64,000 nt of DNA, from positions 1 through 64,000 of the forward strand of contig JAIBAP010000024.1 in assembly GCA_019695115.1 (NCBI GenBank), read 5' to 3'. The translations under genes and the position numbers were made by a program. The notes beneath the pieces are model-generated. The model was not told the DNA's origin, did no database searches, and worked only from the letters and a program-made list of their open reading frames with translations. The stretch comes from Caldilineales bacterium (lineage in GTDB: Bacteria; Chloroflexota; Anaerolineae; J102). Of this stretch, positions 1 to 64,000 are shown piece after piece (position 1 is the stretch's first letter; every line of letters starts with the position of its first letter).

Positions 1-28
1 GTATAGTCTCTCGTACGGCGGTTGGCAT
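1..28 (-). CDS. Partial CDS, start codon and first nine codons only
   Basis: Read on the minus strand, a strong ribosome binding site (AAGGAGAG, positions 33-40) lies four bases before an ATG at 26-28. Nine codons follow (MPTAVRETI) before the window ends. The gene diverges from the CRISPR array and shares its upstream region with the array leader, so a cas gene is a reasonable guess, but nine residues identify nothing. The call rests only on the ribosome binding site plus an open frame. Confidence 0.45.
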
Positions 29-59
29 GGTTCTCTCCTTGCAGGAGCTTGTGGGAATG

Positions 60-136
60 GTTTCCTGCAATCATGAACCATCCAGCCGCCTTTGTCACGT
101 CAGCACTTAGCGGAAACTAAAGAATAATAAATAATG
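60..136 (+). promoter_or_regulatory. CRISPR leader
   Basis: This stretch directly precedes the first intact repeat. It is AT-rich for the window, ending in runs such as AATAATAAATAATG just before the repeat. The degenerate repeat at the far end of the array and the crRNA handle orientation both place the leader on this side. The promoter itself is not obvious. Confidence 0.6.
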
Positions 137-1619
137 GCTTCACCGAACTGAATCCCGAACGCGGGATTGAAACGCACCTTTGGTCCGTCGCCGCCGAAGT
201 CCACCGTCGCTTCACCGAACTGAATCCCGAACGCGGGATTGAAACCTCATGACAATGATGCTGCCTCCGTTCGGCCCGCCCGCTTCACCGAACTGAATCC
301 CGAACGCGGGATTGAAACTCTGGATTTCGAGCGGGGGGTTGTGAGTGTGCCGAGGCTTCACCGAACTGAATCCCGAACGCGAGATTGAAACAACAAGAAA
401 ACCGTCACCATCAAGGGCTGGTTCGGGCTTCACCGAACTGAATCCCGAACGCGGGATTGAAACTGGCCACTTGGCTACGGCGCCTCGGCAACAACAACGC
501 TTCACCGAACTGAATCCCGAACGCGGGATTGAAACCGCAAAATGATCCGGCCCCGTCTCCACGTACCTGGCGCTTCACCGAACTGAATCCCGAACGCGGG
601 ATTGAAACTGGACGGCTGCTGCGGCATGTGTGGCTGCCGGGGAGCTTCACCGAACTGAATCCCGAACGCGGGATTGAAACCGGATGTAGGTGGAGTGCTG
701 GATGGGCTGCTGCCGGCTTCACCGAACTGAATCCCGAACGCGGGATTGAAACTACCCCTCATGGCGCCCAAACCCATCACCCGCAACGCTTCACCGAACT
801 GAATCCCGAACGCGGGATTGAAACGTAGTACACGACGGCCACATAGGTGGCGTGTTCGAGCTTCACCGAACTGAATCCCGAACGCGGGATTGAAACTACG
901 TTCTGCCCCGCAAGGTGAACAGGAGCACAGCGCTTCACCGAACTGAATCCCGAACGCGGGATTGAAACCTCAAGGGTGCGCTGGGCTTGTTCGTGGACTT
1001 GGAAGGCTTCACCGAACTGAATCCCGAACGCGGGATTGAAACGGTGTGGGGGGTACAGGTGACGCGCATTTTGGGTGTGGCTTCACCGAACTGAATCCCG
1101 AACGCGGGATTGAAACGGCGCCGTGGCGAACGTGAAGGGTATCCATTCGCCGCTTCACCGAACTGAATCCCGAACGCGGGATTGAAACAGTCTCATCCTG
1201 GGCGGCTTTGGCGGCCAGCCCCTTGCTTCACCGAACTGAATCCCGAACGCGGGATTGAAACACGACTTTAGTCGTTTTCTTGGGTCTACTTCGTCCAGCT
1301 TCACCGAACTGAATCCCGAACGCGGGATTGAAACGCGACGGGTGCGGGCGAATTCTTCGATGATGAATTGCTTCACCGAACTGAATCCCGAACGCGGGAT
1401 TGAAACTCAGCGGGGGGGGATTTATCAGGTGTTGAAGCGGTTGGGCTTCACCGAACTGAATCCCGAACGCGGGATTGAAACACGACTTCAGTCGTTTCCC
1501 CCTCGATCTCATCCTCCATGCTTCACCGAACTGAATCCCGAACGCGGGATTGAAACGTCAACCAGCCCAGGCAGTAGCGCCAGCGCCTACGGCTTCACCG
1601 AACTGAATCCCGAACGCGG
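137..1619 (+). CRISPR. CRISPR array, 21 repeats and 20 spacers
   Basis: Twenty-one copies of a 37-bp repeat starting GCTTCACCGAACTG enclose 20 spacers of 35-38 bp. Repeat 4 (355-391) has one changed base (GCGAG for GCGGG). The last repeat (1592-1619) lacks its final nine bases, as is usual at the leader-distal end. Within each repeat AATCCCG pairs with CGGGATT around an AACG loop. The repeat ends in ATTGAAAC, the typical eight-base 5' handle left by Cas6 in type I and III systems, so transcription should be on the plus strand. No cas gene lies in the window, so the subtype stays open. Two spacers (1262-1297 and 1482-1519) begin with the same short palindrome. Confidence 0.98.
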
Positions 1620-1735
1620 AGGGTTGGACCGCAGAATGGCGGTTACGTTGCGGATACGTTTTTGGGAGAGCGGGTCAGGTGTGCGGATACGTTTGGGCGG
1701 GGTAGGCGACATCCCGGCCAGACGAGAGTCCACGA

Positions 1736-2467
1736 TCAACGCAGATACAGCCCTCCATTCACGTCCAACGTGGCGCCGGTGATAAAACTGGCGGCGTCGC
1801 TGGCCAGATAGCAGACAGCGGCGGCGATTTCTGCCGGTTCGGCAAAGCGGCCAAGGGGGATCTGGGCCTGCACCCGGCCTTGTAGCTCGTCCGGCCAGCC
1901 GGAGGTGAGGTCGGTGGCGGTGGTGGCCGGGGCGATGCAGTTGACGGTGACGCCATCCGGGGCCAGTAAGCGGGCCAGGGATTTGGTCAGGGCGATCAGC
2001 CCGGCTTTGGCCGCGGCATAATGCGCGCCCACCAGCACCCCGCCCATCTGCCCTGCCACCGAGGCAATGTTGATGACCCGCCCGCCTGTTCCAGCGCGGC
2101 GCAGGTGGGGCAGGGCCGCCTGGCAGCAGAGGAAGGCGCCCTTGAGGTTGACGGCCAACACCCGGTCCCACTCGTCCGGGCTGATGGCGGCGAAGGGCGT
2201 GAGCGGGCAGATGCCGGCGTTGTTGACGAGCATATCGAGGCGACCGCAGGCGGCGACCGTCGTCTCCACCGCGCGCTGCACCTCTTCCGGGCGGGTTATG
2301 TCGGCGGTGATGGCGAGAGACCCGACAGGTTTTGCGAGACCTGTCAGGTCTTGCACATCGACCATCGCCACCCGCGCCCCGGCTTCAGCCAGGGCGCCGG
2401 TAATGGCCAGCCCGATGCCGCGTGCTGCGCCGGTGACGAGGGCCACGCGCTGGCTTGTTTCGTTCAT
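1736..2467 (-). CDS. Short-chain dehydrogenase/reductase
   Basis: A 243-residue classical SDR. It has the NAD(P)-binding TGAARGIG (12-19), NNAG (82-85), catalytic Ser136 and the Tyr150-x3-Lys154 pair, and ends at the usual family length. A longer open frame extends upstream, but the ATG at 2465-2467 overlaps the transketolase stop as ATGA, which fixes the start and shows translational coupling. The neighbours suggest oxidation or reduction of a sugar, polyol or sugar-acid intermediate. The substrate cannot be read from the sequence; SDRs of this type include rhamnose, fucose and polyol dehydrogenases. Confidence 0.88.
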   Translation of the reverse strand: MNETSQRVALVTGAARGIGLAITGALAEAGARVAMVDVQDLTGLAKPVGSLAITADITRPEEVQRAVETTVAACGRLDMLVNNAGICPLTPFAAISPDEWDRVLAVNLKGAFLCCQAALPHLRRAGTGGRVINIASVAGQMGGVLVGAHYAAAKAGLIALTKSLARLLAPDGVTVNCIAPATTATDLTSGWPDELQGRVQAQIPLGRFAEPAEIAAAVCYLASDAASFITGATLDVNGGLYLR

Positions 2468-4305
2468 GCGTGTTCCTCGCTGTTTTTGCGCTGCAACACG
2501 CTTTGGGCAGCGGCGACGATGTCGGCTACAGCCAGGCCGTACATCGGGAACAGCTCGGCCGGATCGCCGGAGCGACAGAACACGTCGGGGATGCCGACGC
2601 GGGCGAGGGGAACGGGGCGGTGCTCGGCCAGATACTCGGCCACAGCCCCGCCCAACCCGCCGATGAGGTTGTGATCCTCGGCGGTGACGATAGCCCCGGT
2701 TTCCTCGGCGGCCCGACCGACGGCCTCGCCATCCAGCGGTTTGATCGTATGAAGGTCGAGCACGCGGGCATCGATGCCCTGCCCAGCCAACTCCGCGGCG
2801 GCCTCCAGCGCCAGGCTGACCATGACGCCGCAAGCGATGAGCGTGACATCGCCGCCCCCGCGCACGGTGATGGCCCGGCCAAGACGGAATTCCTGCCGTT
2901 CACCGTAGATGACGGGCACGGGATTGCGGCCCAGGCGAAAATAGACGGGGCCTGTGTGGGCGATGGCCTGGCGCAGCAGTGCGGGCACAGCGACGGCATC
3001 GGCGGGAACGATGACGGTCATGTTTGGCAGCGCCCGCATGATGGCGATGTCCTCGATGCCCTGGTGCGTCGGCCCGTCCCAACCCACCTCCAGTCCGCCG
3101 TGCGAACAAATGACCTTGACGTTGAGCCTGGGATAGCAGATGAAGCTGCGGATGGCCTCGCAGGCGCGCAAGGTGGCAAAGGTGGCATAGGTGCAGGCCA
3201 GCGGGAGGAGGCCGGCCGAGGCCAGGCCGGCGGCGGCCAGAAACATATCCTGCTCGGCCACGCCGAAATTGATCTGCCGGTCGGGGAAAGCCTTGCCGAA
3301 AGCGCCGGTCTTGAGCGAGCTGGAGATGTCGGCATCCAACACCACCAGCTCCGGCAGCTCCGCCCCCAGCCGGACGATTTCCGCCCCAAAGGCCTCGCGC
3401 AGAGCGCGAGACGTGCGCTCACCTGCCGCCTGCCACGTGCCGCTTGCCACCCGCTCAGGCGGCTCCCACTCCTCACCCAACTCGCGCAGCGCCGCCTTTG
3501 CCTGCTCGCGATTGGGCGCTTTGCCATGCCATTCGTGCCTGTCGAGCATGAACGAGACCGGCCAGCCCTTGATCGTATGGGCGATGATGCAGGTCGGGGC
3601 GTCGGCCGCAGAGTTGGCCCAGGCGAGGGCGTCGAGAATCTGGCCCATGTCGCGGCCATCGATCTCGCGCACCTGCCAGTTGCACGCCCGCCACTTGTCG
3701 GCCAGCGGCTCCAGGCTGAGGATGTCGTCCGACTTGCCATCGACCTGTGAGCGATTGTAATCGACCAGGACGACGAGATTGGCCAGGCGTCGATGCCCGG
3801 CCAGCATCGCTGCTTCCCAGGTGGCGCCTTCCTGCAGGTCGCCATCGCCCAGCATGACGTAGGTGCGGAACTCCCGGCCCGTGATCCTGGCCGCCAGGGC
3901 CATGCCCGCCCCGGCCGCCAGCCCGCTCCCCAACGGCCCGGAGGTCATCTCGACGCCGGGCGTCTTGCGCATATCCGGGTGGCCCTGCAAGTGGCTGTCG
4001 GCCTGCCGCAGTCGCCACAAATCGTCCACCGGGAAGAAGCCGCGCTCGGCCAGGGCCGCGTACCAAATCGGGCAGGCGTGGCCTTTCGAGAGGATGAAGC
4101 GGTCGCGGTCGAGCCAGTCGGGGCGGGCGGGATCCAGACGGAGGGCGTGGAAGTAGAGGGCCGCCATCATATCCGCCGCCGACAGCGACCCGCCCGGATG
4201 CCCCGACCCGGCGGCATAGGTCATCTTGATGACATGGCGGCGCAGGCGGTTGGCAATGCTGGAGAGGTATGAGTGATCGGTGAGCGGTAGGCCTGATGGC
4301 GACAT
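2464..4305 (-). CDS. Transketolase, N- and C-terminal modules on one chain
   Basis: A 613-residue protein holding a complete transketolase in one chain. The thiamine-diphosphate module has GSGHPGGS (33-40), GDGDLQEG (153-160) and Asn184; the pyrimidine module has GVAEQ (348-352) with the catalytic Glu. It is about 50 residues shorter than housekeeping transketolase and resembles a fusion of the two-subunit kind. It uses ThDP and Mg2+ to move a two-carbon ketol unit in the cytoplasm. The gene is coupled to the SDR by an ATGA overlap and sits in a sugar-catabolic run, so a dedicated substrate (for example a branched or unusual ketose phosphate) is possible. That is inference. Confidence 0.9.
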   Translation of the reverse strand: MSPSGLPLTDHSYLSSIANRLRRHVIKMTYAAGSGHPGGSLSAADMMAALYFHALRLDPARPDWLDRDRFILSKGHACPIWYAALAERGFFPVDDLWRLRQADSHLQGHPDMRKTPGVEMTSGPLGSGLAAGAGMALAARITGREFRTYVMLGDGDLQEGATWEAAMLAGHRRLANLVVLVDYNRSQVDGKSDDILSLEPLADKWRACNWQVREIDGRDMGQILDALAWANSAADAPTCIIAHTIKGWPVSFMLDRHEWHGKAPNREQAKAALRELGEEWEPPERVASGTWQAAGERTSRALREAFGAEIVRLGAELPELVVLDADISSSLKTGAFGKAFPDRQINFGVAEQDMFLAAAGLASAGLLPLACTYATFATLRACEAIRSFICYPRLNVKVICSHGGLEVGWDGPTHQGIEDIAIMRALPNMTVIVPADAVAVPALLRQAIAHTGPVYFRLGRNPVPVIYGERQEFRLGRAITVRGGGDVTLIACGVMVSLALEAAAELAGQGIDARVLDLHTIKPLDGEAVGRAAEETGAIVTAEDHNLIGGLGGAVAEYLAEHRPVPLARVGIPDVFCRSGDPAELFPMYGLAVADIVAAAQSVLQRKNSEEHA

Positions 4306-4325
4306 GTAGTACCTATGTGCTGCTT

Positions 4326-4353
4326 TTGACTGTATTCAGAACTTCGCCATAAT
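4326..4353 (+). promoter_or_regulatory. Sigma70-like promoter for the NYN gene
   Basis: TTGACT (4326-4331) and CATAAT (4348-4353) are separated by 16 bases. Transcription would start near 4360, giving an 80-base leader that contains two hairpins before the NYN start codon at 4440. Confidence 0.5.
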
Positions 4354-4365
4354 AGGGAATGCCCC

Positions 4366-4423
4366 GCCGGAGATAGCATCTCCGGCCCGACGCCCACCCT
4401 TCGGGGTGGGTCGTCTCTTTTTT
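4366..4423 (+). terminator. Tandem hairpins ending in an intrinsic terminator inside a leader (possible attenuator)
   Basis: Hairpin one is a perfect nine-base stem, GCCGGAGAT (4366-4374) with ATCTCCGGC (4378-4386). Hairpin two pairs 4389-4399 with 4404-4415 (one bulged base) around a TTCG loop and runs straight into TCTTTTTT (4416-4423). The ribosome binding site GGGAGGG (4424-4430) follows at once. The terminator points into the NYN gene rather than away from a gene, as expected for transcriptional attenuation. No antiterminator stem was worked out. Confidence 0.6.
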
Positions 4424-4439
4424 GGGAGGGTGATTGTTG

Positions 4440-5350
4440 ATGCAACGGGTCATTGCCTATGTAGACGGTTTCAATCTATACTATGGTTTGCGATCAAATG
4501 GGTGGAAATGGTTCTATTGGCTAAATATCCACGATATGGCGCATAATATGCCAGGGCTTTCCAGTTCTCATATCCACTGAGTCGTAAAGCGTCAGAGTGC
4601 TAATTATGTCATGCTGAGTGAAACGAAGCATCTGCGGGTCGATCACACAAGGTTGTTGCAGAGGAATTCCAGCGAAGCATCTCGCGTGGGCCATCCAAAT
4701 CTCATGAATTGTATGATACCTTTCCGTTAGTGCTGACCTAAGACGCGCGAGATGCTTCGCTGGTATGGTCTTCAGCATGTGAGTTGGCCGATTGACCCGC
4801 TCAGCATGACACACTATCGAGGAGTTTTCTTGCATCAAATGAGAAACGGAAAGCCCTGACCAAAAATTGATATATACGAAGTATTTCACAGGTATTGTCA
4901 AACAGCCTCTTGATCGACATGAACGACAGCAGACCTTTTTGGATGCGCTGAGAACAGTTCCGGATATCCATATATCTTATGGCCATTTTCTGGAAGACAA
5001 GGTTAAATGTTAGAAATTGTGATTTTTCTTATCAAACGCATCACGAAAAGATGACAGATGTCAATATTGCCGTTGAGTTGATGGCTGATGCGTTTCTCGA
5101 CAGATTTGATCTTGCTCTCCTTGTTTCGGCAGATAGTGATCTTGTAGGACCTGTGAATACGGTACGGCAATTGTTCAAGCAAAAACGTGTTGTGGTTGCA
5201 TTCCCGCCAGGGAGGGTTTCAAATGCACTAAAAGATGCTGCCACTGGTTATACGTATATCGACCGAGACGTATTATCAAAGAGCGTGTTTTCCGATGAGA
5301 TTGTGCGTTCTGATGGTTTTGTTTTGCGGCGCCCAGCAGAGTGGCGATGA
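4440..5350 (+). pseudogene. NYN-domain (PIN-like) protein gene, disrupted
   Basis: The start (ATG 4440 after GGGAGGG) reads MQRVIAYVDGFNLYYGLRSN, the opening of a NYN/DUF88 domain, a predicted metal-dependent RNase fold. The frame is lost at a MITE (4552-4858). Homologous reading resumes about 4861 (KLIYTKYFTGIV), passes through RQQTFLDALRTVPDI, breaks again by one extra base near 5012-5014, and then continues as RNCDFSYQ to KMTDVNIAVEL, SADSDL and a normal end at 5350. The conserved Asp residues (VDGFN, MTDVN, SADSD) all survive across the pieces. It is AT-richer than its neighbours and on the opposite strand, so it was probably acquired. A translated product would be the short N-terminal piece or a late internal start. 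Confidence 0.85.
4552..4858. mobile_element. MITE-like inverted repeat inserted in the NYN gene
   Basis: The tips are an exact 11-base inverted pair, CAGGGCTTTCC (4552-4562) and its complement (4848-4858), with imperfect pairing continuing inward. Further exact inverted pairs lie at TGTCATGCTGAG (4607-4618 with 4800-4811) and AGCGAAGCATCTCGCG (4671-4686 with 4746-4761). There is no transposase. The element splits a recognisable protein domain, which confirms that it moved in. No clear target duplication was found. Confidence 0.8.
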
Positions 5351-5388
5351 ATAATCGCCTGGTGCGATTTGTCATATCAAATGGGTTG

Positions 5389-6567
5389 CTATTCGATTGT
5401 GATCAGATACGGCGCCTGATTGAGCCGTTCGACGCCGTCGGCGCCAATGCGATAACCGTCCTCGACCCGTAAGCCGCCCCAGGGCGCGTCGAAGAGGGGG
5501 ATGTCCACCGAGATGATCATGTCCGGCTCGATGACGGCGGCGCTGCTGGGGCCGAAGATGGGCGGCTCGAACTCGATCACGCCGACGCTGTGGACGCCGG
5601 AATAGAGGAAGTAGGGGGCCAGGCCCGCTTCGGCGACGATGCGCCGGCCAATGGCCTCGACCTCCCGGCCTTCGACGCCGGCGCGCAAGGCCCGATAACA
5701 CGCCTCCTGCGCCCGGCCGGCAACCTCGGCCGCGCCGCGGATGTCGTCGCCGGGGTTGCCCACCAACACCGGGCGGCCGATGGCGGCGTGATAGCCTTCG
5801 TAGCGCGGGGCGAGAGTCAGCAGCACCAGTTCATCGGGCCGGATGCGGCGAAAGGTGGAGCGAGCCAGGATGGGGCGGGCGTTGGGGCCAGAAGCAACAA
5901 TGGTGTCGATGCCCGTGCCCTCGGCCCCGGCCCGGCGCATGGCGGCTTCGGCCTCGGCCGCCACCTCTCTTTCGCTCACGCCCACGGCGATGGCCCCCAC
6001 CGCCGCTTGCAGGCCCAGTCCGGCGATCCCGTAGGCGTGGCGAATGACGGCGATCTCCGCCGGCGATTTGCGCGCCCGCAGATCGCACATGGCCTCCTCG
6101 ACATCGATCCATTCGGCCTCCGGCAGGGCCAGTCGGAAGCCGGCCAGGAAATCGGCGCTCATCAGCCCCCGCCCGGCCAGCCCCACCCGCCGGATGGCGC
6201 CGGCCCCACCCGCCAGCTCGGCCAGGATGTCGGTCAGGCTATGGATGGTGGCAAAGGGGTAGTCCTCGTCCGGGTGGACGAAGACGCTGGCGGCGCGCAC
6301 ATCCCGCATCTGCCCGGCCAACAGGGCGTAGGCCACGCTTTCGGGGCCGGTGAGGAGGACGGGGTCGCCGCGGCGGGGCATGAGGATGCAGGCCGGCTCG
6401 AAGTGGACGGGGAAGTTCGCCAGCCAGCGGGCGTGGGCCGGCCCGAACACCGCCCGGTCATCGGCATAGGCCACGAGCAAGTCCAGCCGCTGGCGCGCCA
6501 TCATCTCCTGGACGCGGCGCCAGCGTTGGGGGAATTCTGCCGGGGGGATGGCGGGGTGCGGGTTCAT
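5389..6567 (-). CDS. M24-family (creatinase/prolidase fold) protein with degenerate metal site
   Basis: A 392-residue protein with an N-terminal creatinase-like domain (about 1-150) and a C-terminal pita-bread domain. Family landmarks are visible (ASGPNARP, SGVHSVGV, GGLRVEDGYRIG), including the late Glu. The two early metal-ligand Asp positions of aminopeptidases are replaced (LLTLAPRYEGYHAAIG), so a metal-free creatinase-like C-N hydrolase is more likely than a peptidase. The open frame runs further upstream, but the ATG at 6565-6567 overlaps the stop of the cupin gene as ATGA, which fixes the start. It probably forms an operon with the cupin and the MBL-fold gene. Confidence 0.8.
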   Translation of the reverse strand: MNPHPAIPPAEFPQRWRRVQEMMARQRLDLLVAYADDRAVFGPAHARWLANFPVHFEPACILMPRRGDPVLLTGPESVAYALLAGQMRDVRAASVFVHPDEDYPFATIHSLTDILAELAGGAGAIRRVGLAGRGLMSADFLAGFRLALPEAEWIDVEEAMCDLRARKSPAEIAVIRHAYGIAGLGLQAAVGAIAVGVSEREVAAEAEAAMRRAGAEGTGIDTIVASGPNARPILARSTFRRIRPDELVLLTLAPRYEGYHAAIGRPVLVGNPGDDIRGAAEVAGRAQEACYRALRAGVEGREVEAIGRRIVAEAGLAPYFLYSGVHSVGVIEFEPPIFGPSSAAVIEPDMIISVDIPLFDAPWGGLRVEDGYRIGADGVERLNQAPYLITIE

Positions 6568-6947
6568 GGTTCGTCGCCATGGGCGTGGGGGTCGTAGACG
6601 CCGGGCACGACCGGGGGCGAGAAGACCGTGACCAGTTCCATCGGCTCCGGCCCATCGGCCCGGATCTGGTGCATCAGGCCGGGCGGGATGAAGACGGCCA
6701 CGCCCGGCTCCAGGGCGATTTCCTGTTCCCCGGCCAGGATGGCGCCGGCGCCGGCGAGGATGTAGAGGATCTCTTCCTCGGCGGCGTGGACATGGGCTGC
6801 GGCCAGCGTGCCGCCGGGGAATTGGGCCAGACCGAAGACCAGGTTGCGGGCGGCGCTGTTCTGCGGGCCGAGGAGGTAGCGCCAGTCGCGGCCGGGGAGG
6901 TGGTAGACCGGGCAAGTGGAGATGTGGGATGTTTCGAGGCGGGGCAT
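6564..6947 (-). CDS. Single-domain cupin
   Basis: A 127-residue small beta-barrel protein with the metal-binding set His52, His54, Glu58 and His93 (HVHAAEEE, PPGLMHQ). Such cupins act as isomerases, epimerases, dioxygenases or sugar-binding sensors. Its stop overlaps the start of the M24-like gene, and the MBL-fold gene ends seven bases before its start, so the three are co-transcribed. The substrate is unknown. Confidence 0.82.
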   Translation of the reverse strand: MPRLETSHISTCPVYHLPGRDWRYLLGPQNSAARNLVFGLAQFPGGTLAAAHVHAAEEEILYILAGAGAILAGEQEIALEPGVAVFIPPGLMHQIRADGPEPMELVTVFSPPVVPGVYDPHAHGDEP

Positions 6948-6954
6948 GGCGAAC

Positions 6955-7752
6955 CTATGTTCCTGTTACAACTCCTCCCGGATGCCGGCGCAGGAGTTCG
7001 GGGTCGTGCGGCGGGACGAGGAAGCCGTTTTGGGCGCGGAGCAGCGCCCGGATGCGTTCCATCGCCACCCAGCATTGTTTGATGTCCACGGCCAGGCCGA
7101 TGGGGTGCATCTGCTCCAGGTTGGCGTAATAGAAAACCGTGTCGGAAGGGAAGACGGCCAGACCCTGCCGCGTCGGCACGGTAAAGGCCTGGCAGCACAT
7201 GGTGTGACCGCCCACGTAAAACGCGCCGATGCCGGGCAGAATGTCGGGAGCCTCGTCGTCCACCAGGATGAGGCGGTCGCGGGCTTCGCCGGCCAGGTAG
7301 GCGATGACATCGCGCGGGAAGAGGATGTCGGGGACGAGGGCGGGGTGGGGCGGGTTCAGCGTCATCTCCCAGCCGGTGCGCGAGACCACGAATTTGGCGT
7401 TGGGGAACAGTCTGGCGTTCGAGCAGTGGTCGTAGTGCAGGTGCGAGAGCAGCACGTAGCTCACCGCAGCCGGATCGACGCCCGTCTGTTGGAGCAGCAG
7501 GGGCACATTCTGTGTGGCCATGTCCATGCGGAAGCGCGCCTGCCAGCCGCCGCCTGCCACCACCAGCGGCTGAATTTCGTCCACATCGCGCACGCCGCAA
7601 TCGATCAGGATCACCTGCCCGTCGTCGCCGCGCAGGACGAAGAAGAAGAAATCGGCCTGCAGCCACTCGTCCCAGCGCGACATGAAGAACATCTGCGGGC
7701 CGGGCACAGTTTGTTCACAGTATTTGATGGCCTGGATGGAGTAGGTTGGCAT
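6955..7752 (-). CDS. MBL-fold hydrolase, lactonase-like
   Basis: A 265-residue metallo-beta-lactamase fold protein with the dinuclear metal motif SHLHYDHC (His104, His106, Asp108, His109), a later VGGHTM histidine and an SDTVFY aspartate. Overall layout matches the N-acyl-homoserine lactonase group. Given the sugar-oxidising neighbours, hydrolysis of a sugar lactone is plausible, but quorum-signal lactonase or another ester hydrolase cannot be excluded. It has no signal peptide, so it is cytoplasmic. Confidence 0.82.
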   Translation of the reverse strand: MPTYSIQAIKYCEQTVPGPQMFFMSRWDEWLQADFFFFVLRGDDGQVILIDCGVRDVDEIQPLVVAGGGWQARFRMDMATQNVPLLLQQTGVDPAAVSYVLLSHLHYDHCSNARLFPNAKFVVSRTGWEMTLNPPHPALVPDILFPRDVIAYLAGEARDRLILVDDEAPDILPGIGAFYVGGHTMCCQAFTVPTRQGLAVFPSDTVFYYANLEQMHPIGLAVDIKQCWVAMERIRALLRAQNGFLVPPHDPELLRRHPGGVVTGT

Positions 7753-7796
7753 AGGAACTCCTGGCGGGAGTAGACCGGGAATCCAAGAAATCAGGA

Positions 7797-7826
7797 AACC
7801 GTGTCCACTTGTCTACTTGTCTACCG
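7797..7826. repeat. Word repeat just after the SDR stop codon
   Basis: Read on the minus strand, GTAGACAA is repeated with small changes (GTAGACAAGTAGACAAGTGG), starting three to five bases after the stop of the SDR gene at 7829. One of many such tracts directly 3' of genes in this window. Confidence 0.7.
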
Positions 7827-7828
7827 CT

Positions 7829-8599
7829 TCACTGCAAATTCACCGACGTGCCGCCATCGACGACCAGCATGGCGCCGGTGCACCAGGCGGCGTCGTCGCT
7901 GGTGAAGAAGATGACGGGGCCGGCGATGTCTTCGGGTTGGCCCAGGCGGCCGAGCGGCGCCCGCTTCGACCAATAGGAGCGCGCGACGGGATCGGCCAGG
8001 GCCGCGCGATTGAGGTCGGTCTCGACCGTGCCGGGCAGGACGGCGTTGCAGGTGATGCCATGCGGGCCGAGTGAAATCGCCATCGACTTCACCAGCAGGT
8101 TGATCCCGGCCTTCGAGGCGCAATAGTGCGCCTGCTGGCTGCCGCCGAACTCGGCCGAAATCGAGCTGACGGCAATGATCCGTCCCTTCACACCGTGTTC
8201 GACCATGACCCGCGCCACCGCCTGCGAGACCAGGAAATAGCCTTTCAGGTTCACGTCCAGCACCTGGTCCCACAACGCTTCCGGCAGGTCGAGAAAGTCC
8301 TCGAACGGGCAGATGCCGGCGTCGTTGACCAGGATGTCAATGGTTCCCCAGCGTTCGAGCACGGCCCCTACCATGGTCTGCACCTGCTCGTGATCGGCTA
8401 CATCGGTGGAGACGAACATCGCCTGCCCGCCGGCCTGCTCGATCAGCCCCACCGTCGCGCGGCCCTCGGTCTCGCGCAGATCGACCACCGCCACCCGCGC
8501 CCCCTCCTGCCCAAAGCGCACGGCGATGGCCCGGCCGATCCCCCGCGCGGCTCCGGTGACGATGGCGACTTTACCCTGAAGCTGAGATGTAGATGTCAT
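7829..8599 (-). CDS. Short-chain dehydrogenase/reductase, sugar-dehydrogenase type
   Basis: A 256-residue SDR with TGAARGIG (15-22), NDAG (92-95, where NNAG is usual), Ser146, Tyr159 and Lys163. The ATG at 8597-8599 begins the domain; the upstream open frame runs into a repeat element and is discarded. Sequence flavour resembles L-rhamnose or L-fucose dehydrogenases and lactaldehyde-handling SDRs. It lies next to RhaD-like and RhaB-like genes, which supports a role in 6-deoxysugar breakdown. It could instead serve the lactonase upstream by making a lactone. Confidence 0.88.
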   Translation of the reverse strand: MTSTSQLQGKVAIVTGAARGIGRAIAVRFGQEGARVAVVDLRETEGRATVGLIEQAGGQAMFVSTDVADHEQVQTMVGAVLERWGTIDILVNDAGICPFEDFLDLPEALWDQVLDVNLKGYFLVSQAVARVMVEHGVKGRIIAVSSISAEFGGSQQAHYCASKAGINLLVKSMAISLGPHGITCNAVLPGTVETDLNRAALADPVARSYWSKRAPLGRLGQPEDIAGPVIFFTSDDAAWCTGAMLVVDGGTSVNLQ

Positions 8600-8629
8600 C
8601 GGCGCAGTCTCCCGGTTTACCCTGTTCGC

Positions 8630-8767
8630 ACTACAACCGCACTTGGGGAGAAAAAGGAAAACACGAAGGCTCAAAGACCACAAAGATGACACAAAAACGG
8701 CGCTAAACATCATCGCTTTGTGTTTCCTTCGTGTTCTTCGTGTCTTTGTGTTAAGTGCGGTTGTAGT
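8630..8767. mobile_element. MITE-like element with 15-bp terminal inverted repeats
   Basis: ACTACAACCGCACTT (8630-8644) is exactly inverted at 8753-8767. The interior carries inverted word repeats of the ACACGAAG / CTTTGTGTT family. A further copy of the words follows at 8790-8822 outside the inverted repeat. No coding capacity. Confidence 0.7.
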
Positions 8768-8849
8768 AACTTTAGAAAAAGGGCTTAGTGTCTCCTTCGT
8801 GCTCTTTGTGTCTTTGTGTTGACTACGCTTGCATTAGTAAGCTTTGACC

Positions 8850-9674
8850 TTAAAATACCGTCTGCGGCACATCGAAAGCGGCGCAGATGGCCAGGATTTC
8901 CTCCTCGCTCAGGCCGTCGGCCGGCTCGCCATTGCGCAGATTGAAATACTCGTAGCGGGCGGCTGTCTCGGCATACTCGATGCGGTCGGCCGCCCGTTTC
9001 ACCGACTGATCGGAGCGGGCCATGACCCCGTGTTTGGCCCAGACGACGATGCGATGCTGGCGCAGGCTGGCCACCGTGGCTGCCATCAGCGCCGCCGAGC
9101 CGGGCAACAAGAACGGAACCATGCCGATCCCTTCCGGCAGGTTCACAATCGTCTCCGGCTGCCAGCGCAGCAGATGGCGGTTGAGGAAATCCTGGTCGCG
9201 GTAGCGGGGGATATGGCTGAGGAAGGTGAGGTAGGGCGGCTGGGCGTGGATGACGGCGTGGAAATTGCTGCCGGAGCGGGCCACCTGGTCGCGGTGCACG
9301 GCCAGGTGGGAGTTGAATTCGCTGGTGGGGCGGGCGAACAACCGCCGGGGCGAGGTGTAGTGGCGGGCGGTCATCCCGCCTTCATCCACCACCACGCAGC
9401 CCAGGTTGGAGCCGGGGTCCTGCATGATCTCGCGCAGCCTCCGGCCCGAGCCGCTGACCAGGAAGGCCCGGCCCGCCAGCTCGGGCGCCGGTTCGGGCAG
9501 GTCGATGGCGGAAACGATGGGGAACAGACGCCGCGGGTCGATCGGCCAGCCGATGTAGACCGAGATGTTGCCGGCGGCGCCCTCGCTGGCGCCGATCTCC
9601 GATAGCCGGCTGCCGGCCTCGCCGATCAGGGTCAGGAGTTCGCTTAGTTCGGGGTAGGGTGCTTCGATGGTCAT
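8850..9674 (-). CDS. rhaD: Class II aldolase, rhamnulose-1-phosphate aldolase family
   Basis: A 274-residue protein, the same length as E. coli RhaD, with FLVSGSG (71-77), Glu119 in PTSEF, His143 and Gln145 in VIHAQPP, and His215 in WAKHGVM. E. coli RhaD has a second His where Gln145 stands. The family splits L-rhamnulose 1-phosphate into dihydroxyacetone phosphate and L-lactaldehyde using zinc. The kinase upstream is RhaB-like, which fits. The start is the ATG at 9672-9674; the longer frame upstream has no family sequence. Fuculose- or other ketose-phosphate specificity is possible. Confidence 0.82.
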   Translation of the reverse strand: MTIEAPYPELSELLTLIGEAGSRLSEIGASEGAAGNISVYIGWPIDPRRLFPIVSAIDLPEPAPELAGRAFLVSGSGRRLREIMQDPGSNLGCVVVDEGGMTARHYTSPRRLFARPTSEFNSHLAVHRDQVARSGSNFHAVIHAQPPYLTFLSHIPRYRDQDFLNRHLLRWQPETIVNLPEGIGMVPFLLPGSAALMAATVASLRQHRIVVWAKHGVMARSDQSVKRAADRIEYAETAARYEYFNLRNGEPADGLSEEEILAICAAFDVPQTVF

Positions 9675-9837
9675 TTTGAAGTCCAACACTTGTTGTATGG
9701 TCGCCACTTTGGATGGGCAGCAGAATGGTTTTGGAACACATTTGATTAGGATTTGAATTCGTCGAACCGTTTGCCTCGCCTTGCCATGCGTTTGTAGTCT
9801 TGCTTGAATTGCGAGGTGCGGCGAATCGCTTTCATTT

Positions 9838-11325
9838 TCACAACGCCTCGAACCGCTCGAACGCCTCATCCCACCCCTCGCGTCCGCCTGGCTCGAACAC
9901 ATCCACCTCCACCGTCTGCCGCACCAGGCTGCGGGCCTCGGCCAGGCTGCCAATGCTGCGCACTGCCACCGCCTGCACCAGTATGTTGCCCAGGGCCGTG
10001 GCCTCGGCCGGGCCAGTGATCACCTGGCGGCCAGTGGCGTCGGCGGTGAAGCGCGAGAGCAGTTGGTTGCGGGCGCCGCCGCCGACGATATGGATGGGAT
10101 CGAGACGGGCGCCGAGCGTTGCTTCCGCCTGTTCGAGTACGGAGCGATACTTCAGGGCGATGCTTTCGAGCGCACAGCGCACGATCTCGCCTTTGGTGGC
10201 GGGAACGCGCTGGCCGGTGCGGGCACAAAAAGCCTGGATGCGGGTGGGCATCCAGCCGGTTTGGGCATCGCCGGGTTTGAGAAAGTCGGGATGGTTGGGG
10301 TCCACGAATGAGGCCAGGGGCGGAGCGGCCGCGGCCATCTCCGTCAGCTGGCCGTACGAAAGCTCTTCGCCTTGCATCGCCCACGCCCGCCGGCATTCCT
10401 GCACCAGCCACAGACCCATGATGTTTTTGCAGAAGCGGAATGTGCGCCCGGCGCCGCCCTCGTTTGTGAAGTTATAGGCCAGACTCTGCGGTGTGATCAT
10501 CGGCTCTGGCAGCTCGGCCCCCAGCACCGACCAGGTGCCGGAGCTGATCCAGGCGAAATCGGCGTGCTCGGCGGGGACGGCGGCGACGGCCGAGCCGGTG
10601 TCGTGGCAGGCGGGGGCGATGACGCGCGCCGTCGCTGCCCCCACCTCCGCCGCCACATCGGCCAACAAGGGGCCGAGGTCGGCGCCGGAATCGACCAGGG
10701 CCGGGAAGATCGAGCGGGGGATGCCGAGGGCGGCCAGCACCGGGTCGGCCCAGGTTCGCCGGCGGGGGTCGCAGCATTGGGTGGTGGTGGCGATGCTGAA
10801 CTCGCTGACGGTCTGGCCGGTGAGCAGGTAGTTGAAGAAGTCGGGTATGGCCAGGAGGGTGTGGGCCGAGGCCAGGGCCGGGCTGTGATTCAGCGCCATC
10901 GCCAGCAGCTGGTAGAGGGTGTTGATCTGCATGAACTGCACGCCGGTGTGGGCGAAGATCTCGTCGCGCGGCATGAGGTCGAAAGCCCGCGCCAGCATGC
11001 CGTCGGTGCGGCCATCGCGATAGTGGTGCGGGTTGCCGATGAGGGCGCCGGTGCGGTCGAGGAGGGCGAAATCCACGCCCCAGGTGTCGATGCCGATCCC
11101 GGCCAGGTGTCCCCCGGTTGCGAGCGCCGCCTTCCCGATCCCGGTCTTGATCTCGCTCCACAGCCGCAGCACGTCCCAATGCAGACCCGAAGGCATCCGC
11201 ACCGGGCCGTTGGCGAAGCGATGGACTTCTTCCATGACCAGGCGGCGGCCGTCGAAGCGACCCAGGATGGCGCGCCCGCTTTCGGCGCCGAGGTCGAGGG
11301 CGAGGAAGTTGAGGGTGTTTGTCAT
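9838..11325 (-). CDS. rhaB: FGGY-family carbohydrate kinase, rhamnulokinase type
   Basis: A 495-residue sugar kinase of the ASKHA fold. It opens with the phosphate-1 loop LALDLGAESGRA (8-19), has CHDTGSAVAAVP with the catalytic Asp, and ISSGTWSVLGAE, a segment typical of rhamnulokinase. The start follows AAGGAGAA at five bases. It would phosphorylate L-rhamnulose with ATP before cleavage by the RhaD-like aldolase. A 163-bp gap separates the two genes. No classical rhamnose isomerase (RhaA or RhaI) is in the window, though the TIM-barrel protein at 19096 might serve. Confidence 0.85.
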   Translation of the reverse strand: MTNTLNFLALDLGAESGRAILGRFDGRRLVMEEVHRFANGPVRMPSGLHWDVLRLWSEIKTGIGKAALATGGHLAGIGIDTWGVDFALLDRTGALIGNPHHYRDGRTDGMLARAFDLMPRDEIFAHTGVQFMQINTLYQLLAMALNHSPALASAHTLLAIPDFFNYLLTGQTVSEFSIATTTQCCDPRRRTWADPVLAALGIPRSIFPALVDSGADLGPLLADVAAEVGAATARVIAPACHDTGSAVAAVPAEHADFAWISSGTWSVLGAELPEPMITPQSLAYNFTNEGGAGRTFRFCKNIMGLWLVQECRRAWAMQGEELSYGQLTEMAAAAPPLASFVDPNHPDFLKPGDAQTGWMPTRIQAFCARTGQRVPATKGEIVRCALESIALKYRSVLEQAEATLGARLDPIHIVGGGARNQLLSRFTADATGRQVITGPAEATALGNILVQAVAVRSIGSLAEARSLVRQTVEVDVFEPGGREGWDEAFERFEAL

Positions 11326-11387
11326 CGTCGTTCTCCTTACCAGTGTTTTTGTCTTGCCGAACTTTCCGCAAGCTGGCAAGTCTGGCC

Positions 11388-11400
11388 TACAATGTCGGGC
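11388..11400 (+). promoter_or_regulatory. -10 element placing transcription start at the start codon
   Basis: TACAAT (11388-11393) lies seven bases before the ATG at 11401, and there is no ribosome binding site. This spacing suggests a leaderless message. No good -35 box is seen. Confidence 0.35.
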
Positions 11401-11709
11401 ATGACCGGTAGTTTGCTTGCTTATTTCGAGCAGGGCTGGGAAGGCATGATTGTCTACGCCTTCCAGCCCGATGATTCCTCTCTGCCCTTCTTCTTGCAAG
11501 ACGGGCAACACCTGACCATCTTTGCCGCCGATGGCGCCACGCTGTGGTCGGGCAGATTGCACTTCGTCCGCCGCAGGTGTTGGGAACACCATCATCTTAG
11601 CGCCGGTATCTGGGCAGACGCCAAACCGAAGGGGGCCTCGTATGGGCAGTGGCTGGAGTGGTTCTGGAGCCAGCCGCCGCTGCGGGCCATCCTTGAGACG
11701 CCAGATTAG
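11401..11709 (+). CDS. Small conserved hypothetical protein
   Basis: A 102-residue soluble protein rich in aromatic residues (YFEQGWEGMIVYAF, WLEWFWSQPPL). Its smooth composition and complete frame between convergent and divergent neighbours argue that it is real. I do not recognise a characterised family. It diverges from rhaB and ends 19 bases before the E2 stop, facing it. The short length, His/Trp-rich core and leaderless-looking start are all that can be said. Confidence 0.65.
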   Translation: MTGSLLAYFEQGWEGMIVYAFQPDDSSLPFFLQDGQHLTIFAADGATLWSGRLHFVRRRCWEHHHLSAGIWADAKPKGASYGQWLEWFWSQPPLRAILETPD

Positions 11710-11728
11710 TGCGATTCGGCAGCTTTCG

Positions 11729-13108
11729 CTACGCCAGCAGCAGGTGCGGTTTCTCGACCAATTGCACCAGGCGCTGCAAAAAGCGCGCCGCCGGCCCGCC
11801 ATCCACCAGCCGGTGATCGAAGGTCAGGCTGAGCCAGACCATCTGCCGGGGTTCGACGTGGTCGCCGGCCCAGACCGGCTGCGTCTTGATCCGGCCCAGG
11901 CCGAGGATGGCGGTCTCGGGCAGGTTGATGATGGGGGTGAAGGCATCGACGCCGAACATGCCCAGGTTGGTGAGGGTAAAGGTGCCGCCGCGCAGTTCGT
12001 CGGGCGTGCATTGCCCGGCGCGGGCGCGCTCGGCCAGCGCCTTTGTTTCGGCGGCGATCTGCGCCAGCCCTTTCCCGGCCACATCCCTCACCACTGGCGC
12101 CAGCAGCCCCCGGTCGGTGTCCACAGCCAGACCGATGTCGATGCGTCGCCACAGTTGGATGCCGTCGGCTGCGAGCGAAGCATTGAGGCGGGGGTGCTCG
12201 GCCAGCGCCTTCGCTAGAATCACGAACAACAGGTCGTTGTACGAGACCTCGACGCCATCGGCCTGCAAATCCTGCCGCAATCCCACCAGCGCCGTGGCGT
12301 CGGCCTCGGCGGTGAGGGTGACGGGGGCCGTTTGGGTGTGGCTGCGTGCCATGCGCTCGGCGATGAGGCTGCGGATGCCGGTGAAGGGGAGGGTTGGAGA
12401 TTGGAGATTGGTTATTGGAGATTGGTTATTGGAGATTTGAGCGACAGCGGCTTCTACATCCTCGCGGGTGATGCGGCCGCTCGGCCCGGCGCCGGCCAGG
12501 GTGCGCCAGTCGATGCCAGCTTCCTCGGCCACGCGCTTCGCCACCGGCGTAATCATCACATCGTTAGCCTCCGACCTCCGTCCACCGTCCTCTGTTCTCT
12601 GTCCTCCGACCTCCGACCTCTGCAAAAACGCCCGCACATCCCGCTCGATAATCGCCCCTTCCGGTCCGGTGGGCGCGACGGCGGCCAGTGGCACGCCCTC
12701 CCGTGCGGCCAGCACCCGCGCGCGGGGGGAGGCGAAGAGGCGGGGAGGGGGTGACACGGTGACAGGGTGAGGGGGTGACACGGTGACAGGGTTCGCCGCC
12801 GGTAACGCTCTCTGCGAGTCATGCGCCACTATAGGCTTGCCACCTGCCCCCTGCCCCCTGCCCCCTGCCCCCTCCTCCCCAATCACGGCAATCGCGCTGA
12901 GCACGGCCACTTCCTGGCCGGCGCCGGCCGTGACGCCGGACAGGATGCCGCTGGCGGGCGCTTCGACCTCGAGATTGGCCTTGTCGGTCTCGACCTCGAA
13001 CAGCGGCTCGCCCTGGCGCACGGCCTCGCCCTCCCGTTTGAGCCAGCGCACAAAGGTGAGGGTATCGACGGTTTGGCCGAGGGGCGGGACAAGGACTTGC
13101 GTGGACAT
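11729..13108 (-). CDS. 2-oxoacid dehydrogenase E2 (dihydrolipoyl acyltransferase)
   Basis: A 459-residue E2. Lipoyl domain 1-78 has the lipoylated Lys43 in ETDKANL. There are two peripheral subunit-binding domains (126-162 and 186-222), and a catalytic domain (241-459) with His432 and Asp436 in FDHRLVDGG. It transfers the acyl group from E1 to CoA and forms the complex core. The linkers are unusual: residues 79-125, 163-183 and 223-240 are encoded by short tandem DNA words identical in style to the window's intergenic repeats. It ends the E1-alpha/E1-beta/E2 set; no E3 is present. Pyruvate, acetoin and branched-chain complexes all fit. Confidence 0.92.
   Translation of the reverse strand: MSTQVLVPPLGQTVDTLTFVRWLKREGEAVRQGEPLFEVETDKANLEVEAPASGILSGVTAGAGQEVAVLSAIAVIGEEGAGGRGQGAGGKPIVAHDSQRALPAANPVTVSPPHPVTVSPPPRLFASPRARVLAAREGVPLAAVAPTGPEGAIIERDVRAFLQRSEVGGQRTEDGGRRSEANDVMITPVAKRVAEEAGIDWRTLAGAGPSGRITREDVEAAVAQISNNQSPITNLQSPTLPFTGIRSLIAERMARSHTQTAPVTLTAEADATALVGLRQDLQADGVEVSYNDLLFVILAKALAEHPRLNASLAADGIQLWRRIDIGLAVDTDRGLLAPVVRDVAGKGLAQIAAETKALAERARAGQCTPDELRGGTFTLTNLGMFGVDAFTPIINLPETAILGLGRIKTQPVWAGDHVEPRQMVWLSLTFDHRLVDGGPAARFLQRLVQLVEKPHLLLA
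12393..12878. repeat. Four word-repeat tracts inside the E2 coding region
   Basis: Tracts at 12393-12438 (GGAGATTGGTTATT words), 12570-12622 (CCGACCTC and related words), 12751-12792 (GGTGACAC/GGTGACAGG) and 12840-12878 (CCCCCTG units) each encode an interdomain linker in frame. The first belongs to the family also found at 14188, 21130, 43237 and 61651 outside genes. Confidence 0.85.
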
Positions 13109-13125
13109 GGGCGGGATGCGGAGTT

Positions 13126-13168
13126 AGCCGTTGATTGTTGACTGTTGATTGTTGATTGTTGACTGTTA
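13126..13168. repeat. GTTGATTGTTGACT word repeat at the E1-beta stop
   Basis: Repeats of TGTTGATTGTTGACTG fill nearly all of the gap between E2 and E1-beta and, read on the minus strand, supply the TAA stop codon of E1-beta (13166-13168). The same words occur at 19066-19098 after the TIM-barrel gene. Confidence 0.8.
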
Positions 13169-14179
13169 GAACAGCGCCTTCACCGCCTCAACCACCCGCG
13201 CCGCCGACGGTACATAGAACTGCTCCATCACCGGTGCGAAGGGCGGGGGCACGTCGGGGGCGGAGACGCGTTTGACCGGCGCATCGAGATACCAGAACGC
13301 TTCCTCGGCGACGATGGCGGCGATCTCGCCCGCCCAACCGCCAGTGAGGTTGTCTTCTTCGACCACCACCAGCCGCCCGGTCTTGCGCACCGATTCCAGG
13401 ATGAGTTCTTTGTCCAGCGGCACGAGTGTGCGCGGGTCGATGACCTCGGCCTCGATGCCGTCTTTCGCCAATTCCTCGGCGGCGGCCAGCGCCCTGTACA
13501 TGGTCAGCAGCTTGCCGACAATGGTCACATCCCGGCCCTCCCGCCGCACGATGCCCTGGCCGATGGGCACGACATAATCTTCGTCGGGCACTTCGCCCAC
13601 TGGGCTGAGCGCGCCTTTCTCGGCGCGAGCGCCTTTGCTGCCGTACAGCAGCTTGTGCTCGAACATGATCACGGGATTGTCGTCGCGCACGGCAGCCTTC
13701 AGCAAGCCTTTGGCGTCGTAGGCGGTGGCCGGGGCCACGACTTTGAGGCCGGGGATGTGGCAGAAGAAGGCTTCCAGGCTTTGGGCGTGCTGCGAGCCGC
13801 GGGCGGTGGCTCCCACCGGCGCCCGCATCACCAACGGCACTTTCACCGTCCCGCCCGACATGTACGTCATCTTGGCGGCCTGGTTGGCGAGCTGGTCCAT
13901 GGCCAGGAAGAGGAAGTCGGCGTATTGCACATCGGCGATGGGTCGCAGCCCGGCCAGGGCCGCGCCGACGGCGATGCCGGTCAGCCCCAGTTCAGAGATG
14001 GGCGTGTCGAGCACCCGTTCGTGGCCGAACTCGTCGGACAGGCCCAGGGTGACGGTGAAGGCGCCGCCGAAGCCGCCGGGGATGCCAATGTCTTCACCGA
14101 TGCAGAAGACGGTGGGGTCGCGGCGCATTTCTTCACGGATGCCCTGGCGGATGGCTTCGGCGATGGAGAGGTGGGGCAT
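13166..14179 (-). CDS. 2-oxoacid dehydrogenase E1 component, beta subunit
   Basis: A 337-residue transketolase-like protein with the family order of motifs: FCIGEDIG, DTPISELGL (the ThDP-activating Glu), ARGSQHAQSLEAFF, then the C-terminal domain with EVIDPRTLVPLD and VVEEDNLTGGWAGEI. It pairs with E1-alpha to decarboxylate a 2-oxoacid and pass the acyl group to lipoyl-E2. E2 follows 57 bases downstream. E1-alpha lies upstream but is separated by about 1.1 kb holding genes of another origin. Confidence 0.92.
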   Translation of the reverse strand: MPHLSIAEAIRQGIREEMRRDPTVFCIGEDIGIPGGFGGAFTVTLGLSDEFGHERVLDTPISELGLTGIAVGAALAGLRPIADVQYADFLFLAMDQLANQAAKMTYMSGGTVKVPLVMRAPVGATARGSQHAQSLEAFFCHIPGLKVVAPATAYDAKGLLKAAVRDDNPVIMFEHKLLYGSKGARAEKGALSPVGEVPDEDYVVPIGQGIVRREGRDVTIVGKLLTMYRALAAAEELAKDGIEAEVIDPRTLVPLDKELILESVRKTGRLVVVEEDNLTGGWAGEIAAIVAEEAFWYLDAPVKRVSAPDVPPPFAPVMEQFYVPSAARVVEAVKALF

Positions 14180-14187
14180 GGTGGTCG

Positions 14188-14240
14188 TTGGAGAGTGGGG
14201 ATTGGAGATTGGTTATTGGAGATTGGTGATTGGTTATTGC
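14188..14240. repeat. GGAGATTGGTTATT word repeat
   Basis: Tandem words GGAGATTGG and TTATTGG upstream of E1-beta. The -35 box proposed for hicB (TTGGTG, 14223-14228, 18 bases before TACAAT at 14247-14252) is built from the repeat. Confidence 0.75.
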
Positions 14241-14317
14241 AGAGGGTACAATAGCGTGTCAGTGGGCGATGGCTGGCTCATGGGTCAGCCAGTTGATACG
14301 CCCGCAGGAGAAAGGTC

Positions 14318-14509
14318 ATGAGAACGATGCAAATGACTTATTGGCAAGACGGCGAGTTCTATATCGGCTACCTGAACGACTTTCCTGACTATCGCACGCA
14401 AGGATTGTCGAAAGAGGAGTTGATCGAGAATTTGAAGGATTTGTTGAAGGATATTGGGTCAGGTCAGGTGCCGTATATCCGGAAAGTTGAGGAGTTGATG
14501 GTGGCGTAA
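14318..14509 (+). CDS. hicB: HicB-type antitoxin
   Basis: A 63-residue protein matching the short HicB fold (MTYWQDGEFYIGYLNDFPDY, then a helix LSKEELIENLKDLL). HicB binds and neutralises HicA, an RNA-binding mRNA interferase, and often represses its own promoter. The ATG follows AGGAGAAAGGTC. The next gene starts one base after its stop and begins like HicA, but that toxin is truncated, so this antitoxin is probably a remnant. It is encoded opposite to the surrounding E1 genes. Confidence 0.8.
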   Translation: MRTMQMTYWQDGEFYIGYLNDFPDYRTQGLSKEELIENLKDLLKDIGSGQVPYIRKVEELMVA

Positions 14510-14668
14510 ATGAAGCGGCGTGAGTTGATTCGCATTCTGGAGGAGATGGGGTGCGTTTTGGTGCGGCATGGTGGAAGCCACGACTGGTATCGCAAGTGCT
14601 TGTTTGACACAATTGCCACATCTAGGCGAGACCGAATAGCCTACGCAGGATGGCGAGACGGGCAGTAG
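14510..14668 (+). pseudogene. hicA: Truncated HicA toxin
   Basis: The ATG directly after the hicB stop begins MKRRELIRILEEMGCVLVRH, the N-terminal half of HicA, including the GGSHDWYR stretch with the active-site His. After codon 28 the sequence leaves the family: the expected PVPRH.E segment is missing and 24 unrelated codons follow, overlapping the 3' end of the opposite-strand nuclease gene. The junction near 14593 marks a rearrangement or insertion edge. Confidence 0.75.
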
Positions 14669-15281
14669 CCTTGGGTAGCGGCAAGTCCACGGTATCGTCA
14701 TCGAGGGATCGCAAATACGAGGACATCGAGAAGATGTGAACGCGGTCAAATGCCTTGTCGAGCAGCGGCACTTGAAAGAGCGGCTCCGGCTTACCCTCTG
14801 GGTGCAGTGACACCCAGAACACGATAAGCGGCTCAACAGGGATTCCCTTGAGAGGTGACCGCATGGGCTCGATAACCTTTGCTGCCGGTGAGTCGGTGAA
14901 CGTAGAGCCATTCCAGTACTCACTCCAAACCATCCGCCGATGCCTTCGCGAGTCTGTTTCGCTCGCACCGATCGGGAAGCGCCTGCCCCCCAGCGAGTGC
15001 GCCGACCAGTTTTTCACCTCGACCTGGTAGAGCACGCCCGGAGTGATTACCCAACCATCAAGTCGGTGACCGCGTCGCTGGCCTGTCGTGCACGGGGCGT
15101 TGAGAATCTGAGCCTCGACACCCCTGCGATGCAGGCAATGGATGAGCAGGGCAAGACCCATTTCCTCACCAACCACGGCGTTGATAGCCGTCGCGTGCGT
15201 GCCGTTTTCGTCTGGTCCGGGGTCGTCGTAGAACGACAGTACGGCCACACGGTCAATCGGTAGGACGCGATCATCTTGCAT
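14622..15281 (-). CDS. Putative PD-(D/E)XK nuclease-like protein
   Basis: A 219-residue protein with a D-(x12)-E-x-K arrangement (Asp75 in RLDGW, Glu88 and Lys90 in YQVEVKNW), preceded by a helix containing Glu39-Glu40. This is the signature of restriction-endonuclease-fold nucleases. No helicase or methylase partner is adjacent. Position and orientation suggest it came in with, or broke, the hicBA pair. A defence role or a DNA repair role are both possible; I do not recognise the specific family. Confidence 0.65.
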   Translation of the reverse strand: MQDDRVLPIDRVAVLSFYDDPGPDENGTHATAINAVVGEEMGLALLIHCLHRRGVEAQILNAPCTTGQRRGHRLDGWVITPGVLYQVEVKNWSAHSLGGRRFPIGASETDSRRHRRMVWSEYWNGSTFTDSPAAKVIEPMRSPLKGIPVEPLIVFWVSLHPEGKPEPLFQVPLLDKAFDRVHIFSMSSYLRSLDDDTVDLPLPKATARLAILRRLFGLA

Positions 15282-15333
15282 TCGGCCCCCTCACAGTGTT
15301 TAGCGGGAAGTTGAGAGTCACTGAATCCATAAG

Positions 15334-16323
15334 TCAGTCATCAAAGAATACGTGGTTCAAGGCATCCTCCGGCCTGGGCGACGGGCTGGCTTCGGCGAAA
15401 GCCACGGCATCATCGATAGCGGCGGTGACTTCCTGATCGATGGCGGCCAGGGTGGCCTCGGTCGCCTGGCCGGAGGCGAGGAGGTGGGAGGCCAGGCGGG
15501 GGAGGGGGTCGCGCCCGGCCCAGTCGGCTTCCTCTTCTTTCGTGCGATAGGTGCGGGGGTCGCTGCGCGAGTGGCCGACCAGCCGGTAGGTCTTGCATTC
15601 CAGCAGCGTCGGCCCGCCGCCCGACCGGGCGCGTTCGACCGCCCGGCCCGCCGCCTCGTACACCGCCAGCACGTCGTTGCCATCCACGATCTCGCCGGGG
15701 ATGCCATAGGCCGAGGCCCGGCTGGCTACATCTTCGACCTTGAATACCCACGAAACCGGCGTCGAGGCGGCGTAGAGATTGTTCTCGCAGACGAAGACGA
15801 CGGGCAGTTGCCAGATGGCCGCCATGTTCAGCGTCTCGTGAAAGGCGCCCTCGTTGCTCGCGCCTTCGCCGAAGAAACTGACCGCCACGCGGCCGTTGCC
15901 CAGCCGCTTGCTGGCCAGGGCGGCGCCGGCGGCGATGGGGATGCCGCCGCCGACAATGGCAATGGCCGGGAACATGCCCACATTGACATCGCCCACGTGC
16001 ATCGACCCGCCCTTGCCCCGGCAGCAGCCTGTGTCCTTGGCGAACAGCTCGGCCATGATCGCCCGCAGCGCCACGCCTTTGGCGATGGCATGGCCGTGTG
16101 GCCGGTGTGTGCTGGCGACATAATCATCGGTGTGCAGGTGGGCGCAAACGCCCACGGCCACCGCTTCCTGGCCGATATACAGGTGCAGCGTCGAGGGGAT
16201 GCGGCCCTGCATGTACAGGTAGTTGCAGCGCTCCTCGAAACGGCGGATGGTGAGCATCTGGCCGTAAAGGTGAAGGGGGTCGAGTGATGAATGGGACTCG
16301 GGCATAGGGGAATGCTTCTCCAT
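15334..16323 (-). CDS. 2-oxoacid dehydrogenase E1 component, alpha subunit
   Basis: A 329-residue ThDP enzyme with HRPHGHAIAKG, the CRGKGGSMH segment, and the ThDP motif GEGASNEGAFHETLNMAA...ENNLYA. The phosphorylation-loop region TYRLVGHSRSDPRTYRTKEE is typical of pyruvate and acetoin dehydrogenases. Start choice is open: ATG 16323 gives 329 residues; an in-frame ATG at 16305 is preceded by GGAG from the first codons and would fit a ribosome site better. It works with E1-beta and E2 downstream. Confidence 0.92.
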   Translation of the reverse strand: MEKHSPMPESHSSLDPLHLYGQMLTIRRFEERCNYLYMQGRIPSTLHLYIGQEAVAVGVCAHLHTDDYVASTHRPHGHAIAKGVALRAIMAELFAKDTGCCRGKGGSMHVGDVNVGMFPAIAIVGGGIPIAAGAALASKRLGNGRVAVSFFGEGASNEGAFHETLNMAAIWQLPVVFVCENNLYAASTPVSWVFKVEDVASRASAYGIPGEIVDGNDVLAVYEAAGRAVERARSGGGPTLLECKTYRLVGHSRSDPRTYRTKEEEADWAGRDPLPRLASHLLASGQATEATLAAIDQEVTAAIDDAVAFAEASPSPRPEDALNHVFFDD

Positions 16324-16516
16324 GACTGGAATCTCAAACGCAAGCCAAAAGCATTGACAGATGTGTCTTTCTGGGCTTATCCTACACTCAAGAAAGCGAC
16401 ATCGTAAGTCCTGAACACTCTGGGCCTTCGTAGAAGGCGCCTAGCCTCCGGCGCGACTCCGGCGGGACAGATTGAAATCAGGGATCAGGGGGAGCCGCTT
16501 TCGCTTCCGAGAGTCA

Positions 16517-17416
16517 TCACGCCTTGCCGGCGCTGCCGAACAGCCGCATCAGGTCTTCGACCACGGCTTGCATGGCCAGGCGTCCGGCGACCAACACATC
16601 GGCCGCGAAGCCGGAGCCGAGCACATCGTAGGGGTTGTACGACTCTCCGGCGGCCAGGCAAGCGCGGCGCGTGGCTTCGAAGAAGGCGCGCTTGATCGCA
16701 CTGCCGACGTTGATCTTGCCGATGCCGACGCGGGCGGCGGCAGCCAGATCGTCGCGGGCCACCGAGGTGGCGCCGTGCAATACCAGGGGCACGGGTACAG
16801 CCTGTCGCAGCGCCGCCAACCGCGCGAAATCCAGCCGCACCTGGCGACGGCCGTGCAGATGCACCTGGCCGATGTTCACGGCCAGGGCGTCGATGCCGGT
16901 CTCAGCCACAAAGGCGGCGGCAGCGGCCGGGTCGGTGAGGTGCAGGTCGGATGGGATCGTGGCCACATCGCCGCTCAGCCCGACCAATGACGACATCTCG
17001 GCCTCCACCGCCACCCCGGCCGGATGCGCTCGCGCCGCCACCTGCCGGGCGATGGCGGCCTGCTCGGCGGCGCTCATCTCCTCATCGCTGAACATGGTCA
17101 GGTTGAAGCCCAGGTCGATGCTCTCGAACACCCAATCCAGGTGCGGCGATTCGTTGAACAGCAAGCAGCAGGGCACGGTGAGCGAACGGGCGACCTCCAG
17201 ACCGAGGGCGGCGTAGGGCGCCAGCCGGTCGCGCACCAGGCGCTGCGGGTGCGGGATGGTGATGCCGCTGAAACCGAGAATGACCGGCGAACGCAGGGCC
17301 TCGGCGGCGTCGGCCACGGCCAGCAGCGATTCGAGATTCCAGCTCTCGAAGTAGCCGACGGCATAATGGCCGCGCTCGGCCTCAGCCATCAGGTCGGGGA
17401 AAGGGATGAGGGACAT
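16517..17416 (-). CDS. Class II fructose-bisphosphate aldolase-like protein, altered metal site
   Basis: A 299-residue TIM barrel of the FbaA/GatY/KbaY family, shown by GFSGITIPHP, NIGQVHLHGRR, LHGATS and GKINVGSAIKRAF. Two zinc-ligand histidines (GQVHLHG and LHGATS) are retained. The family's HxDH segment, which provides a zinc His and the catalytic Asp, reads FNES here, so ordinary aldol chemistry through zinc is doubtful. It follows the RuBisCO-like gene and is likely co-transcribed with it. The longer frame upstream is composed of repeat words and is excluded. Confidence 0.8.
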   Translation of the reverse strand: MSLIPFPDLMAEAERGHYAVGYFESWNLESLLAVADAAEALRSPVILGFSGITIPHPQRLVRDRLAPYAALGLEVARSLTVPCCLLFNESPHLDWVFESIDLGFNLTMFSDEEMSAAEQAAIARQVAARAHPAGVAVEAEMSSLVGLSGDVATIPSDLHLTDPAAAAAFVAETGIDALAVNIGQVHLHGRRQVRLDFARLAALRQAVPVPLVLHGATSVARDDLAAAARVGIGKINVGSAIKRAFFEATRRACLAAGESYNPYDVLGSGFAADVLVAGRLAMQAVVEDLMRLFGSAGKA

Positions 17417-17433
17417 GGTGGGCGGCAGGCGGC

Positions 17434-17606
17434 GGTGTGAAACGTGAGGGCGTGAAACGTGAAGACGTGAGGGCGTGAAACGTGAAGATGTGAGGGCGTG
17501 AAGCGTGAAGAAGTGAAGACGTGAAACGTGAAGACGTGAAGACGCAATGATGATCGCTCCCACGGAACACGGAACACGGAACACGAACCACGAACCACGC
17601 ACCACG
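17434..17606. repeat. GTGAAACGTGAAGAC and CACGGAACACG word repeats
   Basis: 17434-17547 consists of GTGAAACGTGA, GAAGACGTGA and GAGGGCGTGA words; 17560-17606 consists of ACACGGAACACGGAAC and ACCACGAACC words. The second tract begins directly after the stop codon of the RuBisCO-like gene on the minus strand. The words recur at 53925-54026 and at 37307, 57912 and 60160. Confidence 0.85.
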
Positions 17607-18962
17607 TCAGATGTTCTTCGGCCCGAACTTGGGGTGGAACTCGCGATTGAGATAGCCCCAGCGCGTGTGCGGGCGCTTGCGATAGCCCCAGGTTTCCAGG
17701 GCGGCGCGCAGTTCGGGCTGTGTCTTGGCCGCTTCGGGCAGCGGGATGCCGGCCAGGGCGGCGTCGATGGCCTGGCGGAAGGCCTTCGCCCCGGCGGTGT
17801 AGCCCATGGGGTGGCCCAGCATGCCGCCGCCGGCCATGAAGATCATGTCGATGCCGTGCTCGGCCAGCATCGGTTCGACAGCGCCCGGATGCACGCCCGC
17901 GCCCGGCATCGGCCAGATCGGTTTGAGGTGGTAGAACGGGGCTAGCATGGTTTGGGCGGTGCGATAGCATTCTTCCATCGACGCCACCGGGATGCTCGAC
18001 CAGATGCCCGGCGTCAGCATCATATCGCCGCCGCACAGCCGGATGATCTTCGATAGTACGGGGAAGTTGATGGTGGGGAGCAGGGCCAGCATGTGGGAGA
18101 CGTGCAGCAGGATGGGCGAGGTGATCTGCGGGTCTTCGGCCAGCACGCGCAACATCGACGGCCCGGTCGAGTAGGCCAGCAGCAGGCCGGAAGCGCCGTT
18201 GCGGCAGGCGCGCCGGGCCTTTTCCTGCACCCGATCGACCTCATCGGTGATGCTGACCATGTACAGCATCTTTTTGCCGGTCTCTTTTTCGGCCCTTTCC
18301 AGCGCCCGCTGCACCGCTTCCAGCCGGGCGTCGAACGGGCAATTGTCCAGCTCGCTGCACATCTCGTCGTCTTTGCACAGGTCGGCTCCGCCCAAGGCAG
18401 TCTGATACACCTGCGCCGCTGTTTCTTCGGGCGTCATGCCCATCTTGGGCTTGATGATGTGCAATACCAGCGGGCGGTCGTACACCCCCAGCAGATCGCG
18501 AATCCCCGGCACGCCGAACTTCGGCCCCTTGAACTTTTCCGCCAGCTTCTTGGGGATGTAGAGGTCGAGCAGCCGCATTTTGGTGGGGAAGGCGAAGCAG
18601 TTGCCGGCGATGGACAGCAGCAGCATGGGCACGTTGGTGTTCACATCCCAGGCGGCGGTGGAGAAGCCAAGCTGGATGACGGCTTTCTTGGTGCCGCGCG
18701 GGGCCGGGATTTCGTAGTAGCCCAGCACTTTGCTGCTCAGTTTCTCGCGCAGCGCCGGCGTTTCTTCGCTGACCTCCATCCAACTGGCGGTCGAGCCTTC
18801 CAGCGCCAGCCGCTGCACCTGTTCGAGGTGGTCGATGAAGTCAGCGTCGATTTCATCCACTGTGTCTTCGAGATAGTAGGTGCCAACGATGAAGTTGTCG
18901 TCGGGGACGATGCTTTCCCACATGTAGTTGAACATGTGTGGGTCGAAGAGTTGTTTGATCAT
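17607..18962 (-). CDS. RuBisCO-like protein (form IV)
   Basis: A 451-residue RuBisCO large-subunit homologue. It keeps the KPK pair (Lys171, Lys173), the metal/carbamate set in ADLCKDDE (Lys197, Asp199, Glu200), His287 and the GGG phosphate loop (378-380) followed by GHP. It lacks the loop-6 lysine (RLCGGDMMLTPG) and the Arg after His287, so it should not fix CO2. RLPs with these residues enolise or decarboxylate sugar phosphates in methionine salvage or in apiose-type pathways. The neighbours (aldolase relative, TIM-barrel isomerase, GntR) point to sugar catabolism. No Shine-Dalgarno is seen before the ATG, which abuts a GGAG-type repeat. Confidence 0.9.
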   Translation of the reverse strand: MIKQLFDPHMFNYMWESIVPDDNFIVGTYYLEDTVDEIDADFIDHLEQVQRLALEGSTASWMEVSEETPALREKLSSKVLGYYEIPAPRGTKKAVIQLGFSTAAWDVNTNVPMLLLSIAGNCFAFPTKMRLLDLYIPKKLAEKFKGPKFGVPGIRDLLGVYDRPLVLHIIKPKMGMTPEETAAQVYQTALGGADLCKDDEMCSELDNCPFDARLEAVQRALERAEKETGKKMLYMVSITDEVDRVQEKARRACRNGASGLLLAYSTGPSMLRVLAEDPQITSPILLHVSHMLALLPTINFPVLSKIIRLCGGDMMLTPGIWSSIPVASMEECYRTAQTMLAPFYHLKPIWPMPGAGVHPGAVEPMLAEHGIDMIFMAGGGMLGHPMGYTAGAKAFRQAIDAALAGIPLPEAAKTQPELRAALETWGYRKRPHTRWGYLNREFHPKFGPKNI

Positions 18963-19033
18963 GGGGAGGAGGGAGGAGGGAGTAAGGAGTAGAGAGTAAG
19001 GAGTAGGGAGTAGGGAGTAGGGAGTAGGGAGTG
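18963..19033. repeat. GGGAGTA word repeat upstream of the RuBisCO-like gene
   Basis: Runs of AGGGAGTAGGGAGTAGGG and AAGGAGTAGAGAG fill the region directly before the start codon. On the minus strand the tract is pyrimidine-rich, so it offers no ribosome binding site. Confidence 0.85.
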
Positions 19034-19065
19034 ATGAAGTGGCAGGCGCCGCGTGAACCGTGAAC

Positions 19066-19098
19066 CGTTGATTGTTGACTGTTGATTGTTGATTGTTA
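19066..19098. repeat. GTTGATTGTTGACT word repeat at the TIM-barrel gene stop
   Basis: The same words as at 13126-13168, again starting at, and on the minus strand supplying, the TAA stop codon (19096-19098). Confidence 0.8.
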
Positions 19099-20079
19099 CG
19101 ATCCCAGCAGCGCCGCCCGCAGCATGGCCGAGGCGTCCATGGCGTCGCCGCTGGCGATGACTTGGGTGATGCGGTCGCGGCCGATTTTGTCCAGCAAGTT
19201 GTGCAGGCCCTGGATCCAGGCGATGCTTTCGGAGGCGGCGCGGATGCCGTTTTCGCGATAGGGGAAGATGTCGAGCGCGTACCAGCCGGTGTAGTTCATG
19301 CGGTCGAGCCAGTACAGCAGCTCCAGCATCTCGACTGTGTGGATCGACCCCACCGTCATATCATCGTCCCACAGCCGCCAGTTGTCGTTGAAGTGCATGT
19401 AAAACAGCTTGTCGCCAAAGTATTGCAGCAGGGCGGCGGATTCGGCGGCGTTCTCGTAGGCCATCAGCGCGTGCCCGACGTCGATCATCGCCCCTACATT
19501 GGCCTTGTTCACCCGGCTGAGGAACAGCGAAGTTTTGCCGACGGTGGCGATGAAACAGTGCGTGCGCGGCTCTTTGGGCTTGTACTCGATCACCAGGTTG
19601 ACTTCAGGCAGGTGCTCGGCGCACTCAATCGTGCCTTCGATCAGCCGATCCCATGCGGTGAGGAAGTCGGCCTGGAAGGGATAGTCGAAGCCGTCCTGCC
19701 CGAACCACAAATCCACGACTTTGCAGTCGAGCTGCTTCGCCCATTCCATCGATTTCTTGACCTCGTGGACGGCGGCTTTGCGGATGGCCGGGTCGTTGGA
19801 CGTGAACGATCCCCACCCCCACTGGCTGCTGGCCCAGATGTCGGGCGTGACGCAGGTGACTTCGAAGCCGGCGCCGGTGATTTGGCGGCGGATTTGCTCG
19901 ACGTTGCCATCGTTGACATGCCACATGCCCACGACTTCGACGCCGGAGAGGCCGGGAACCTGGGTGGCGGCCCGGATGAGTTCATCCGTGCCCAGGCGCT
20001 GGCCATATCCTGACAGCACATAACGATCGGCGCAGGCATTGAAGGTGTTGATATTGGCGGAAAAGCGAGGGTTGCTCAT
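19096..20079 (-). CDS. Xylose isomerase-like TIM-barrel protein
   Basis: A 327-residue sugar phosphate isomerase/epimerase-type barrel. Expected metal ligands are in place: Glu165 (VIEYKP), Asp200 and His203 (MIDVGH), His229 (YMHFND) and Asp270 (ALDIFP, often Glu). The ATG at 20077-20079 follows AAAGGAG at seven bases; the upstream frame is inside a MITE-like repeat. It could be the ketose-forming isomerase of the pathway, turning the imported aldose into the substrate of the FGGY kinase. The exact sugar is unknown. Confidence 0.85.
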   Translation of the reverse strand: MSNPRFSANINTFNACADRYVLSGYGQRLGTDELIRAATQVPGLSGVEVVGMWHVNDGNVEQIRRQITGAGFEVTCVTPDIWASSQWGWGSFTSNDPAIRKAAVHEVKKSMEWAKQLDCKVVDLWFGQDGFDYPFQADFLTAWDRLIEGTIECAEHLPEVNLVIEYKPKEPRTHCFIATVGKTSLFLSRVNKANVGAMIDVGHALMAYENAAESAALLQYFGDKLFYMHFNDNWRLWDDDMTVGSIHTVEMLELLYWLDRMNYTGWYALDIFPYRENGIRAASESIAWIQGLHNLLDKIGRDRITQVIASGDAMDASAMLRAALLGS

Positions 20080-20110
20080 GAAATAACTCCTTTCACGTGA
20101 AGATGTTTTT

Positions 20111-20386
20111 ATCACGAATGTCACGAATAGACGAATGACACGAATAATCTTTGGTTTGGATTTTTGACTGAAAATGGCGCACTTGCCATGCTGAGTACCA
20201 CAAGCATCGAGGCAGCATGCGAGCAATGACCTCCCACCCTGTCTTTTCGAGCGGGTCGATCTGGCGTTCGGTCGCTTCGATCAGCCAGCGAGGAATCCCC
20301 AAGTTGGAGATTCATATTCAACGGGTCTGATAAGGCGATTTTCTGCCGAAAATTTGTGCCATTCGTTCATTCGTGTCATTCGTGAT
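20111..20386. mobile_element. MITE-like element of CACGAAT words
   Basis: ATCACGAATGTCACGAAT (from 20111) and its inverted counterpart (ATTCGTGTCATTCGTGAT ending at 20386) bracket the gap between gntR and the TIM-barrel gene. The right end lies three bases past the gntR stop codon. The interior has no gene. A related element lies between eutB and eutC. Confidence 0.75.
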
Positions 20387-20389
20387 AGA

Positions 20390-21127
20390 TCAACTTGTGG
20401 GTCGAGAGAGCGTGACTTTGAAATCGAAGCGGTCGCCGCGCCAGACCGCTTCCAGGTATTCGACCGCGCGTCCGTCGGCGGCATAGGTGATGCGCTCGGC
20501 GTACATCACCGCCGCGCCGGGTTCGATTTCCAGCCAGCCGGCCTCCTCCTGGCTGGCCCCGCGCGCCCGCAGGATCTCGCGGCCCGTCCACAGCTTCAGG
20601 CCAAAGCGCGATTCCAGCAGGTGGTAGAGCGAGCCAGTGAGGTCGGTTTCGGTCAGGCCAGGGCAAAGCGAGGCCGCCAGATGGACGACTTGCAGGCTTA
20701 GGGGTGTTTCATCGACGATGCGCAACCGTCGCACCGCCAACACGGGCGCGTTTTCCGGCAGTTCCAGGGCGGCGGCCACGTGCGGCGGGGCGGGAAGTTC
20801 TTCCAGGCTCAGCACTTTCGTTTCCAGCGACCAACCGCGCCGTCGCATTTCTTCGGTCGTGGACACAAGCAGGGTCACGTCCTCCTCCACCCGCCGCACC
20901 GGCGCAAACGACCCCACACCCTTCTGCCGGTAAATCCAGCCGCCTCGCTCCAATTCATCCAGGGCGTGCCGCACCGTCGCCCGGCTGAGGCCGTGCTGCT
21001 CGGCCAGCTCGTTCTCGGACGGCAACTGGTACAACTCGCCTGCCGCCTGTTTCTGCCGGATTTCGCGCCGCAGCAGGTCGGCCAGTTGGCGGTAGTAGGG
21101 GACGGGGTTGGACTTGTCGATCAGCAT
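20390..21127 (-). CDS. GntR-family regulator, HutC subfamily
   Basis: A 245-residue protein with an N-terminal winged helix (about 8-75: YRQLADLLRREI, SRATVRHALDELERGGW, GVGSF) and a C-terminal UTRA effector domain. It diverges from the sugar importer and caps the minus-strand catabolic run. Two palindromes of the ACTTGT/ACAAGT type overlap its own promoter (21234-21277), so it probably represses itself and the divergent importer, with a pathway sugar or sugar phosphate as inducer. Confidence 0.9.
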   Translation of the reverse strand: MLIDKSNPVPYYRQLADLLRREIRQKQAAGELYQLPSENELAEQHGLSRATVRHALDELERGGWIYRQKGVGSFAPVRRVEEDVTLLVSTTEEMRRRGWSLETKVLSLEELPAPPHVAAALELPENAPVLAVRRLRIVDETPLSLQVVHLAASLCPGLTETDLTGSLYHLLESRFGLKLWTGREILRARGASQEEAGWLEIEPGAAVMYAERITYAADGRAVEYLEAVWRGDRFDFKVTLSRPTS

Positions 21128-21625
21128 GGGGGGAGTGGAGATTGGTTATTGGAGATTGAACCTGCGACCTGCGATCCTTCGTTTCACTCAGGACAAGCTC
21201 TGCCACCTGCCACCTGTGGCCTGTCACCTGTCTACTTGTGCGTACAAGTTATCATGCAAAGATCAAACTTGTCAAGTGCTGGAGTTGGAAGGTTGAAAGA
21301 GTCAGAGTTGGGTATTGATCATAGAAAAAGGCTTGTGGTATGATAAGTGGGAATCTAGCCGAGGCCGGGCCAGGTTTGGAACCAGCATCTAGTTCCCATC
21401 CCTGACGACGGTCGTTACGTGCATAGACATGGAGGTGCATTGCCTGATCAACTAAAGAATGCCATTCCCAGAACTTCCTATTTCGAGATTCTATCGCGTA
21501 ATAGTTCGCTCTGTCACTGAGGCGGCCGGGGGCTTCGCAATGACCAACCAGAGGAGATCCTTCGTGGCTTCGCTCAGGATGACGCAGAGGTGAATTGTTA
21601 CTCTCTCACTAAGGAGTATCATCCA
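21128..21625. promoter_or_regulatory. 498-bp divergent regulatory region, gntR to importer
   Basis: No gene is seen here. From left: a GGAGATTGGTTATT word repeat (21130-21159); a fragment of the CTGAG/GAAGGATC dispersed element (21173-21197); the gntR promoter and operators (21234-21277); a possible rightward promoter (TTGATC 21315-21320, 18 bases, TATGAT 21339-21344); a second dispersed-element copy (21556-21584); and the binding-protein ribosome site (AAGGAG 21611-21616). Confidence 0.6.
21234..21277 (-). promoter_or_regulatory. gntR promoter with two overlapping operators
   Basis: On the minus strand TTGACA (21270-21275) and GATAAC (21248-21253) are 16 bases apart. The -35 box sits inside a perfect palindrome ACTTGACAAGT (21267-21277), and the -10/start region overlaps a second one, ACTTGT-N4-ACAAGT (21234-21249). 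Repressor bound at either would block RNA polymerase. The matching half-sites make an autoregulated GntR promoter likely. Confidence 0.65.
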
Positions 21626-23803
21626 ATGAAGTACAGTCTGAAGCATGTTGCCATGCTCGCCATCGCCTTGATGGCGATATCAATTCTGCTGGTCGCCTGT
21701 GGAGGCGCCCAGCCCACGGCTGCACCCACTGCTGCTCCGGCCACGCAGGCGCCTGCCCCTGAGCCGGCGAACAAGGCGCTGGTGGGGGTAGTGCTGCCGA
21801 CGAAAGACGAGCCGCGCTGGTTGCAGGATCAGGCGGTGTTCCAGAAGGCGGGTTGGGATCCGCTTTTCAGCCAGGGTGACAGCGCCAAGGAGAAAGCGAA
21901 CGTGGAGGCGTTGATCAGCCAGGGCATCAAAGTGCTGATCATCTGTCCGCAGGACGCCACAGCAGCAGCGGCGGCGGCCCAAGAGGCGCATGATGCCGGG
22001 GTCAAGGTCATCTCCTACGACCGCCTGATTCGTGACACCGACGCCGTCGATTACTACGTGACCTTCGACAGCATGGCGGTGGGCGCCTCCTGGAGCGAGT
22101 ACCTGATCCAGCAAGCTGGCGACAGCAAGGGCAACCCGCTGTACATCTACACGGGTGCGGCGTCGGACAACAACGCCTTCATCTTCTTCGAGGGCGCCTG
22201 GGAGAAGATCCAGCCGAAGATTGCGGATGGCACGTTCGTGATCAAGAACTCGAGCGAGGCGGTGGCGTTACAGGACAAGCCGACGCTGACGCGTGATGAA
22301 GAGGCGAAGATCATCGGCCAGACGACGACCAACTGGAACTTCAACGACGCCAAGAACCTGGCCGAGGCGAATCTGACGGCGACCAAGCCGGAAGACAAGG
22401 GCACGGTGTACATTCTGGCCCCCAATGACGGTACGGCGCGTGCGATTGCCGACGCCTTTGCGGCGGACAAGGATGTGACGAAGTACTTCGTGACCGGTCA
22501 GGATGCGGAGAAGGCATCGGTGCAGTACGTGATCGACGGCAAGCAGTCGATGACGGTGCTGAAGGATGTGCGTACGCTGGCAGCCGACGCCATTGCCGCG
22601 GCCAACGCTTATCTTGGGGGTGGGACGCCGGAGAAGACCAATAGCTACAACAACGGCAAGGTTGACGTTCCGGCCAAGCCGTCTGCTATCGTCACGGTCA
22701 CCACGGACAACGTCAAGCAGGCGTTGATCGATTCGGGCTACTACCAGGCCAGCGAGTTCACCGGCCTTGAGGCTGCTGCTGCGCCTGCGGCGCCGGCGAA
22801 CAAGGCGCTGGTGGGGGTAGTGCTGCCGACGAAGGACGAGCCGCGCTGGTTGCAGGATCAGGCGGTGTTCCAGAAGGCGGGTTGGGATCCGCTTTTCAGC
22901 CAGGGTGACAGCGCCAAGGAGAAGGCGAACGTGGAGGCGTTGATCAGCCAGGGCATCAAAGTGCTGATCATCTGTCCGCAGGACGCCACAGCAGCAGCGG
23001 CGGCGGCCCAAGAGGCGCACGATGCCGGGGTCAAGGTCATCTCCTACGACCGCCTGATTCGTGACACCGACGCCGTCGATTACTACGTGACCTTCGACAG
23101 CATGGCGGTGGGCGCCTCCTGGAGCGAGTACCTGATCCAGCAAGCTGGCGACAGCAAGGGCAACCCGCTGTACATCTACACGGGTGCGGCGTCGGACAAC
23201 AACGCCTTCATCTTCTTCGAGGGCGCCTGGGAGAAGATCCAGCCGAAGATTGCGGATGGCACGTTCGTGATCAAGAACTCGAGCGAGGCGGTGGCGTTAC
23301 AGGACAAGCCGACGCTGACGCGTGATGAAGAGGCGAAGATCATCGGCCAGACGACGACCAACTGGAACTTCAACGACGCCAAGAACCTGGCCGAGGCGAA
23401 TCTGACGGCGACCAAGCCGGAAGACAAGGGCACGGTGTACATTCTGGCCCCCAATGACGGTACGGCGCGTGCGATTGCCGACGCCTTTGCGGCGGACAAG
23501 GATGTGACGAAGTACTTCGTGACCGGTCAGGATGCGGAGAAGGCATCGGTGCAGTACGTGATCGACGGCAAGCAGTCGATGACGGTGCTGAAGGATGTGC
23601 GTACGCTGGCAGCCGACGCCATTGCCGCGGCCAACGCTTATCTTGGGGGTGGGACGCCGGAGAAGACCAATAGCTACAACAACGGCAAGGTTGACGTTCC
23701 GGCCAAGCCGTCTGCTATCGTCACGGTCACCACGGACAACGTCAAGCAGGCGTTGATCGATTCGGGCTACTACCAGGCCAGCGACTTCACCGGCATGCAG
23801 TAG
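21626..23803 (+). CDS. Sugar ABC transporter substrate-binding lipoprotein, tandem-duplicated domain
   Basis: A 725-residue XylF/RbsB-type periplasmic-binding protein. Residues 1-25 form a lipoprotein signal (LVAC, Cys25), followed by an Ala/Pro/Thr linker. Two complete type 1 binding domains follow (about 50-382 and 393-725). The DNA repeat unit is 1,029 bp (21770-22798 and 22799-23803), with only a few mostly silent base differences. Normal family proteins have one domain (about 350-380 residues). The start follows AAGGAG at nine bases. It delivers an aldose such as xylose to the ATPase and permease encoded next. Confidence 0.92.
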   Translation: MKYSLKHVAMLAIALMAISILLVACGGAQPTAAPTAAPATQAPAPEPANKALVGVVLPTKDEPRWLQDQAVFQKAGWDPLFSQGDSAKEKANVEALISQGIKVLIICPQDATAAAAAAQEAHDAGVKVISYDRLIRDTDAVDYYVTFDSMAVGASWSEYLIQQAGDSKGNPLYIYTGAASDNNAFIFFEGAWEKIQPKIADGTFVIKNSSEAVALQDKPTLTRDEEAKIIGQTTTNWNFNDAKNLAEANLTATKPEDKGTVYILAPNDGTARAIADAFAADKDVTKYFVTGQDAEKASVQYVIDGKQSMTVLKDVRTLAADAIAAANAYLGGGTPEKTNSYNNGKVDVPAKPSAIVTVTTDNVKQALIDSGYYQASEFTGLEAAAAPAAPANKALVGVVLPTKDEPRWLQDQAVFQKAGWDPLFSQGDSAKEKANVEALISQGIKVLIICPQDATAAAAAAQEAHDAGVKVISYDRLIRDTDAVDYYVTFDSMAVGASWSEYLIQQAGDSKGNPLYIYTGAASDNNAFIFFEGAWEKIQPKIADGTFVIKNSSEAVALQDKPTLTRDEEAKIIGQTTTNWNFNDAKNLAEANLTATKPEDKGTVYILAPNDGTARAIADAFAADKDVTKYFVTGQDAEKASVQYVIDGKQSMTVLKDVRTLAADAIAAANAYLGGGTPEKTNSYNNGKVDVPAKPSAIVTVTTDNVKQALIDSGYYQASDFTGMQ

Positions 23804-23827
23804 AAGCTCGTTTCTCGTTGGGTCCGT

Positions 23828-23868
23828 AATAGTGGCGGCAGCCAGACCATCGGCTGGCCGTCACTATT
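23828..23868 (+). terminator. Stable hairpin between binding-protein and ATPase genes
   Basis: AATAGTG and CACTATT close a long stem with inner CGGC/GCCG and GCC/GGC pairs (left arm 23828-23844, right arm 23852-23868). No U-tract follows. Such hairpins after the binding-protein gene usually protect the upstream message and cut downstream expression. A TATAAT at 23948-23953 may give extra transcription of the ATPase gene. Confidence 0.55.
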
Positions 23869-23989
23869 CCGGCCAATCCGCAGACGGTTCGCCCCAGCGA
23901 AGGCGGTAGGCCACTCGTCGTGTGTGAGTGAATCCTTCGCGAGGGTGTATAATCGAGGTGCTTTCTGCATCATCTGGAGGTTGAGGATT

Positions 23990-26548
23990 ATGAGTGCTCC
24001 CATCCTAGAGATGAAGAACATTACCAAGACCTTTCCTGGCGTGAAAGCTTTGAGCGGCGTCAGCTTCCAGGTCGCAGAGGGTGAGATTCATTGCCTGGTC
24101 GGCGAAAACGGGGCAGGCAAGTCCACCCTCATGAAGGTCTTGAGCGGGGTCTATCCACATGGTCAGTATAGCGGTGAGATCGTTTTTGGCGGCAAGGTGC
24201 AGCAGTTTGCCAGTATCCGTGACAGCGAAAGGGCCGGCATTGCCATTATCTACCAAGAACTGGCGCTGGTTCCGGAAATGATGGTTTACGAGAACATCTT
24301 CCTCGGCAATGAGGTCAAGAAAGGCCTCACCATCGACTGGAACGAAACCATCAAGAGGGCGACCGAAGCACTTAAGAGAGTCGGGCTTGACGTAAATCCC
24401 GCCGAGAAGGTCAAGAATTTGGGCGTGGGCAAGCAGCAACTGATCGAGATTGCCAAGGCCCTGAACAAGGAAGTCAAGCTCCTGATCCTGGATGAGCCGA
24501 CCGCGGCCTTGAACGTGGATGACAGTGAGAATCTGTTGAGGCTGATCCGCGAACTCAAACAGCACGGCGTGTCGTGCATCATGATTTCACACAAGCTGAA
24601 GGAAGTCATCGACATCGCTGACACGGTCACAGTGCTGCGCGACGGCCAGACTATCTGCACCCTGGATGCGCACAAGGGTGAGGTGTCCGAACACGTGTTG
24701 ATCAAGCACATGGTTGGGCGTGAAATCAACAACGTCTATCCGGAACGAGAGCGCAATCCGTTCGAGACCGCGGCCACCGCCGTCGAACAGGCGAAGGCGG
24801 CTGGCGTGAAAGTCATTTCGTACGATCGACTGATCCCCAATACCAGGGCAGTGGACTATTATGTGACCTTCGACAGTATTGCCGTCGGCGCGCAGCAGGC
24901 GCAGTATCTGGTCGATCAGGCAACGGGCAGGGGCAACCCGCTGTACCTGTATGCCGGCGCCGCCACAGACAACAACGCCTTCCTGTTCTTCCAGGGCGCC
25001 TGGGGCGTTCTCCAACCCAAGATCGTCGACGGGACTTTCGTGATCAAGAATTCCACCCAGGCCGTTGGCGTGCAGACAAAGCCGGCGCTGGCGCGCGACG
25101 AGATGAAAGCCATCTTCGGGCAGATCGGCACCAATTGGGATGCTCACACCGCCAGGAATCTGGCCCAGTTCAACCTGGCCACGGCGACGGCGGCCGATAA
25201 GGGGAATGTCTTCATCCTTGCTCCCAATGACAACACCGCCCGCGCCATTGCCGACGCCTTTGCTTCCGATGAAGGCGTCAAGAGCTGGGTGATCACCGGG
25301 CAGGATGCCGAGCAAGCCTCCACCCAATACATCCTGGCCGGCAAGCAGTCGATGACCGTCTTCAAGGATGTCCGCACCCTGGTGCACACGGCCGCCGACG
25401 CCGCTGTGGCCCTGCTCAAAGGCCAGGCTCCTGCCGTCAACGGCGCCTATAACAACGGCGCCATCGACGTCCCGGCGCTGCAATCGGCGGTTGTCTCCAT
25501 CGACAGAACAAACGCCAAGGCCACTCTGTTGGACTCCGGCTATTACCAGGCCGGCGGCGCCCCTGGCCCCTCCAGCGCGCAGCCGCGCTCAGACAAACCG
25601 GCTGTCGGCGTCGTTCTTCCCACCAGGGATGAACCGCGCTGGGTGCAGGATCAGGCCCGTTTCCAGGAGGCGTTCAAGGGCACAGGCTACGGGGTTGAGA
25701 TTCTCTTCAGCCAGGGTGATCCTGCCGTGGAGAAAGCCAACATCGAAAGCCTGCTGGCCAAGGGCATCAAAGTCCTGATCATCTGCCCGCAAGGCGGCGG
25801 CGAAGTCGTCCTGGAGGTCAAGGCCTGGAGCGCCTACGACCCCGCCCTGGGCAGGGAAATCCTGAGGGATGTGAACTTCAACGTCAAGAAGGGCGAGATC
25901 GTTGGCTTTGCGGGACTGATGGGTTCTGGGCGCACCGAGTTGGCCTTGAGCCTTTTCGGCAATCCCAAGGGTTACAGGACACAAGGCGAGATGTTCGTCA
26001 AGGGCAAGAAGGTGCATTTCATCCATCCCAACGGCGCCATCCAGGCGGGCGTGGCTTACGCGACCGAGGATCGAAAAGCGGCCGGCCTGATCCTGATCCA
26101 GGATGTGAAACAGAACATCACCCTTGCCAATCTGCGGGAAATATCCAGGCGAGGGGTCGTGAACCAGAATGCGGAGGTGCAGGTTGCCACCGGCTTCAGG
26201 CGCTCCCTCAACATCAAGACGCCCAGCATCGAGCAAAAGGTGGGGAATCTGAGCGGCGGCAACCAACAGAAGGTGTCTGTGGCGAAATGGTTGTTCGTCA
26301 AGCCCGACGTGCTGATTCTGGATGAGCCGACGCGGGGCATCGATGTGGGCGCCAAGTACGAGATCTACACAATCATGAATAGCCTGGTTCAGCAAGGCAT
26401 GAGTATCATCATGATATCGTCTGACTTGCCCGAAGTTCTGGGCATGAGCGACCGCATCTACGTCGTTTCCGCCGGCCGCATCGCTGGTGAGCTGCCGGTG
26501 GAAGAAGCGACTCAAGAAAAAGTCATGAGTCTGGCAACATACTATTGA
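23990..26548 (+). CDS. Sugar ABC ATPase with a circularly permuted binding-protein domain inserted between its two ABC domains
   Basis: An 852-residue protein where XylG/MglA-type ATPases have about 500. ABC domain 1 (1-258) has GENGAGKST and LILDEPTAALN; ABC domain 2 (605-852) has GLMGSGRTE, LSGGNQQKVSVAKW and LILDEPTRGID. Between them, residues 260-601 are a sugar-binding domain in permuted order: its C-terminal part first (260-521, from AVEQAKAAGVKVISYDRL), a linker (522-537), then its N-terminal part (538-601, ending VLIICPQ). At 342 residues this is almost exactly one repeat unit (343) of the neighbouring tandem binding protein, but clearly divergent from it. It lacks a signal peptide, so it would be cytoplasmic. 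GGAGG precedes the ATG. Confidence 0.92.
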   Translation: MSAPILEMKNITKTFPGVKALSGVSFQVAEGEIHCLVGENGAGKSTLMKVLSGVYPHGQYSGEIVFGGKVQQFASIRDSERAGIAIIYQELALVPEMMVYENIFLGNEVKKGLTIDWNETIKRATEALKRVGLDVNPAEKVKNLGVGKQQLIEIAKALNKEVKLLILDEPTAALNVDDSENLLRLIRELKQHGVSCIMISHKLKEVIDIADTVTVLRDGQTICTLDAHKGEVSEHVLIKHMVGREINNVYPERERNPFETAATAVEQAKAAGVKVISYDRLIPNTRAVDYYVTFDSIAVGAQQAQYLVDQATGRGNPLYLYAGAATDNNAFLFFQGAWGVLQPKIVDGTFVIKNSTQAVGVQTKPALARDEMKAIFGQIGTNWDAHTARNLAQFNLATATAADKGNVFILAPNDNTARAIADAFASDEGVKSWVITGQDAEQASTQYILAGKQSMTVFKDVRTLVHTAADAAVALLKGQAPAVNGAYNNGAIDVPALQSAVVSIDRTNAKATLLDSGYYQAGGAPGPSSAQPRSDKPAVGVVLPTRDEPRWVQDQARFQEAFKGTGYGVEILFSQGDPAVEKANIESLLAKGIKVLIICPQGGGEVVLEVKAWSAYDPALGREILRDVNFNVKKGEIVGFAGLMGSGRTELALSLFGNPKGYRTQGEMFVKGKKVHFIHPNGAIQAGVAYATEDRKAAGLILIQDVKQNITLANLREISRRGVVNQNAEVQVATGFRRSLNIKTPSIEQKVGNLSGGNQQKVSVAKWLFVKPDVLILDEPTRGIDVGAKYEIYTIMNSLVQQGMSIIMISSDLPEVLGMSDRIYVVSAGRIAGELPVEEATQEKVMSLATYY

Positions 26549-26559
26549 GGAGGCCCAAA

Positions 26560-27819
26560 ATGGCAACGAGTAACAATGCACCTCAGACAGGTCAGGTCCA
26601 ACCCGCCCCAACGCAAGTGGCGGCATCCGAGGCATCGTTTGCCTCGAGTTTGCGCAAGATGTTACGGGAGAATATCCGTGATTACGGTATGTACATCGCC
26701 TTGTTTGCGATCTGGGCATTCTTTACCGCCACGACGAAGGGCCTCTTCATTTCGTCGCGCAACATCAGCAACCTGCTGAACCAGACAGGCTATATCGCGG
26801 TCATCGCCGTCGGCATGACGCTGGTCATCGTCATCCGGCACATCGACCTCTCGGTCGGCTTTCTGTCCGGTTTTCTCGCCGCGCTGGCAGCCATCGCCAT
26901 GATGAAGGGAAGCTGGCCGGTCTGGGTGGTCATTCCCCTGTCGCTGGTGGTCGGCATGGGAGCAGGGGCCATTACTGCCTTTCTGGTGGCGCAGCTGGGG
27001 ATTCCGGCCTTCGTCGCCACCCTGGGCGGCTGGTTGGTGTACCGGGGGCTGCTGCTGCTGGTCCTGGCGGGTACGGGCACGATCATCATCGAGAGCGACC
27101 TGTTCAACGACATCGGCAACGGTTTCGTTCCCGACCTCCCCGGCCTGGCCAACTTCATGCCAGGAGTGCATAAGCTGACGCTGCTGCTGGGCATCGTCGC
27201 CATCGTCCTGTTTATCATCGGCCAGTTCCGCAGCCGCAGACAGAAGATGGCTTACAACTTCGAAGTGTTGCCGATGAATCTGTTCATCGTGAAACTGGCC
27301 TTCATCGCCCTCTTGCTCGCCGCCATCACCTGGGTGCTGGCCGGCTACAATGGCCTGTCGTGGACCGTGGTGATCATGCTGGTCGTGGTCGCCATCTATC
27401 ACTTCATGACCACACAGACGGTGCTGGGGAGGCACATCTATGCCATCGGCGGCAACCCGGAGGCGGCCCAACTGAGCGGCGTCAACGTCAAACGGATCAC
27501 CTATTTGGTGTTCATGTCGATGGGCATGCTGGCCGCGCTCGGTGGGATCATGTTTGCCTCCCGCTTGCGCTCCGCCACGCCCCAGGCCGGGACGCTGCTC
27601 GAATTGGATGCCATCGCTGCTGCCTTCATCGGTGGCGCATCCCCTGCCGGCGGCGTTGGCACGATCCTGGGGTCGCTCATCGGCGCCCTGGTGTACATGT
27701 CGCTGACCAACGGCATGAATCTGATGCAGACCGATATCGCCATCCAGTACATCGTCCGTGGCCTGGTGCTGGCGCTGGCGGTCATCTTCGATGTCACGAC
27801 CCGCCGGCAGAGCAGATAG
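26560..27819 (+). CDS. Sugar ABC transporter permease, XylH/RbsC type
   Basis: A 419-residue polytopic membrane protein of the BPD_transp_2 family, with about ten hydrophobic segments starting near residue 38, and the conserved IDLSVG (MTLVIVIRHIDLSVGFLSG) and GGNPEAAQLSGVNVKR loop that contacts the ATPase. GAGGAGG lies six bases before the ATG, and the gene starts 12 bases after the ATPase stop, so they are one operon. It forms the membrane channel of the importer. Length and topology are normal, unlike its two partners. Confidence 0.92.
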   Translation: MATSNNAPQTGQVQPAPTQVAASEASFASSLRKMLRENIRDYGMYIALFAIWAFFTATTKGLFISSRNISNLLNQTGYIAVIAVGMTLVIVIRHIDLSVGFLSGFLAALAAIAMMKGSWPVWVVIPLSLVVGMGAGAITAFLVAQLGIPAFVATLGGWLVYRGLLLLVLAGTGTIIIESDLFNDIGNGFVPDLPGLANFMPGVHKLTLLLGIVAIVLFIIGQFRSRRQKMAYNFEVLPMNLFIVKLAFIALLLAAITWVLAGYNGLSWTVVIMLVVVAIYHFMTTQTVLGRHIYAIGGNPEAAQLSGVNVKRITYLVFMSMGMLAALGGIMFASRLRSATPQAGTLLELDAIAAAFIGGASPAGGVGTILGSLIGALVYMSLTNGMNLMQTDIAIQYIVRGLVLALAVIFDVTTRRQSR

Positions 27820-27916
27820 CAACCTTCGCGCCGGCATCGTCGCCCATCTGACCGAAGCAGCGCCGCCGTGGAATGCGGTTTCGGCAACCGCCAAGACGGG
27901 GCGCTCTCCTCTACTG

Positions 27917-27948
27917 CCCCGCCGGAACCGTGAATTCCGGCGGGGTTT
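27917..27948 (+). terminator. Rho-independent terminator of the importer operon
   Basis: A perfect 11-base stem (CCCCGCCGGAA 27917-27927 with TTCCGGCGGGG 27935-27945) with a seven-base loop is followed by TTTGT. It closes the binding protein/ATPase/permease operon before the dehydratase gene. Confidence 0.85.
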
Positions 27949-28027
27949 GTCATGCCATCGGACGTGACTTGCGCGGCGGCAGCTGGAGGCATCGCCCTAT
28001 CGCCGCCGCCCTCTTGTTCTCCCCCCC

Positions 28028-29215
28028 ATGAAAATCACCGACCTGCAAACCTTCGTCGTCGCCAACCCGCCGCCCCATTTCGGCGGGCTGTACTGGATTT
28101 TCCTCAAGCTCACCACTGATGGCGGCGTGTCTGGCTACGGCGAAGTCTATTCGGTGCCGTTCCACCCGCACGTCGTCGCCCGCATGATCGAGGACGTCGG
28201 CGCCCGCTATGTGATCGGCGCCAATCCGTTCCATATCGAACGCCTGTGGCGCCTCATCTATTCCAGCGGCTACACCCAGCGCCCGGACACCTCTGTCCTC
28301 GGCATTCTCAGCGGCATCGAGATGGCCTGCTGGGACATCATCGGCAAGGAAGTGGGCAAGCCGGTCTATGAATTGCTGGGCGGGCGGGTGCACGAGAAGC
28401 TGCGCTCCTACACCTATCTCTACCCCGAACCGGGCGACGCCACCAACGTCTACTTCGATGCCGACCTGGCTGCCCAGCGCGCGGCCGAGTACGTCCGCCT
28501 GGGTTTCACCGCCGTCAAGTTCGACCCTGTGGCCCCCTATTCCGCCTTCGACCCGCGCCAGCTTTCGCTGGAAAAGCTCGACCTGGCCGAGAACTTCGTG
28601 CGGAAGATCCGCGAGGCGGTGGGGAGCAAGTGCGACCTGCTCTTCGGCACCCACGGCCAGATGACGGCGTCCGGCGCCATCCGCCTGGCCAAGCGTCTGG
28701 AGCCGTATGACCCCCTCTGGCTGGAAGAACCCACCCCGCCCGAAAAACCAGAAGAGATGGCCCTTGTTGCCCGCCAGACCAGCATCCCCATCGCCACCGG
28801 CGAACGCCTGGCGACGAAATACGAATTCGCCCGCGTGCTGGAACTGCGCGCCGCCTCCATCCTGCAGATGGCCCTGGGGCGAGTGGGCGGCATCCTGGAG
28901 GCCAAGAAGATCGCCGGCATGGCCGAGGCCTACTACGCCCAGATTGCCCCGCACCTGTACTGCGGCCCCATCGAGGGCGCCGCCAATATTCAACTCGCCG
29001 CCTGCAGCCCCAATTTCCTCATCCTCGAAAGCATCCAGACTTGGGGCGGCTTCCATGCCGAAATCCTCAAACAGCCGATCCAATGGCAGGATGGCTACAT
29101 CCTCCCCCCTACCCAACCCGGCCTGGGCGTGGAACTGAACGAGGAAGTGGCCGCCCGGCATCCGTACACCGGCGATCGCCTGCACCTTGAAATGCTGGAT
29201 CGCCCCGTGGAGTGA
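28028..29215 (+). CDS. Enolase-superfamily (mandelate racemase/sugar-acid dehydratase) protein
   Basis: A 395-residue protein with an N-terminal capping domain and a barrel. Metal ligands Glu233 or Glu234 (WLEEP) and Glu259 (ATGERL) and the catalytic His309 (APHLYCG) are present. The first metal ligand, an Asp two residues before the conserved His209, is Gly207 here (FGTHGQ), a variant that may define its own subgroup. Enzymes of this type dehydrate sugar acids such as galactonate. It sits just after the sugar importer and starts a run with a 3-hydroxyisobutyrate dehydrogenase-family gene and a cupin. Confidence 0.85.
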   Translation: MKITDLQTFVVANPPPHFGGLYWIFLKLTTDGGVSGYGEVYSVPFHPHVVARMIEDVGARYVIGANPFHIERLWRLIYSSGYTQRPDTSVLGILSGIEMACWDIIGKEVGKPVYELLGGRVHEKLRSYTYLYPEPGDATNVYFDADLAAQRAAEYVRLGFTAVKFDPVAPYSAFDPRQLSLEKLDLAENFVRKIREAVGSKCDLLFGTHGQMTASGAIRLAKRLEPYDPLWLEEPTPPEKPEEMALVARQTSIPIATGERLATKYEFARVLELRAASILQMALGRVGGILEAKKIAGMAEAYYAQIAPHLYCGPIEGAANIQLAACSPNFLILESIQTWGGFHAEILKQPIQWQDGYILPPTQPGLGVELNEEVAARHPYTGDRLHLEMLDRPVE

Positions 29216-29221
29216 AAAAAC

Positions 29222-30136
29222 ATGAACAAACTCGGTTTCATCGGTCTCGGACATCTCGGCGCCCACCTGGCCGCCAGCCTGTTGCGCGCCGGCTTCCCGC
29301 TGACGGTGCATGACCTCAACCAGCAGGCGGCGGCGGGCTTGCTGGCTTTGGGCGCAGATTGGGCGGCTTCGCCCCAGGAGATGGCCGCCGCCTGCGATAG
29401 TATCTTCACCTGCCTGCCCTCGCCCGCCGCCACCCAGGCGGTGGTCGGAGGCCCCAACGGCATCCTGGCCGGCGCCCGGCCCGGCCTGACGTGGATCGAG
29501 ATGAGCACCAACGACCGCCACGAGATCATCCGGCTGGCGGCGCTGGCCGCGGAGCGGGACGTGGCCTGTCTGGAAGCGCCGGTGACGGGCGGGGTGCACA
29601 AGGCCGCTTCGGGCGAGATCACTATCCTTGTCGGCGGCGAGCAGCCGGTCTTCGCGGCGCATCTGCCAGCGTTGCAGGCGATGGGCGGCAAGGTCTTCCA
29701 CATGGGGCCGCTGGGCAGCGCCTCGGTGATCAAGGTCATCACCAACATGCTGGCCTTCATCCATCTGGTGGCGGCCGGCGAGGCGCTGATGCTGGCGAAG
29801 CGCGGCGGCCTCGATCTGGCGCAGGCGTTCGAGGCAATCAAAGCCAGCTCGGGCAACAGTTTCGTACACGAGACCGAGAGCCAGGTCATTCTCAACGGCA
29901 GCTACAACATCGGCTTCACCATGGATCTGGCCTGCAAGGACCTGAACTTCGCCCACGAATTGGGGCGGGAGTTCGGCGTGCCGCTGGAGTTGGCCGGGCT
30001 GGTCGAGCAGACATTCATCCGGGCCAGAGCGCACTACGGCGGCGGCGCCTGGTCGTCGCAAGTCGTCAAGCTGCTGGAAGATGCGGTGAGCGAAGACCTG
30101 CGCGCGCCCGGCTTCCCCGCCGTCCTGACACTTTGA
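29222..30136 (+). CDS. 3-hydroxyisobutyrate dehydrogenase-family oxidoreductase
   Basis: A 304-residue beta-hydroxyacid dehydrogenase. The Rossmann loop G-x-G-xx-G is at 8-13, the substrate motif is APVTGGVHKAASGEITI (from 119), and the catalytic Lys171 lies in KVITNML. It starts six bases after the dehydratase stop and is surely co-transcribed. The family includes tartronate semialdehyde reductase, which would fit a sugar-acid route, as well as 3-hydroxyisobutyrate and phosphonate-acid enzymes. The substrate is inferred only from context. Confidence 0.85.
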   Translation: MNKLGFIGLGHLGAHLAASLLRAGFPLTVHDLNQQAAAGLLALGADWAASPQEMAAACDSIFTCLPSPAATQAVVGGPNGILAGARPGLTWIEMSTNDRHEIIRLAALAAERDVACLEAPVTGGVHKAASGEITILVGGEQPVFAAHLPALQAMGGKVFHMGPLGSASVIKVITNMLAFIHLVAAGEALMLAKRGGLDLAQAFEAIKASSGNSFVHETESQVILNGSYNIGFTMDLACKDLNFAHELGREFGVPLELAGLVEQTFIRARAHYGGGAWSSQVVKLLEDAVSEDLRAPGFPAVLTL

Positions 30137-30151
30137 ATGAAGGATTGCAAA

Positions 30152-30547
30152 ATGGCTACAATCAACCCTGTGATCATCGCAGAAAAGGACGGCATCCTGG
30201 CCGGATGGGATGACGAGGAGCATGGCCGGGTGCAGTGGCGCACGCTCTTCAGCGCCGGGCTGACCCCGACCGAGACGCTGACCGCCGGCGTGGCCGAAAT
30301 CGACCCCGGCGGGCTGCTCGTCCTCCACCACCACACGCCGCCGGAGATCTACTTCATCCTGGCCGGCGAGGGCATCGTCAGCATCGATGGCGTCGAGCAG
30401 CGCGTTGGCCCCAACACCGGCGTCTTCATCCCTGGCGGCGCCCTCCACGGCATCCGCAACGGCGGCGCCACCACCCTGCGCTTCTTCTACGCCTTTGCCG
30501 TCGATTCCTTCGCCGATGTCGAGTATATCTTTCCCGAAAAAGGTTGA
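30152..30547 (+). CDS. Single-domain cupin
   Basis: A 131-residue cupin with His59, His61, Glu65 and His99 as the metal set (LHHHTPPEIYFI, GGALHGI). An in-frame ATG at 30137 exists, but AAGGA at 30139-30143 fits the ATG at 30152 and starts the domain correctly. It follows the dehydrogenase by 15 bases. It may isomerise or epimerise a sugar-acid intermediate of the same operon. Confidence 0.8.
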   Translation: MATINPVIIAEKDGILAGWDDEEHGRVQWRTLFSAGLTPTETLTAGVAEIDPGGLLVLHHHTPPEIYFILAGEGIVSIDGVEQRVGPNTGVFIPGGALHGIRNGGATTLRFFYAFAVDSFADVEYIFPEKG

Positions 30548-30559
30548 GCGCCGCCCACC

Positions 30560-31057
30560 ATGTCCAATCAAACCCAATTCAAGGCCCTGTTCGACTACCA
30601 GTATCGCACCACCCGGCAGATTCTGGCCTGCGCCGCCCGGCTGAGCCAGGCCGATTGCCATGAACAACCCGGCTATGGTCGCGGCTCGATCCACGACCTG
30701 CTGTTCCACCTCCTGCGCGCCGGCCAGAGCTGGCGCCAGGCTCTGGTGACCGGCCGCCAGCAATCCTCCTCCCGCCCAGAGGAGTACCCCGATCTGCCGT
30801 CGCTGCAAGCCGGCTTCGAGGCCGAAAGCGCGGCCTGGCAGGCGTTCCTGGACGGTCTCAGCCCGGACGAGATCGAGGCTGAGGTCGAGCTGACCAACTG
30901 GCGGGGCGATGTCGCCGTCCTCCGGCGCTGGGCCGTCCTCCAGCATCTGATCCTGCACGGCATGCAGCATCATGCCGAGCTGGCGCAGCTCCTCACCGCC
31001 AAGGGCCAGTCGCCGGGCGACATCGACTTCATCTTCTACGCCATGAGAATGCCCTGA
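30560..31057 (+). CDS. DinB-family four-helix protein
   Basis: A 165-residue protein with the DinB/YfiT layout: an early helix with LLFHLLRAGQSWRQ, a later HGMQHHAELAQLL helix supplying metal-binding histidines, and a C-terminal SPGDIDFIFYA. The family includes thiol-dependent transferases and metal-dependent hydrolases; many have no known role. It follows the cupin by 12 bases, and the GNAT gene overlaps its stop. Confidence 0.82.
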   Translation: MSNQTQFKALFDYQYRTTRQILACAARLSQADCHEQPGYGRGSIHDLLFHLLRAGQSWRQALVTGRQQSSSRPEEYPDLPSLQAGFEAESAAWQAFLDGLSPDEIEAEVELTNWRGDVAVLRRWAVLQHLILHGMQHHAELAQLLTAKGQSPGDIDFIFYAMRMP

Positions 31058-31551
31058 TGAGCTCTCTCCGCCTGCGCGACGCCACCGAACTCGATCAGGA
31101 CGCCATCCGGGGGGTGACGCTGGCGGCCTATGAGGAATATGCCGCCGTCATGCACCCGCTGCACTGGCAGTTCTACCGGCAAAACATCATCGCCACGCTG
31201 GCCGATGTGCGCCCGGCGGCGCAGATCGTGGCCGAGCAGGAAGGCAGTGTCGTGGGGACGGTGCTCCTTTATCCGGCCAGCGACGCCCCTTTGATCTGGC
31301 CGGAAATCCGGCTGCTGGCCGTGCTGCCAGAAGCCCGTGGTCAGGGCATCGGCGGGGCGCTGGTGCGCGAATGCATGCGGCGGGCAGCCGATTCCGGCGC
31401 CGCCGCCATCACGCTGCACACGACTGACATGATGGCGGCGGCCATGCGGATGTATGAGAAGATGGGCTTTGTGCGCGCCGTCGAGCTGGATTACCGGCCT
31501 GTGCCCGAGGTGCTGGTCAAGGGCTATCGCTTCGATTTGACGGATGGCTAG
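31057..31551 (+). CDS. GNAT-family N-acetyltransferase
   Basis: A 164-residue acetyltransferase with the acetyl-CoA loop LAVLPEARGQGIGGALV (Q/RxxGxG/A). Its ATG overlaps the DinB stop (TGATG), so translation is coupled. The substrate is unknown; similar proteins acetylate small amines, antibiotics or protein N-termini. Confidence 0.88.
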   Translation: MSSLRLRDATELDQDAIRGVTLAAYEEYAAVMHPLHWQFYRQNIIATLADVRPAAQIVAEQEGSVVGTVLLYPASDAPLIWPEIRLLAVLPEARGQGIGGALVRECMRRAADSGAAAITLHTTDMMAAAMRMYEKMGFVRAVELDYRPVPEVLVKGYRFDLTDG

Positions 31552-31610
31552 GCTTGCCGAGGTGCGAAAAAAGTTGGCAACCCTGATTGGGAACATGACG
31601 CGCCGCGCAA

Positions 31611-31639
31611 TTGCGTGGTCAACACAAGTGGGTTAGACT
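31611..31639 (+). promoter_or_regulatory. Possible sigma70 promoter before the TTG-start gene
   Basis: TTGCGT (31611-31616) and TAGACT (31634-31639) with 17-base spacing lie upstream of the conserved hypothetical gene and alanine dehydrogenase. The match is moderate. Confidence 0.35.
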
Positions 31640-31706
31640 TGGGGAGCGTCCTGCAAAGCGGCAGGCGCGCGGCAACGCAGCCTGCAATCTCAAGGAGGTT
31701 CGAACG

Positions 31707-32063
31707 TTGGCAATTCCCAATGCGCTTTTGCGCCGGCTCTATGTCGGCGCCAGTCTGCACAATGTGGAGGATGGATTCGAGTTCAAGTTACGGAACATGG
31801 TGGCGCCGGCGACGGTGGTGGCGATGGGGCCGGTCGAGGTGGATGGCGTGCCCTATGGCCCCAATCAAGTCACCCTCAGCGCAGGCAGGCCGCGCCCGGC
31901 CAGCGCCATCACCCATAAACAGCCGTTCTTGTTGCAGATGGGCCGCGAGGTGCTGGTGAAGGTGCGCGGGGCGCGGCTGGAGCGCGGCGCCCATCAGGTC
32001 GCCCTCCACGCCCTCACCCGCGAAATCGGCCCCCTCGTCATCGACATCGACGATTCAGTGTGA
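31707..32063 (+). CDS. Conserved hypothetical protein, TTG start
   Basis: A 118-residue, beta-strand-rich protein (LRRLYVGASLHNVEDGFEFKLRN, PATVVAMGPVEVDG, PLVIDIDDSV). AAGGAGG (31692-31698) lies eight bases before a TTG codon, while no ATG in the right place exists, so TTG is the start. The upstream extension of the frame has no ribosome site. Alanine dehydrogenase follows after 21 bases. I know relatives only as unassigned proteins and give no function. Confidence 0.65.
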   Translation: MAIPNALLRRLYVGASLHNVEDGFEFKLRNMVAPATVVAMGPVEVDGVPYGPNQVTLSAGRPRPASAITHKQPFLLQMGREVLVKVRGARLERGAHQVALHALTREIGPLVIDIDDSV

Positions 32064-32084
32064 TCATCACTCAGGAGGAATGCA

Positions 32085-33194
32085 ATGATTGTTGGCGTCC
32101 CGAAGGAAATCAAAGACAACGAGTATCGGGTGGGGATGACCCTGGGTGGGGTGAAGCTGCTGGTGGATTCGGGCCACGAGGTCTGGATCGAGAGCGGGGC
32201 CGGAGAAGAGAGTGGCTTTTCGGATGCGGAGTATGGCCGCATGGGGGCCAGGATTGTCGCCACCGGCGCCGAAGCCTGGGCGGCGCAGTTGGTGGTCAAG
32301 GTGAAGGAACCGCAGCCCAGCGAATACCCATATCTGCGCCCCGACCTGGTGCTGTTCACCTACCTGCATCTGGCCGCCGAAGAGCGGCTGACCCAGGCCA
32401 TGGTGGCCAGCGGTGTGGCCGGCGTGGCCTACGAGACGGTGGAACTCCCCAACCGCACCCTGCCCCTGCTGACGCCGATGAGCGAGGTGGCCGGGCGCAT
32501 GGCCGTGCAGGTGGGCGCCCACTATCTGGAACGGGCCAATGGCGGGCGCGGCAAGCTGTTGGGCGGGGTGCCGGGCGTGCGGGCCAGCGATGTCATCGTC
32601 CTCGGCGGCGGCGTGGTGGGCACCCAGGCGGCGATGATCGCCCTGGGCATGGGCGCCAATGTCGCCATCATCGACATGAATCTCGACCGGCTGCGCTACC
32701 TGAGCGAAGTGCTGCACGGCAATCTGACTACACTGGCTTCCAACCCCTATGCTATCGGCGAGGCCGTCAAGCGCGCTGACCTGCTGGTGGGGGCGGTGCT
32801 GATCAAAGGCGCCAAAGCCCCGCGGCTGGTGACGCGCGAGATGGTCAGCCAGATGAAGCGGGGCAGCGTGATCGTGGATGTGGCCATCGACCAGGGCGGC
32901 TGCATCGAGACGGCCCGCCCGACCACCCACTCGAACCCCACCTTTTTCGTCGATGGCGTGTTGCACTACTGCGTGACCAACATGCCCGGCGCCGTGCCCC
33001 GCACCAGCACCTATGCCCTCAGCAACGCCACCCTGCCCTATGTGGTCAAGCTGGCCAACCAGGGTCTGAAAGCCGCCGTGACCGCCGACCGCCCGCTGTC
33101 ATTGGGCGTCAATACCTACAAGGGCCAGATTACGTATCCGGCGGTGGCAGAGGCGTTTGGGCTTGGCTGGAAACCGCTCACCGATCTGCTGTAG
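32085..33194 (+). CDS. ald: Alanine dehydrogenase
   Basis: A 369-residue NAD-dependent L-alanine dehydrogenase that interconverts alanine with pyruvate and ammonia. It starts [16 protein letters not shown], has the KVKEP lysine, the YLHLAA histidine, the Rossmann GGGVVG loop, and the [10 protein letters not shown] catalytic Asp region followed by TTHSNP. Length matches the family exactly. GGAGGAATGCA precedes the ATG. Ammonia from ethanolamine or amino acids, or pyruvate from the sugar routes, could feed it. Confidence 0.96.
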
Positions 33195-33197
33195 CCA

Positions 33198-34013
33198 TCA
33201 TCCGCCTGACAAAGCGGCAAAGAAATCGTCGTGCCGAGCCGCGCCCGGCGGAAGGACCTGGACGAAGTATTCGTAGCGTTGGAATCGGCGCCATACGAAC
33301 CTGGGCAACCAACGCGGGCTGCTGCCGCCGCCCTGGCTGCGGTGGCAGCGGCTCGCTTCTTCTTTGGCTGGCAAGAAGCGCCCCACATCCATCCGCACCT
33401 GGATGTCGGCTTCGGGCGTGCCAATGCGCGTGAAGTCGACGTCGTTGTTGTCGCCCATGCGCGTGGGGTCTTTGCGCAGCAGGCGCAGGAGCCGCACCCC
33501 AAGCTCAACCTGGCGGCGCGGGATGGCGCTGACATAGAGGCGAGGCGCGGCGCCGGGCGGAAGTTCCGCCAGCGCCTTCACTACTGCCTGATGAACCTTG
33601 ATGTGGTCGGGGTGAAAGTAGTCGCCATTGGCGTCGTGGCTGAGAATGACCTGCGGTCGCAGTTGCTCGATCAGGTCGCGGATGTCGCGCGCCACCGCGG
33701 CCAGGTCGGCCTGGAACAAGCTGGCGTGATGGTCGTTGTCGCCCGCGCCGGCCATGCCGCTGTCGCGATAGTTCAGGGTGTGGAGCGTGACCCCCAGGGC
33801 GCGGCAGGCGCAGGCCAATTCCTGGTGGCGCAGCTCGGCCAGGGTGTGGCAGCCGCTGGCCGCCAGCAGCGCCGGGTCATAGCTGCCGGCGGCGCCGTCG
33901 GTGACGATGCAAACATGGACATCGGCGCCGGTGGCGGCGTAGCGAGCGAGCGCGCCGCCGGGGCCAAAGGATTCGTCGTCGGGATGGGCGAAGATGCCGA
34001 GAAGCGTGGGCAT
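33198..34013 (-). CDS. PIG-L/LmbE-family zinc deacetylase
   Basis: A 271-residue enzyme opening with AHPDDES (His10, Asp12, Asp13), plus HDANGDYFHPDH as the second metal segment. The family removes N-acetyl groups from sugars such as GlcNAc-inositol or from bacillithiol and mycothiol precursors. The true start is ATG 34011-34013, where the family begins; about 150 residues of upstream frame are antisense to the next gene. It converges on ald with three bases between them. Confidence 0.88.
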   Translation of the reverse strand: MPTLLGIFAHPDDESFGPGGALARYAATGADVHVCIVTDGAAGSYDPALLAASGCHTLAELRHQELACACRALGVTLHTLNYRDSGMAGAGDNDHHASLFQADLAAVARDIRDLIEQLRPQVILSHDANGDYFHPDHIKVHQAVVKALAELPPGAAPRLYVSAIPRRQVELGVRLLRLLRKDPTRMGDNNDVDFTRIGTPEADIQVRMDVGRFLPAKEEASRCHRSQGGGSSPRWLPRFVWRRFQRYEYFVQVLPPGAARHDDFFAALSGG

Positions 34014-34153
34014 GGGCTGGTTCGTGTCGTCTGAGGAATGCGGGCTGAGGTGTGAATCTCCGCACTGTAGTCTGCTTCGCGGCGGCTGGCTGTGATAATG
34101 CCCACCATTTTCACCCACCCCCGCGCCGGCGTCCCCGCCCGTGTTGGCAAAGG

Positions 34154-34181
34154 TTGACAAGTGGGCTTCAGGGCTGATAAT
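34154..34181 (+). promoter_or_regulatory. Consensus promoter giving a leaderless message
   Basis: TTGACA (34154-34159) and GATAAT (34176-34181) with 16-base spacing. The expected start of transcription is at about 34188-34190, directly before the ATG at 34191. This also rules out the GTG at 34161 as start codon because it lies inside the promoter. Confidence 0.6.
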
Positions 34182-34190
34182 GCAAGCCTC

Positions 34191-34829
34191 ATGGACGCCT
34201 TGCCAGACCTCCGCCACCTCACCCGCCGCACCATCATCGACATGGCGCGCCGCCGCCAGCGTCCCGGCGCCGGCAGTGGGCGCGACTTTCTGTTCACAAG
34301 GACGGCGTTCATGCCCTGGCCCGATCTCACGCCCCTCTTTGGCCCCATCCCCTGGGCCGTCGTCGGCGCCGCCGCCACGCGCCTCTATATGCCCGAACGT
34401 ATGACCCGCGATTTCGATATCGCCGTGGCTGTGCACGATGCAACGAACGCTCGTCATCGATTGGCTGATGCCGGTTACACCAAAGTCTCGGAGTTGAGCA
34501 TTGGCGGCGCACGCTGGCAGAGGGCGGGGGAGGGACCAGTCGCTGAGATCGAGGGCCGTGAACCCTGGTGGGATTCAGCTTTGGCCGAAGCGCAGCACAA
34601 TCGTGATGCCCAGGGCCTGCCCATCCTGCCCCTGCCCTATCTGGCGTTGATGAAATTCCAGGCCAGCCGCACCATTGACCTGGGTGACCTGACCCGGATG
34701 CTGGGACTGGCGGACGAAGCCGGCCTGGCCGCGGTGCGCGCCGTCTTCGAGCAGTATGCGCCCGACGATTTGGAGGACATAGAGAGCCTGATCACCTTGG
34801 GCAAGTTGGAGATCGACGCCGCACTCTGA
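34191..34829 (+). CDS. Nucleotidyltransferase-fold protein (AbiEii/MenT-like)
   Basis: A 212-residue protein with the polymerase-beta core WAVVGAAATRLYMPERMTRDFDIAVA, in which a GAAA segment is followed by the Asp74-x-Asp76 pair. The family includes AbiEii toxins and tRNA nucleotidyltransferases of toxin-antitoxin systems. No antitoxin gene precedes it, so a stand-alone role is possible. The promoter position fixes the start at 34191 and implies a leaderless message. Confidence 0.7.
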   Translation: MDALPDLRHLTRRTIIDMARRRQRPGAGSGRDFLFTRTAFMPWPDLTPLFGPIPWAVVGAAATRLYMPERMTRDFDIAVAVHDATNARHRLADAGYTKVSELSIGGARWQRAGEGPVAEIEGREPWWDSALAEAQHNRDAQGLPILPLPYLALMKFQASRTIDLGDLTRMLGLADEAGLAAVRAVFEQYAPDDLEDIESLITLGKLEIDAAL

Positions 34830-34904
34830 ACCCAGGTCACTCCTTGACAAAACCACCACACCGCGGCGGGCGTTTTGCCCCGCCCACCCACCAAAGAGGA
34901 TTTC

Positions 34905-36044
34905 ATGCAGATTACCGTTCTGGGCGCTGGCATGGTTGGCAGCGCCATCGCCCGCAAGCTGGCCGAAGACGGCCGCTTCCAAATCTCCGCCGCCGACCGC
35001 AGCCCCCAGGCCCTGGCCGATCTGGCGCAGCGAGCGCCCGTGCAAAGCCATTGCGCCGATCTCTCGTCACCGGCAACCTTGCATGACCTCATCGCCGCCG
35101 CCGACCTGGTCATCAGCGCCGTGCCCGGCTTCATGGGCTTCGCCACCCTCAAAACCGTGATCGAGGCCAGGAAGAACGTCGTCGACATCTCCTTTTTCGA
35201 GGAGGACGCCTACGACCTCGACGCCCTGGCCCGGCTGAACGGCGTGACCGCGGTGGTGGATTGCGGCGTCGCCCCCGGCCTCAGCAATATCATCGCCGGC
35301 TATGCCCGCAACCAGCTGGACGAGATCGATCTGATCGATATCGCTGTCGGGGGGCTGCCACAGGCTCGGCACTGGCCGTTCGAGTACAAAGCCGTTTTTT
35401 CGCCGGTGGATGTGATCGAGATCTACACCCGCCCGGCCTGGCTGGTGGAACACGGCCGTGAGGTGGCCCGCCCGGCCCTCTCTGGGCTGGAGTTGATCGA
35501 CTTCCCCGGCGTCGGCACCCTGGAGGCCTTCAACACCGACGGTTTGCGCACCCTGCGGCGGACGTTGCGGGCGCCCAACATGCGCGAGCGCACCCTACGC
35601 TATCCCGGCCATGCCAACCTGATGCGCGTCTTCCGCGAGAGCGGCTTCTTCAGCGACGAAGCCATCGATGTGCGCGGCCAGCACGTGCGCCCCATCGACT
35701 TGACCTCCCGGCTGCTGTTCGAGCAGTGGCGGATGGGCAAAGGCGACGCCGATATGACCGTGTTCCAGACGGTCATCGAGGGCCGAAAGGCAGACCAACG
35801 CCTGCGTCTGAGCTACGATATGGTGGATCGCTTCGACGAAGCCACACAGACGAGCTCGATGGCCCGCACCACCGGCTACACCTGCGCCGCCGTCGCCCGC
35901 CAGGTGCTCGCTGGCCGCTATGCCGCCAAAGGCATCTGCGCGCCAGAGGAGGTGGGCGGCACGCCCGGTTGCTACGAGGCCCTGCTGGCCGACTTCGCCC
36001 CATCCAATCTCCACATCACCGAAACGATCACTGCCCTCCGATGA
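34905..36044 (+). CDS. Saccharopine/lysine 6-dehydrogenase-family oxidoreductase
   Basis: A 379-residue two-domain enzyme with an N-terminal Rossmann loop (VLGAGMVGSAIA) and the family segments VDISFFEED, DCGVAPGLSNII and GGLPQ. Members include lysine 6-dehydrogenase and saccharopine or carboxynorspermidine dehydrogenases. Length and GGLPQ fit lysine 6-dehydrogenase best. AAAGAGGA lies before the ATG, and the stop overlaps the next ATG (ATGA). No other lysine gene is nearby. Confidence 0.82.
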   Translation: MQITVLGAGMVGSAIARKLAEDGRFQISAADRSPQALADLAQRAPVQSHCADLSSPATLHDLIAAADLVISAVPGFMGFATLKTVIEARKNVVDISFFEEDAYDLDALARLNGVTAVVDCGVAPGLSNIIAGYARNQLDEIDLIDIAVGGLPQARHWPFEYKAVFSPVDVIEIYTRPAWLVEHGREVARPALSGLELIDFPGVGTLEAFNTDGLRTLRRTLRAPNMRERTLRYPGHANLMRVFRESGFFSDEAIDVRGQHVRPIDLTSRLLFEQWRMGKGDADMTVFQTVIEGRKADQRLRLSYDMVDRFDEATQTSSMARTTGYTCAAVARQVLAGRYAAKGICAPEEVGGTPGCYEALLADFAPSNLHITETITALR

Positions 36045-37276
36045 CCCCCCTCGACATCAGTTGCGTCCCCCTCTTTGCCTCGCTACCCGCCGACGCCCGG
36101 CAGGAGATAGCGGCCTCGCTGCGGCAGATTTCACTCGCGCCCGGCGCCATCCTCATCGGCGAGGGCGACCCTGGCGACAGCTTCTGCATCATCCTGGAAG
36201 GCGAGATCGAGGTGATCAAGGCGGCGGGCACCGAGGACGAACGACTGCTGCGGGTGCAGGGAGCGGGCAGTTTTGTGGGCGAGATGAGCCTGTTCGAGCG
36301 CAAGGGCCGGCGCACGGCCACCGTCCGGGCGCGCACCAACGTCGAGGCGGCGGCGATGATGCTGGCCGACTTCGACGCCCTGCTCCACCGCCAGCCCGCC
36401 CTGGCCTACGAAGTGATGCGGGTGATGAGCCTGCGGCTGCGCGACGCCGACAACGCCACCATCCGCGACCTGCACCAGAAGAACCATCAACTCGAACAAG
36501 CCTATGCCGCCTTGCAGGAAGCCCAGGCCCAGTTGGTCGATAAGGCCAAGCTAGAGCACGAGTTGCAGATGGCGCGCGCCATCCAGCAGAGCATCCTGCC
36601 GCAGCAGTTGCCCGACCTCCCCGGCTACGATTTCGGCGCCCTCATCGCCCCGGCCCAGGCTGTGGGCGGCGACTTCTACGACTTCATCCCGCTGGGGTCG
36701 GGCAGCCTGGGCATCGTCGTGGCCGACATCTCGGACAAAGGGCTGCCGGCGGCCATCTTCATGGCCCTGACCCGCAGCCTGGTGCGGGCCGAGGCCCTGC
36801 GCGGGGTCTTCCCAGCCGAGGTGCTGCGGCGGGTGAACCGGCACCTGCTGGACATGAACGATGCCGGGATGTTCGTGACGGTGCTATATGGCATCCTCCA
36901 TGCCCGCACCGGCCAGTTCCTCTATGCCCGCGCCGGGCATGAACTGCCGGTGGTGGCCGGCCCGACCGGTGACATCCTGGCCGTCCCCTCCGAATCGGGG
37001 CAGATCCTGGGCCTGTTGCCCGACCCCGTCCTGGACGAAGAGGCCATCAGCCTACCCAAAGGCGGCAAGCTGGTGCTGTTTACCGACGGCGTCACCGATG
37101 CTATGGACGAGGAAGGCGAGGCCTTCGGGCGTGAACGGCTGAGCGCGACGGTGGCCGTGTACGCCGCCGGCCCGGCCCAGGCCGTGTGCGATGGGGTGAT
37201 GCAGGCCGTCCTCTTACATCAGGGTGCGGCGGCGCAGTTCGACGATTTCACGATGGTGGTGGCGTCGGCCGCCTGA
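36041..37276 (+). CDS. cNMP-binding / SpoIIE-type PP2C phosphatase
   Basis: A 411-residue signalling protein: a cyclic-nucleotide-binding domain (about 8-125, with ILEGEIEVIK and GSFVGEMSLFERKGRRTATVRA), a coiled coil (133-182), and an RsbU/SpoIIE phosphatase domain (195-411) with metal Asp211 (GGDF) and Asp229 (VADISDKG). Such proteins dephosphorylate anti-sigma-factor antagonists in partner-switching circuits. Start ATG 36041 overlaps the stop of the dehydrogenase. No anti-sigma factor or antagonist gene is in the window. Confidence 0.92.
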   Translation: MTPLDISCVPLFASLPADARQEIAASLRQISLAPGAILIGEGDPGDSFCIILEGEIEVIKAAGTEDERLLRVQGAGSFVGEMSLFERKGRRTATVRARTNVEAAAMMLADFDALLHRQPALAYEVMRVMSLRLRDADNATIRDLHQKNHQLEQAYAALQEAQAQLVDKAKLEHELQMARAIQQSILPQQLPDLPGYDFGALIAPAQAVGGDFYDFIPLGSGSLGIVVADISDKGLPAAIFMALTRSLVRAEALRGVFPAEVLRRVNRHLLDMNDAGMFVTVLYGILHARTGQFLYARAGHELPVVAGPTGDILAVPSESGQILGLLPDPVLDEEAISLPKGGKLVLFTDGVTDAMDEEGEAFGRERLSATVAVYAAGPAQAVCDGVMQAVLLHQGAAAQFDDFTMVVASAA

Positions 37277-37306
37277 GCGTTCGCACGTGGGCGTGCTCAC
37301 TCCGCA

Positions 37307-37345
37307 AGTGACGGAACACGGAACACGCACCACGGAACACGCCCC
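37307..37345. repeat. GGAACACG word repeat after the GNAT stop
   Basis: ACGGAACACGGAACACGC and ACCACGGAACACGCC words lie directly 3' of the leftward GNAT stop codon and fill the gap to the PP2C gene. Confidence 0.75.
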
Positions 37346-37891
37346 TCACCCCCACTCCCGCCGCAGCAGCGCGTACCAATACTCACCCGCCCACCCTTCG
37401 CCATCCCAGAAATTCTCGATGTAATGCGCCTCGCGGCGCATCCCCAGCCGCTCCATCAGCCGCACCGAGGCCAGATTGCGGTCATCGCAATTGGCGCGCA
37501 CTCGGTGTAGTCCCTTTTCCTCAAACAAATGGGCGAGAAGGCGGCGGACGGCTTCGGTAGCATAGCCCTGCCGCTGGTAGGCTGTTGCCAGCGTGAACCC
37601 GATCTCGGCCTGGCGCAGATCGCCCTCCAGCAGGTAGAAGGCGACATCGCCGATCAGAACGCCGGTTGCCTTTGCTTCGACGGCCAATTGAAGCCACTTC
37701 CCAGGCAAGTCCGGCGTCCGCGTTTTCATGACGGCGATGAAATCCTCCGCCATCGCCCGCGTATAGGGCATCTCCCAGCCCTGGTAGCGGGCAACGGCGG
37801 GGTCATTGCGATAGGCCAGGAACGCCTCCAGGTCGGCATCCTGGAACGGACGCAAGCGAAGGCGGGGCGTTTCCAGCCAGAGTGGCATCAC
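37346..37891 (-). CDS. GNAT-family acetyltransferase, RimJ/RimL type
   Basis: A 181-residue acetyltransferase beginning LETPRLRLRPFQDADLEAFLAYRNDP, with the acetyl-CoA segment YQRQGYATEAVRRLLAHLF and the NLASVRLMERLGMRREA motif near the C-terminus. Members acetylate ribosomal protein or peptide N-termini, or aminoglycosides. It follows the methyltransferase gene by ten bases on the same strand. Confidence 0.9.
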   Translation of the reverse strand: MMPLWLETPRLRLRPFQDADLEAFLAYRNDPAVARYQGWEMPYTRAMAEDFIAVMKTRTPDLPGKWLQLAVEAKATGVLIGDVAFYLLEGDLRQAEIGFTLATAYQRQGYATEAVRRLLAHLFEEKGLHRVRANCDDRNLASVRLMERLGMRREAHYIENFWDGEGWAGEYWYALLRREWG

Positions 37892-37901
37892 CGCTCCTTG
37901 A

Positions 37902-38894
37902 TCAGCTTCCGGCGCTCAGGCGTTCGCGGCGACCCATGCGTCGCGTTCCGGCATCGGCAGCTGCGGGGACCGGTGGGGCAGCCTCGCCGCTGGCGGCAGC
38001 CGCTGCGGCGGCAGCAGCGGCCGCCGCTTGTTGCTGCAACCTGCGCTGCATCACCAGCCAGGCCATGCAGTTCTCGTCCGTGCCCATCAGCAGGTCGGCG
38101 GCGCGGATGCCCGACATGATTTCCTGCTCCAGCGGATTGGTGATGGCGCACGGCATCCCGGCGGCGATGGCCATGGCAATGAAATGGGCATTGACGGCCG
38201 GCCGGTTGGGCAGCCCGAACGAGATATTGCTGGCCCCGCAGACAGTGTTGCAGCCCAACTCCTCTCGCACCATCCGCACCAGCTCGAAGACCTGGCGACC
38301 TGCCCCCGGCACTGCGCCCGCAGGCATGGCCAGCGGGTCGATGAGCAGATCGCTGCGCGGGATGCCATAACTCTCGGCCCGCTCGACGATCTTCTTGGCC
38401 ACCTGGAAGCGGACTTTGGGGTCATAGGAAATACCCGATTCATCGTTGGAGATGCAGATGACCACCGCCCCGCGCTCGGCCACCAGCGGCAGCACCTTCT
38501 CCAGCCGCTCGTCCTCCCCCGTGACCGAGTTGACGATCGGTTTGCCCCAGGCGGTCTTCAGACCCGCGGCCAGGGCCGGCACCACCGAGGAATCGATGCA
38601 CAGGGGCACATCGACCACCGCCATCACGGTCTCGAGGGCGCGCACCATCACCTCCGGCTCGACCTCGGCCGGGTTGGCGACGCCCAGGCCGGCGTTCACA
38701 TCCAGGATCTGGGCGCCGGCCTCCACCTGGGCGATGGCGTCGGCACGGACGCGGCTGAAGTCGCCGGCCAGCATCTCGGCGGCCAGTTTCTTGCGTCCGG
38801 TGGGGTTGATGCGCTCGCCGATGATGACGAACGGACGGTCGGAGCTGATGACGACGGTCTGGGTGGGTGAGGTGACGACAGTTTCGATAGACAT
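37902..38894 (-). CDS. Pterin-binding (methyltetrahydrofolate:corrinoid) methyltransferase-like protein
   Basis: A 330-residue TIM barrel of the pterin-binding family (FVIIGERINPTGRKKL, GAQILDVNAGLG, IDSSVVPALAAGL, NSVTGEDERL, SNISFGLPNRPAVNAHF). These fit AcsE/MtvB-type methyltransferases that move a methyl group between tetrahydrofolate and a corrinoid protein, rather than folate-making DHPS. The C-terminal 45 residues are an added tail with a run of 13 alanines followed by a Pro/Arg-rich end. No corrinoid protein gene is adjacent. Confidence 0.82.
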   Translation of the reverse strand: MSIETVVTSPTQTVVISSDRPFVIIGERINPTGRKKLAAEMLAGDFSRVRADAIAQVEAGAQILDVNAGLGVANPAEVEPEVMVRALETVMAVVDVPLCIDSSVVPALAAGLKTAWGKPIVNSVTGEDERLEKVLPLVAERGAVVICISNDESGISYDPKVRFQVAKKIVERAESYGIPRSDLLIDPLAMPAGAVPGAGRQVFELVRMVREELGCNTVCGASNISFGLPNRPAVNAHFIAMAIAAGMPCAITNPLEQEIMSGIRAADLLMGTDENCMAWLVMQRRLQQQAAAAAAAAAAAASGEAAPPVPAAADAGTRRMGRRERLSAGS

Positions 38895-39041
38895 GGCAGG
38901 GACTCAGAAAGAGAAATGAGAGCAGAGCGGGCGCCTGGCAGAGTCTGACAGGTTTGGGGGCCAAGTATATGCCACGGGACGCGCTTCGACCAAGCCTGAA
39001 CGTGGGTGCGAATACGGTCTCCTGTTCGCCCCCTACCATGC

Positions 39042-39078
39042 AAAAAGCGCCGGTCGGCCCTGCCAACCGGCGCTTTTT
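39042..39078 (-). terminator. Bidirectional rho-independent terminator
   Basis: AAAAAGCGCCGGT (39042-39054) pairs with ACCGGCGCTTTTT (39066-39078). A-tract and T-tract on the two sides let it work in both directions. It ends the SCP2-containing operon on the minus strand. Confidence 0.85.
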
Positions 39079-39099
39079 CGTCAGCGTATGGTCCGCTGC

Positions 39100-39438
39100 T
39101 TAGCGGAAAAAGCTCATCATCCGCGTCGCCAGCATGATGTCGCCTTGCACTTTGATCTTGCCCAGCATGAAGGCTTGCATGGCGTCCAACCGGCCCGCCA
39201 TCATGTCGATGTAGTCGCTGGCGTCCATCGTCACGGTCAGGCTGGGGGTTTCGATGTCGTCATCGCCCTCGACGACCGTGCAGCCGGCGGCGCTGAGACG
39301 CGATGTCCACAGGCTGCCGCCCTCGCCGGTCAGGTTGTAGCGGATACTGGCATCCACGCCTTCGGCCTTTTCGGGCTTGAAGGCGGCGGGCATGTCGGTC
39401 ATCATCCTGCGGATCTTGGCGTCGATTTCAGAAGACAT
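39100..39438 (-). CDS. SCP2 sterol-binding-domain protein
   Basis: A 112-residue single SCP2 domain (MTDMPAAFKPEKAEGVDASIRYNL, PSLTVTMDASDYIDMMAGRLDAMQAFMLGKIKVQGD). These small proteins bind lipids or acyl-CoA in a hydrophobic tunnel. It is the last gene of the beta-oxidation run and ends in a strong terminator, so it probably presents or stores acyl substrates for the neighbouring enzymes. Confidence 0.9.
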   Translation of the reverse strand: MSSEIDAKIRRMMTDMPAAFKPEKAEGVDASIRYNLTGEGGSLWTSRLSAAGCTVVEGDDDIETPSLTVTMDASDYIDMMAGRLDAMQAFMLGKIKVQGDIMLATRMMSFFR

Positions 39439-39474
39439 AGCTTGGATGTGCTCCTTGAGAGTAGGTTAGGAATT

Positions 39475-39565
39475 GCGGATTGCGGATTGCGAAGTGCGGA
39501 TTTGGCGTCGGTTACTGGTTACTGATTACTGATCACTGAATCTACCACCTGCGACCTGCGACCTC
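39475..39565. repeat. Mixed word repeats after the acyl-CoA dehydrogenase stop
   Basis: GCGGATTGCGGATTGCG, GGTTACTGGTTACTGATTACT and ACCTGCGACCTGCGACCT words follow one another and reach the stop codon of the gene at 39566. Confidence 0.75.
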
Positions 39566-40852
<1,287 letters not shown>

Positions 40853-40863
40853 GGTGAACCTCC

Positions 40864-41961
40864 TTAGACGATGATACTTCCGAGCAGAGTGGCGATGCCG
40901 CGTCCGTTGCGCAGCCACAGTTCAACGGGATGGTCGCGAATATAGCCGTGCCCGCCCAACACTTGCACGGCGCCGTCCGTCACCTTCAACGCCATCTCGG
41001 CCGCGTATTGCGCCGCCAGGAAGGCGTCGTGGCTACCCGGCTTGCCCTGGTCGATCTTCCAGGCCGCCTCCCATACCAACAGGCGGGCGGCGTCGATCTC
41101 GATCGCCATCTCCGCCAACATGAAGGCGATGGCCTGACGATGGGCGATCGGCTCGCCGAAGGCGGTGCGTTCTTTGGCATAGTCGCGGGCATACTCGAAC
41201 GCGCCCCTCGCCAGCCCCACCGCCATCCCCGCCACGCCGATGCGGCTGTAGGTCAGGATCTTGGTCAGATCGATGCCGGCCTTGCCGCCCAGTTTGTGGT
41301 CGGCGGGGATGGTCACGCCGCTGAACTCGACCGTGAAGGTCTTGAGGGCGTGAAAACCCATCCACTGGTCGCGGCGATTGATGTGGACGCGCGGGTCGTT
41401 GGCGGGGACGAGGAAGGCCTGCGTGTTGCCGGCGTGACCTTCGCGGGCATAGACGAGGAAGAGTTCGGCCTCGTCGGCGTTGATCACCATCGTCTTCTGG
41501 CCCCAGAGGATGTATTTGTCGCCCTGGAGTCGGGCGCTGGTGTTCAGGTCGGCGGGGTCGAAGGTGATGGTCGCCTCCAGGAAGGCGGCCGTGGCCTTGG
41601 GGAAGACCTCGGTGCAGAAGCGGGGCAGGTGCTCCTCGCGCTGCTGTTTGCTCCCGCACAGCAAGAGGGGGATGGCAACCAGGTTGGGGCTGAGCAGATG
41701 GAGCGTGGCTGCCACATCACCATAGCCCAGTTCTTCGGCGATGAGGGCGCCGTTGAGGGCCGAATGGTCGCCAAAGCCGCCGAATTTCTCGGGGATCGAG
41801 GCCGGCAACAGCCCCAATTCCCAGCCGGTGGTCATCACCTCCGCCGGCAGGCTGCGCACCTCCTCGGCATCGCGATAGACCTTGCGCAGCTGGCGCGTGG
41901 CATAGCGATTGACCGCATCGGTCAGCATTCGTTGTTCTTCAGTGAGGTCGAAACTATACAT
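40864..41961 (-). CDS. Acyl-CoA dehydrogenase paralogue lacking the C-terminal catalytic Glu
   Basis: A 365-residue acyl-CoA dehydrogenase fold (YSFDLTEEQRMLTDAV, LGGHGYIRDHPVELWLRNGR). Where active members have an EGT motif after the last helices, this one reads GIATLLGSIIV and stops, so the usual base is missing. Some family members carry the base elsewhere, and in mycobacterial FadE pairs one inactive subunit teams with an active one. The gene sits 11 bases upstream of the active paralogue in the same operon, which favours a heteromer. Confidence 0.88.
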   Translation of the reverse strand: MYSFDLTEEQRMLTDAVNRYATRQLRKVYRDAEEVRSLPAEVMTTGWELGLLPASIPEKFGGFGDHSALNGALIAEELGYGDVAATLHLLSPNLVAIPLLLCGSKQQREEHLPRFCTEVFPKATAAFLEATITFDPADLNTSARLQGDKYILWGQKTMVINADEAELFLVYAREGHAGNTQAFLVPANDPRVHINRRDQWMGFHALKTFTVEFSGVTIPADHKLGGKAGIDLTKILTYSRIGVAGMAVGLARGAFEYARDYAKERTAFGEPIAHRQAIAFMLAEMAIEIDAARLLVWEAAWKIDQGKPGSHDAFLAAQYAAEMALKVTDGAVQVLGGHGYIRDHPVELWLRNGRGIATLLGSIIV

Positions 41962-42033
41962 AGAGCCTCCGTCTTAGCGGTTACGTGTTGCGTCTGCCGT
42001 AGCAAGTAACTGGCAAGGAGCAACAAAAGACCT

Positions 42034-43218
<1,185 letters not shown>

Positions 43219-43236
43219 TCTTTGGCTCCGTGTAAG

Positions 43237-43311
43237 TGGGGATTGGAGAGTAGAGATTCGAGATTAGAGATTGGCTGGCGAAATCTCCAATAACCAATCT
43301 CCAATCTCTAA
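43237..43311. repeat. GGAGATTGG / AACCAATCTCC inverted word repeat
   Basis: GGGGATTGGAGAG and GAGATTAGAGATTGG words on the left are mirrored by AATCTCCAATAACCAATCTC on the right around a CTGGCGA centre. On the minus strand the repeat supplies the TAG stop of the multienzyme gene (43308-43310). Confidence 0.8.
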
Positions 43312-45743
43312 TTGCGTAAAGGCTTGCCGGTTTGCAGGAAATGCCACATGCGGGCCTGGGTGAGCGCCTCGCCGAAGAGCGAGAGCACGGCTTCCCGCTC
43401 CAGATCGAGCAGATATTGCTCATCCACCCAGGTCGGTTGGCTCAATTCGCCGCCGCAGACCACATAGGCCACCTTTTCGGCCACTTTGGCGTCGTGTTCG
43501 CTGATGTAACCGGCCTCTTTTTGTAGATAGATGTAGACGCGCAGGCTCGAAAGCACATCGCGACCGGCGGCATAGCAGTTCCGGGCCGCAAAGGTGGGCC
43601 GGTAGCCGGCAGCGGCCATCGCCAGTGCCTCGGCTTTGGCCTCGGCAATGAGATGATCCTTGTTCATGACGATGCGGTCGCAGGGGGTGAGGAAGCCGAG
43701 GTCGCGAGCTTCGGCGGCGCTGGTGGCCACCTTGGCCGTGGCGATGGTCAGCGACGCCTCCTGGACGAACTTGCTCATGCCGGGGTGTTCGATGCGGGCG
43801 GCCGGCGAAACAAAGCGGCGCACCAGTTCCTTCGTGCCGCCGCCTGCCGGCAGAATGCCCAGCCCCACCTCTGGCAGCCCCATATAGGTCTCGGACGCGG
43901 CCACGATGCGGTCGGCGGCCATCGCCACCTCGGCCCCGCCGCCCAGGGTCATGCCAAAGGCCGCCGCCACCACTGGCTTGCTGCACGTGGTCAACAACTG
44001 CCGCAGCCCCTGCAACGTCTTGCCCATGGCGTCGATCTTGTCCCATTCCTTCTGCTGGGCGGCCAGCAGCATCACGAAAACATTGGCGCCCGCCGAAAAA
44101 TGCTCGCCCTGGTTGCCGATCACCAACCCCACCAGCTCATCGTTGTCGGCCCGTTGCACGGCCTCGGTGAGGATGGGGAACATGTCCGGCTCGATGGCGT
44201 TCATCTCGCGGCCGCCAGGGGTGCGGGCATGGAACTCGATCAGCCCGACGCCGTCGCCGATATCCAGCAACGAGGCGCTGGGCGTGCGGCTGATCACCCG
44301 GCTTTTTTCCTGCTTCCAGTCCTTGAGGATGATGATCTTGGGGTCGGGTTCGACGGCGACATAGCCCTTTCCCACCACCCAACGCTCGCTGCGGCCGTTC
44401 TCGCGGCGATAGAAGCAATCGGCGCCGCCGGCGATCATCTCCTTCACCCAGGCGGCCACCTCCAGGCCGGCAGCCTCTATCCGGGCCACGACCGCAGCCA
44501 GGCCGAGGATGTCCCAGGTCTCGAACGGCCCCAATTCCCAGGTGAAGCCCCACTTCATGGCATTATCCACAGCCATGACATCGTCCGTCACCTCCGGCAT
44601 GATGGCGGCGGCGTAGCTGAGCGTGCGCGAGAGCGTGAACCAGACGAACTCGCCGGCGCGGTCATCGGCGGCGATCAGCCCGCGCAACCGCTCTGGCAGG
44701 GGCTTGTCCTTGAGCTTGCCCACGCTGTCGAAGCGCGGTTTGGGCAGGGCTTCGTGCGCCATCGTCTCCAGGTTCAGCGACCAGAACTCCTTGCCGCCGT
44801 CGCTGCCTCGCATCTCTTTCGAGAACCCCACCGCCGTCTTGTTTCCCAGCCACTGGCGCTCGATCAGCGTTTGCAGCACCCGCCCGAAACCGGCCGATTT
44901 CAGCACCTCGCGGGCGGGGTCGTGGGGCAAGAGGTCATAGAGGTTCTGCGAGACGTGCGCCAGCACATCGATGCCGACCAGGTCGGCCAAGCGAAAGGTG
45001 CCGGTGCTGGGCCGGCCGATGAGCTGGCCCGTGAGCAGGTCGACTTCAGGGATCGTATAGCCGTGGCTGATGGCGTAGTCGATCGTCTGGCCGGAGCCGA
45101 TGAAGGCCAGGCGGTTGCCGATGAAATTGGGCGTATCGTTGGCAAAAACCACGCCTTTGCCCAGCACTTCTTCGGCGAAGCGTTTGATCAGCGCCACCAC
45201 GGCCGGGTCGGTGTCGGCGGTGGGGATGACTTCCAGCAGCTTCATGTAGCGGGGCGGGTTGAAGAAGTGCGTGCCCAGGAAATGCGCCCGGAAATCGGCC
45301 CCGCGTCCACTGGCGATGGCCGCGATCGGCAGCCCCGATGTGTTGCTGCTGATGATGCTGCCCGGTTTGCGCACCGCTTCGATTCGTTCCATCAACGCCT
45401 GCTTGATGTCCAGACGCTCGACCACCACCTCGATCACCCAATCTGCCTCGCTCACCCAACCAAAATTGTCCTCGGTGTTCCCCACCTTGATCAAGTCCGC
45501 CGCCTTTTCGTGGCACAGATTGGCAGGTTTGGCCTTGCGCATCCGCTCCAACCCCTCGCGGGCAAATCGATTCCGCACCGCCGGGCTGGCAAGGGTCAGG
45601 CCCTGCGCCGCCTCTTGGGGTGAGAGCGCGGGGGCGGGGATGTCGAGCAGATAGCAGGGGATGCCGGCATTGGCGACATGTCCGGCGATTGCGGCGCCCA
45701 TGGTGCCGGCGCCAATGACGGCCACGCGACGAATCATACGCAT
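43308..45743 (-). CDS. 3-hydroxyacyl-CoA dehydrogenase / enoyl-CoA hydratase, FadN type
   Basis: An 811-residue bifunctional enzyme with the dehydrogenase first: Rossmann GAGTMG (11-16), SNTSGLPIAAIA, HFFNPPRYMKLLEVI. The crotonase part follows in the C-terminal half (GNQGEHFSAGANVFVMLL, AAFGMTLGGGAEVAMAADR, ETYMGLPEVGLGILPAGGGT with both active Glu positions). This order is that of Bacillus FadN rather than E. coli FadB. It performs hydration and NAD-dependent oxidation in beta-oxidation. Last codon plus stop come from a repeat tract. Confidence 0.93.
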   Translation of the reverse strand: MRMIRRVAVIGAGTMGAAIAGHVANAGIPCYLLDIPAPALSPQEAAQGLTLASPAVRNRFAREGLERMRKAKPANLCHEKAADLIKVGNTEDNFGWVSEADWVIEVVVERLDIKQALMERIEAVRKPGSIISSNTSGLPIAAIASGRGADFRAHFLGTHFFNPPRYMKLLEVIPTADTDPAVVALIKRFAEEVLGKGVVFANDTPNFIGNRLAFIGSGQTIDYAISHGYTIPEVDLLTGQLIGRPSTGTFRLADLVGIDVLAHVSQNLYDLLPHDPAREVLKSAGFGRVLQTLIERQWLGNKTAVGFSKEMRGSDGGKEFWSLNLETMAHEALPKPRFDSVGKLKDKPLPERLRGLIAADDRAGEFVWFTLSRTLSYAAAIMPEVTDDVMAVDNAMKWGFTWELGPFETWDILGLAAVVARIEAAGLEVAAWVKEMIAGGADCFYRRENGRSERWVVGKGYVAVEPDPKIIILKDWKQEKSRVISRTPSASLLDIGDGVGLIEFHARTPGGREMNAIEPDMFPILTEAVQRADNDELVGLVIGNQGEHFSAGANVFVMLLAAQQKEWDKIDAMGKTLQGLRQLLTTCSKPVVAAAFGMTLGGGAEVAMAADRIVAASETYMGLPEVGLGILPAGGGTKELVRRFVSPAARIEHPGMSKFVQEASLTIATAKVATSAAEARDLGFLTPCDRIVMNKDHLIAEAKAEALAMAAAGYRPTFAARNCYAAGRDVLSSLRVYIYLQKEAGYISEHDAKVAEKVAYVVCGGELSQPTWVDEQYLLDLEREAVLSLFGEALTQARMWHFLQTGKPLRN

Positions 45744-45895
45744 GCGTCGTTCTCCTTTGAGGACGTTTTCGGGAATGGGAAACTGCGGTAGGGAAGACTG
45801 ACGGCAAATTTGGATTGATTATAAAGAGGCCCGGCGCATCTGGCAAGTTTCATGACGCAGTGCGTAATGAGGTTTGTCGCCCTGCGTCAAACCCA

Positions 45896-45934
45896 TAAAA
45901 ATGGCGGCGGGATGCCCCCCCGCATCCCGCCGCC
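45896..45934 (-). terminator. Rho-independent terminator after the Ig-like protein gene
   Basis: GGCGGCGGGATGC (45903-45915) pairs perfectly with GCATCCCGCCGCC (45922-45934). Read leftward it is followed by ATTTTTA, so it stops minus-strand transcripts coming from the two anchored-protein genes. Confidence 0.8.
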
Positions 45935-45941
45935 CCCCCGC

Positions 45942-46012
45942 CTACTGCCCACTGAAAACTGAAAACTGACTACTGAAAACTGCCTACCGAAAACTGCCCA
46001 CTGCCCCCCGTC
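45942..46012. repeat. ACTGAAAACTG word repeat crossing a stop codon
   Basis: ACTGAAAACTGAAAACTGAC and ACCGAAAACTGCCC words start in the intergenic region and run into the 3' end of the gene at 45970, supplying its stop and its last residues (GQFSVGSFQ). Confidence 0.8.
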
Positions 46013-47493
46013 GGCGGCAACAACCTGGGCGGGCCGCTGTTGAGAACTCGAAGCGTGATCGGCGCCGATTCGGCCAGCACCTCGCCCTCTGGCCCGCGCA
46101 CAACGATGCGAAAACTGTGCTCCCCGGCGGCGGTGGTGGCGGGCAGGCGGAAAGTCCAGCGTCCGCGGTCTCCTGCGGCGACGGCGCCGATCGCCTCGTC
46201 GCCGTCCAGGATCTCCACCGTCGTCCCGGCCGGCGCCCGGCCGCTGAGCTGATTGCCCACACCCATGCGGTCGCGGCGGGGCATCTCGATGTGGGGCGGC
46301 GTGAGGGCGCGCGCCATCTGGCTGATGATGATGTTGGCGTCGATGATCTCCGGCGCTTTGGCCCCCGGCCCGGTGATCTCGATCCGCAGCTGGTGTTCGC
46401 CGGGCGTCAGTGGCTTGTCGGGCGTGATCCACCAGTTCCCGCGCGGCCCGGCTTGCGTCTTGCCCAGGCGCTTTTCACCCTCGAAGAGGACGACATCCGC
46501 GCCGGGCGCGGCTGCGCCTCGCAAAGTGGGCAGGCTGTTGGGCAGCGGCGATGCCAGCCTGCTCAGCAGGCTGGCCGGCGGCGCCGGCGTGGCTTCGCCG
46601 GCGGGCGTCTCGGCTACAACCGGCGTGGCCGCGGCCTGGACTTCGACGGCGATGGCGGCGGGCTGGCCGAGAGGCTGGCCGGCGGCGTCGGTGGCGGTGG
46701 CTTCGAGTGTGTGCGGGCCGGCGGCAAGGCCGGGGAGTGCAAGCGTCCACCTGCCGTTGGCGTCGGCGGTGGTTTCGCCCAGGATGGTGTCGCCTTCGTA
46801 GACGGTGACGGTGCTGCCGGGCGGGGCGAGGCCGGCGATGGTTGTGGCTTCGCCTTCGCCGAGGGCGGCAGCGGGGGCGTCGATGATGGGGGCGGTGAGG
46901 CTGGCGGCGGGGACGGCGAGCACGGTCAGGGTCTGCGGCTCGGCCGTCGTCTGCCCTTCGGCGCTGGCAGCGGTGATGGTCAGGGTATGCTGGCCGGGCG
47001 GGAGGGCGGGGAGGTCGAGCTGCCAGGCGCCGTTCTCGTCGGCGGTGGTCTGGGCCAGCATGGCGCCGGCCTCCGCAATCGTGACGGTGCTGCCAGGCGG
47101 GGCCAGGCCGGCGATGGGGCCAGGGGCCTCGGCGCTGACGGCGGCGCCTTCACCCAGGGTGGCGACGGCGACGGTCGCGGTCGGCGCCGGGCCGGCGGTA
47201 GGTTCAGGTGGGGCAGGCGTGGCTTCGGTCGTGGGTGTGAGGGGGGCTTCGGCGGTGGCGGCGGGCGTCGTGGCCGCGGCCACAGGGCTGGCGGCGGTCG
47301 CTGGGGCGGTCGCTGGGGCGGTCGCCGAAGGGGTGACCAGGACGATGGCGGTGGGCTCGGGGGTGGGCGTGACTGGCGGTTTGCGCAATAAGCTGGCGGC
47401 CCACCCGGCGGCGACGAGGGTGAGGACGCCGCCGACGATGAGAACCCGCCGGTCGATCTCGCTCTGCCATTGGGGTTGGCGCTGACTGCTCAT
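45970..47493 (-). CDS. Membrane-anchored Ig-like repeat protein
   Basis: A 507-residue protein: a short cytoplasmic start, one membrane segment (about 17-36, VLIVGGVLTLVAAGWAASLL), a Thr/Pro/Ala linker, then four Ig-like beta domains of about 90-100 residues. They share the pattern GxAxPGSTVTxxEG and GxWxLxLPxLxPGxHTLxxxA. The domains would lie outside the membrane and may bind wall polymers or proteins. ATG 47493 overlaps the stop of the HhH-repeat gene (ATGA). The C-terminus runs into a DNA word repeat. Confidence 0.82.
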   Translation of the reverse strand: MSSQRQPQWQSEIDRRVLIVGGVLTLVAAGWAASLLRKPPVTPTPEPTAIVLVTPSATAPATAPATAASPVAAATTPAATAEAPLTPTTEATPAPPEPTAGPAPTATVAVATLGEGAAVSAEAPGPIAGLAPPGSTVTIAEAGAMLAQTTADENGAWQLDLPALPPGQHTLTITAASAEGQTTAEPQTLTVLAVPAASLTAPIIDAPAAALGEGEATTIAGLAPPGSTVTVYEGDTILGETTADANGRWTLALPGLAAGPHTLEATATDAAGQPLGQPAAIAVEVQAAATPVVAETPAGEATPAPPASLLSRLASPLPNSLPTLRGAAAPGADVVLFEGEKRLGKTQAGPRGNWWITPDKPLTPGEHQLRIEITGPGAKAPEIIDANIIISQMARALTPPHIEMPRRDRMGVGNQLSGRAPAGTTVEILDGDEAIGAVAAGDRGRWTFRLPATTAAGEHSFRIVVRGPEGEVLAESAPITLRVLNSGPPRLLPPTGGSGQFSVGSFQ

Positions 47494-48992
47494 GAGGTTG
47501 CTCCTCCCGATCTGGTCTGGGCCGCGGCGATCCAGCCCCGGTAGTCCGGCGTTCTCCACTCCGGCGCCTTGCAGATGGCGGCCAGCTGCTCGACCGTGGC
47601 CGCGGCCAGGGCCTCGAAGGTGCAGATGCCGGCCTCGTGCAGCCGCGCCTCGTACATGCGGCCGATGCCGTCGATGGCGCCGAGATCGTCGGGCAGGCTG
47701 CCATCCCACACCTGGCCCTCGGCGCCGCCGTCCGCGGCCAGTTGGGCGGCGTCGCGCCGGATGGCGGCGAAATCGACTTGCTGCCAGGGGTGGGGGGCCA
47801 GGATGCGGGCGAGGGCGTCATCCGGCAGGCTGGCCAGTTCCCAATACGTTCCGATGCCGGCTGCGTACAGGCGGCGCTCGTAGAGGGGGCTGATGCCCCT
47901 CACCTGGGAGAGATACTGGGGGCAGGCAGTGTACTCGACCTCGCCCTCCGGGATCGGTTCACTCCTGGCCCGGCGCACATGGTGGCCGGCCGTCCACATC
48001 GTTGCTTCGGCCTGCCAGCCAGCCGAGGCGCCGGCTGGCAGCCCGACCGCCTGAGCGACCGCGGCCAGGCGGTCGGGTGCGGCGGCGGCCAGGGCGGCGA
48101 AGCTATCGATGCCGTGGGCAGCCAGGTCGGCGGCAGCGGCGGCGTCGAGGCCGTGGATCATCTGTAAGTTATCGCGCCGGCGCTGTTGTCGCTCCTGTCT
48201 CCAGGCGTCCAGCCCGGCCCCATCGCCCGCAGCGGCCAGCCGGGCCTGGGCGATCCAGTCGCCGTAGCGGAGGTCGCGCCAGGGCGGCGCGGGGGCGGCG
48301 AGGGCCAGGTCGGTTTCGGTCGCGGCGGCCAGCCGCCCGAAGTTGGTGAAGCCCTGCTCGTTGAGGATGGCGGCGCTGGTGGGGTCGATGCCGGCGATCA
48401 CGGTCAGATCGTCATAGGACCACTTCCCATCCGCGGCCAGCGATTCCTGGGCTTGCAAGATCCAGCTGGCATAGTCGGGGCGGCTGCGATCCGGCTCCTG
48501 GCAGATGGCGTCGAGTTGCGCCACGGTGGCGTTGGCGAGGGTTTCCAGGGTGCAGAGACCGGCCTGGCAAACCAACCCCTGCCACGGTTCGACCAGCCCA
48601 CGGATGGCCGCGAGTTCGCCGGCAGGGCCGCCCTCCGCGGCGGCCGGCGCGGACGCGGGGAGTGGGGCGCTGATCACGGTGTGGCCAGCAGTGGCGACCG
48701 GCTCGGTTGCGGCCGGCTCCAGGTCGGCGAGTGCGGCCGGCGCCGGCGCGAGCGCCGGCTGGGCGGCGATCCTGGCCCGCAGGGCTTCGTTTTCGGTCTG
48801 CAAGGCGGCGTTGCGGCTGCGCTCGGCCCCCAACTCGGCCGTGCGCGCCCGAATGGCGCCGTCCATCTCCTCCATCCGGCGCTGAAACTGGCTGCGTTGG
48901 CGCCGAAAGAAGAAGACTTCCAGCAGCCACTGCGCGAACCAACCGATGATGAAACCGATCAATAAGAGCAGCCAGGGATTGAAAGTGGACAT
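47490..48992 (-). CDS. Membrane-anchored protein with five helix-hairpin-helix repeats
   Basis: A 500-residue protein: an N-terminal membrane helix (about 7-27, with Trp/Phe-rich edge), a coiled coil (30-75) with an Ala/Pro linker, then five repeats of about 35 residues of the form L..I.GI....A..L...GI.TF..LA.A. Similar HhH repeats bind DNA or mediate protein contacts. AGGAGAG precedes ATG 48990-48992. The Ig-like protein is translationally coupled to it, so the two probably work as a pair at the cell envelope. The function is unknown. Confidence 0.8.
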   Translation of the reverse strand: MSTFNPWLLLLIGFIIGWFAQWLLEVFFFRRQRSQFQRRMEEMDGAIRARTAELGAERSRNAALQTENEALRARIAAQPALAPAPAALADLEPAATEPVATAGHTVISAPLPASAPAAAEGGPAGELAAIRGLVEPWQGLVCQAGLCTLETLANATVAQLDAICQEPDRSRPDYASWILQAQESLAADGKWSYDDLTVIAGIDPTSAAILNEQGFTNFGRLAAATETDLALAAPAPPWRDLRYGDWIAQARLAAAGDGAGLDAWRQERQQRRRDNLQMIHGLDAAAAADLAAHGIDSFAALAAAAPDRLAAVAQAVGLPAGASAGWQAEATMWTAGHHVRRARSEPIPEGEVEYTACPQYLSQVRGISPLYERRLYAAGIGTYWELASLPDDALARILAPHPWQQVDFAAIRRDAAQLAADGGAEGQVWDGSLPDDLGAIDGIGRMYEARLHEAGICTFEALAAATVEQLAAICKAPEWRTPDYRGWIAAAQTRSGGATS

Positions 48993-49161
48993 ACGCTCTC
49001 CTGTCGATGTCTGGGCCAGGTGCTGCCGGCAGGGATGGAGGATGACGGCTGAGGGAATGAACGACGCCGGGTGACGCCGGCTCCAACCTTCACCGCGCCC
49101 CACCGCCGCCGAATTTTACTTGGGCCACTGGCCCGACGCCAAGCCAGACCCGCCCTGGCGT

Positions 49162-50301
<1,140 letters not shown>

Positions 50302-50310
50302 GGCGAGGGT

Positions 50311-51942
50311 TCAGGAGGAGTGTGGGCCGTGTTCCTGGCTGAGAAAGAGGAACAGCCCCAGGGCGGAGATGAGCACCAGCACCAGGGCCGGGGCGGCGGC
50401 GCGGGCAAAGAAGGCCTCGGATGCGGCGGACCAGATGTCGGTGGCCAGGGTGCTGAAGCCGGTGGGCGCCAGCAAGAGGGTGGCGGGGAGTTCCTTGATG
50501 GCGGTCAGGAAGACCAGCGCCGCCCCGGCCAGCACGCCGGGCCGCAGCAGCGGCAAAGTCACCCGCCACCAGACCCTCGCCGGCGCCAGCCCCAGGCTGC
50601 GGGCGGCTTCTTCCAGACGGGGACTGGTTTGCAGCAGTGTGGCCCGTTGGGCGCCCAATGCCTGCGGCAGGAAGAGGATGACATAGGCGAAGACCAGCAT
50701 CGGCAAGGTCTGGTAGAGGGCGGTGGCGTAGTTGGCGCCGAAAAAGACGAGGCTGAGGGCGACGACGATGCCTGGCAGACCATGCCCCACATAGGCCACG
50801 CGCTCGGCCAGCAGCGTCAGCCGGCCAGGGAAGCGCACGGACAGGTAGGCGAAGGGGAGGGCGGCGAGCGTGGCGGCCAGGGCCGCCAGCGCCGCGGCGG
50901 TCACGCTGTTCACGGCCTCGGGGCCGAGCGGGGCCAGCGACTGGCCCGAAACCAGGCCGCGCAGCAGCCAGATGGCGATGACGCCAACCGGCGCCGCCAG
51001 GGCGATGACGACGATGCCAGCGCAGAAGGCCAGCGCCGGCCATTTCCAGCGGCCCAGGGGGATGGGGCGAGCCTGGCGCCCGGCCCCGGCCCCCAGCCGG
51101 TAGTAGCGCGCCCGGTTTTGGGTGCGCTGCTCGGCTGCCAGCACCACCACCGTGATTCCCACCAGCAAGAGCGAGAGCAGAGCCGCCAGGCTGCGGTCGA
51201 AACTGCTCTGATAGGAGATGTAGATGGCGCGGGTGAAACTGCTGAAGCGCAACATCGATACGGCCCCGAAGTCGCTGAGCGTGTACAACGCCACCAACAG
51301 GGCGCCGGCGGCGATGGAAGGCCGCAGGCTGGGCAGCGTCACCTGCCAGAAGATGCGCTGGCGGCCTAGCCCCAGGCTGCGCGCCGCCTCTTCCAGGCTG
51401 GGGTCCGTCCGCAGCAGCCCGGCCCGCACCGTCAGCAGGAGGTAGGGGTAGGTGAAGAGGGTCAGGGCGTAGGCGGCGCCGGCAAAGCCGTAGATCTCGG
51501 GCAGACGCTCGACCCCGAACGGCGCCAGCCATTCTTGCAGCATCCCCCGCGGCCCCCAAAAGGCCACCAGGGCAAAGGCCCCCACATAGCTGGGGATGAC
51601 GAGCGGCAGGCTGGCGAGGACGCTCCACATCTGGCGGCCCGGCAAGTCGGTGCGGACGGTGAGCCAGGCCAGCGGTACGCCGATGATGGCGGCGGCCAGG
51701 GTGACGACGGCGGCCAGGCCAATGCTGTTGGTCATGACCTGGACGGTGCGCGGGCGTAGCGCCGCGGCCAGGGTCTCGCTGCCGATGCCCGAAACCCGGA
51801 TTAGCAGGTAGAGCAGGGGGAGTAACAGCAGCCCGGCGACCAGGATCGCCGCCACGATCAGGACGATCGGTGGTCGCCGGGGGGTGGATGCCCGTGTCCA
51901 TCGCTCCGAAGTGGGCAGGGTGCGCGCGTCGGTGGTGTTCAA
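50311..51942 (-). CDS. Iron(III)-type ABC transporter permease, two fused permease domains
   Basis: A 543-residue membrane protein with about 12 hydrophobic segments. It carries two copies of the EAA loop (LEEAARSLGLGRQRIFWQVTLP and LEEAARSLGLAPARVWWRVTLP), the hallmark of FbpB/FutB-type permeases that fuse both channel halves. It lies between the binding lipoprotein and ATPase genes on the same strand with short spacings. Confidence 0.92.
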   Translation of the reverse strand: MNTTDARTLPTSERWTRASTPRRPPIVLIVAAILVAGLLLLPLLYLLIRVSGIGSETLAAALRPRTVQVMTNSIGLAAVVTLAAAIIGVPLAWLTVRTDLPGRQMWSVLASLPLVIPSYVGAFALVAFWGPRGMLQEWLAPFGVERLPEIYGFAGAAYALTLFTYPYLLLTVRAGLLRTDPSLEEAARSLGLGRQRIFWQVTLPSLRPSIAAGALLVALYTLSDFGAVSMLRFSSFTRAIYISYQSSFDRSLAALLSLLLVGITVVVLAAEQRTQNRARYYRLGAGAGRQARPIPLGRWKWPALAFCAGIVVIALAAPVGVIAIWLLRGLVSGQSLAPLGPEAVNSVTAAALAALAATLAALPFAYLSVRFPGRLTLLAERVAYVGHGLPGIVVALSLVFFGANYATALYQTLPMLVFAYVILFLPQALGAQRATLLQTSPRLEEAARSLGLAPARVWWRVTLPLLRPGVLAGAALVFLTAIKELPATLLLAPTGFSTLATDIWSAASEAFFARAAAPALVLVLISALGLFLFLSQEHGPHSS

Positions 51943-51981
51943 GTGCCGTGATCGAAGCGAATCGGGGAGAAGCGGTTCCGA

Positions 51982-53118
51982 CTATTGCAGGGCGCCCACA
52001 TCTTGCAGCAGCGCGAGCGTCGTCTGCAAGTCATCAAGGCGATTGAGATCGAGAGAGGGGCTTTGGATCTCGGCCAGAGGCTTGAGCACGGGGTTGGTCG
52101 CGATGCCGGGGCGCAAGGGGTATTCGTTGGTGGTGGTGGCGAAGTAGGTTTGGGCTTTCTCGCCGAGAAGGAAGGCAATGAATTGTTCGGCGACCTCGGG
52201 CTGCTTGCTGGTAGCGAGGATGCCTGCTCCCGCCACGTTGACCATGGCCCCGGCATCTCCGGCGGCCAGGAAATGGTTGGCGGCGGGGAAGGCATCGCCC
52301 TGTTCGGATTTGAATTGCAGCAGGTAGTAATGGTTGACAAATCCGGCTGCGATCTCGCCCTTGCCGACGGCCTCGACGATGGCCGTGTTGTTCGGGTATT
52401 CCTTGATCCCGTAGGCCATCATTGCTTCCAGCCATTCCCTGGCCCGGTCTTCGCCCTCGAGCAGGCGCAAGGCGGTGACGAAGGCCTGGAAACTGCCGTT
52501 GGTGGGCGCCCAGCCCAGTTTTCCTTTCCAGGCCGGGTCGGTGAAGCCCCAGATGTCTTGCGGCAGCTCGGATTCCTGCACCTCGTTTGTGTTGTAGACG
52601 ACCACCCGCGCCCGGCCGCTGGCGCCCACCCAATCACCTTTGGCGCTGCGAAAGGCGGCGGGCACGGCTTCGAGCAGGTCATCGTCAAGGGCTTGCAGCC
52701 GGCCGGCGCTCGAAAGCGCACCCAACGCCCCTGCATCCTGGGCGAAAAAGATGTCGGCGGGGCTGTTGGGGCCTTCTTCCATGATTGTGGCCGCCATTTC
52801 GGCCGTCTCGCCATAGCGAACCTGGGTTTCGATGCCGGTTTCCTGCTCGAACATCTCGATCAACGGCCCGACCAGGTTTTCGCTGCGGCCAGAATAGATC
52901 ACCAGGCTGCCGCCAGAAGGGACGAAGGTGGCGGCAGGCTCCGGGTCGGCCTCGGGGCTGGCGAAAGGCTCGGGATCGGCCTCGGCTGTGACGGCCGGTG
53001 CAGGGTCGGCCACGGCGGTGGGGGCGGTTTGGGGCGCGGGCGGCTGGCAGGCTGCCGCCGTCAGAATCAGAATGAGTGAGGCGAGGACGAAGGACAAACG
53101 GCGGAAGGGAGAAAACAT
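51982..53118 (-). CDS. Iron(III)-type ABC binding lipoprotein
   Basis: A 378-residue extracytoplasmic binding protein with a lipoprotein signal (lipobox ending at Cys24, TAAAC) and an Ala/Asp/Pro/Glu linker. The FbpA/FutA fold follows: SLVIYSGRSENLVGPLIEMFEQETGI, VRYGETAEMAATI, DIFFAQDAGALGALS, GASGRARVVVYNT. The Tyr-rich C-terminal segment typical of iron ligands is only partly visible. ATG 53116-53118 starts the signal peptide four bases after the Fur stop. Confidence 0.9.
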   Translation of the reverse strand: MFSPFRRLSFVLASLILILTAAACQPPAPQTAPTAVADPAPAVTAEADPEPFASPEADPEPAATFVPSGGSLVIYSGRSENLVGPLIEMFEQETGIETQVRYGETAEMAATIMEEGPNSPADIFFAQDAGALGALSSAGRLQALDDDLLEAVPAAFRSAKGDWVGASGRARVVVYNTNEVQESELPQDIWGFTDPAWKGKLGWAPTNGSFQAFVTALRLLEGEDRAREWLEAMMAYGIKEYPNNTAIVEAVGKGEIAAGFVNHYYLLQFKSEQGDAFPAANHFLAAGDAGAMVNVAGAGILATSKQPEVAEQFIAFLLGEKAQTYFATTTNEYPLRPGIATNPVLKPLAEIQSPSLDLNRLDDLQTTLALLQDVGALQ

Positions 53119-53122
53119 GGAG

Positions 53123-53608
53123 TTACGGTGCTCCTTGTAAGGTGGTAGTTGCAGGGAGGGGGTGCGCCGGCGCTTTGGCCGCGCAGACCGCGCAGACGCC
53201 TTCGAAGCAGATGCAGGCATGGCGGATCTGTACGCTGTGCTGCGTCTGTAAGTCGGTGCGCACTTTGGCGATGAGGGGGGTGTCGAACTCGACCACGCGG
53301 CCACAGCCCAGACAGGTGAAGTGATAGTGCTCCACTGCTGTCGAAGGCTCGAAGTACTCCCGGCTGTGGTCACGAGCGAAGTAGCGCTGTTCGACCAGGC
53401 CGGCCTCTTTGAGCACGGTCAGGGTGCGGTAGACGGTGGAGAGGTTGATGTCCGGCATCTCTTGCCGGGCGCGCTCGTGCAGGGTCTCGGCATCTAGATG
53501 CCCTTCGCTGGCGTCCAGTAGCTTCAGGATCAGGCTGCGTTGAGCGGTGATGCGCTGGCCAGCGGCTCGCAGGCGTTGTTCGGGGGTGAGTGGCGTGGGG
53601 TGGTTCAT
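53123..53608 (-). CDS. fur: Fur-family metalloregulator
   Basis: A 161-residue regulator: winged helix (about 10-85, with ITAQRSLILKLL and NLSTVYRTLTVLKEAGLV), the HYHFTC metal segment, and structural zinc cysteines Cys99/Cys102 and Cys139/Cys142. It heads an operon with an iron importer, so Fur rather than Zur or PerR is most likely. A long palindrome at 53753-53777 upstream is a candidate operator. The start ATG has no clear Shine-Dalgarno. Confidence 0.9.
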   Translation of the reverse strand: MNHPTPLTPEQRLRAAGQRITAQRSLILKLLDASEGHLDAETLHERARQEMPDINLSTVYRTLTVLKEAGLVEQRYFARDHSREYFEPSTAVEHYHFTCLGCGRVVEFDTPLIAKVRTDLQTQHSVQIRHACICFEGVCAVCAAKAPAHPLPATTTLQGAP

Positions 53609-53752
53609 AGGACGTGATCTGGTAAGAGAAGGGCGCTTTATGTTATCCTATGTGGGAACCATGGTGCTCCTCCTTGGTAGAAGCCGGGGGCATTCTCTGT
53701 CTTGGCGGATGGGAGTGCCTCCGGCTGCGTTTGGTGAGGCGGTGATGGGTTT

Positions 53753-53777
53753 GTTCTTGCAAGTCATTTGCAGGAAC
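53753..53777. promoter_or_regulatory. Candidate Fur-family operator palindrome
   Basis: GTTC and GAAC flank TGCAA-N5-TTGCA, making a 25-bp near-palindrome about 145 bases upstream of fur. TGCAA/TTGCA half-sites resemble boxes of some Fur relatives, not the E. coli GATAAT type. Confidence 0.4.
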
Positions 53778-53924
53778 GGACGGCAGAATAGCATTCGCGT
53801 TTGTCGGGTGTCAAATCAGGTGCGCCGTTGTAGGCGGGTGTTGGGATGTGGATCGTGGCAGGGTTGTGCTAAACTGACGCTGTCATCGTTCATGATGATG
53901 ACTGCCAAAGGAATGATGCTCAGA

Positions 53925-54026
53925 CGTGAAGCGTGAAACGTGAAACGTGAAACGTGAAACGTGAGGCGTGAAACGTGAGGCGTGAAACGTGAAACGTGAA
54001 ACGTGAAACGTGAAACGTGAGGCGTG
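53925..54026. repeat. GTGAAAC word repeat
   Basis: GTGAAACGTGAAACGTGA and GAGGCGTGAAACG words in tandem, the same family as 17434-17547, here upstream of the wax ester synthase gene. Confidence 0.85.
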
Positions 54027-54111
54027 AATAGCGCCGGCGTTTCTTTACGTTTTCGGCCTTGATTCCAGATCACCCTATCGGTCGCTATTTCTTTCGACGG
54101 AGACACCAGAC

Positions 54112-55677
54112 ATGGCCAAGCAAGCAATGTCGAACGTGGATGCAGCCTGGCTGCACATGGAAGACCCCACCAACTTGATGATGATCAACGGTTTCTTTCG
54201 CTTCGAGCAAGCGCCGGACTTTGCTCGCGTGCGGGCGACGTTGGAACAACGCTTGCTGCGTTTCCGCCGCTTTCGGCAGCGAGTCGCTGATTCGCGCTTG
54301 CCTCTGCGCCCGCCCGCCTGGGAAGATGACCCCAATTTCGATATCGATGCCCACCTGCATCGCATCGCCCTGCCCGCCCCTGGCGATGACGCCACCCTGA
54401 CCGAGGTGGTGAACCATCTGGCCAGTTCGCCCCTCGATTTCAGCAAGCCCCTGTGGCAGTTCCACATGATCGAAGGCTATGAGGGCGGCTCGCTGCTCTT
54501 TTGCCGCCTCCACCATTGCATCGCCGACGGTATCGCCCTGATGCAGGTGATGCTTTCGCTGTGCGACGCCAACGCCGATGCCCCCTGGCCGAGCGCCGAA
54601 AGCGATGAGACGCACCGCCGGCGCGATTCGGCCTTGAGCGGTCTCATCCGCCCGGCCGCCAATGCCTTTGCCGTGGGCCGGAAAGTGACGGAAGGGGTGG
54701 TGAGCGAGGGGATGAGTATGTTGCGGAATCCCGCCCGGTTGCTCGATCGCACACGCGAGGCTGGCAGCTATGCCCAGTCGCTGGGCCGGCTGGTGGCTCT
54801 GCCTCCCGATCCGAAAACCTCGTTCAAAGGCCATCTGGGGGTGAGCAAGCACACGGCCTGGTCCGACCCGCTGCCGCTGGACGAGATCAAGCAGATGGGG
54901 CGGTCGATGGATGCCACGGTCAACGATGTGCTGATGACGCTGGTCAGTGGCGCCCTACGGCGTTATCTGATCAGCCGCGATGACAGGGTGGATGGTCTCG
55001 ATATCCGGGCGATGGTGCCGGTGAACCTGCGTTCGCCCGAGGAAGCGATCAAGTTGGGCAATCACTTTGGGCTGGTGGTGATGGCGCTGCCCATCGGCAT
55101 TGCCGAGCCATTGGAGCGGCTGGTGGTGGTCAAGAAGCGCATGGACGACCTGAAAAGCTCGCCCGAAGCGGTGGTGGGATTTGCGATTTTGCAGGCCATG
55201 GGGTTTGCCCCCACCGAAGTCGAGAGCATGGGCGTGCAGTTTTTTGCCTCGAAGGCGAGTTTGGTGCTGACGAATGTGCCGGGGCCGCGCCAGAAGCTCT
55301 ATTTTGCTGGCAGCCGCATCGACGGGCTGATGTTCTGGGTGCCGCAGTCGGGGCGGATGGGGTTGGGCGTGAGCATCATCAGCTATGCCGGCGAGGTCGT
55401 CGTGGGGGTGATCACCGACGCCGGTCTGGCGTCGGATCCGGAGTCGATCGTCGAGGCGCTGCACACCGAATTCGAGGAGATGAAGGAGCTGATCGCCCAG
55501 GTGGAGGCGAATGCCTACCAGGGGGCGGTGCCCATCGCCGCCGCGGGCGAGCTGGGGTTGTGCAAGGCGACGACGCAGGCGGGGAAGCCGTGCAAGAATC
55601 GGGCCATGGCCGGCTCCGCCTATTGCCGCGTCCATGCCCGGCTGGTGGGTGATAGCGAGGATTTGCAACGCATGTAG
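54112..55677 (+). CDS. Wax ester synthase/diacylglycerol acyltransferase with a CCCH tail
   Basis: A 521-residue WS/DGAT. The active-site motif HHxxxDG is HHCIADG (134-140), and VLTNVPGPRQKLYFAG is the conserved C-terminal segment. It would esterify acyl-CoA with a fatty alcohol or diacylglycerol at the inner membrane, making storage or membrane lipid, in line with the fatty-acid genes upstream. The last 42 residues are extra: Cys484, Cys494, Cys505 and His508 form a small putative zinc-binding module (LCKATTQAGKPCKNRAM). GGAG precedes the ATG. A GC-rich satellite begins directly after the stop. Confidence 0.9.
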   Translation: MAKQAMSNVDAAWLHMEDPTNLMMINGFFRFEQAPDFARVRATLEQRLLRFRRFRQRVADSRLPLRPPAWEDDPNFDIDAHLHRIALPAPGDDATLTEVVNHLASSPLDFSKPLWQFHMIEGYEGGSLLFCRLHHCIADGIALMQVMLSLCDANADAPWPSAESDETHRRRDSALSGLIRPAANAFAVGRKVTEGVVSEGMSMLRNPARLLDRTREAGSYAQSLGRLVALPPDPKTSFKGHLGVSKHTAWSDPLPLDEIKQMGRSMDATVNDVLMTLVSGALRRYLISRDDRVDGLDIRAMVPVNLRSPEEAIKLGNHFGLVVMALPIGIAEPLERLVVVKKRMDDLKSSPEAVVGFAILQAMGFAPTEVESMGVQFFASKASLVLTNVPGPRQKLYFAGSRIDGLMFWVPQSGRMGLGVSIISYAGEVVVGVITDAGLASDPESIVEALHTEFEEMKELIAQVEANAYQGAVPIAAAGELGLCKATTQAGKPCKNRAMAGSAYCRVHARLVGDSEDLQRM

Positions 55678-56100
55678 GGGCGTGGTCTCCACGCCCTTAC
55701 ATCGGGCGTGGAATACATCGGGCGTGGAATACATCGGGCGTGGAATACATCGGGCGTGGAATACATCGGGCGTGGAGACCACGCCCCTACGACCGGGCGT
55801 GGAATACATCGGGCGTGGAATACATCGGGCGTGGAATACATTGGGCGTGGAGACATCGGGCGTGGAGACCACGCCCCTACGACCGGGCGTGGAATACATT
55901 GGGCGTGGAGACCACGCCCCTACGACCGGGCGTGGAATACATTGGGCGTGGAATACATCGGGCGTGGAGACCACGCCCCTACGACCGGGCGTGGAATACA
56001 TTGGGCGTGGAGACATCGGGCGTGGAGACATCGGGCGTGGAAACCACGCCCCTACATCGGGCGTGGATACATCGGGCGTGGAGACCACGCCCCTACGACC
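55678..56100. repeat. REP-like satellite of GGGCGTGG units
   Basis: About 22 copies of GGGCGTGG occur in 423 bp, mostly as 16-bp units (GGAATACATCGGGCGT). They are interrupted at least six times by a hairpin unit in which GGGCGTGG and CCACGCCC enclose three bases and which continues as CCTACGACC. The block fills the space between the wax ester synthase and the convergent lipoprotein gene. Open frames across it are products of its periodicity. Confidence 0.92.
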
Positions 56101-56108
56101 GGGGGCGA

Positions 56109-57308
56109 TCAGGGCGAGGGATGCACGGCCAGGTATTGGCCCAGGATCTGGCTGGCGGGGCCGGTGACTTCGAAACTCAGCCAGCCTTCCTGCGCGACCA
56201 AAGCATAGATCGCAGCCCCTTTCACATAGTCATCTTCTTGCAATTCAGCGTCGTACCAGGCAAGTTGCTCGACATAAAATCCTTCTTCGGTCGTCGTCAC
56301 CTTGCCCTCGCCCCGCCAGAAGCCGCCGAAATCACGCCAGCCCAGCCCCGCCGGTCCCGGCCGGTTGCCCACCTGTCCATCCACCCCCAGCTCGGTGATG
56401 AGCAGGGGGACGGCAAGGCCAGCCGGCTGCAAGTATTGACGATAGACTTTGCGGTAGCGTAGGGTCAGCCAGCCGCTGTCGCCTTCGTCGGCGCCGGGCT
56501 GGTTTTGGTGCGGCCCACTGCCAAACCAGAGGTAGGGGGCCGAGTATTCGTGCAGGCCCAGGTAGCCGTCGTTTTCCTGGACGGACTGGAGGGCGGGGAA
56601 GAAGGCCGGCCACAGTTCCAGGGGCGGCTGGCCGGTGCTGAAGTTGCCCACGCATGAGCGCACGTCGTGGGCCGCCAGCAGCCGTGTGCGTTCGGCTTCG
56701 AAGCTGGCCAACGCTGCCATTTGGGTGGCGTCGATCGGGTTCGGTTCGTTGAACGATTCCCAGGCGTCGATGCTGGCCAGGCGGCGGGGTTCGCTGGCGA
56801 TGGGGAGAAGCTGATCGACGAATTGGCGGGCGGCGGCAACGGGGTCCCAGGCGCCGAAGTCGGGGTTGGGGAGGGGGGTGAAGCGGGCGACGACGAGCGT
56901 TCTGGGTGAGGCGGCCTTGATTTCGGCGACGAAGTTGGGGTCGTATTCGAGCGTCTTGACCACAGCGACGTTGCCGGTGGCCAGCAGATCGAACAGGGCG
57001 GGGTCGTTGCGAGTGACAAAGAGGCCGAGTTTGGTGGGAGGGCCGGGCGGGAAGGGTGTGGCGGGTGGGGTGGGGGTGAAGGTGGGTTCCGCGGTCGGCA
57101 GGGGCGAGGCGGCCGTCGCCGTAGCGGTGGCAGCCGGCGTTGTCGGCGAGGCTGTTGCCGTGGGCGAGGGCGCGGGGGTGCGCGTTGGCGTCGGCGTGAG
57201 GTCGATCGCCCGGCGGCAAGCCTCCAACGTCAGCAAGGCAGCGCCGCCGACCAGGGTCTGCAGGAAGCGGCGGCGGCTGACCGCGCGGGTGGGAGGGTCA
57301 GGCGGCAT
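56109..57308 (-). CDS. Glycoside hydrolase-like lipoprotein (clan GH-A type)
   Basis: A 399-residue exported protein. The N-terminus has a twin-arginine-like SRRRFLQ segment and a hydrophobic stretch ending in a lipobox Cys31 (TLEAC), then a Thr/Pro/Ala linker (36-90). The barrel has the clan GH-A acid/base in WESFNEPN (Glu188) and a nucleophile in LLITELG (Glu306). It would act on an extracellular polysaccharide or glycoside of unknown kind. ATG 57306-57308 begins the signal; the upstream frame lies in repeats. Confidence 0.82.
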   Translation of the reverse strand: MPPDPPTRAVSRRRFLQTLVGGAALLTLEACRRAIDLTPTPTRTPAPSPTATASPTTPAATATATAASPLPTAEPTFTPTPPATPFPPGPPTKLGLFVTRNDPALFDLLATGNVAVVKTLEYDPNFVAEIKAASPRTLVVARFTPLPNPDFGAWDPVAAARQFVDQLLPIASEPRRLASIDAWESFNEPNPIDATQMAALASFEAERTRLLAAHDVRSCVGNFSTGQPPLELWPAFFPALQSVQENDGYLGLHEYSAPYLWFGSGPHQNQPGADEGDSGWLTLRYRKVYRQYLQPAGLAVPLLITELGVDGQVGNRPGPAGLGWRDFGGFWRGEGKVTTTEEGFYVEQLAWYDAELQEDDYVKGAAIYALVAQEGWLSFEVTGPASQILGQYLAVHPSP

Positions 57309-57362
57309 GGCGTTCGGCCAGGGCGGCCGGCAAGGTGTGGGCCATGGGGATGATCGTAATCG

Positions 57363-57395
57363 AGGTGCGTCGCACTTGCAAAGTGCGACGCACCT
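57363..57395. repeat. REP-like palindrome GGTGCGTCGCAC, copy 1 of 3
   Basis: A perfect 15-base stem, AGGTGCGTCGCACTT with its complement around GCA. A half copy lies at 57451-57469 and another palindrome (13-base stem, seven-base loop) at 57987-58019, so the element brackets the promoter and first gene of the eut locus. Confidence 0.85.
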
Positions 57396-57484
57396 GCCTG
57401 GCAGCCACAATTCGCCGGGGTCAAGCTGGGACTACCGGCATAACCATTCGTGCAAAGTGCGACGCACCTGCCTGGCAGCCACAA

Positions 57485-57515
57485 TTGACATTTGCAGACC
57501 TGCCTCGTGTATAAT
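57485..57515 (+). promoter_or_regulatory. Sigma70 promoter of the eut locus
   Basis: TTGACA (57485-57490) and TATAAT (57510-57515) are both perfect, with a long 19-base spacer. The -35 box begins at the edge of the second copy of the 36-bp direct repeat. The first gene starts about 100 bases downstream. Confidence 0.6.
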
Positions 57516-57618
57516 GGCGTCCAATCATTTTCGGCGTCGTCATTCTGCCGGCTTGTACGCCCATCGCTGTGCTTGCGAACGGCAGAGCTATTTTCACCAG
57601 CCACATAGGAAAGCCTGT

Positions 57619-57909
57619 ATGCTGATTGCCCGCGTCGTTGGATCGGCAGTTTCGACTATCAAAGATGATAAGCTGGTTGGGTTGAAGTTGCTGGTGGTGC
57701 GCGAGGCCACGCACACGAATGAGTTGGTGGGCAGGCCGTTCGTGGCGGTGGATGCGGTGGGGGCGGGGGTGGGAGAGTTGGTGCTCATCGCCCAGGGAAG
57801 TTCGGCCCGGCAAACGGCGCAGACCAAAGACAAGCCGGTGGATGCTGTGATCATGGGCATCCTCGATGAGTTGGAGGTCGGGGGGGAGTTGACGTTTCGG
57901 AAGGGTTGA
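57619..57909 (+). CDS. eutN: Microcompartment vertex protein, EutN/CcmL family
   Basis: A 96-residue protein with the complete EutN/CcmL/CsoS4 domain (MLIARVVGSAVSTIKDDKLVG, VAVDAVGAGVGELVLIAQGSSAR, DAVIMGILDELEV). These pentamers cap the corners of bacterial microcompartments. An open frame extends upstream, but AGGA at 57608 and the domain start fix ATG 57619. It is the first gene after a perfect -35/-10 pair and belongs with the EutM-like shell protein downstream. Confidence 0.93.
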   Translation: MLIARVVGSAVSTIKDDKLVGLKLLVVREATHTNELVGRPFVAVDAVGAGVGELVLIAQGSSARQTAQTKDKPVDAVIMGILDELEVGGELTFRKG

Positions 57910-57911
57910 AT

Positions 57912-57937
57912 TGTGTTCCGTGTTGCGTGTTCCGTAG
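57912..57937. repeat. GTGTTCCGTGTTGCG word repeat after the eutN stop
   Basis: GTGTTCCGTGTTGCGTGTTCC begins four bases after the stop codon. The same words follow the shell-protein stop at 60116-60136 and, inverted, precede eutA at 60160-60192. Confidence 0.7.
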
Positions 57938-57986
57938 ATGGTCGATGAAATGAGGATGGACTCTGGAAGGTAAGTGTTCACTTTAG

Positions 57987-58019
57987 AGGTGCGACGCACT
58001 TTGCAGGTGCGTCGCACCT
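57987..58019. repeat. REP-like palindrome GGTGCGACGCAC, copy 3
   Basis: AGGTGCGACGCAC and GTGCGTCGCACCT pair over a seven-base loop, between the vertex-protein and permease genes. Confidence 0.8.
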
Positions 58020-58124
58020 GAACTGATTCCTGGAAGGAGGTGAGAACGCAAACAAAGCCAATTTCGTCCTGATGTTTCCTTTCACCACCGTTTCTTGCTC
58101 ACACGTTCAAGGAGGAATGGTACG

Positions 58125-59753
58125 ATGTCGTATCAAGGCAAGTCACGCGAAGAAATCATCAAGCAGGATGTTCGCGACCTGCACCGGATGGGCTACGCCC
58201 AGCAATTGTTCCGCGAAATGGGAGGTTTCTCCAATTTCGCCATCTCTTTCTCGATCATCTCGATTCTCACCGGCGCCATCCTGCTCTATAGCTACGGCTT
58301 GCAGTTCGCCGGGCCGATCATCAACACATACGGCTGGCCGCTGGTCAGCCTCATGGTCTTGTGCGTGGCGGCGTCGATGGCCGAGTTGGCGTCGGCCTAT
58401 CCCACGGCGGGCGGGCTGTATTTCTGGGCGCACCGGCTGGGGGGCTACAAGTGGGCCTGGGTCACGGCCTGGCTGAACATGATCGGCCAGATCACGATCA
58501 CCGCCGGCATCGATTACGCCGCCGCCATCTACATCGCCGGGGCCATCAACCGTCTCTTTGGAACCGCCTTACCCACCTCGCCCGGCTTTGGCATCGTCGC
58601 CATCATGGTGCTGATCATGATCCCGCAGGTGCTGATCAATATCTTCGGCATCAAGCTCACTGCCCGGCTCAACGATTTCAGTGTCTGGTGGCACATCGGC
58701 GGGGTGGTGATCATCGCCGCTCTGCTGACGTTTTTCGGCAAGCACTCGCAGCCACTGAGCTTCCTCTTCCAGGGGACGATCACCGTCAACCCCAACGATG
58801 TGGCTCACTCGTTCTTTATCGGCCCGAAAGAGATCCCATCGCTGATGATGAAGATCCCGGGCATGGGCTCGATCTATGCCGGGGCGGGTCTGGCCTTCGC
58901 GTTCGTACTCGGGTTGTTGCAAGCACAATGGACCTACACCGGTTATGACGCTTCGGCGCACGTGGCCGAAGAAACGGTCATGGCCCGGTTGAACAGCGCC
59001 TGGGGCGTCTTCCTCTCGGTGCTGGTCTCGGCCATCGTCGGCTATATCGTCTTGATGGTGCTCACAGCCCACATCCCCGATATCGCTGCCACCGTAGACG
59101 CCGCCAACGCACCGGCCGTGCTCTACATCGTCTACGAGAACCTGAGCACTTTCCTGGCCAACATCATCGCCATCATCATCGCCGTGGCGATGTGGCTGTG
59201 CGGCCTCTCCTCAATCACCAGCATGAGTCGGATGTGGTTCGCCTTCGCCCGCGACGGTGGCATGCCCGGCCACAAGCTGATCAGCCAGATCCATCCCACC
59301 TATCGCACGCCGATGTGGTCGATCATCATCACCTGCATCCTGGCCGTGCTGTTGACGATGGTGGCCTACCTCTACTCGGTGGTGGTGGCGATCAGCACCT
59401 CGGCCCTTTACCTGGCCTATGCCATCCCCACCTATCTCAACGTGCGCAACAAGCGAAAGAAGCAGGGCGAGTACACCACGCGGGAAACGGCGCCGTGGAA
59501 TCTGGGCCGGTGGGGGCCGGTGATCAACTGGATCGCCATCATCTGGGTGATCATCATCACCATCCTCTTCTCCATCCCGCCCAACGAGTTGGCCGGCTGG
59601 GCCTTGCTGATCCTGCTGCTCTTCATGCTGCTGTATTGGCAACTCAGCGCCAAACACCATTTCACCGGCCCAACGTCATCCGACGAAGCGGCACTACGGC
59701 GGATCGAGCACGAGTTGGAAGAGATCGCCCACCACCACGAACAACACAGTTGA
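58125..59753 (+). CDS. APC-superfamily amino acid/ethanolamine permease
   Basis: A 542-residue transporter with 12 or more membrane segments starting near residue 37. It has the APC core features (GGFSNFAISFSIISI, ASAYPTAGGLYFWAHRLGG, YTGYDASAHVAEET) and a charged, His-rich C-terminal tail. Placed between two microcompartment shell genes and upstream of eutABC, it most likely imports ethanolamine, although amino acid or choline transport would also fit the family. AGGAGGA lies before ATG 58125, which is preferred over an upstream in-frame ATG. Confidence 0.88.
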   Translation: MSYQGKSREEIIKQDVRDLHRMGYAQQLFREMGGFSNFAISFSIISILTGAILLYSYGLQFAGPIINTYGWPLVSLMVLCVAASMAELASAYPTAGGLYFWAHRLGGYKWAWVTAWLNMIGQITITAGIDYAAAIYIAGAINRLFGTALPTSPGFGIVAIMVLIMIPQVLINIFGIKLTARLNDFSVWWHIGGVVIIAALLTFFGKHSQPLSFLFQGTITVNPNDVAHSFFIGPKEIPSLMMKIPGMGSIYAGAGLAFAFVLGLLQAQWTYTGYDASAHVAEETVMARLNSAWGVFLSVLVSAIVGYIVLMVLTAHIPDIAATVDAANAPAVLYIVYENLSTFLANIIAIIIAVAMWLCGLSSITSMSRMWFAFARDGGMPGHKLISQIHPTYRTPMWSIIITCILAVLLTMVAYLYSVVVAISTSALYLAYAIPTYLNVRNKRKKQGEYTTRETAPWNLGRWGPVINWIAIIWVIIITILFSIPPNELAGWALLILLLFMLLYWQLSAKHHFTGPTSSDEAALRRIEHELEEIAHHHEQHS

Positions 59754-59768
59754 CGGCAGTCATGGTAT

Positions 59769-59800
59769 GATGAAGGACGCGGCCCGCCGCGTCCTTCATC
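59769..59800 (+). terminator. Terminator-like hairpin after the permease gene
   Basis: GATGAAGGACGCGG (59769-59782) pairs perfectly with CCGCGTCCTTCATC (59787-59800) over a four-base loop, followed by CTTTCCCGTTTT. The weak U-tract suggests partial termination or message stabilisation within the locus. Confidence 0.6.
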
Positions 59801-59824
59801 CTTTCCCGTTTTCAGGAGCCTGTT

Positions 59825-60112
59825 ATGACGAACATCCAGATGATCGCCCTCGGCATGATCGAAACCAGGGGGCTGGTCGGGGCCATCGAGGCCGCCGATG
59901 CCATGGTCAAAGCGGCCAATGTGCGTTTGATCGGCAAAGAGTATATCGGCGGCGGCTATGTCACCGTGATGGTGCGCGGCGATGTGGGCGCGGTGAAAGC
60001 GGCCACCGATGCCGGCGCCGCCGCCGCCCAGCGCGTGGGCGAGTTGGTCAGCGTCCATGTCATCCCCCGCCCGCACGGCGATGTGGAGACCATTCTCCCG
60101 CACGTGGAATAG
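59825..60112 (+). CDS. eutM: Microcompartment hexameric shell protein (BMC-H)
   Basis: A 95-residue single BMC domain ([68 protein letters not shown]), the standard length of EutM/PduA-type hexamers that tile microcompartment facets. Its pore loop cannot be assigned with certainty. A purine-rich site (CAGGAG) lies before the ATG. It is the only facet protein visible here; others may lie past the right end. Confidence 0.96.
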
Positions 60113-60199
60113 TAGTGCGTGTTGCGTGTTGCGTGAATAACCTGCGAGCAGTTCAGGCGCTGCACGGAACACGGAACACGAAACACGGAACCAGCCCCG

Positions 60200-61648
60200 A
60201 TGACGCGTTCCTCGCGCGACATGCTCAGCGTCGGCATCGACGTCGGCACCACCACCACCCAGATCGTTTTCTCGAACCTTAGCATCCAGGATACGGCCCG
60301 TTTGGGCCAGGCCCCGCGCATCCAGGTCAACGCCCGCGCCATCGTCTACCAAAGCCCCATCCACTTCACCCCGCTGATTTCGGCTGACGAGGTGGATGTG
60401 GAGCGGCTCTCGGCCCTGGTGCGCGGCGAATACCGGGCGGCCGGCGTGCAGCCCGGCCAGATCGAGACCGGCGCCGTCATCATCACCGGCGAGGCGGCCA
60501 GGGCGCGCAACGCCGATGCCATCCTGGCGGCGCTCTCCGGGCTGGCAGGCGAGTTCGTGGTCACGGTGGCCGGGCCGAATGTCGAGGCGCAGATCGCCGG
60601 CCGGGGGTCGGGCGCCGCCGCCTACTCGGTCGATCACTACACCCAGGTCACGAACATCGACATCGGCGGAGGCACGGCCAACGCCGCCATCTTCCGCCTG
60701 GGCGAGCATCTGTCCTCCTCGGCCATGGCCGTGGGCGGGCGGCAGATCGAGGTCGAGCGCAGCTCCGGCATCGTCCGCCACATCGCTCCGCCCGGCCGGC
60801 GCATCGTCGCAACCCTGAACCTGCCGCTGCGCGAGGGCGGACGCGCCGATCTGGAAGCGTTGCGCCGCTTTTGCGAGGCGATGGCTGATCTGATCGCCGA
60901 TCTGGCCACCGGGCGCGAGACCGAGTTAGGGCGAAATGTGCAACTGACGCCGCCCTTGCGTGGGGCCGAAGCCTCCAGCGTCGTCTTTTTCTCCGGCGGC
61001 ATCGGCGCCTATTTCTACGATCCGGTTGAGATCACGAGCCTGAGCGAGGTTGCCATCCACGACGATGTCGGCCCGCTGCTGGCCCAAAGCCTGCGACTGA
61101 ACCGGCGCTTGCAGCAATTGGCCGTCCGCCGCCCGCCCCAGACCCTGCGCGCCACCGTCCTCGGCGCCGCCAGCCAGACCGTCACCCTCAGCGGCAGCAC
61201 GATCTGGGCCGAGCAGGAACTGCTGCCGTTGCGCAACCTGCCGGTGGTGCGCCCGCACCTGACCGAGGCCGACCTCAAGCCCGACCGCCTGGCCGAAAGC
61301 ATCCGCTATGCTGTGCGAAGGTGGGATGTGGACCCCAGCCAGGGCAAGGTGGCGATTGCGCTCGACCTGCCCGTGCATCTGGACTACACCCTCTTGCAGG
61401 CGATTGCCGGCGGCGTCATCACCTATGCCGCCACCGACCTGCATCCCGGCCAGCCGATGGTGCTGATCATAGAGCGCGATTATGCCCAGTCGCTCGGCCA
61501 GACGATCAAGGCCCTGCGCCCCGACCTGCCCCTGCTGGCCATCGACCAGGTAGGCCTGGGCGAGGGTGATTTCATCGACATCGGCCTGCCCATGCTGGAT
61601 GGGCGAGTCGTGCCGCTGTCGGTAAAGACGTTGATTTTTTATCGGTAA
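60200..61648 (+). CDS. eutA: Ethanolamine ammonia-lyase reactivating factor EutA
   Basis: A 482-residue ATPase of the ASKHA type with SVGIDVGTTTTQIVFS, NIDIGGGTANAAIF and FFSGGIGAYFY, all as in EutA. It removes damaged cobalamin from ethanolamine ammonia-lyase at the cost of ATP. It lies directly upstream of eutB. A second in-frame ATG eight codons in is also possible. A hairpin-forming word repeat follows its stop. Confidence 0.95.
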   Translation: MTRSSRDMLSVGIDVGTTTTQIVFSNLSIQDTARLGQAPRIQVNARAIVYQSPIHFTPLISADEVDVERLSALVRGEYRAAGVQPGQIETGAVIITGEAARARNADAILAALSGLAGEFVVTVAGPNVEAQIAGRGSGAAAYSVDHYTQVTNIDIGGGTANAAIFRLGEHLSSSAMAVGGRQIEVERSSGIVRHIAPPGRRIVATLNLPLREGGRADLEALRRFCEAMADLIADLATGRETELGRNVQLTPPLRGAEASSVVFFSGGIGAYFYDPVEITSLSEVAIHDDVGPLLAQSLRLNRRLQQLAVRRPPQTLRATVLGAASQTVTLSGSTIWAEQELLPLRNLPVVRPHLTEADLKPDRLAESIRYAVRRWDVDPSQGKVAIALDLPVHLDYTLLQAIAGGVITYAATDLHPGQPMVLIIERDYAQSLGQTIKALRPDLPLLAIDQVGLGEGDFIDIGLPMLDGRVVPLSVKTLIFYR

Positions 61649-61650
61649 GT

Positions 61651-61732
61651 GTTGGTTATTCGTTATTGGTTATTGGTTATTGACGGCTTCAATAACCAAT
61701 AACTGATAACCAATAACTGATAACCAATAACC
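61651..61732. repeat. TTATTGG word repeat forming a hairpin between eutA and eutB
   Basis: GTTATTGGTTATTG (61669-61682) pairs exactly with CAATAACCAATAAC (61690-61703) over a seven-base loop, followed by more TGATAACCAATAA words. It starts two bases after the eutA stop and ends at the eutB ribosome site (AGGAGAGA). Confidence 0.85.
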
Positions 61733-61746
61733 AGGAGAGAACACGC

Positions 61747-63114
61747 ATGCTCCTACGCACCAAACTATTCGGCAAAAGCTACGAATTCGGCAGCATCAAA
61801 GAACTGCTGGCCAAGGCCAACGAGGAGAAGTCGGGCGACCGCCAGGCCGGGATCGCCGCCGGCAGTGTGGCCGAGCGCATGGCCGCCAAGCATGTGCTGG
61901 CCGAGGTCACGCTGGAGGTCTTGCGCCAGAATCCGGCGGCGCCGTATGACGAGGACGAAGTCACGCGGGTCATCGATGACGCCGTCAACAGCACGATCTA
62001 CAACGAGATCAAGGGCTGGACGGTGGGTGGGTTCCGCGAGTGGCTGCTGTCCGATACCACCTCTGGCGAGATGATCCGCCGGGTTAGCAACGGCCTGACC
62101 TCGGAAATGGTGGCGGCTGTGACCAAGCTGATGTCGAACCTGGACTTGATGCTGGCGGCCAGCAAGATTCGGGTGCAGGCGCATTGCAACAACACCATCG
62201 GGCTGCCCGGCACGCTGGCCTCGCGCAACCAGCCCAATCACCCCACGGATGCGGTCGAGGGCATCCGGGCGACGATCTACGAGGGCCTCAGTTTTGGGTC
62301 GGGCGACAGCGTCATCGGCATCAACCCGGTCGATGACACCCTGGGCAGTGTGATGCGGCTGCTGGACATGACCTATGAAGTGATCCAGAAGTGGGAAGTG
62401 CCGACGCAGAACTGCCTGCTGGCGCATGTGACCACGCAGATGGAGGCGCTGCGCCGCGGCTCGCCGGTAGGGCTGGTGTTCCAAAGCATCGCCGGGTCGC
62501 AGTTGGGCAACGAGGCTTTTGGCGTCAGCGTGGGGATGTTGGACGAAGCCTACGATCTGGCGAAGAAATACTGTTTCACGGCCGGGCCGAACTATATGTA
62601 TTTCGAGACCGGGCAGGGGTCGGAGCTGTCGGCGGACGCGCATCATGGCGCCGACCAGTTGGTGATGGAGGCGCGATGCTATGGCCTGGCCAAACGCTAC
62701 CAGCCCTTCCAGGTGAACACCGTCGTCGGCTTCATCGGCCCCGAATACCTCTACGACGCCGTGCAGATCACCCGCGCCGGGCTGGAAGACCATTTCATGG
62801 GCAAGCTGACCGGCATCCCCATGGGCTGCGACGCCTGCTACACCAACCATGCCCGCGCCACCCAGAATGACATCGAGAACCTGGCCGTACTGCTGGCGGC
62901 GGCTGGCTGCAACTACTTTATGGGTGTGCCGATGGGCGATGATGTCATGCTCAGCTATCAGTGCACCAGTTTTCACGATGCGCCCAGCCTGCGGCAGTTG
63001 CTCAACCTGCGCCCCCTGCCCGAATTCGAATGCTGGATGGAGGGGCTGGGGTTGATGAAAAATGGCCGCTTGACCGAGAAAGCCGGTGATGCATCGTTTT
63101 TCTTGCAACGATAG
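61747..63114 (+). CDS. eutB: Ethanolamine ammonia-lyase large subunit
   Basis: A 455-residue EutB with the family's conserved blocks (NNTIGLPGTLASRNQPNHPTD in two parts, QSIAGSQLGNEAFGVS, FETGQGSELSADAHHGADQ, GIPMGCDACYTNHA, MGDDVMLSYQ). With EutC and adenosylcobalamin it converts ethanolamine to acetaldehyde and ammonia inside the microcompartment. AGGAGAGA lies six bases before the ATG. Length is normal. It is separated from eutC by a MITE-like insertion. Confidence 0.98.
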   Translation: MLLRTKLFGKSYEFGSIKELLAKANEEKSGDRQAGIAAGSVAERMAAKHVLAEVTLEVLRQNPAAPYDEDEVTRVIDDAVNSTIYNEIKGWTVGGFREWLLSDTTSGEMIRRVSNGLTSEMVAAVTKLMSNLDLMLAASKIRVQAHCNNTIGLPGTLASRNQPNHPTDAVEGIRATIYEGLSFGSGDSVIGINPVDDTLGSVMRLLDMTYEVIQKWEVPTQNCLLAHVTTQMEALRRGSPVGLVFQSIAGSQLGNEAFGVSVGMLDEAYDLAKKYCFTAGPNYMYFETGQGSELSADAHHGADQLVMEARCYGLAKRYQPFQVNTVVGFIGPEYLYDAVQITRAGLEDHFMGKLTGIPMGCDACYTNHARATQNDIENLAVLLAAAGCNYFMGVPMGDDVMLSYQCTSFHDAPSLRQLLNLRPLPEFECWMEGLGLMKNGRLTEKAGDASFFLQR

Positions 63115-63118
63115 TTTT

Positions 63119-63369
63119 GATCTCTCACGAATGACACGAATGGGCGAATTTTCACGAATTTTTGTCTTTTTGTTCTGTAATTGAACACAAAGACACGAAG
63201 TTCACGAAGGAAACACAAAGTCTTCAAAGGTGTCTTATCACGAATGACACGAATGGACGAATTTCACGAATTATTCGTTTTTGTTAATCGATAATTGAAC
63301 ACAAAGACACAAAGTTTTCAATGAAGAACATTCGTACCATTCGTATATTCGTGTAATTCGTGAGAGATC
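63119..63369. mobile_element. MITE-like element between eutB and eutC
   Basis: GATCTCTCACGAAT followed by ACACGAAT words (from 63119) is inverted at the right end (ATTCGTGAGAGATC ending at 63369). The interior has ACACAAAGACACGAAG words and a second copy of the CACGAATGACACGAATGG motif. It begins five bases after the eutB stop and ends 11 bases before the eutC ribosome site. Confidence 0.8.
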
Positions 63370-63390
63370 ATCCTGACCGAGGAGGAAAGA

Positions 63391-64000
63391 GTGGAACAAG
63401 CTAAGATCGACGCCATTGTGCAGGCCGTGCTGGCCGAGCTAGGACAGAAGGGGGGGAGCGCCGCCCCGACGATTGCCGCGCCCCCGGCCATTTCCGCACC
63501 CTTGGCGGCTGCGGCGGGCGGGCTCGTCATCGACCTGCCCGACCCCACCCGCCCCGAAGCCCGCCGCGCCATCGGCGTCGAGCATCCCTGCAACCCCGAC
63601 GGGCTGCGCAACCTGGCCGCCACCACCACCGCCCGCCTGGCCGTTGGACGCGCCGGCCCCCGCCCCAAAACCCGCACCCTGCTTCTGTTCCAGTCCGACC
63701 ACGGCGTCACCCAGGATGCCATTTACGGCGAGGTGAGCGAGGCCGCCAAACAGAAGTTCAATCTCTTCACCGTGCAAACCCAGGTGGCGGACCGCGGCCA
63801 GTATCTTTTGCGCCCCGACCTGGGCCGCCGCCTCTCGGACGAGGCCAAGAAGCTGGTCGCCGACCGCTGCGCCAAGAAACCGCAGGTGCAGATCGTGGTC
63901 GGCGACGGCCTCAGCGCCGCCGCCATCGACAACAACCTGCCGCAGATCTTCCCGGTCATCGAGCAGGGTCTGAAGGCGGCCGGGATCAGCATGGGCACGC
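63391..64000 (+). CDS. eutC: Ethanolamine ammonia-lyase small subunit, partial
   Basis: The frame starts at GTG 63391 after GGAGGAAAGA and runs off the window after about 203 codons. It reads VEQAKIDAIVQAVLAELGQK, an Ala/Pro-rich linker, then EutC blocks (ARLAVGRAGPRPKTRTLL, DHGVTQDAIYGEV, RPDLGRRLSDEA, VQIVVGDGLSAAAI). The N-terminal amphipathic helix followed by a linker may be a microcompartment-targeting peptide. No ATG fits the start, so GTG is used. It partners with EutB. Confidence 0.93.
   Translation, partial: MEQAKIDAIVQAVLAELGQKGGSAAPTIAAPPAISAPLAAAAGGLVIDLPDPTRPEARRAIGVEHPCNPDGLRNLAATTTARLAVGRAGPRPKTRTLLLFQSDHGVTQDAIYGEVSEAAKQKFNLFTVQTQVADRGQYLLRPDLGRRLSDEAKKLVADRCAKKPQVQIVVGDGLSAAAIDNNLPQIFPVIEQGLKAAGISMGT

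Follow-up and report, generated by a model that had tools for sequence, protein, structure and literature searches.

Short tandem repeat arrays form the interdomain linkers of a dihydrolipoyl acyltransferase gene in a Chloroflexota genome

Background

Short repeats that lie mainly between bacterial genes can also be found within them. Rickettsia palindromic elements are an intergenic repeat family whose members also occur within protein-coding genes, in frame and at sites that tolerate them; they are palindromic, far longer than 7-nt units and unlike the varied short tandem words considered here. Closer in form are heptanucleotide repeats, which are known from cyanobacteria, Xanthomonas, Beggiatoaceae and Geobacter and are sometimes located within genes (PMC4692102, PMC4679880, PMC2700814). 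The cyanobacterial STRR heptanucleotides and the G-rich heptamers of Nostoc and Xanthomonas resemble the arrays described below in being degenerate 7-nt units that are dispersed, mostly intergenic and coding-poor, and differ in their phyla and apparently in their words; the term 'linker' is absent from that paper (PMC4692102). TAACTGA repeats of Beggiatoaceae, cyanobacteria and Bacteroidetes are likewise mostly intergenic heptamer arrays and vary between strains by indels in 7-nt steps, but consist of one word that in Beggiatoaceae mostly lies directly upstream of start codons (PMC4679880). The few copies inside open reading frames are found chiefly at the protein periphery, mainly in hypothetical proteins and, unlike the enzymes discussed here, in no recurrent protein family (PMC4679880).

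Two further systems are relevant. The heptanucleotide element family of Geobacter metallireducens is a defined element that was interpreted as a regulatory RNA or site, and the available text of that report does not mention interdomain linkers (PMC2700814). Within the Chloroflexota, the (GATAGRA)n satellites of Chloroflexus aurantiacus are also dispersed heptamers, thought to have been transposed through the genome; they differ in forming a single word family, and placement in protein linkers is not described in the portion of that source available (PMC6749651). Heptamers within bacterial genes are thus already known, and what seems undescribed is their recurrent use as linkers of dihydrolipoyl acyltransferases (E2); we found no description of heptamer-built E2 linkers in the open-access literature.

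Four tandem arrays coincide with the linkers of an E2 gene

The window analyzed here, a 64,000-nt stretch of DNA from a Caldilineales bacterium (contig JAIBAP010000024.1), is contig C24 of genome G000 (5.99 Mb, 135 contigs). It contains a predicted E2 gene together with two E1 genes and two intergenic heptamer arrays:

11729..13108, minus strand: predicted E2 gene (dihydrolipoyl acyltransferase), 459 aa, DHRLVDG motif in the catalytic domain (Pfam, AlphaFold)
13130..13167, unstranded: intergenic GTTGATT heptamers, in the gap separating E1-beta from E2 (TRF)
13166..14179, minus strand: E1-beta gene, in the same operon as E2 (PF02779, PF02780)
14188..14243, unstranded: intergenic heptamers (TTGGAGA/TTGGTTA) belonging to the linker-3 family, immediately upstream of the E1-beta start (TRF)
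15334..16323, minus strand: E1-alpha gene, on the same strand as E2 (PF00676)

The E2 protein matches Pfam profiles PF00364, PF02817 (in two stretches) and PF00198, which place a lipoyl domain at residues 4-76, E3-binding stretches at about 123-162 and at 185-219, and the catalytic domain at 239-458. The lipoyl, E3-binding and catalytic domains expected of an E2 all appear intact, and the E1-alpha and E1-beta genes are close by, both upstream on the same strand. Its closest named relatives are from Chloroflexota (Anaerolineae) metagenome-assembled genomes (MAGs).

Four short tandem arrays lie within this gene, all in frame and without stops:

12838..12873, minus strand: linker 1a, heptamer array with five copies of AGGGGGC on the coding strand (CCCCCTG), encoding EGAGGRGQGAGGK, residues 79-91 (TRF)
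12745..12792, minus strand: linker 1b, a perfectly duplicated 24-mer of the GGTGACAC type with a sub-period of 8 nt, encoding NPVTVSPPHPVTVSPPP, residues 106-122 (TRF)
12568..12622, minus strand: linker 2, degenerate heptamers GGTCGGA/GGACAGA/GGACGGT, encoding QRSEVGGQRTEDGGRRSEA, residues 163-181 (TRF)
12394..12441, minus strand: linker 3, two-word heptamers CTCCAAT/AACCAAT (TTGGAGA/TTGGTTA), encoding AQISNNQSPITNLQSPT, residues 223-239 (TRF)

An AlphaFold model based on 11 homologues was mostly confident over the domains; its pLDDT fell below 50 only at 81-122, 167-182 and 227-236, and these three segments coincide with the arrays at residues 79-91, 106-122, 163-181 and 223-239. Because the arrays match the low-confidence segments between Pfam domains, we equate them with the linkers. 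The original prediction, made from the letters alone, that the E2 linkers are encoded by tandem words was therefore confirmed by TRF at these positions and for all three interdomain linkers; linker 1 holds two arrays, so that there are four arrays rather than one per linker.

With a period of 7 nt, the reading frame changes from one unit to the next, so that neighbouring units encode different residues. We measured identity at a lag of 7 nt against synonymous-codon shuffles, in which the peptide was held fixed and codons were redrawn according to the genome's usage over 5,000 rounds. Observed identity was 0.91 for linker 1a (shuffle mean 0.49), 0.78 for linker 2 (0.46) and 0.75 for linker 3 (0.39), and 0 of 5,000 shuffles reached the observed value in any of the three. 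The 7-nt period of linkers 1a, 2 and 3 thus exceeds what the peptide demands, and these are repeats at the level of DNA and not of the peptide. Linker 1b had no lag-7 enrichment by the same shuffle; with its period of 8/24 it is a genuine repeat, though no heptamer.

The avoidance of stops had also been put forward as part of the case for repeat-derived linkers. It holds for all four arrays, and in linker 3 the sole stop-free frame of the coding strand is the one actually used. As evidence it is weak, and we rejected it: intergenic arrays are equally open, with stop-free frames making up 67% (0.67) in non-genic arrays and 69% (0.69) in other intergenic DNA.

Heptamer arrays are abundant and mainly intergenic

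Repeats were surveyed in a sample of G000 taken by region (1.65 Mb in total). Period 7 was the commonest period, with 371 TRF rows, far above neighbouring non-codon periods; merging neighbours within 3 nt gave 322 period-7 arrays. Genes, as called with a home-made gene caller, made up 86% of the sample, yet period-7 arrays were nearly all intergenic (281 intergenic, 43 gene-edge and 12 inside genes in the per-period tally). Two of the in-gene calls, C5:137751 and C1:153574, are doubtful, as the gene start or reading frame looks wrong. Array position was only slightly biased relative to start or stop codons. The words form a limited vocabulary in which AATCTCC and AACCAAT, both used in linker 3, rank third and fourth.

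These arrays resemble STRR repeats in having many dispersed and mainly intergenic copies, and three of the four E2 arrays share the head-to-tail arrangement of 7-nt units. Linker 1b has neither the 7-nt period nor a dispersed family. Array density varied greatly between genomes: the Chloroflexaceae MAG G163 (L270-L289) had about 89 period-7 arrays in 169 kb, whereas G000 had 322 in 1.65 Mb and the congener G001 (L290-L309) about 7 in 277 kb.

Dispersed relatives of three of the four linker arrays

To relate the linkers to these repeats we initially counted shared 14-mers. Linker 1a has 14-mers in common with 13 other sites, 12 of them intergenic; as a control this measure proved uninformative, random coding segments also having many 14-mers in common, and longer exact patterns and word vocabularies were applied after it failed. 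For linker 3, about 34 places in the genome, grouped among the matches listed, carry its exact 27-mer CCAATAACCAATCTCCAATAACCAATC, which also recurs with one mismatch at 14207-14233, inside the intergenic array upstream of E1-beta (14188-14243). In linker 1a, every position uses words that occur in at least two non-genic arrays. For linker 2, related 24-mers (≤3 mismatches) were located at about a dozen unlinked places against zero control matches, although just 4% of its positions use words from at least two sampled non-genic arrays. Within a genome, vocabulary matching succeeds for linkers 1a and 3 as well as for several G163 arrays; it fails for linker 2 and for L058 d, L262 c and L262 d, and the G163 and G001 samples are small.

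Three of the four E2 linker arrays therefore belong to dispersed families, and the suggestion that the linkers are built in the style of the intergenic repeats stands for linkers 1a, 2 and 3. It does not extend to the GGTGACAC array of linker 1b, for which genome searches returned no dispersed relative; since its 24-mer is private to the E2 gene, linker 1b looks like a local duplication. The repeats had further been called mobile, a claim that found no support: neither a strain-level empty site, nor a target-site duplication, nor a mobilising enzyme was found.

Orthologous linkers are short or differently worded

We aligned the E2 with those of relatives, as had been proposed. Identity was 61-64% to the nearest orthologues in the alignment; for G033 it was 59%, and for a portion of G001 65%. 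Linkers of close orthologues are short or worded differently, and some are ordinary Ala/Pro linkers. Linker 2 is just a few residues long in L051, L052 and G033, is longer and Ala-rich in G001, and spans 22 residues here; it exceeds that of the closest orthologues outside the genus by roughly one array length. In some orthologues linker 3 is at least as long as here, which points to replacement of an earlier linker by its array instead of simple insertion. The proposal of linker evolution through repeat insertion or expansion in four families thus retains three dispersed families and a lengthened linker 2, and loses the private 24-mer duplication.

Linker arrays recur in E2 genes and in other proteins

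Period-7 or period-8 arrays are held by 12 of the 1,217 predicted genes in the 1.65-Mb sample of G000, among them four E2 genes: that of the window and those on C10, C12 and C17, the last a weak, Pro/Ala-rich case. With the window gene left out and C17 scored as non-positive, such arrays were present in 2 of 5 other E2 genes versus 8 of 1,211 other genes (P = 6e-4); the E2 regions of C12, C17, C44 and C77 had been fetched on purpose, and the two groups were sampled unlike, so the rate per gene was compared. For period 7 alone the figures were 1 of 5 versus 5 of 1,210 (P = 0.024). Similar excesses were obtained in G001 (2 of 9 E2 genes versus 1 of 205 others; P = 0.005) and in G163 (2 of 4 versus 9 of 128; P = 0.035), the latter a genome picked for its array-bearing E2, which was excluded from the test. 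Gene counts behind these last three P values (0.024, 0.005 and 0.035) were set by hand with doubtful calls omitted, and the E2 counts are small.

A wider set of 172 E2 reading frames from Chloroflexota and other phyla gave a consistent picture. At lag 7, six exceeded z = 5, and no sequence did so at lags 5, 8, 10, 11 or 13; at z > 4 there were two at lag 8, one being the window gene. At a shuffle P < 0.01, 10 of 106 Chloroflexota sequences and 1 of 66 others were positive at lag 7, against three and one, respectively, for the control lags 5, 10, 11 and 13 combined. Of the 366 array residues in the 11 lag-7-positive sequences, just 9 fall within a domain. The Chloroflexaceae MAG Prado088 has three positive E2 genes, with words including CAGTTGG, TCAATCG and GACCGGA; others are found in G220 (one gene, GACTCCC), on C10 of G000 and in G001 (two genes). 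Equivalent E2 linkers hence carry different words in different genomes, and linker arrays arose independently in E2-type enzymes of other genomes.

Two further cases in G000 extend the pattern. The E2 gene on C12 (L195) has octamer arrays in both linkers: linker 1 contains about 59 nt of the AAGTAGAC type, and the linker ahead of the catalytic domain contains 183 nt of CCGTCCCT; the 11-mer AGGTAGACAAG of its linker-1 array has 13 intergenic occurrences in the sample. On C10, an E2-like protein (L040 849-1889) has lipoyl and E3-binding domains, a linker consisting of a 113-nt heptamer array, and a reduced catalytic region without the DHRxxDG motif; to judge from its sequence, it is possibly an inactive E2. 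TRF matches in the Pro/Ala-rich linkers of L191, L232 and L127 were classed as cases of codon composition. Separately, the C77 E2 (L194) has a linker with a 24-nt duplication, GQAQGRPIGQAQGRP, and the E2 linkers of L016 and L262 contain the repeat-like peptides PSLSEGEG and PALSLSKG. These three suggest additional repeat families in E2 linkers; a pattern search for their repeat-like peptides gave unspecific matches.

A search for the same words at other linkers of the proteome had been proposed, and words of these kinds were found at some of them. A PTS fusion protein of G000 has a heptamer array of the linker-3 word at residues 139-151, between its EIIA-man (3-119) and HPr (160-242) domains. 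A UbiD decarboxylase (L041 12331-13740, on C11) carries two heptamer arrays at residues 44-73, inside the N-terminal domain profile match, apparently as a loop insertion. Nine predicted genes of G163 contain 16 arrays in total. Several of these are placed between Pfam domains or outside them (in a tricorn-like protease, a GH43 protein, a low-molecular-weight (LMW) phosphatase and a tRNA methyltransferase), and one is a loop insertion in the C-terminal domain of a PLP decarboxylase. Since arrays are placed at linkers and loops of these other proteins, E2 is not unique but follows a general rule to an extreme degree.

Origin of the linker arrays

We consider it likely that the E2 linkers are translated dispersed repeats, which spread or expanded blindly and were kept where a disordered, stop-free peptide is tolerated. 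Arrival would have been by insertion or expansion of dispersed repeats, and retention by tolerance rather than benefit. Hundreds of 7-nt arrays, and some 8-nt arrays, would arise or spread regardless of coding. Selection would remove nearly all of those within genes, as units of 7 nt disrupt the frame and the encoded peptide breaks the fold, leaving survivors only at the linkers, loops and termini of coding DNA. As E2 linkers need flexibility, solubility and a maintained frame, an array could persist there if its total length is in frame and free of stops, and the three linkers of one protein would collect several. Successive rounds, along with local duplication of the 24-mer kind, may then have replaced or lengthened the ancestral linkers.

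The main competing account is local slippage, in which arrays grew in place from chance seeds and a genome-wide bias toward 7 nt produced similar words. The private 24-mer of linker 1b is what such growth predicts, as are perfect adjacent copies within arrays and the rarity of linker-2 words among sampled intergenic arrays. Yet the exact two-word 27-mer of linker 3 at about 33 other places could hardly be repeated independently and argues for copying, and linker 2 is an array-sized block at a position where the closest orthologues outside the genus have almost no linker; we regard slippage as possible, on the unlikely side. Selection for the peptide itself, with linker composition aiding the complex and DNA periodicity as a by-product, would fit the recurrence of arrays in E2 genes of several lineages and the fact that E2 linkers are generally flexible and rich in small or polar residues. 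The encoded peptides are wholly unlike between arrays and genomes, however (G/R-rich, N/Q/S/P-rich or R/E-rich), some orthologues do with ordinary Ala/Pro linkers, and the DNA signal lies above the peptide requirement, which makes this account improbable.

Phase variation, by which gain or loss of units in the 7-nt arrays would switch E2 off and on, draws on a unit length that is not divisible by three and on the roughly four consecutive perfect copies in linker 1a. We judge it highly improbable: most arrays are degenerate, a single change of copy number in any of them would disable a central metabolic enzyme, the 24-mer array would change length without a frameshift, and no variant turned up. 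An artefact of assembly or gene calling deserves a thought, as the genomes are fragmented and several are metagenome assemblies, but it carries next to no weight given an intact 459-aa reading frame with a conserved active-site motif, arrays that lie well within a 72-kb contig, and the same pattern in genomes of other sources.

Beyond the derivation of these linkers from dispersed repeats, we tentatively raise the idea that heptamer arrays spread as units by an undescribed mechanism, and that disordered linkers, those of E2 foremost, may be their regular landing sites in coding DNA. If so, linker sequence in Chloroflexota would turn over at the pace of intergenic repeats. New disordered linkers evolve so quickly that their origin can seldom be traced. 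In this gene the DNA itself reveals the source, because repeats at the codon level do not leave the 7-nt signature present in its coding sequence. E2 linkers could also serve as a natural assay of repeat spread, in that arrays are tolerated there and the flanking conserved domains fix orthologous positions, and they open a practical way into the bacterial heptanucleotide repeats, which have long lacked an explanation.

Other repeats in the window

Further repeats were noted elsewhere in the window. A CRISPR-like array at 137-1556 has a 37-nt repeat, GCTTCACCGAACTGAATCCCGAACGCGGGATTGAAAC, with a period of about 72 nt. At 55698-56103 there is a complex tandem region of CGGGCGTGGA(ATACAT) units with sub-periods of 16, 59, 73 and 102. 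A RuBisCO-large-subunit-like protein, so judged by eye, is encoded at 17607-18962, and a GGGAGTA heptamer array (18964-19032) begins 2 nt upstream of its start codon.
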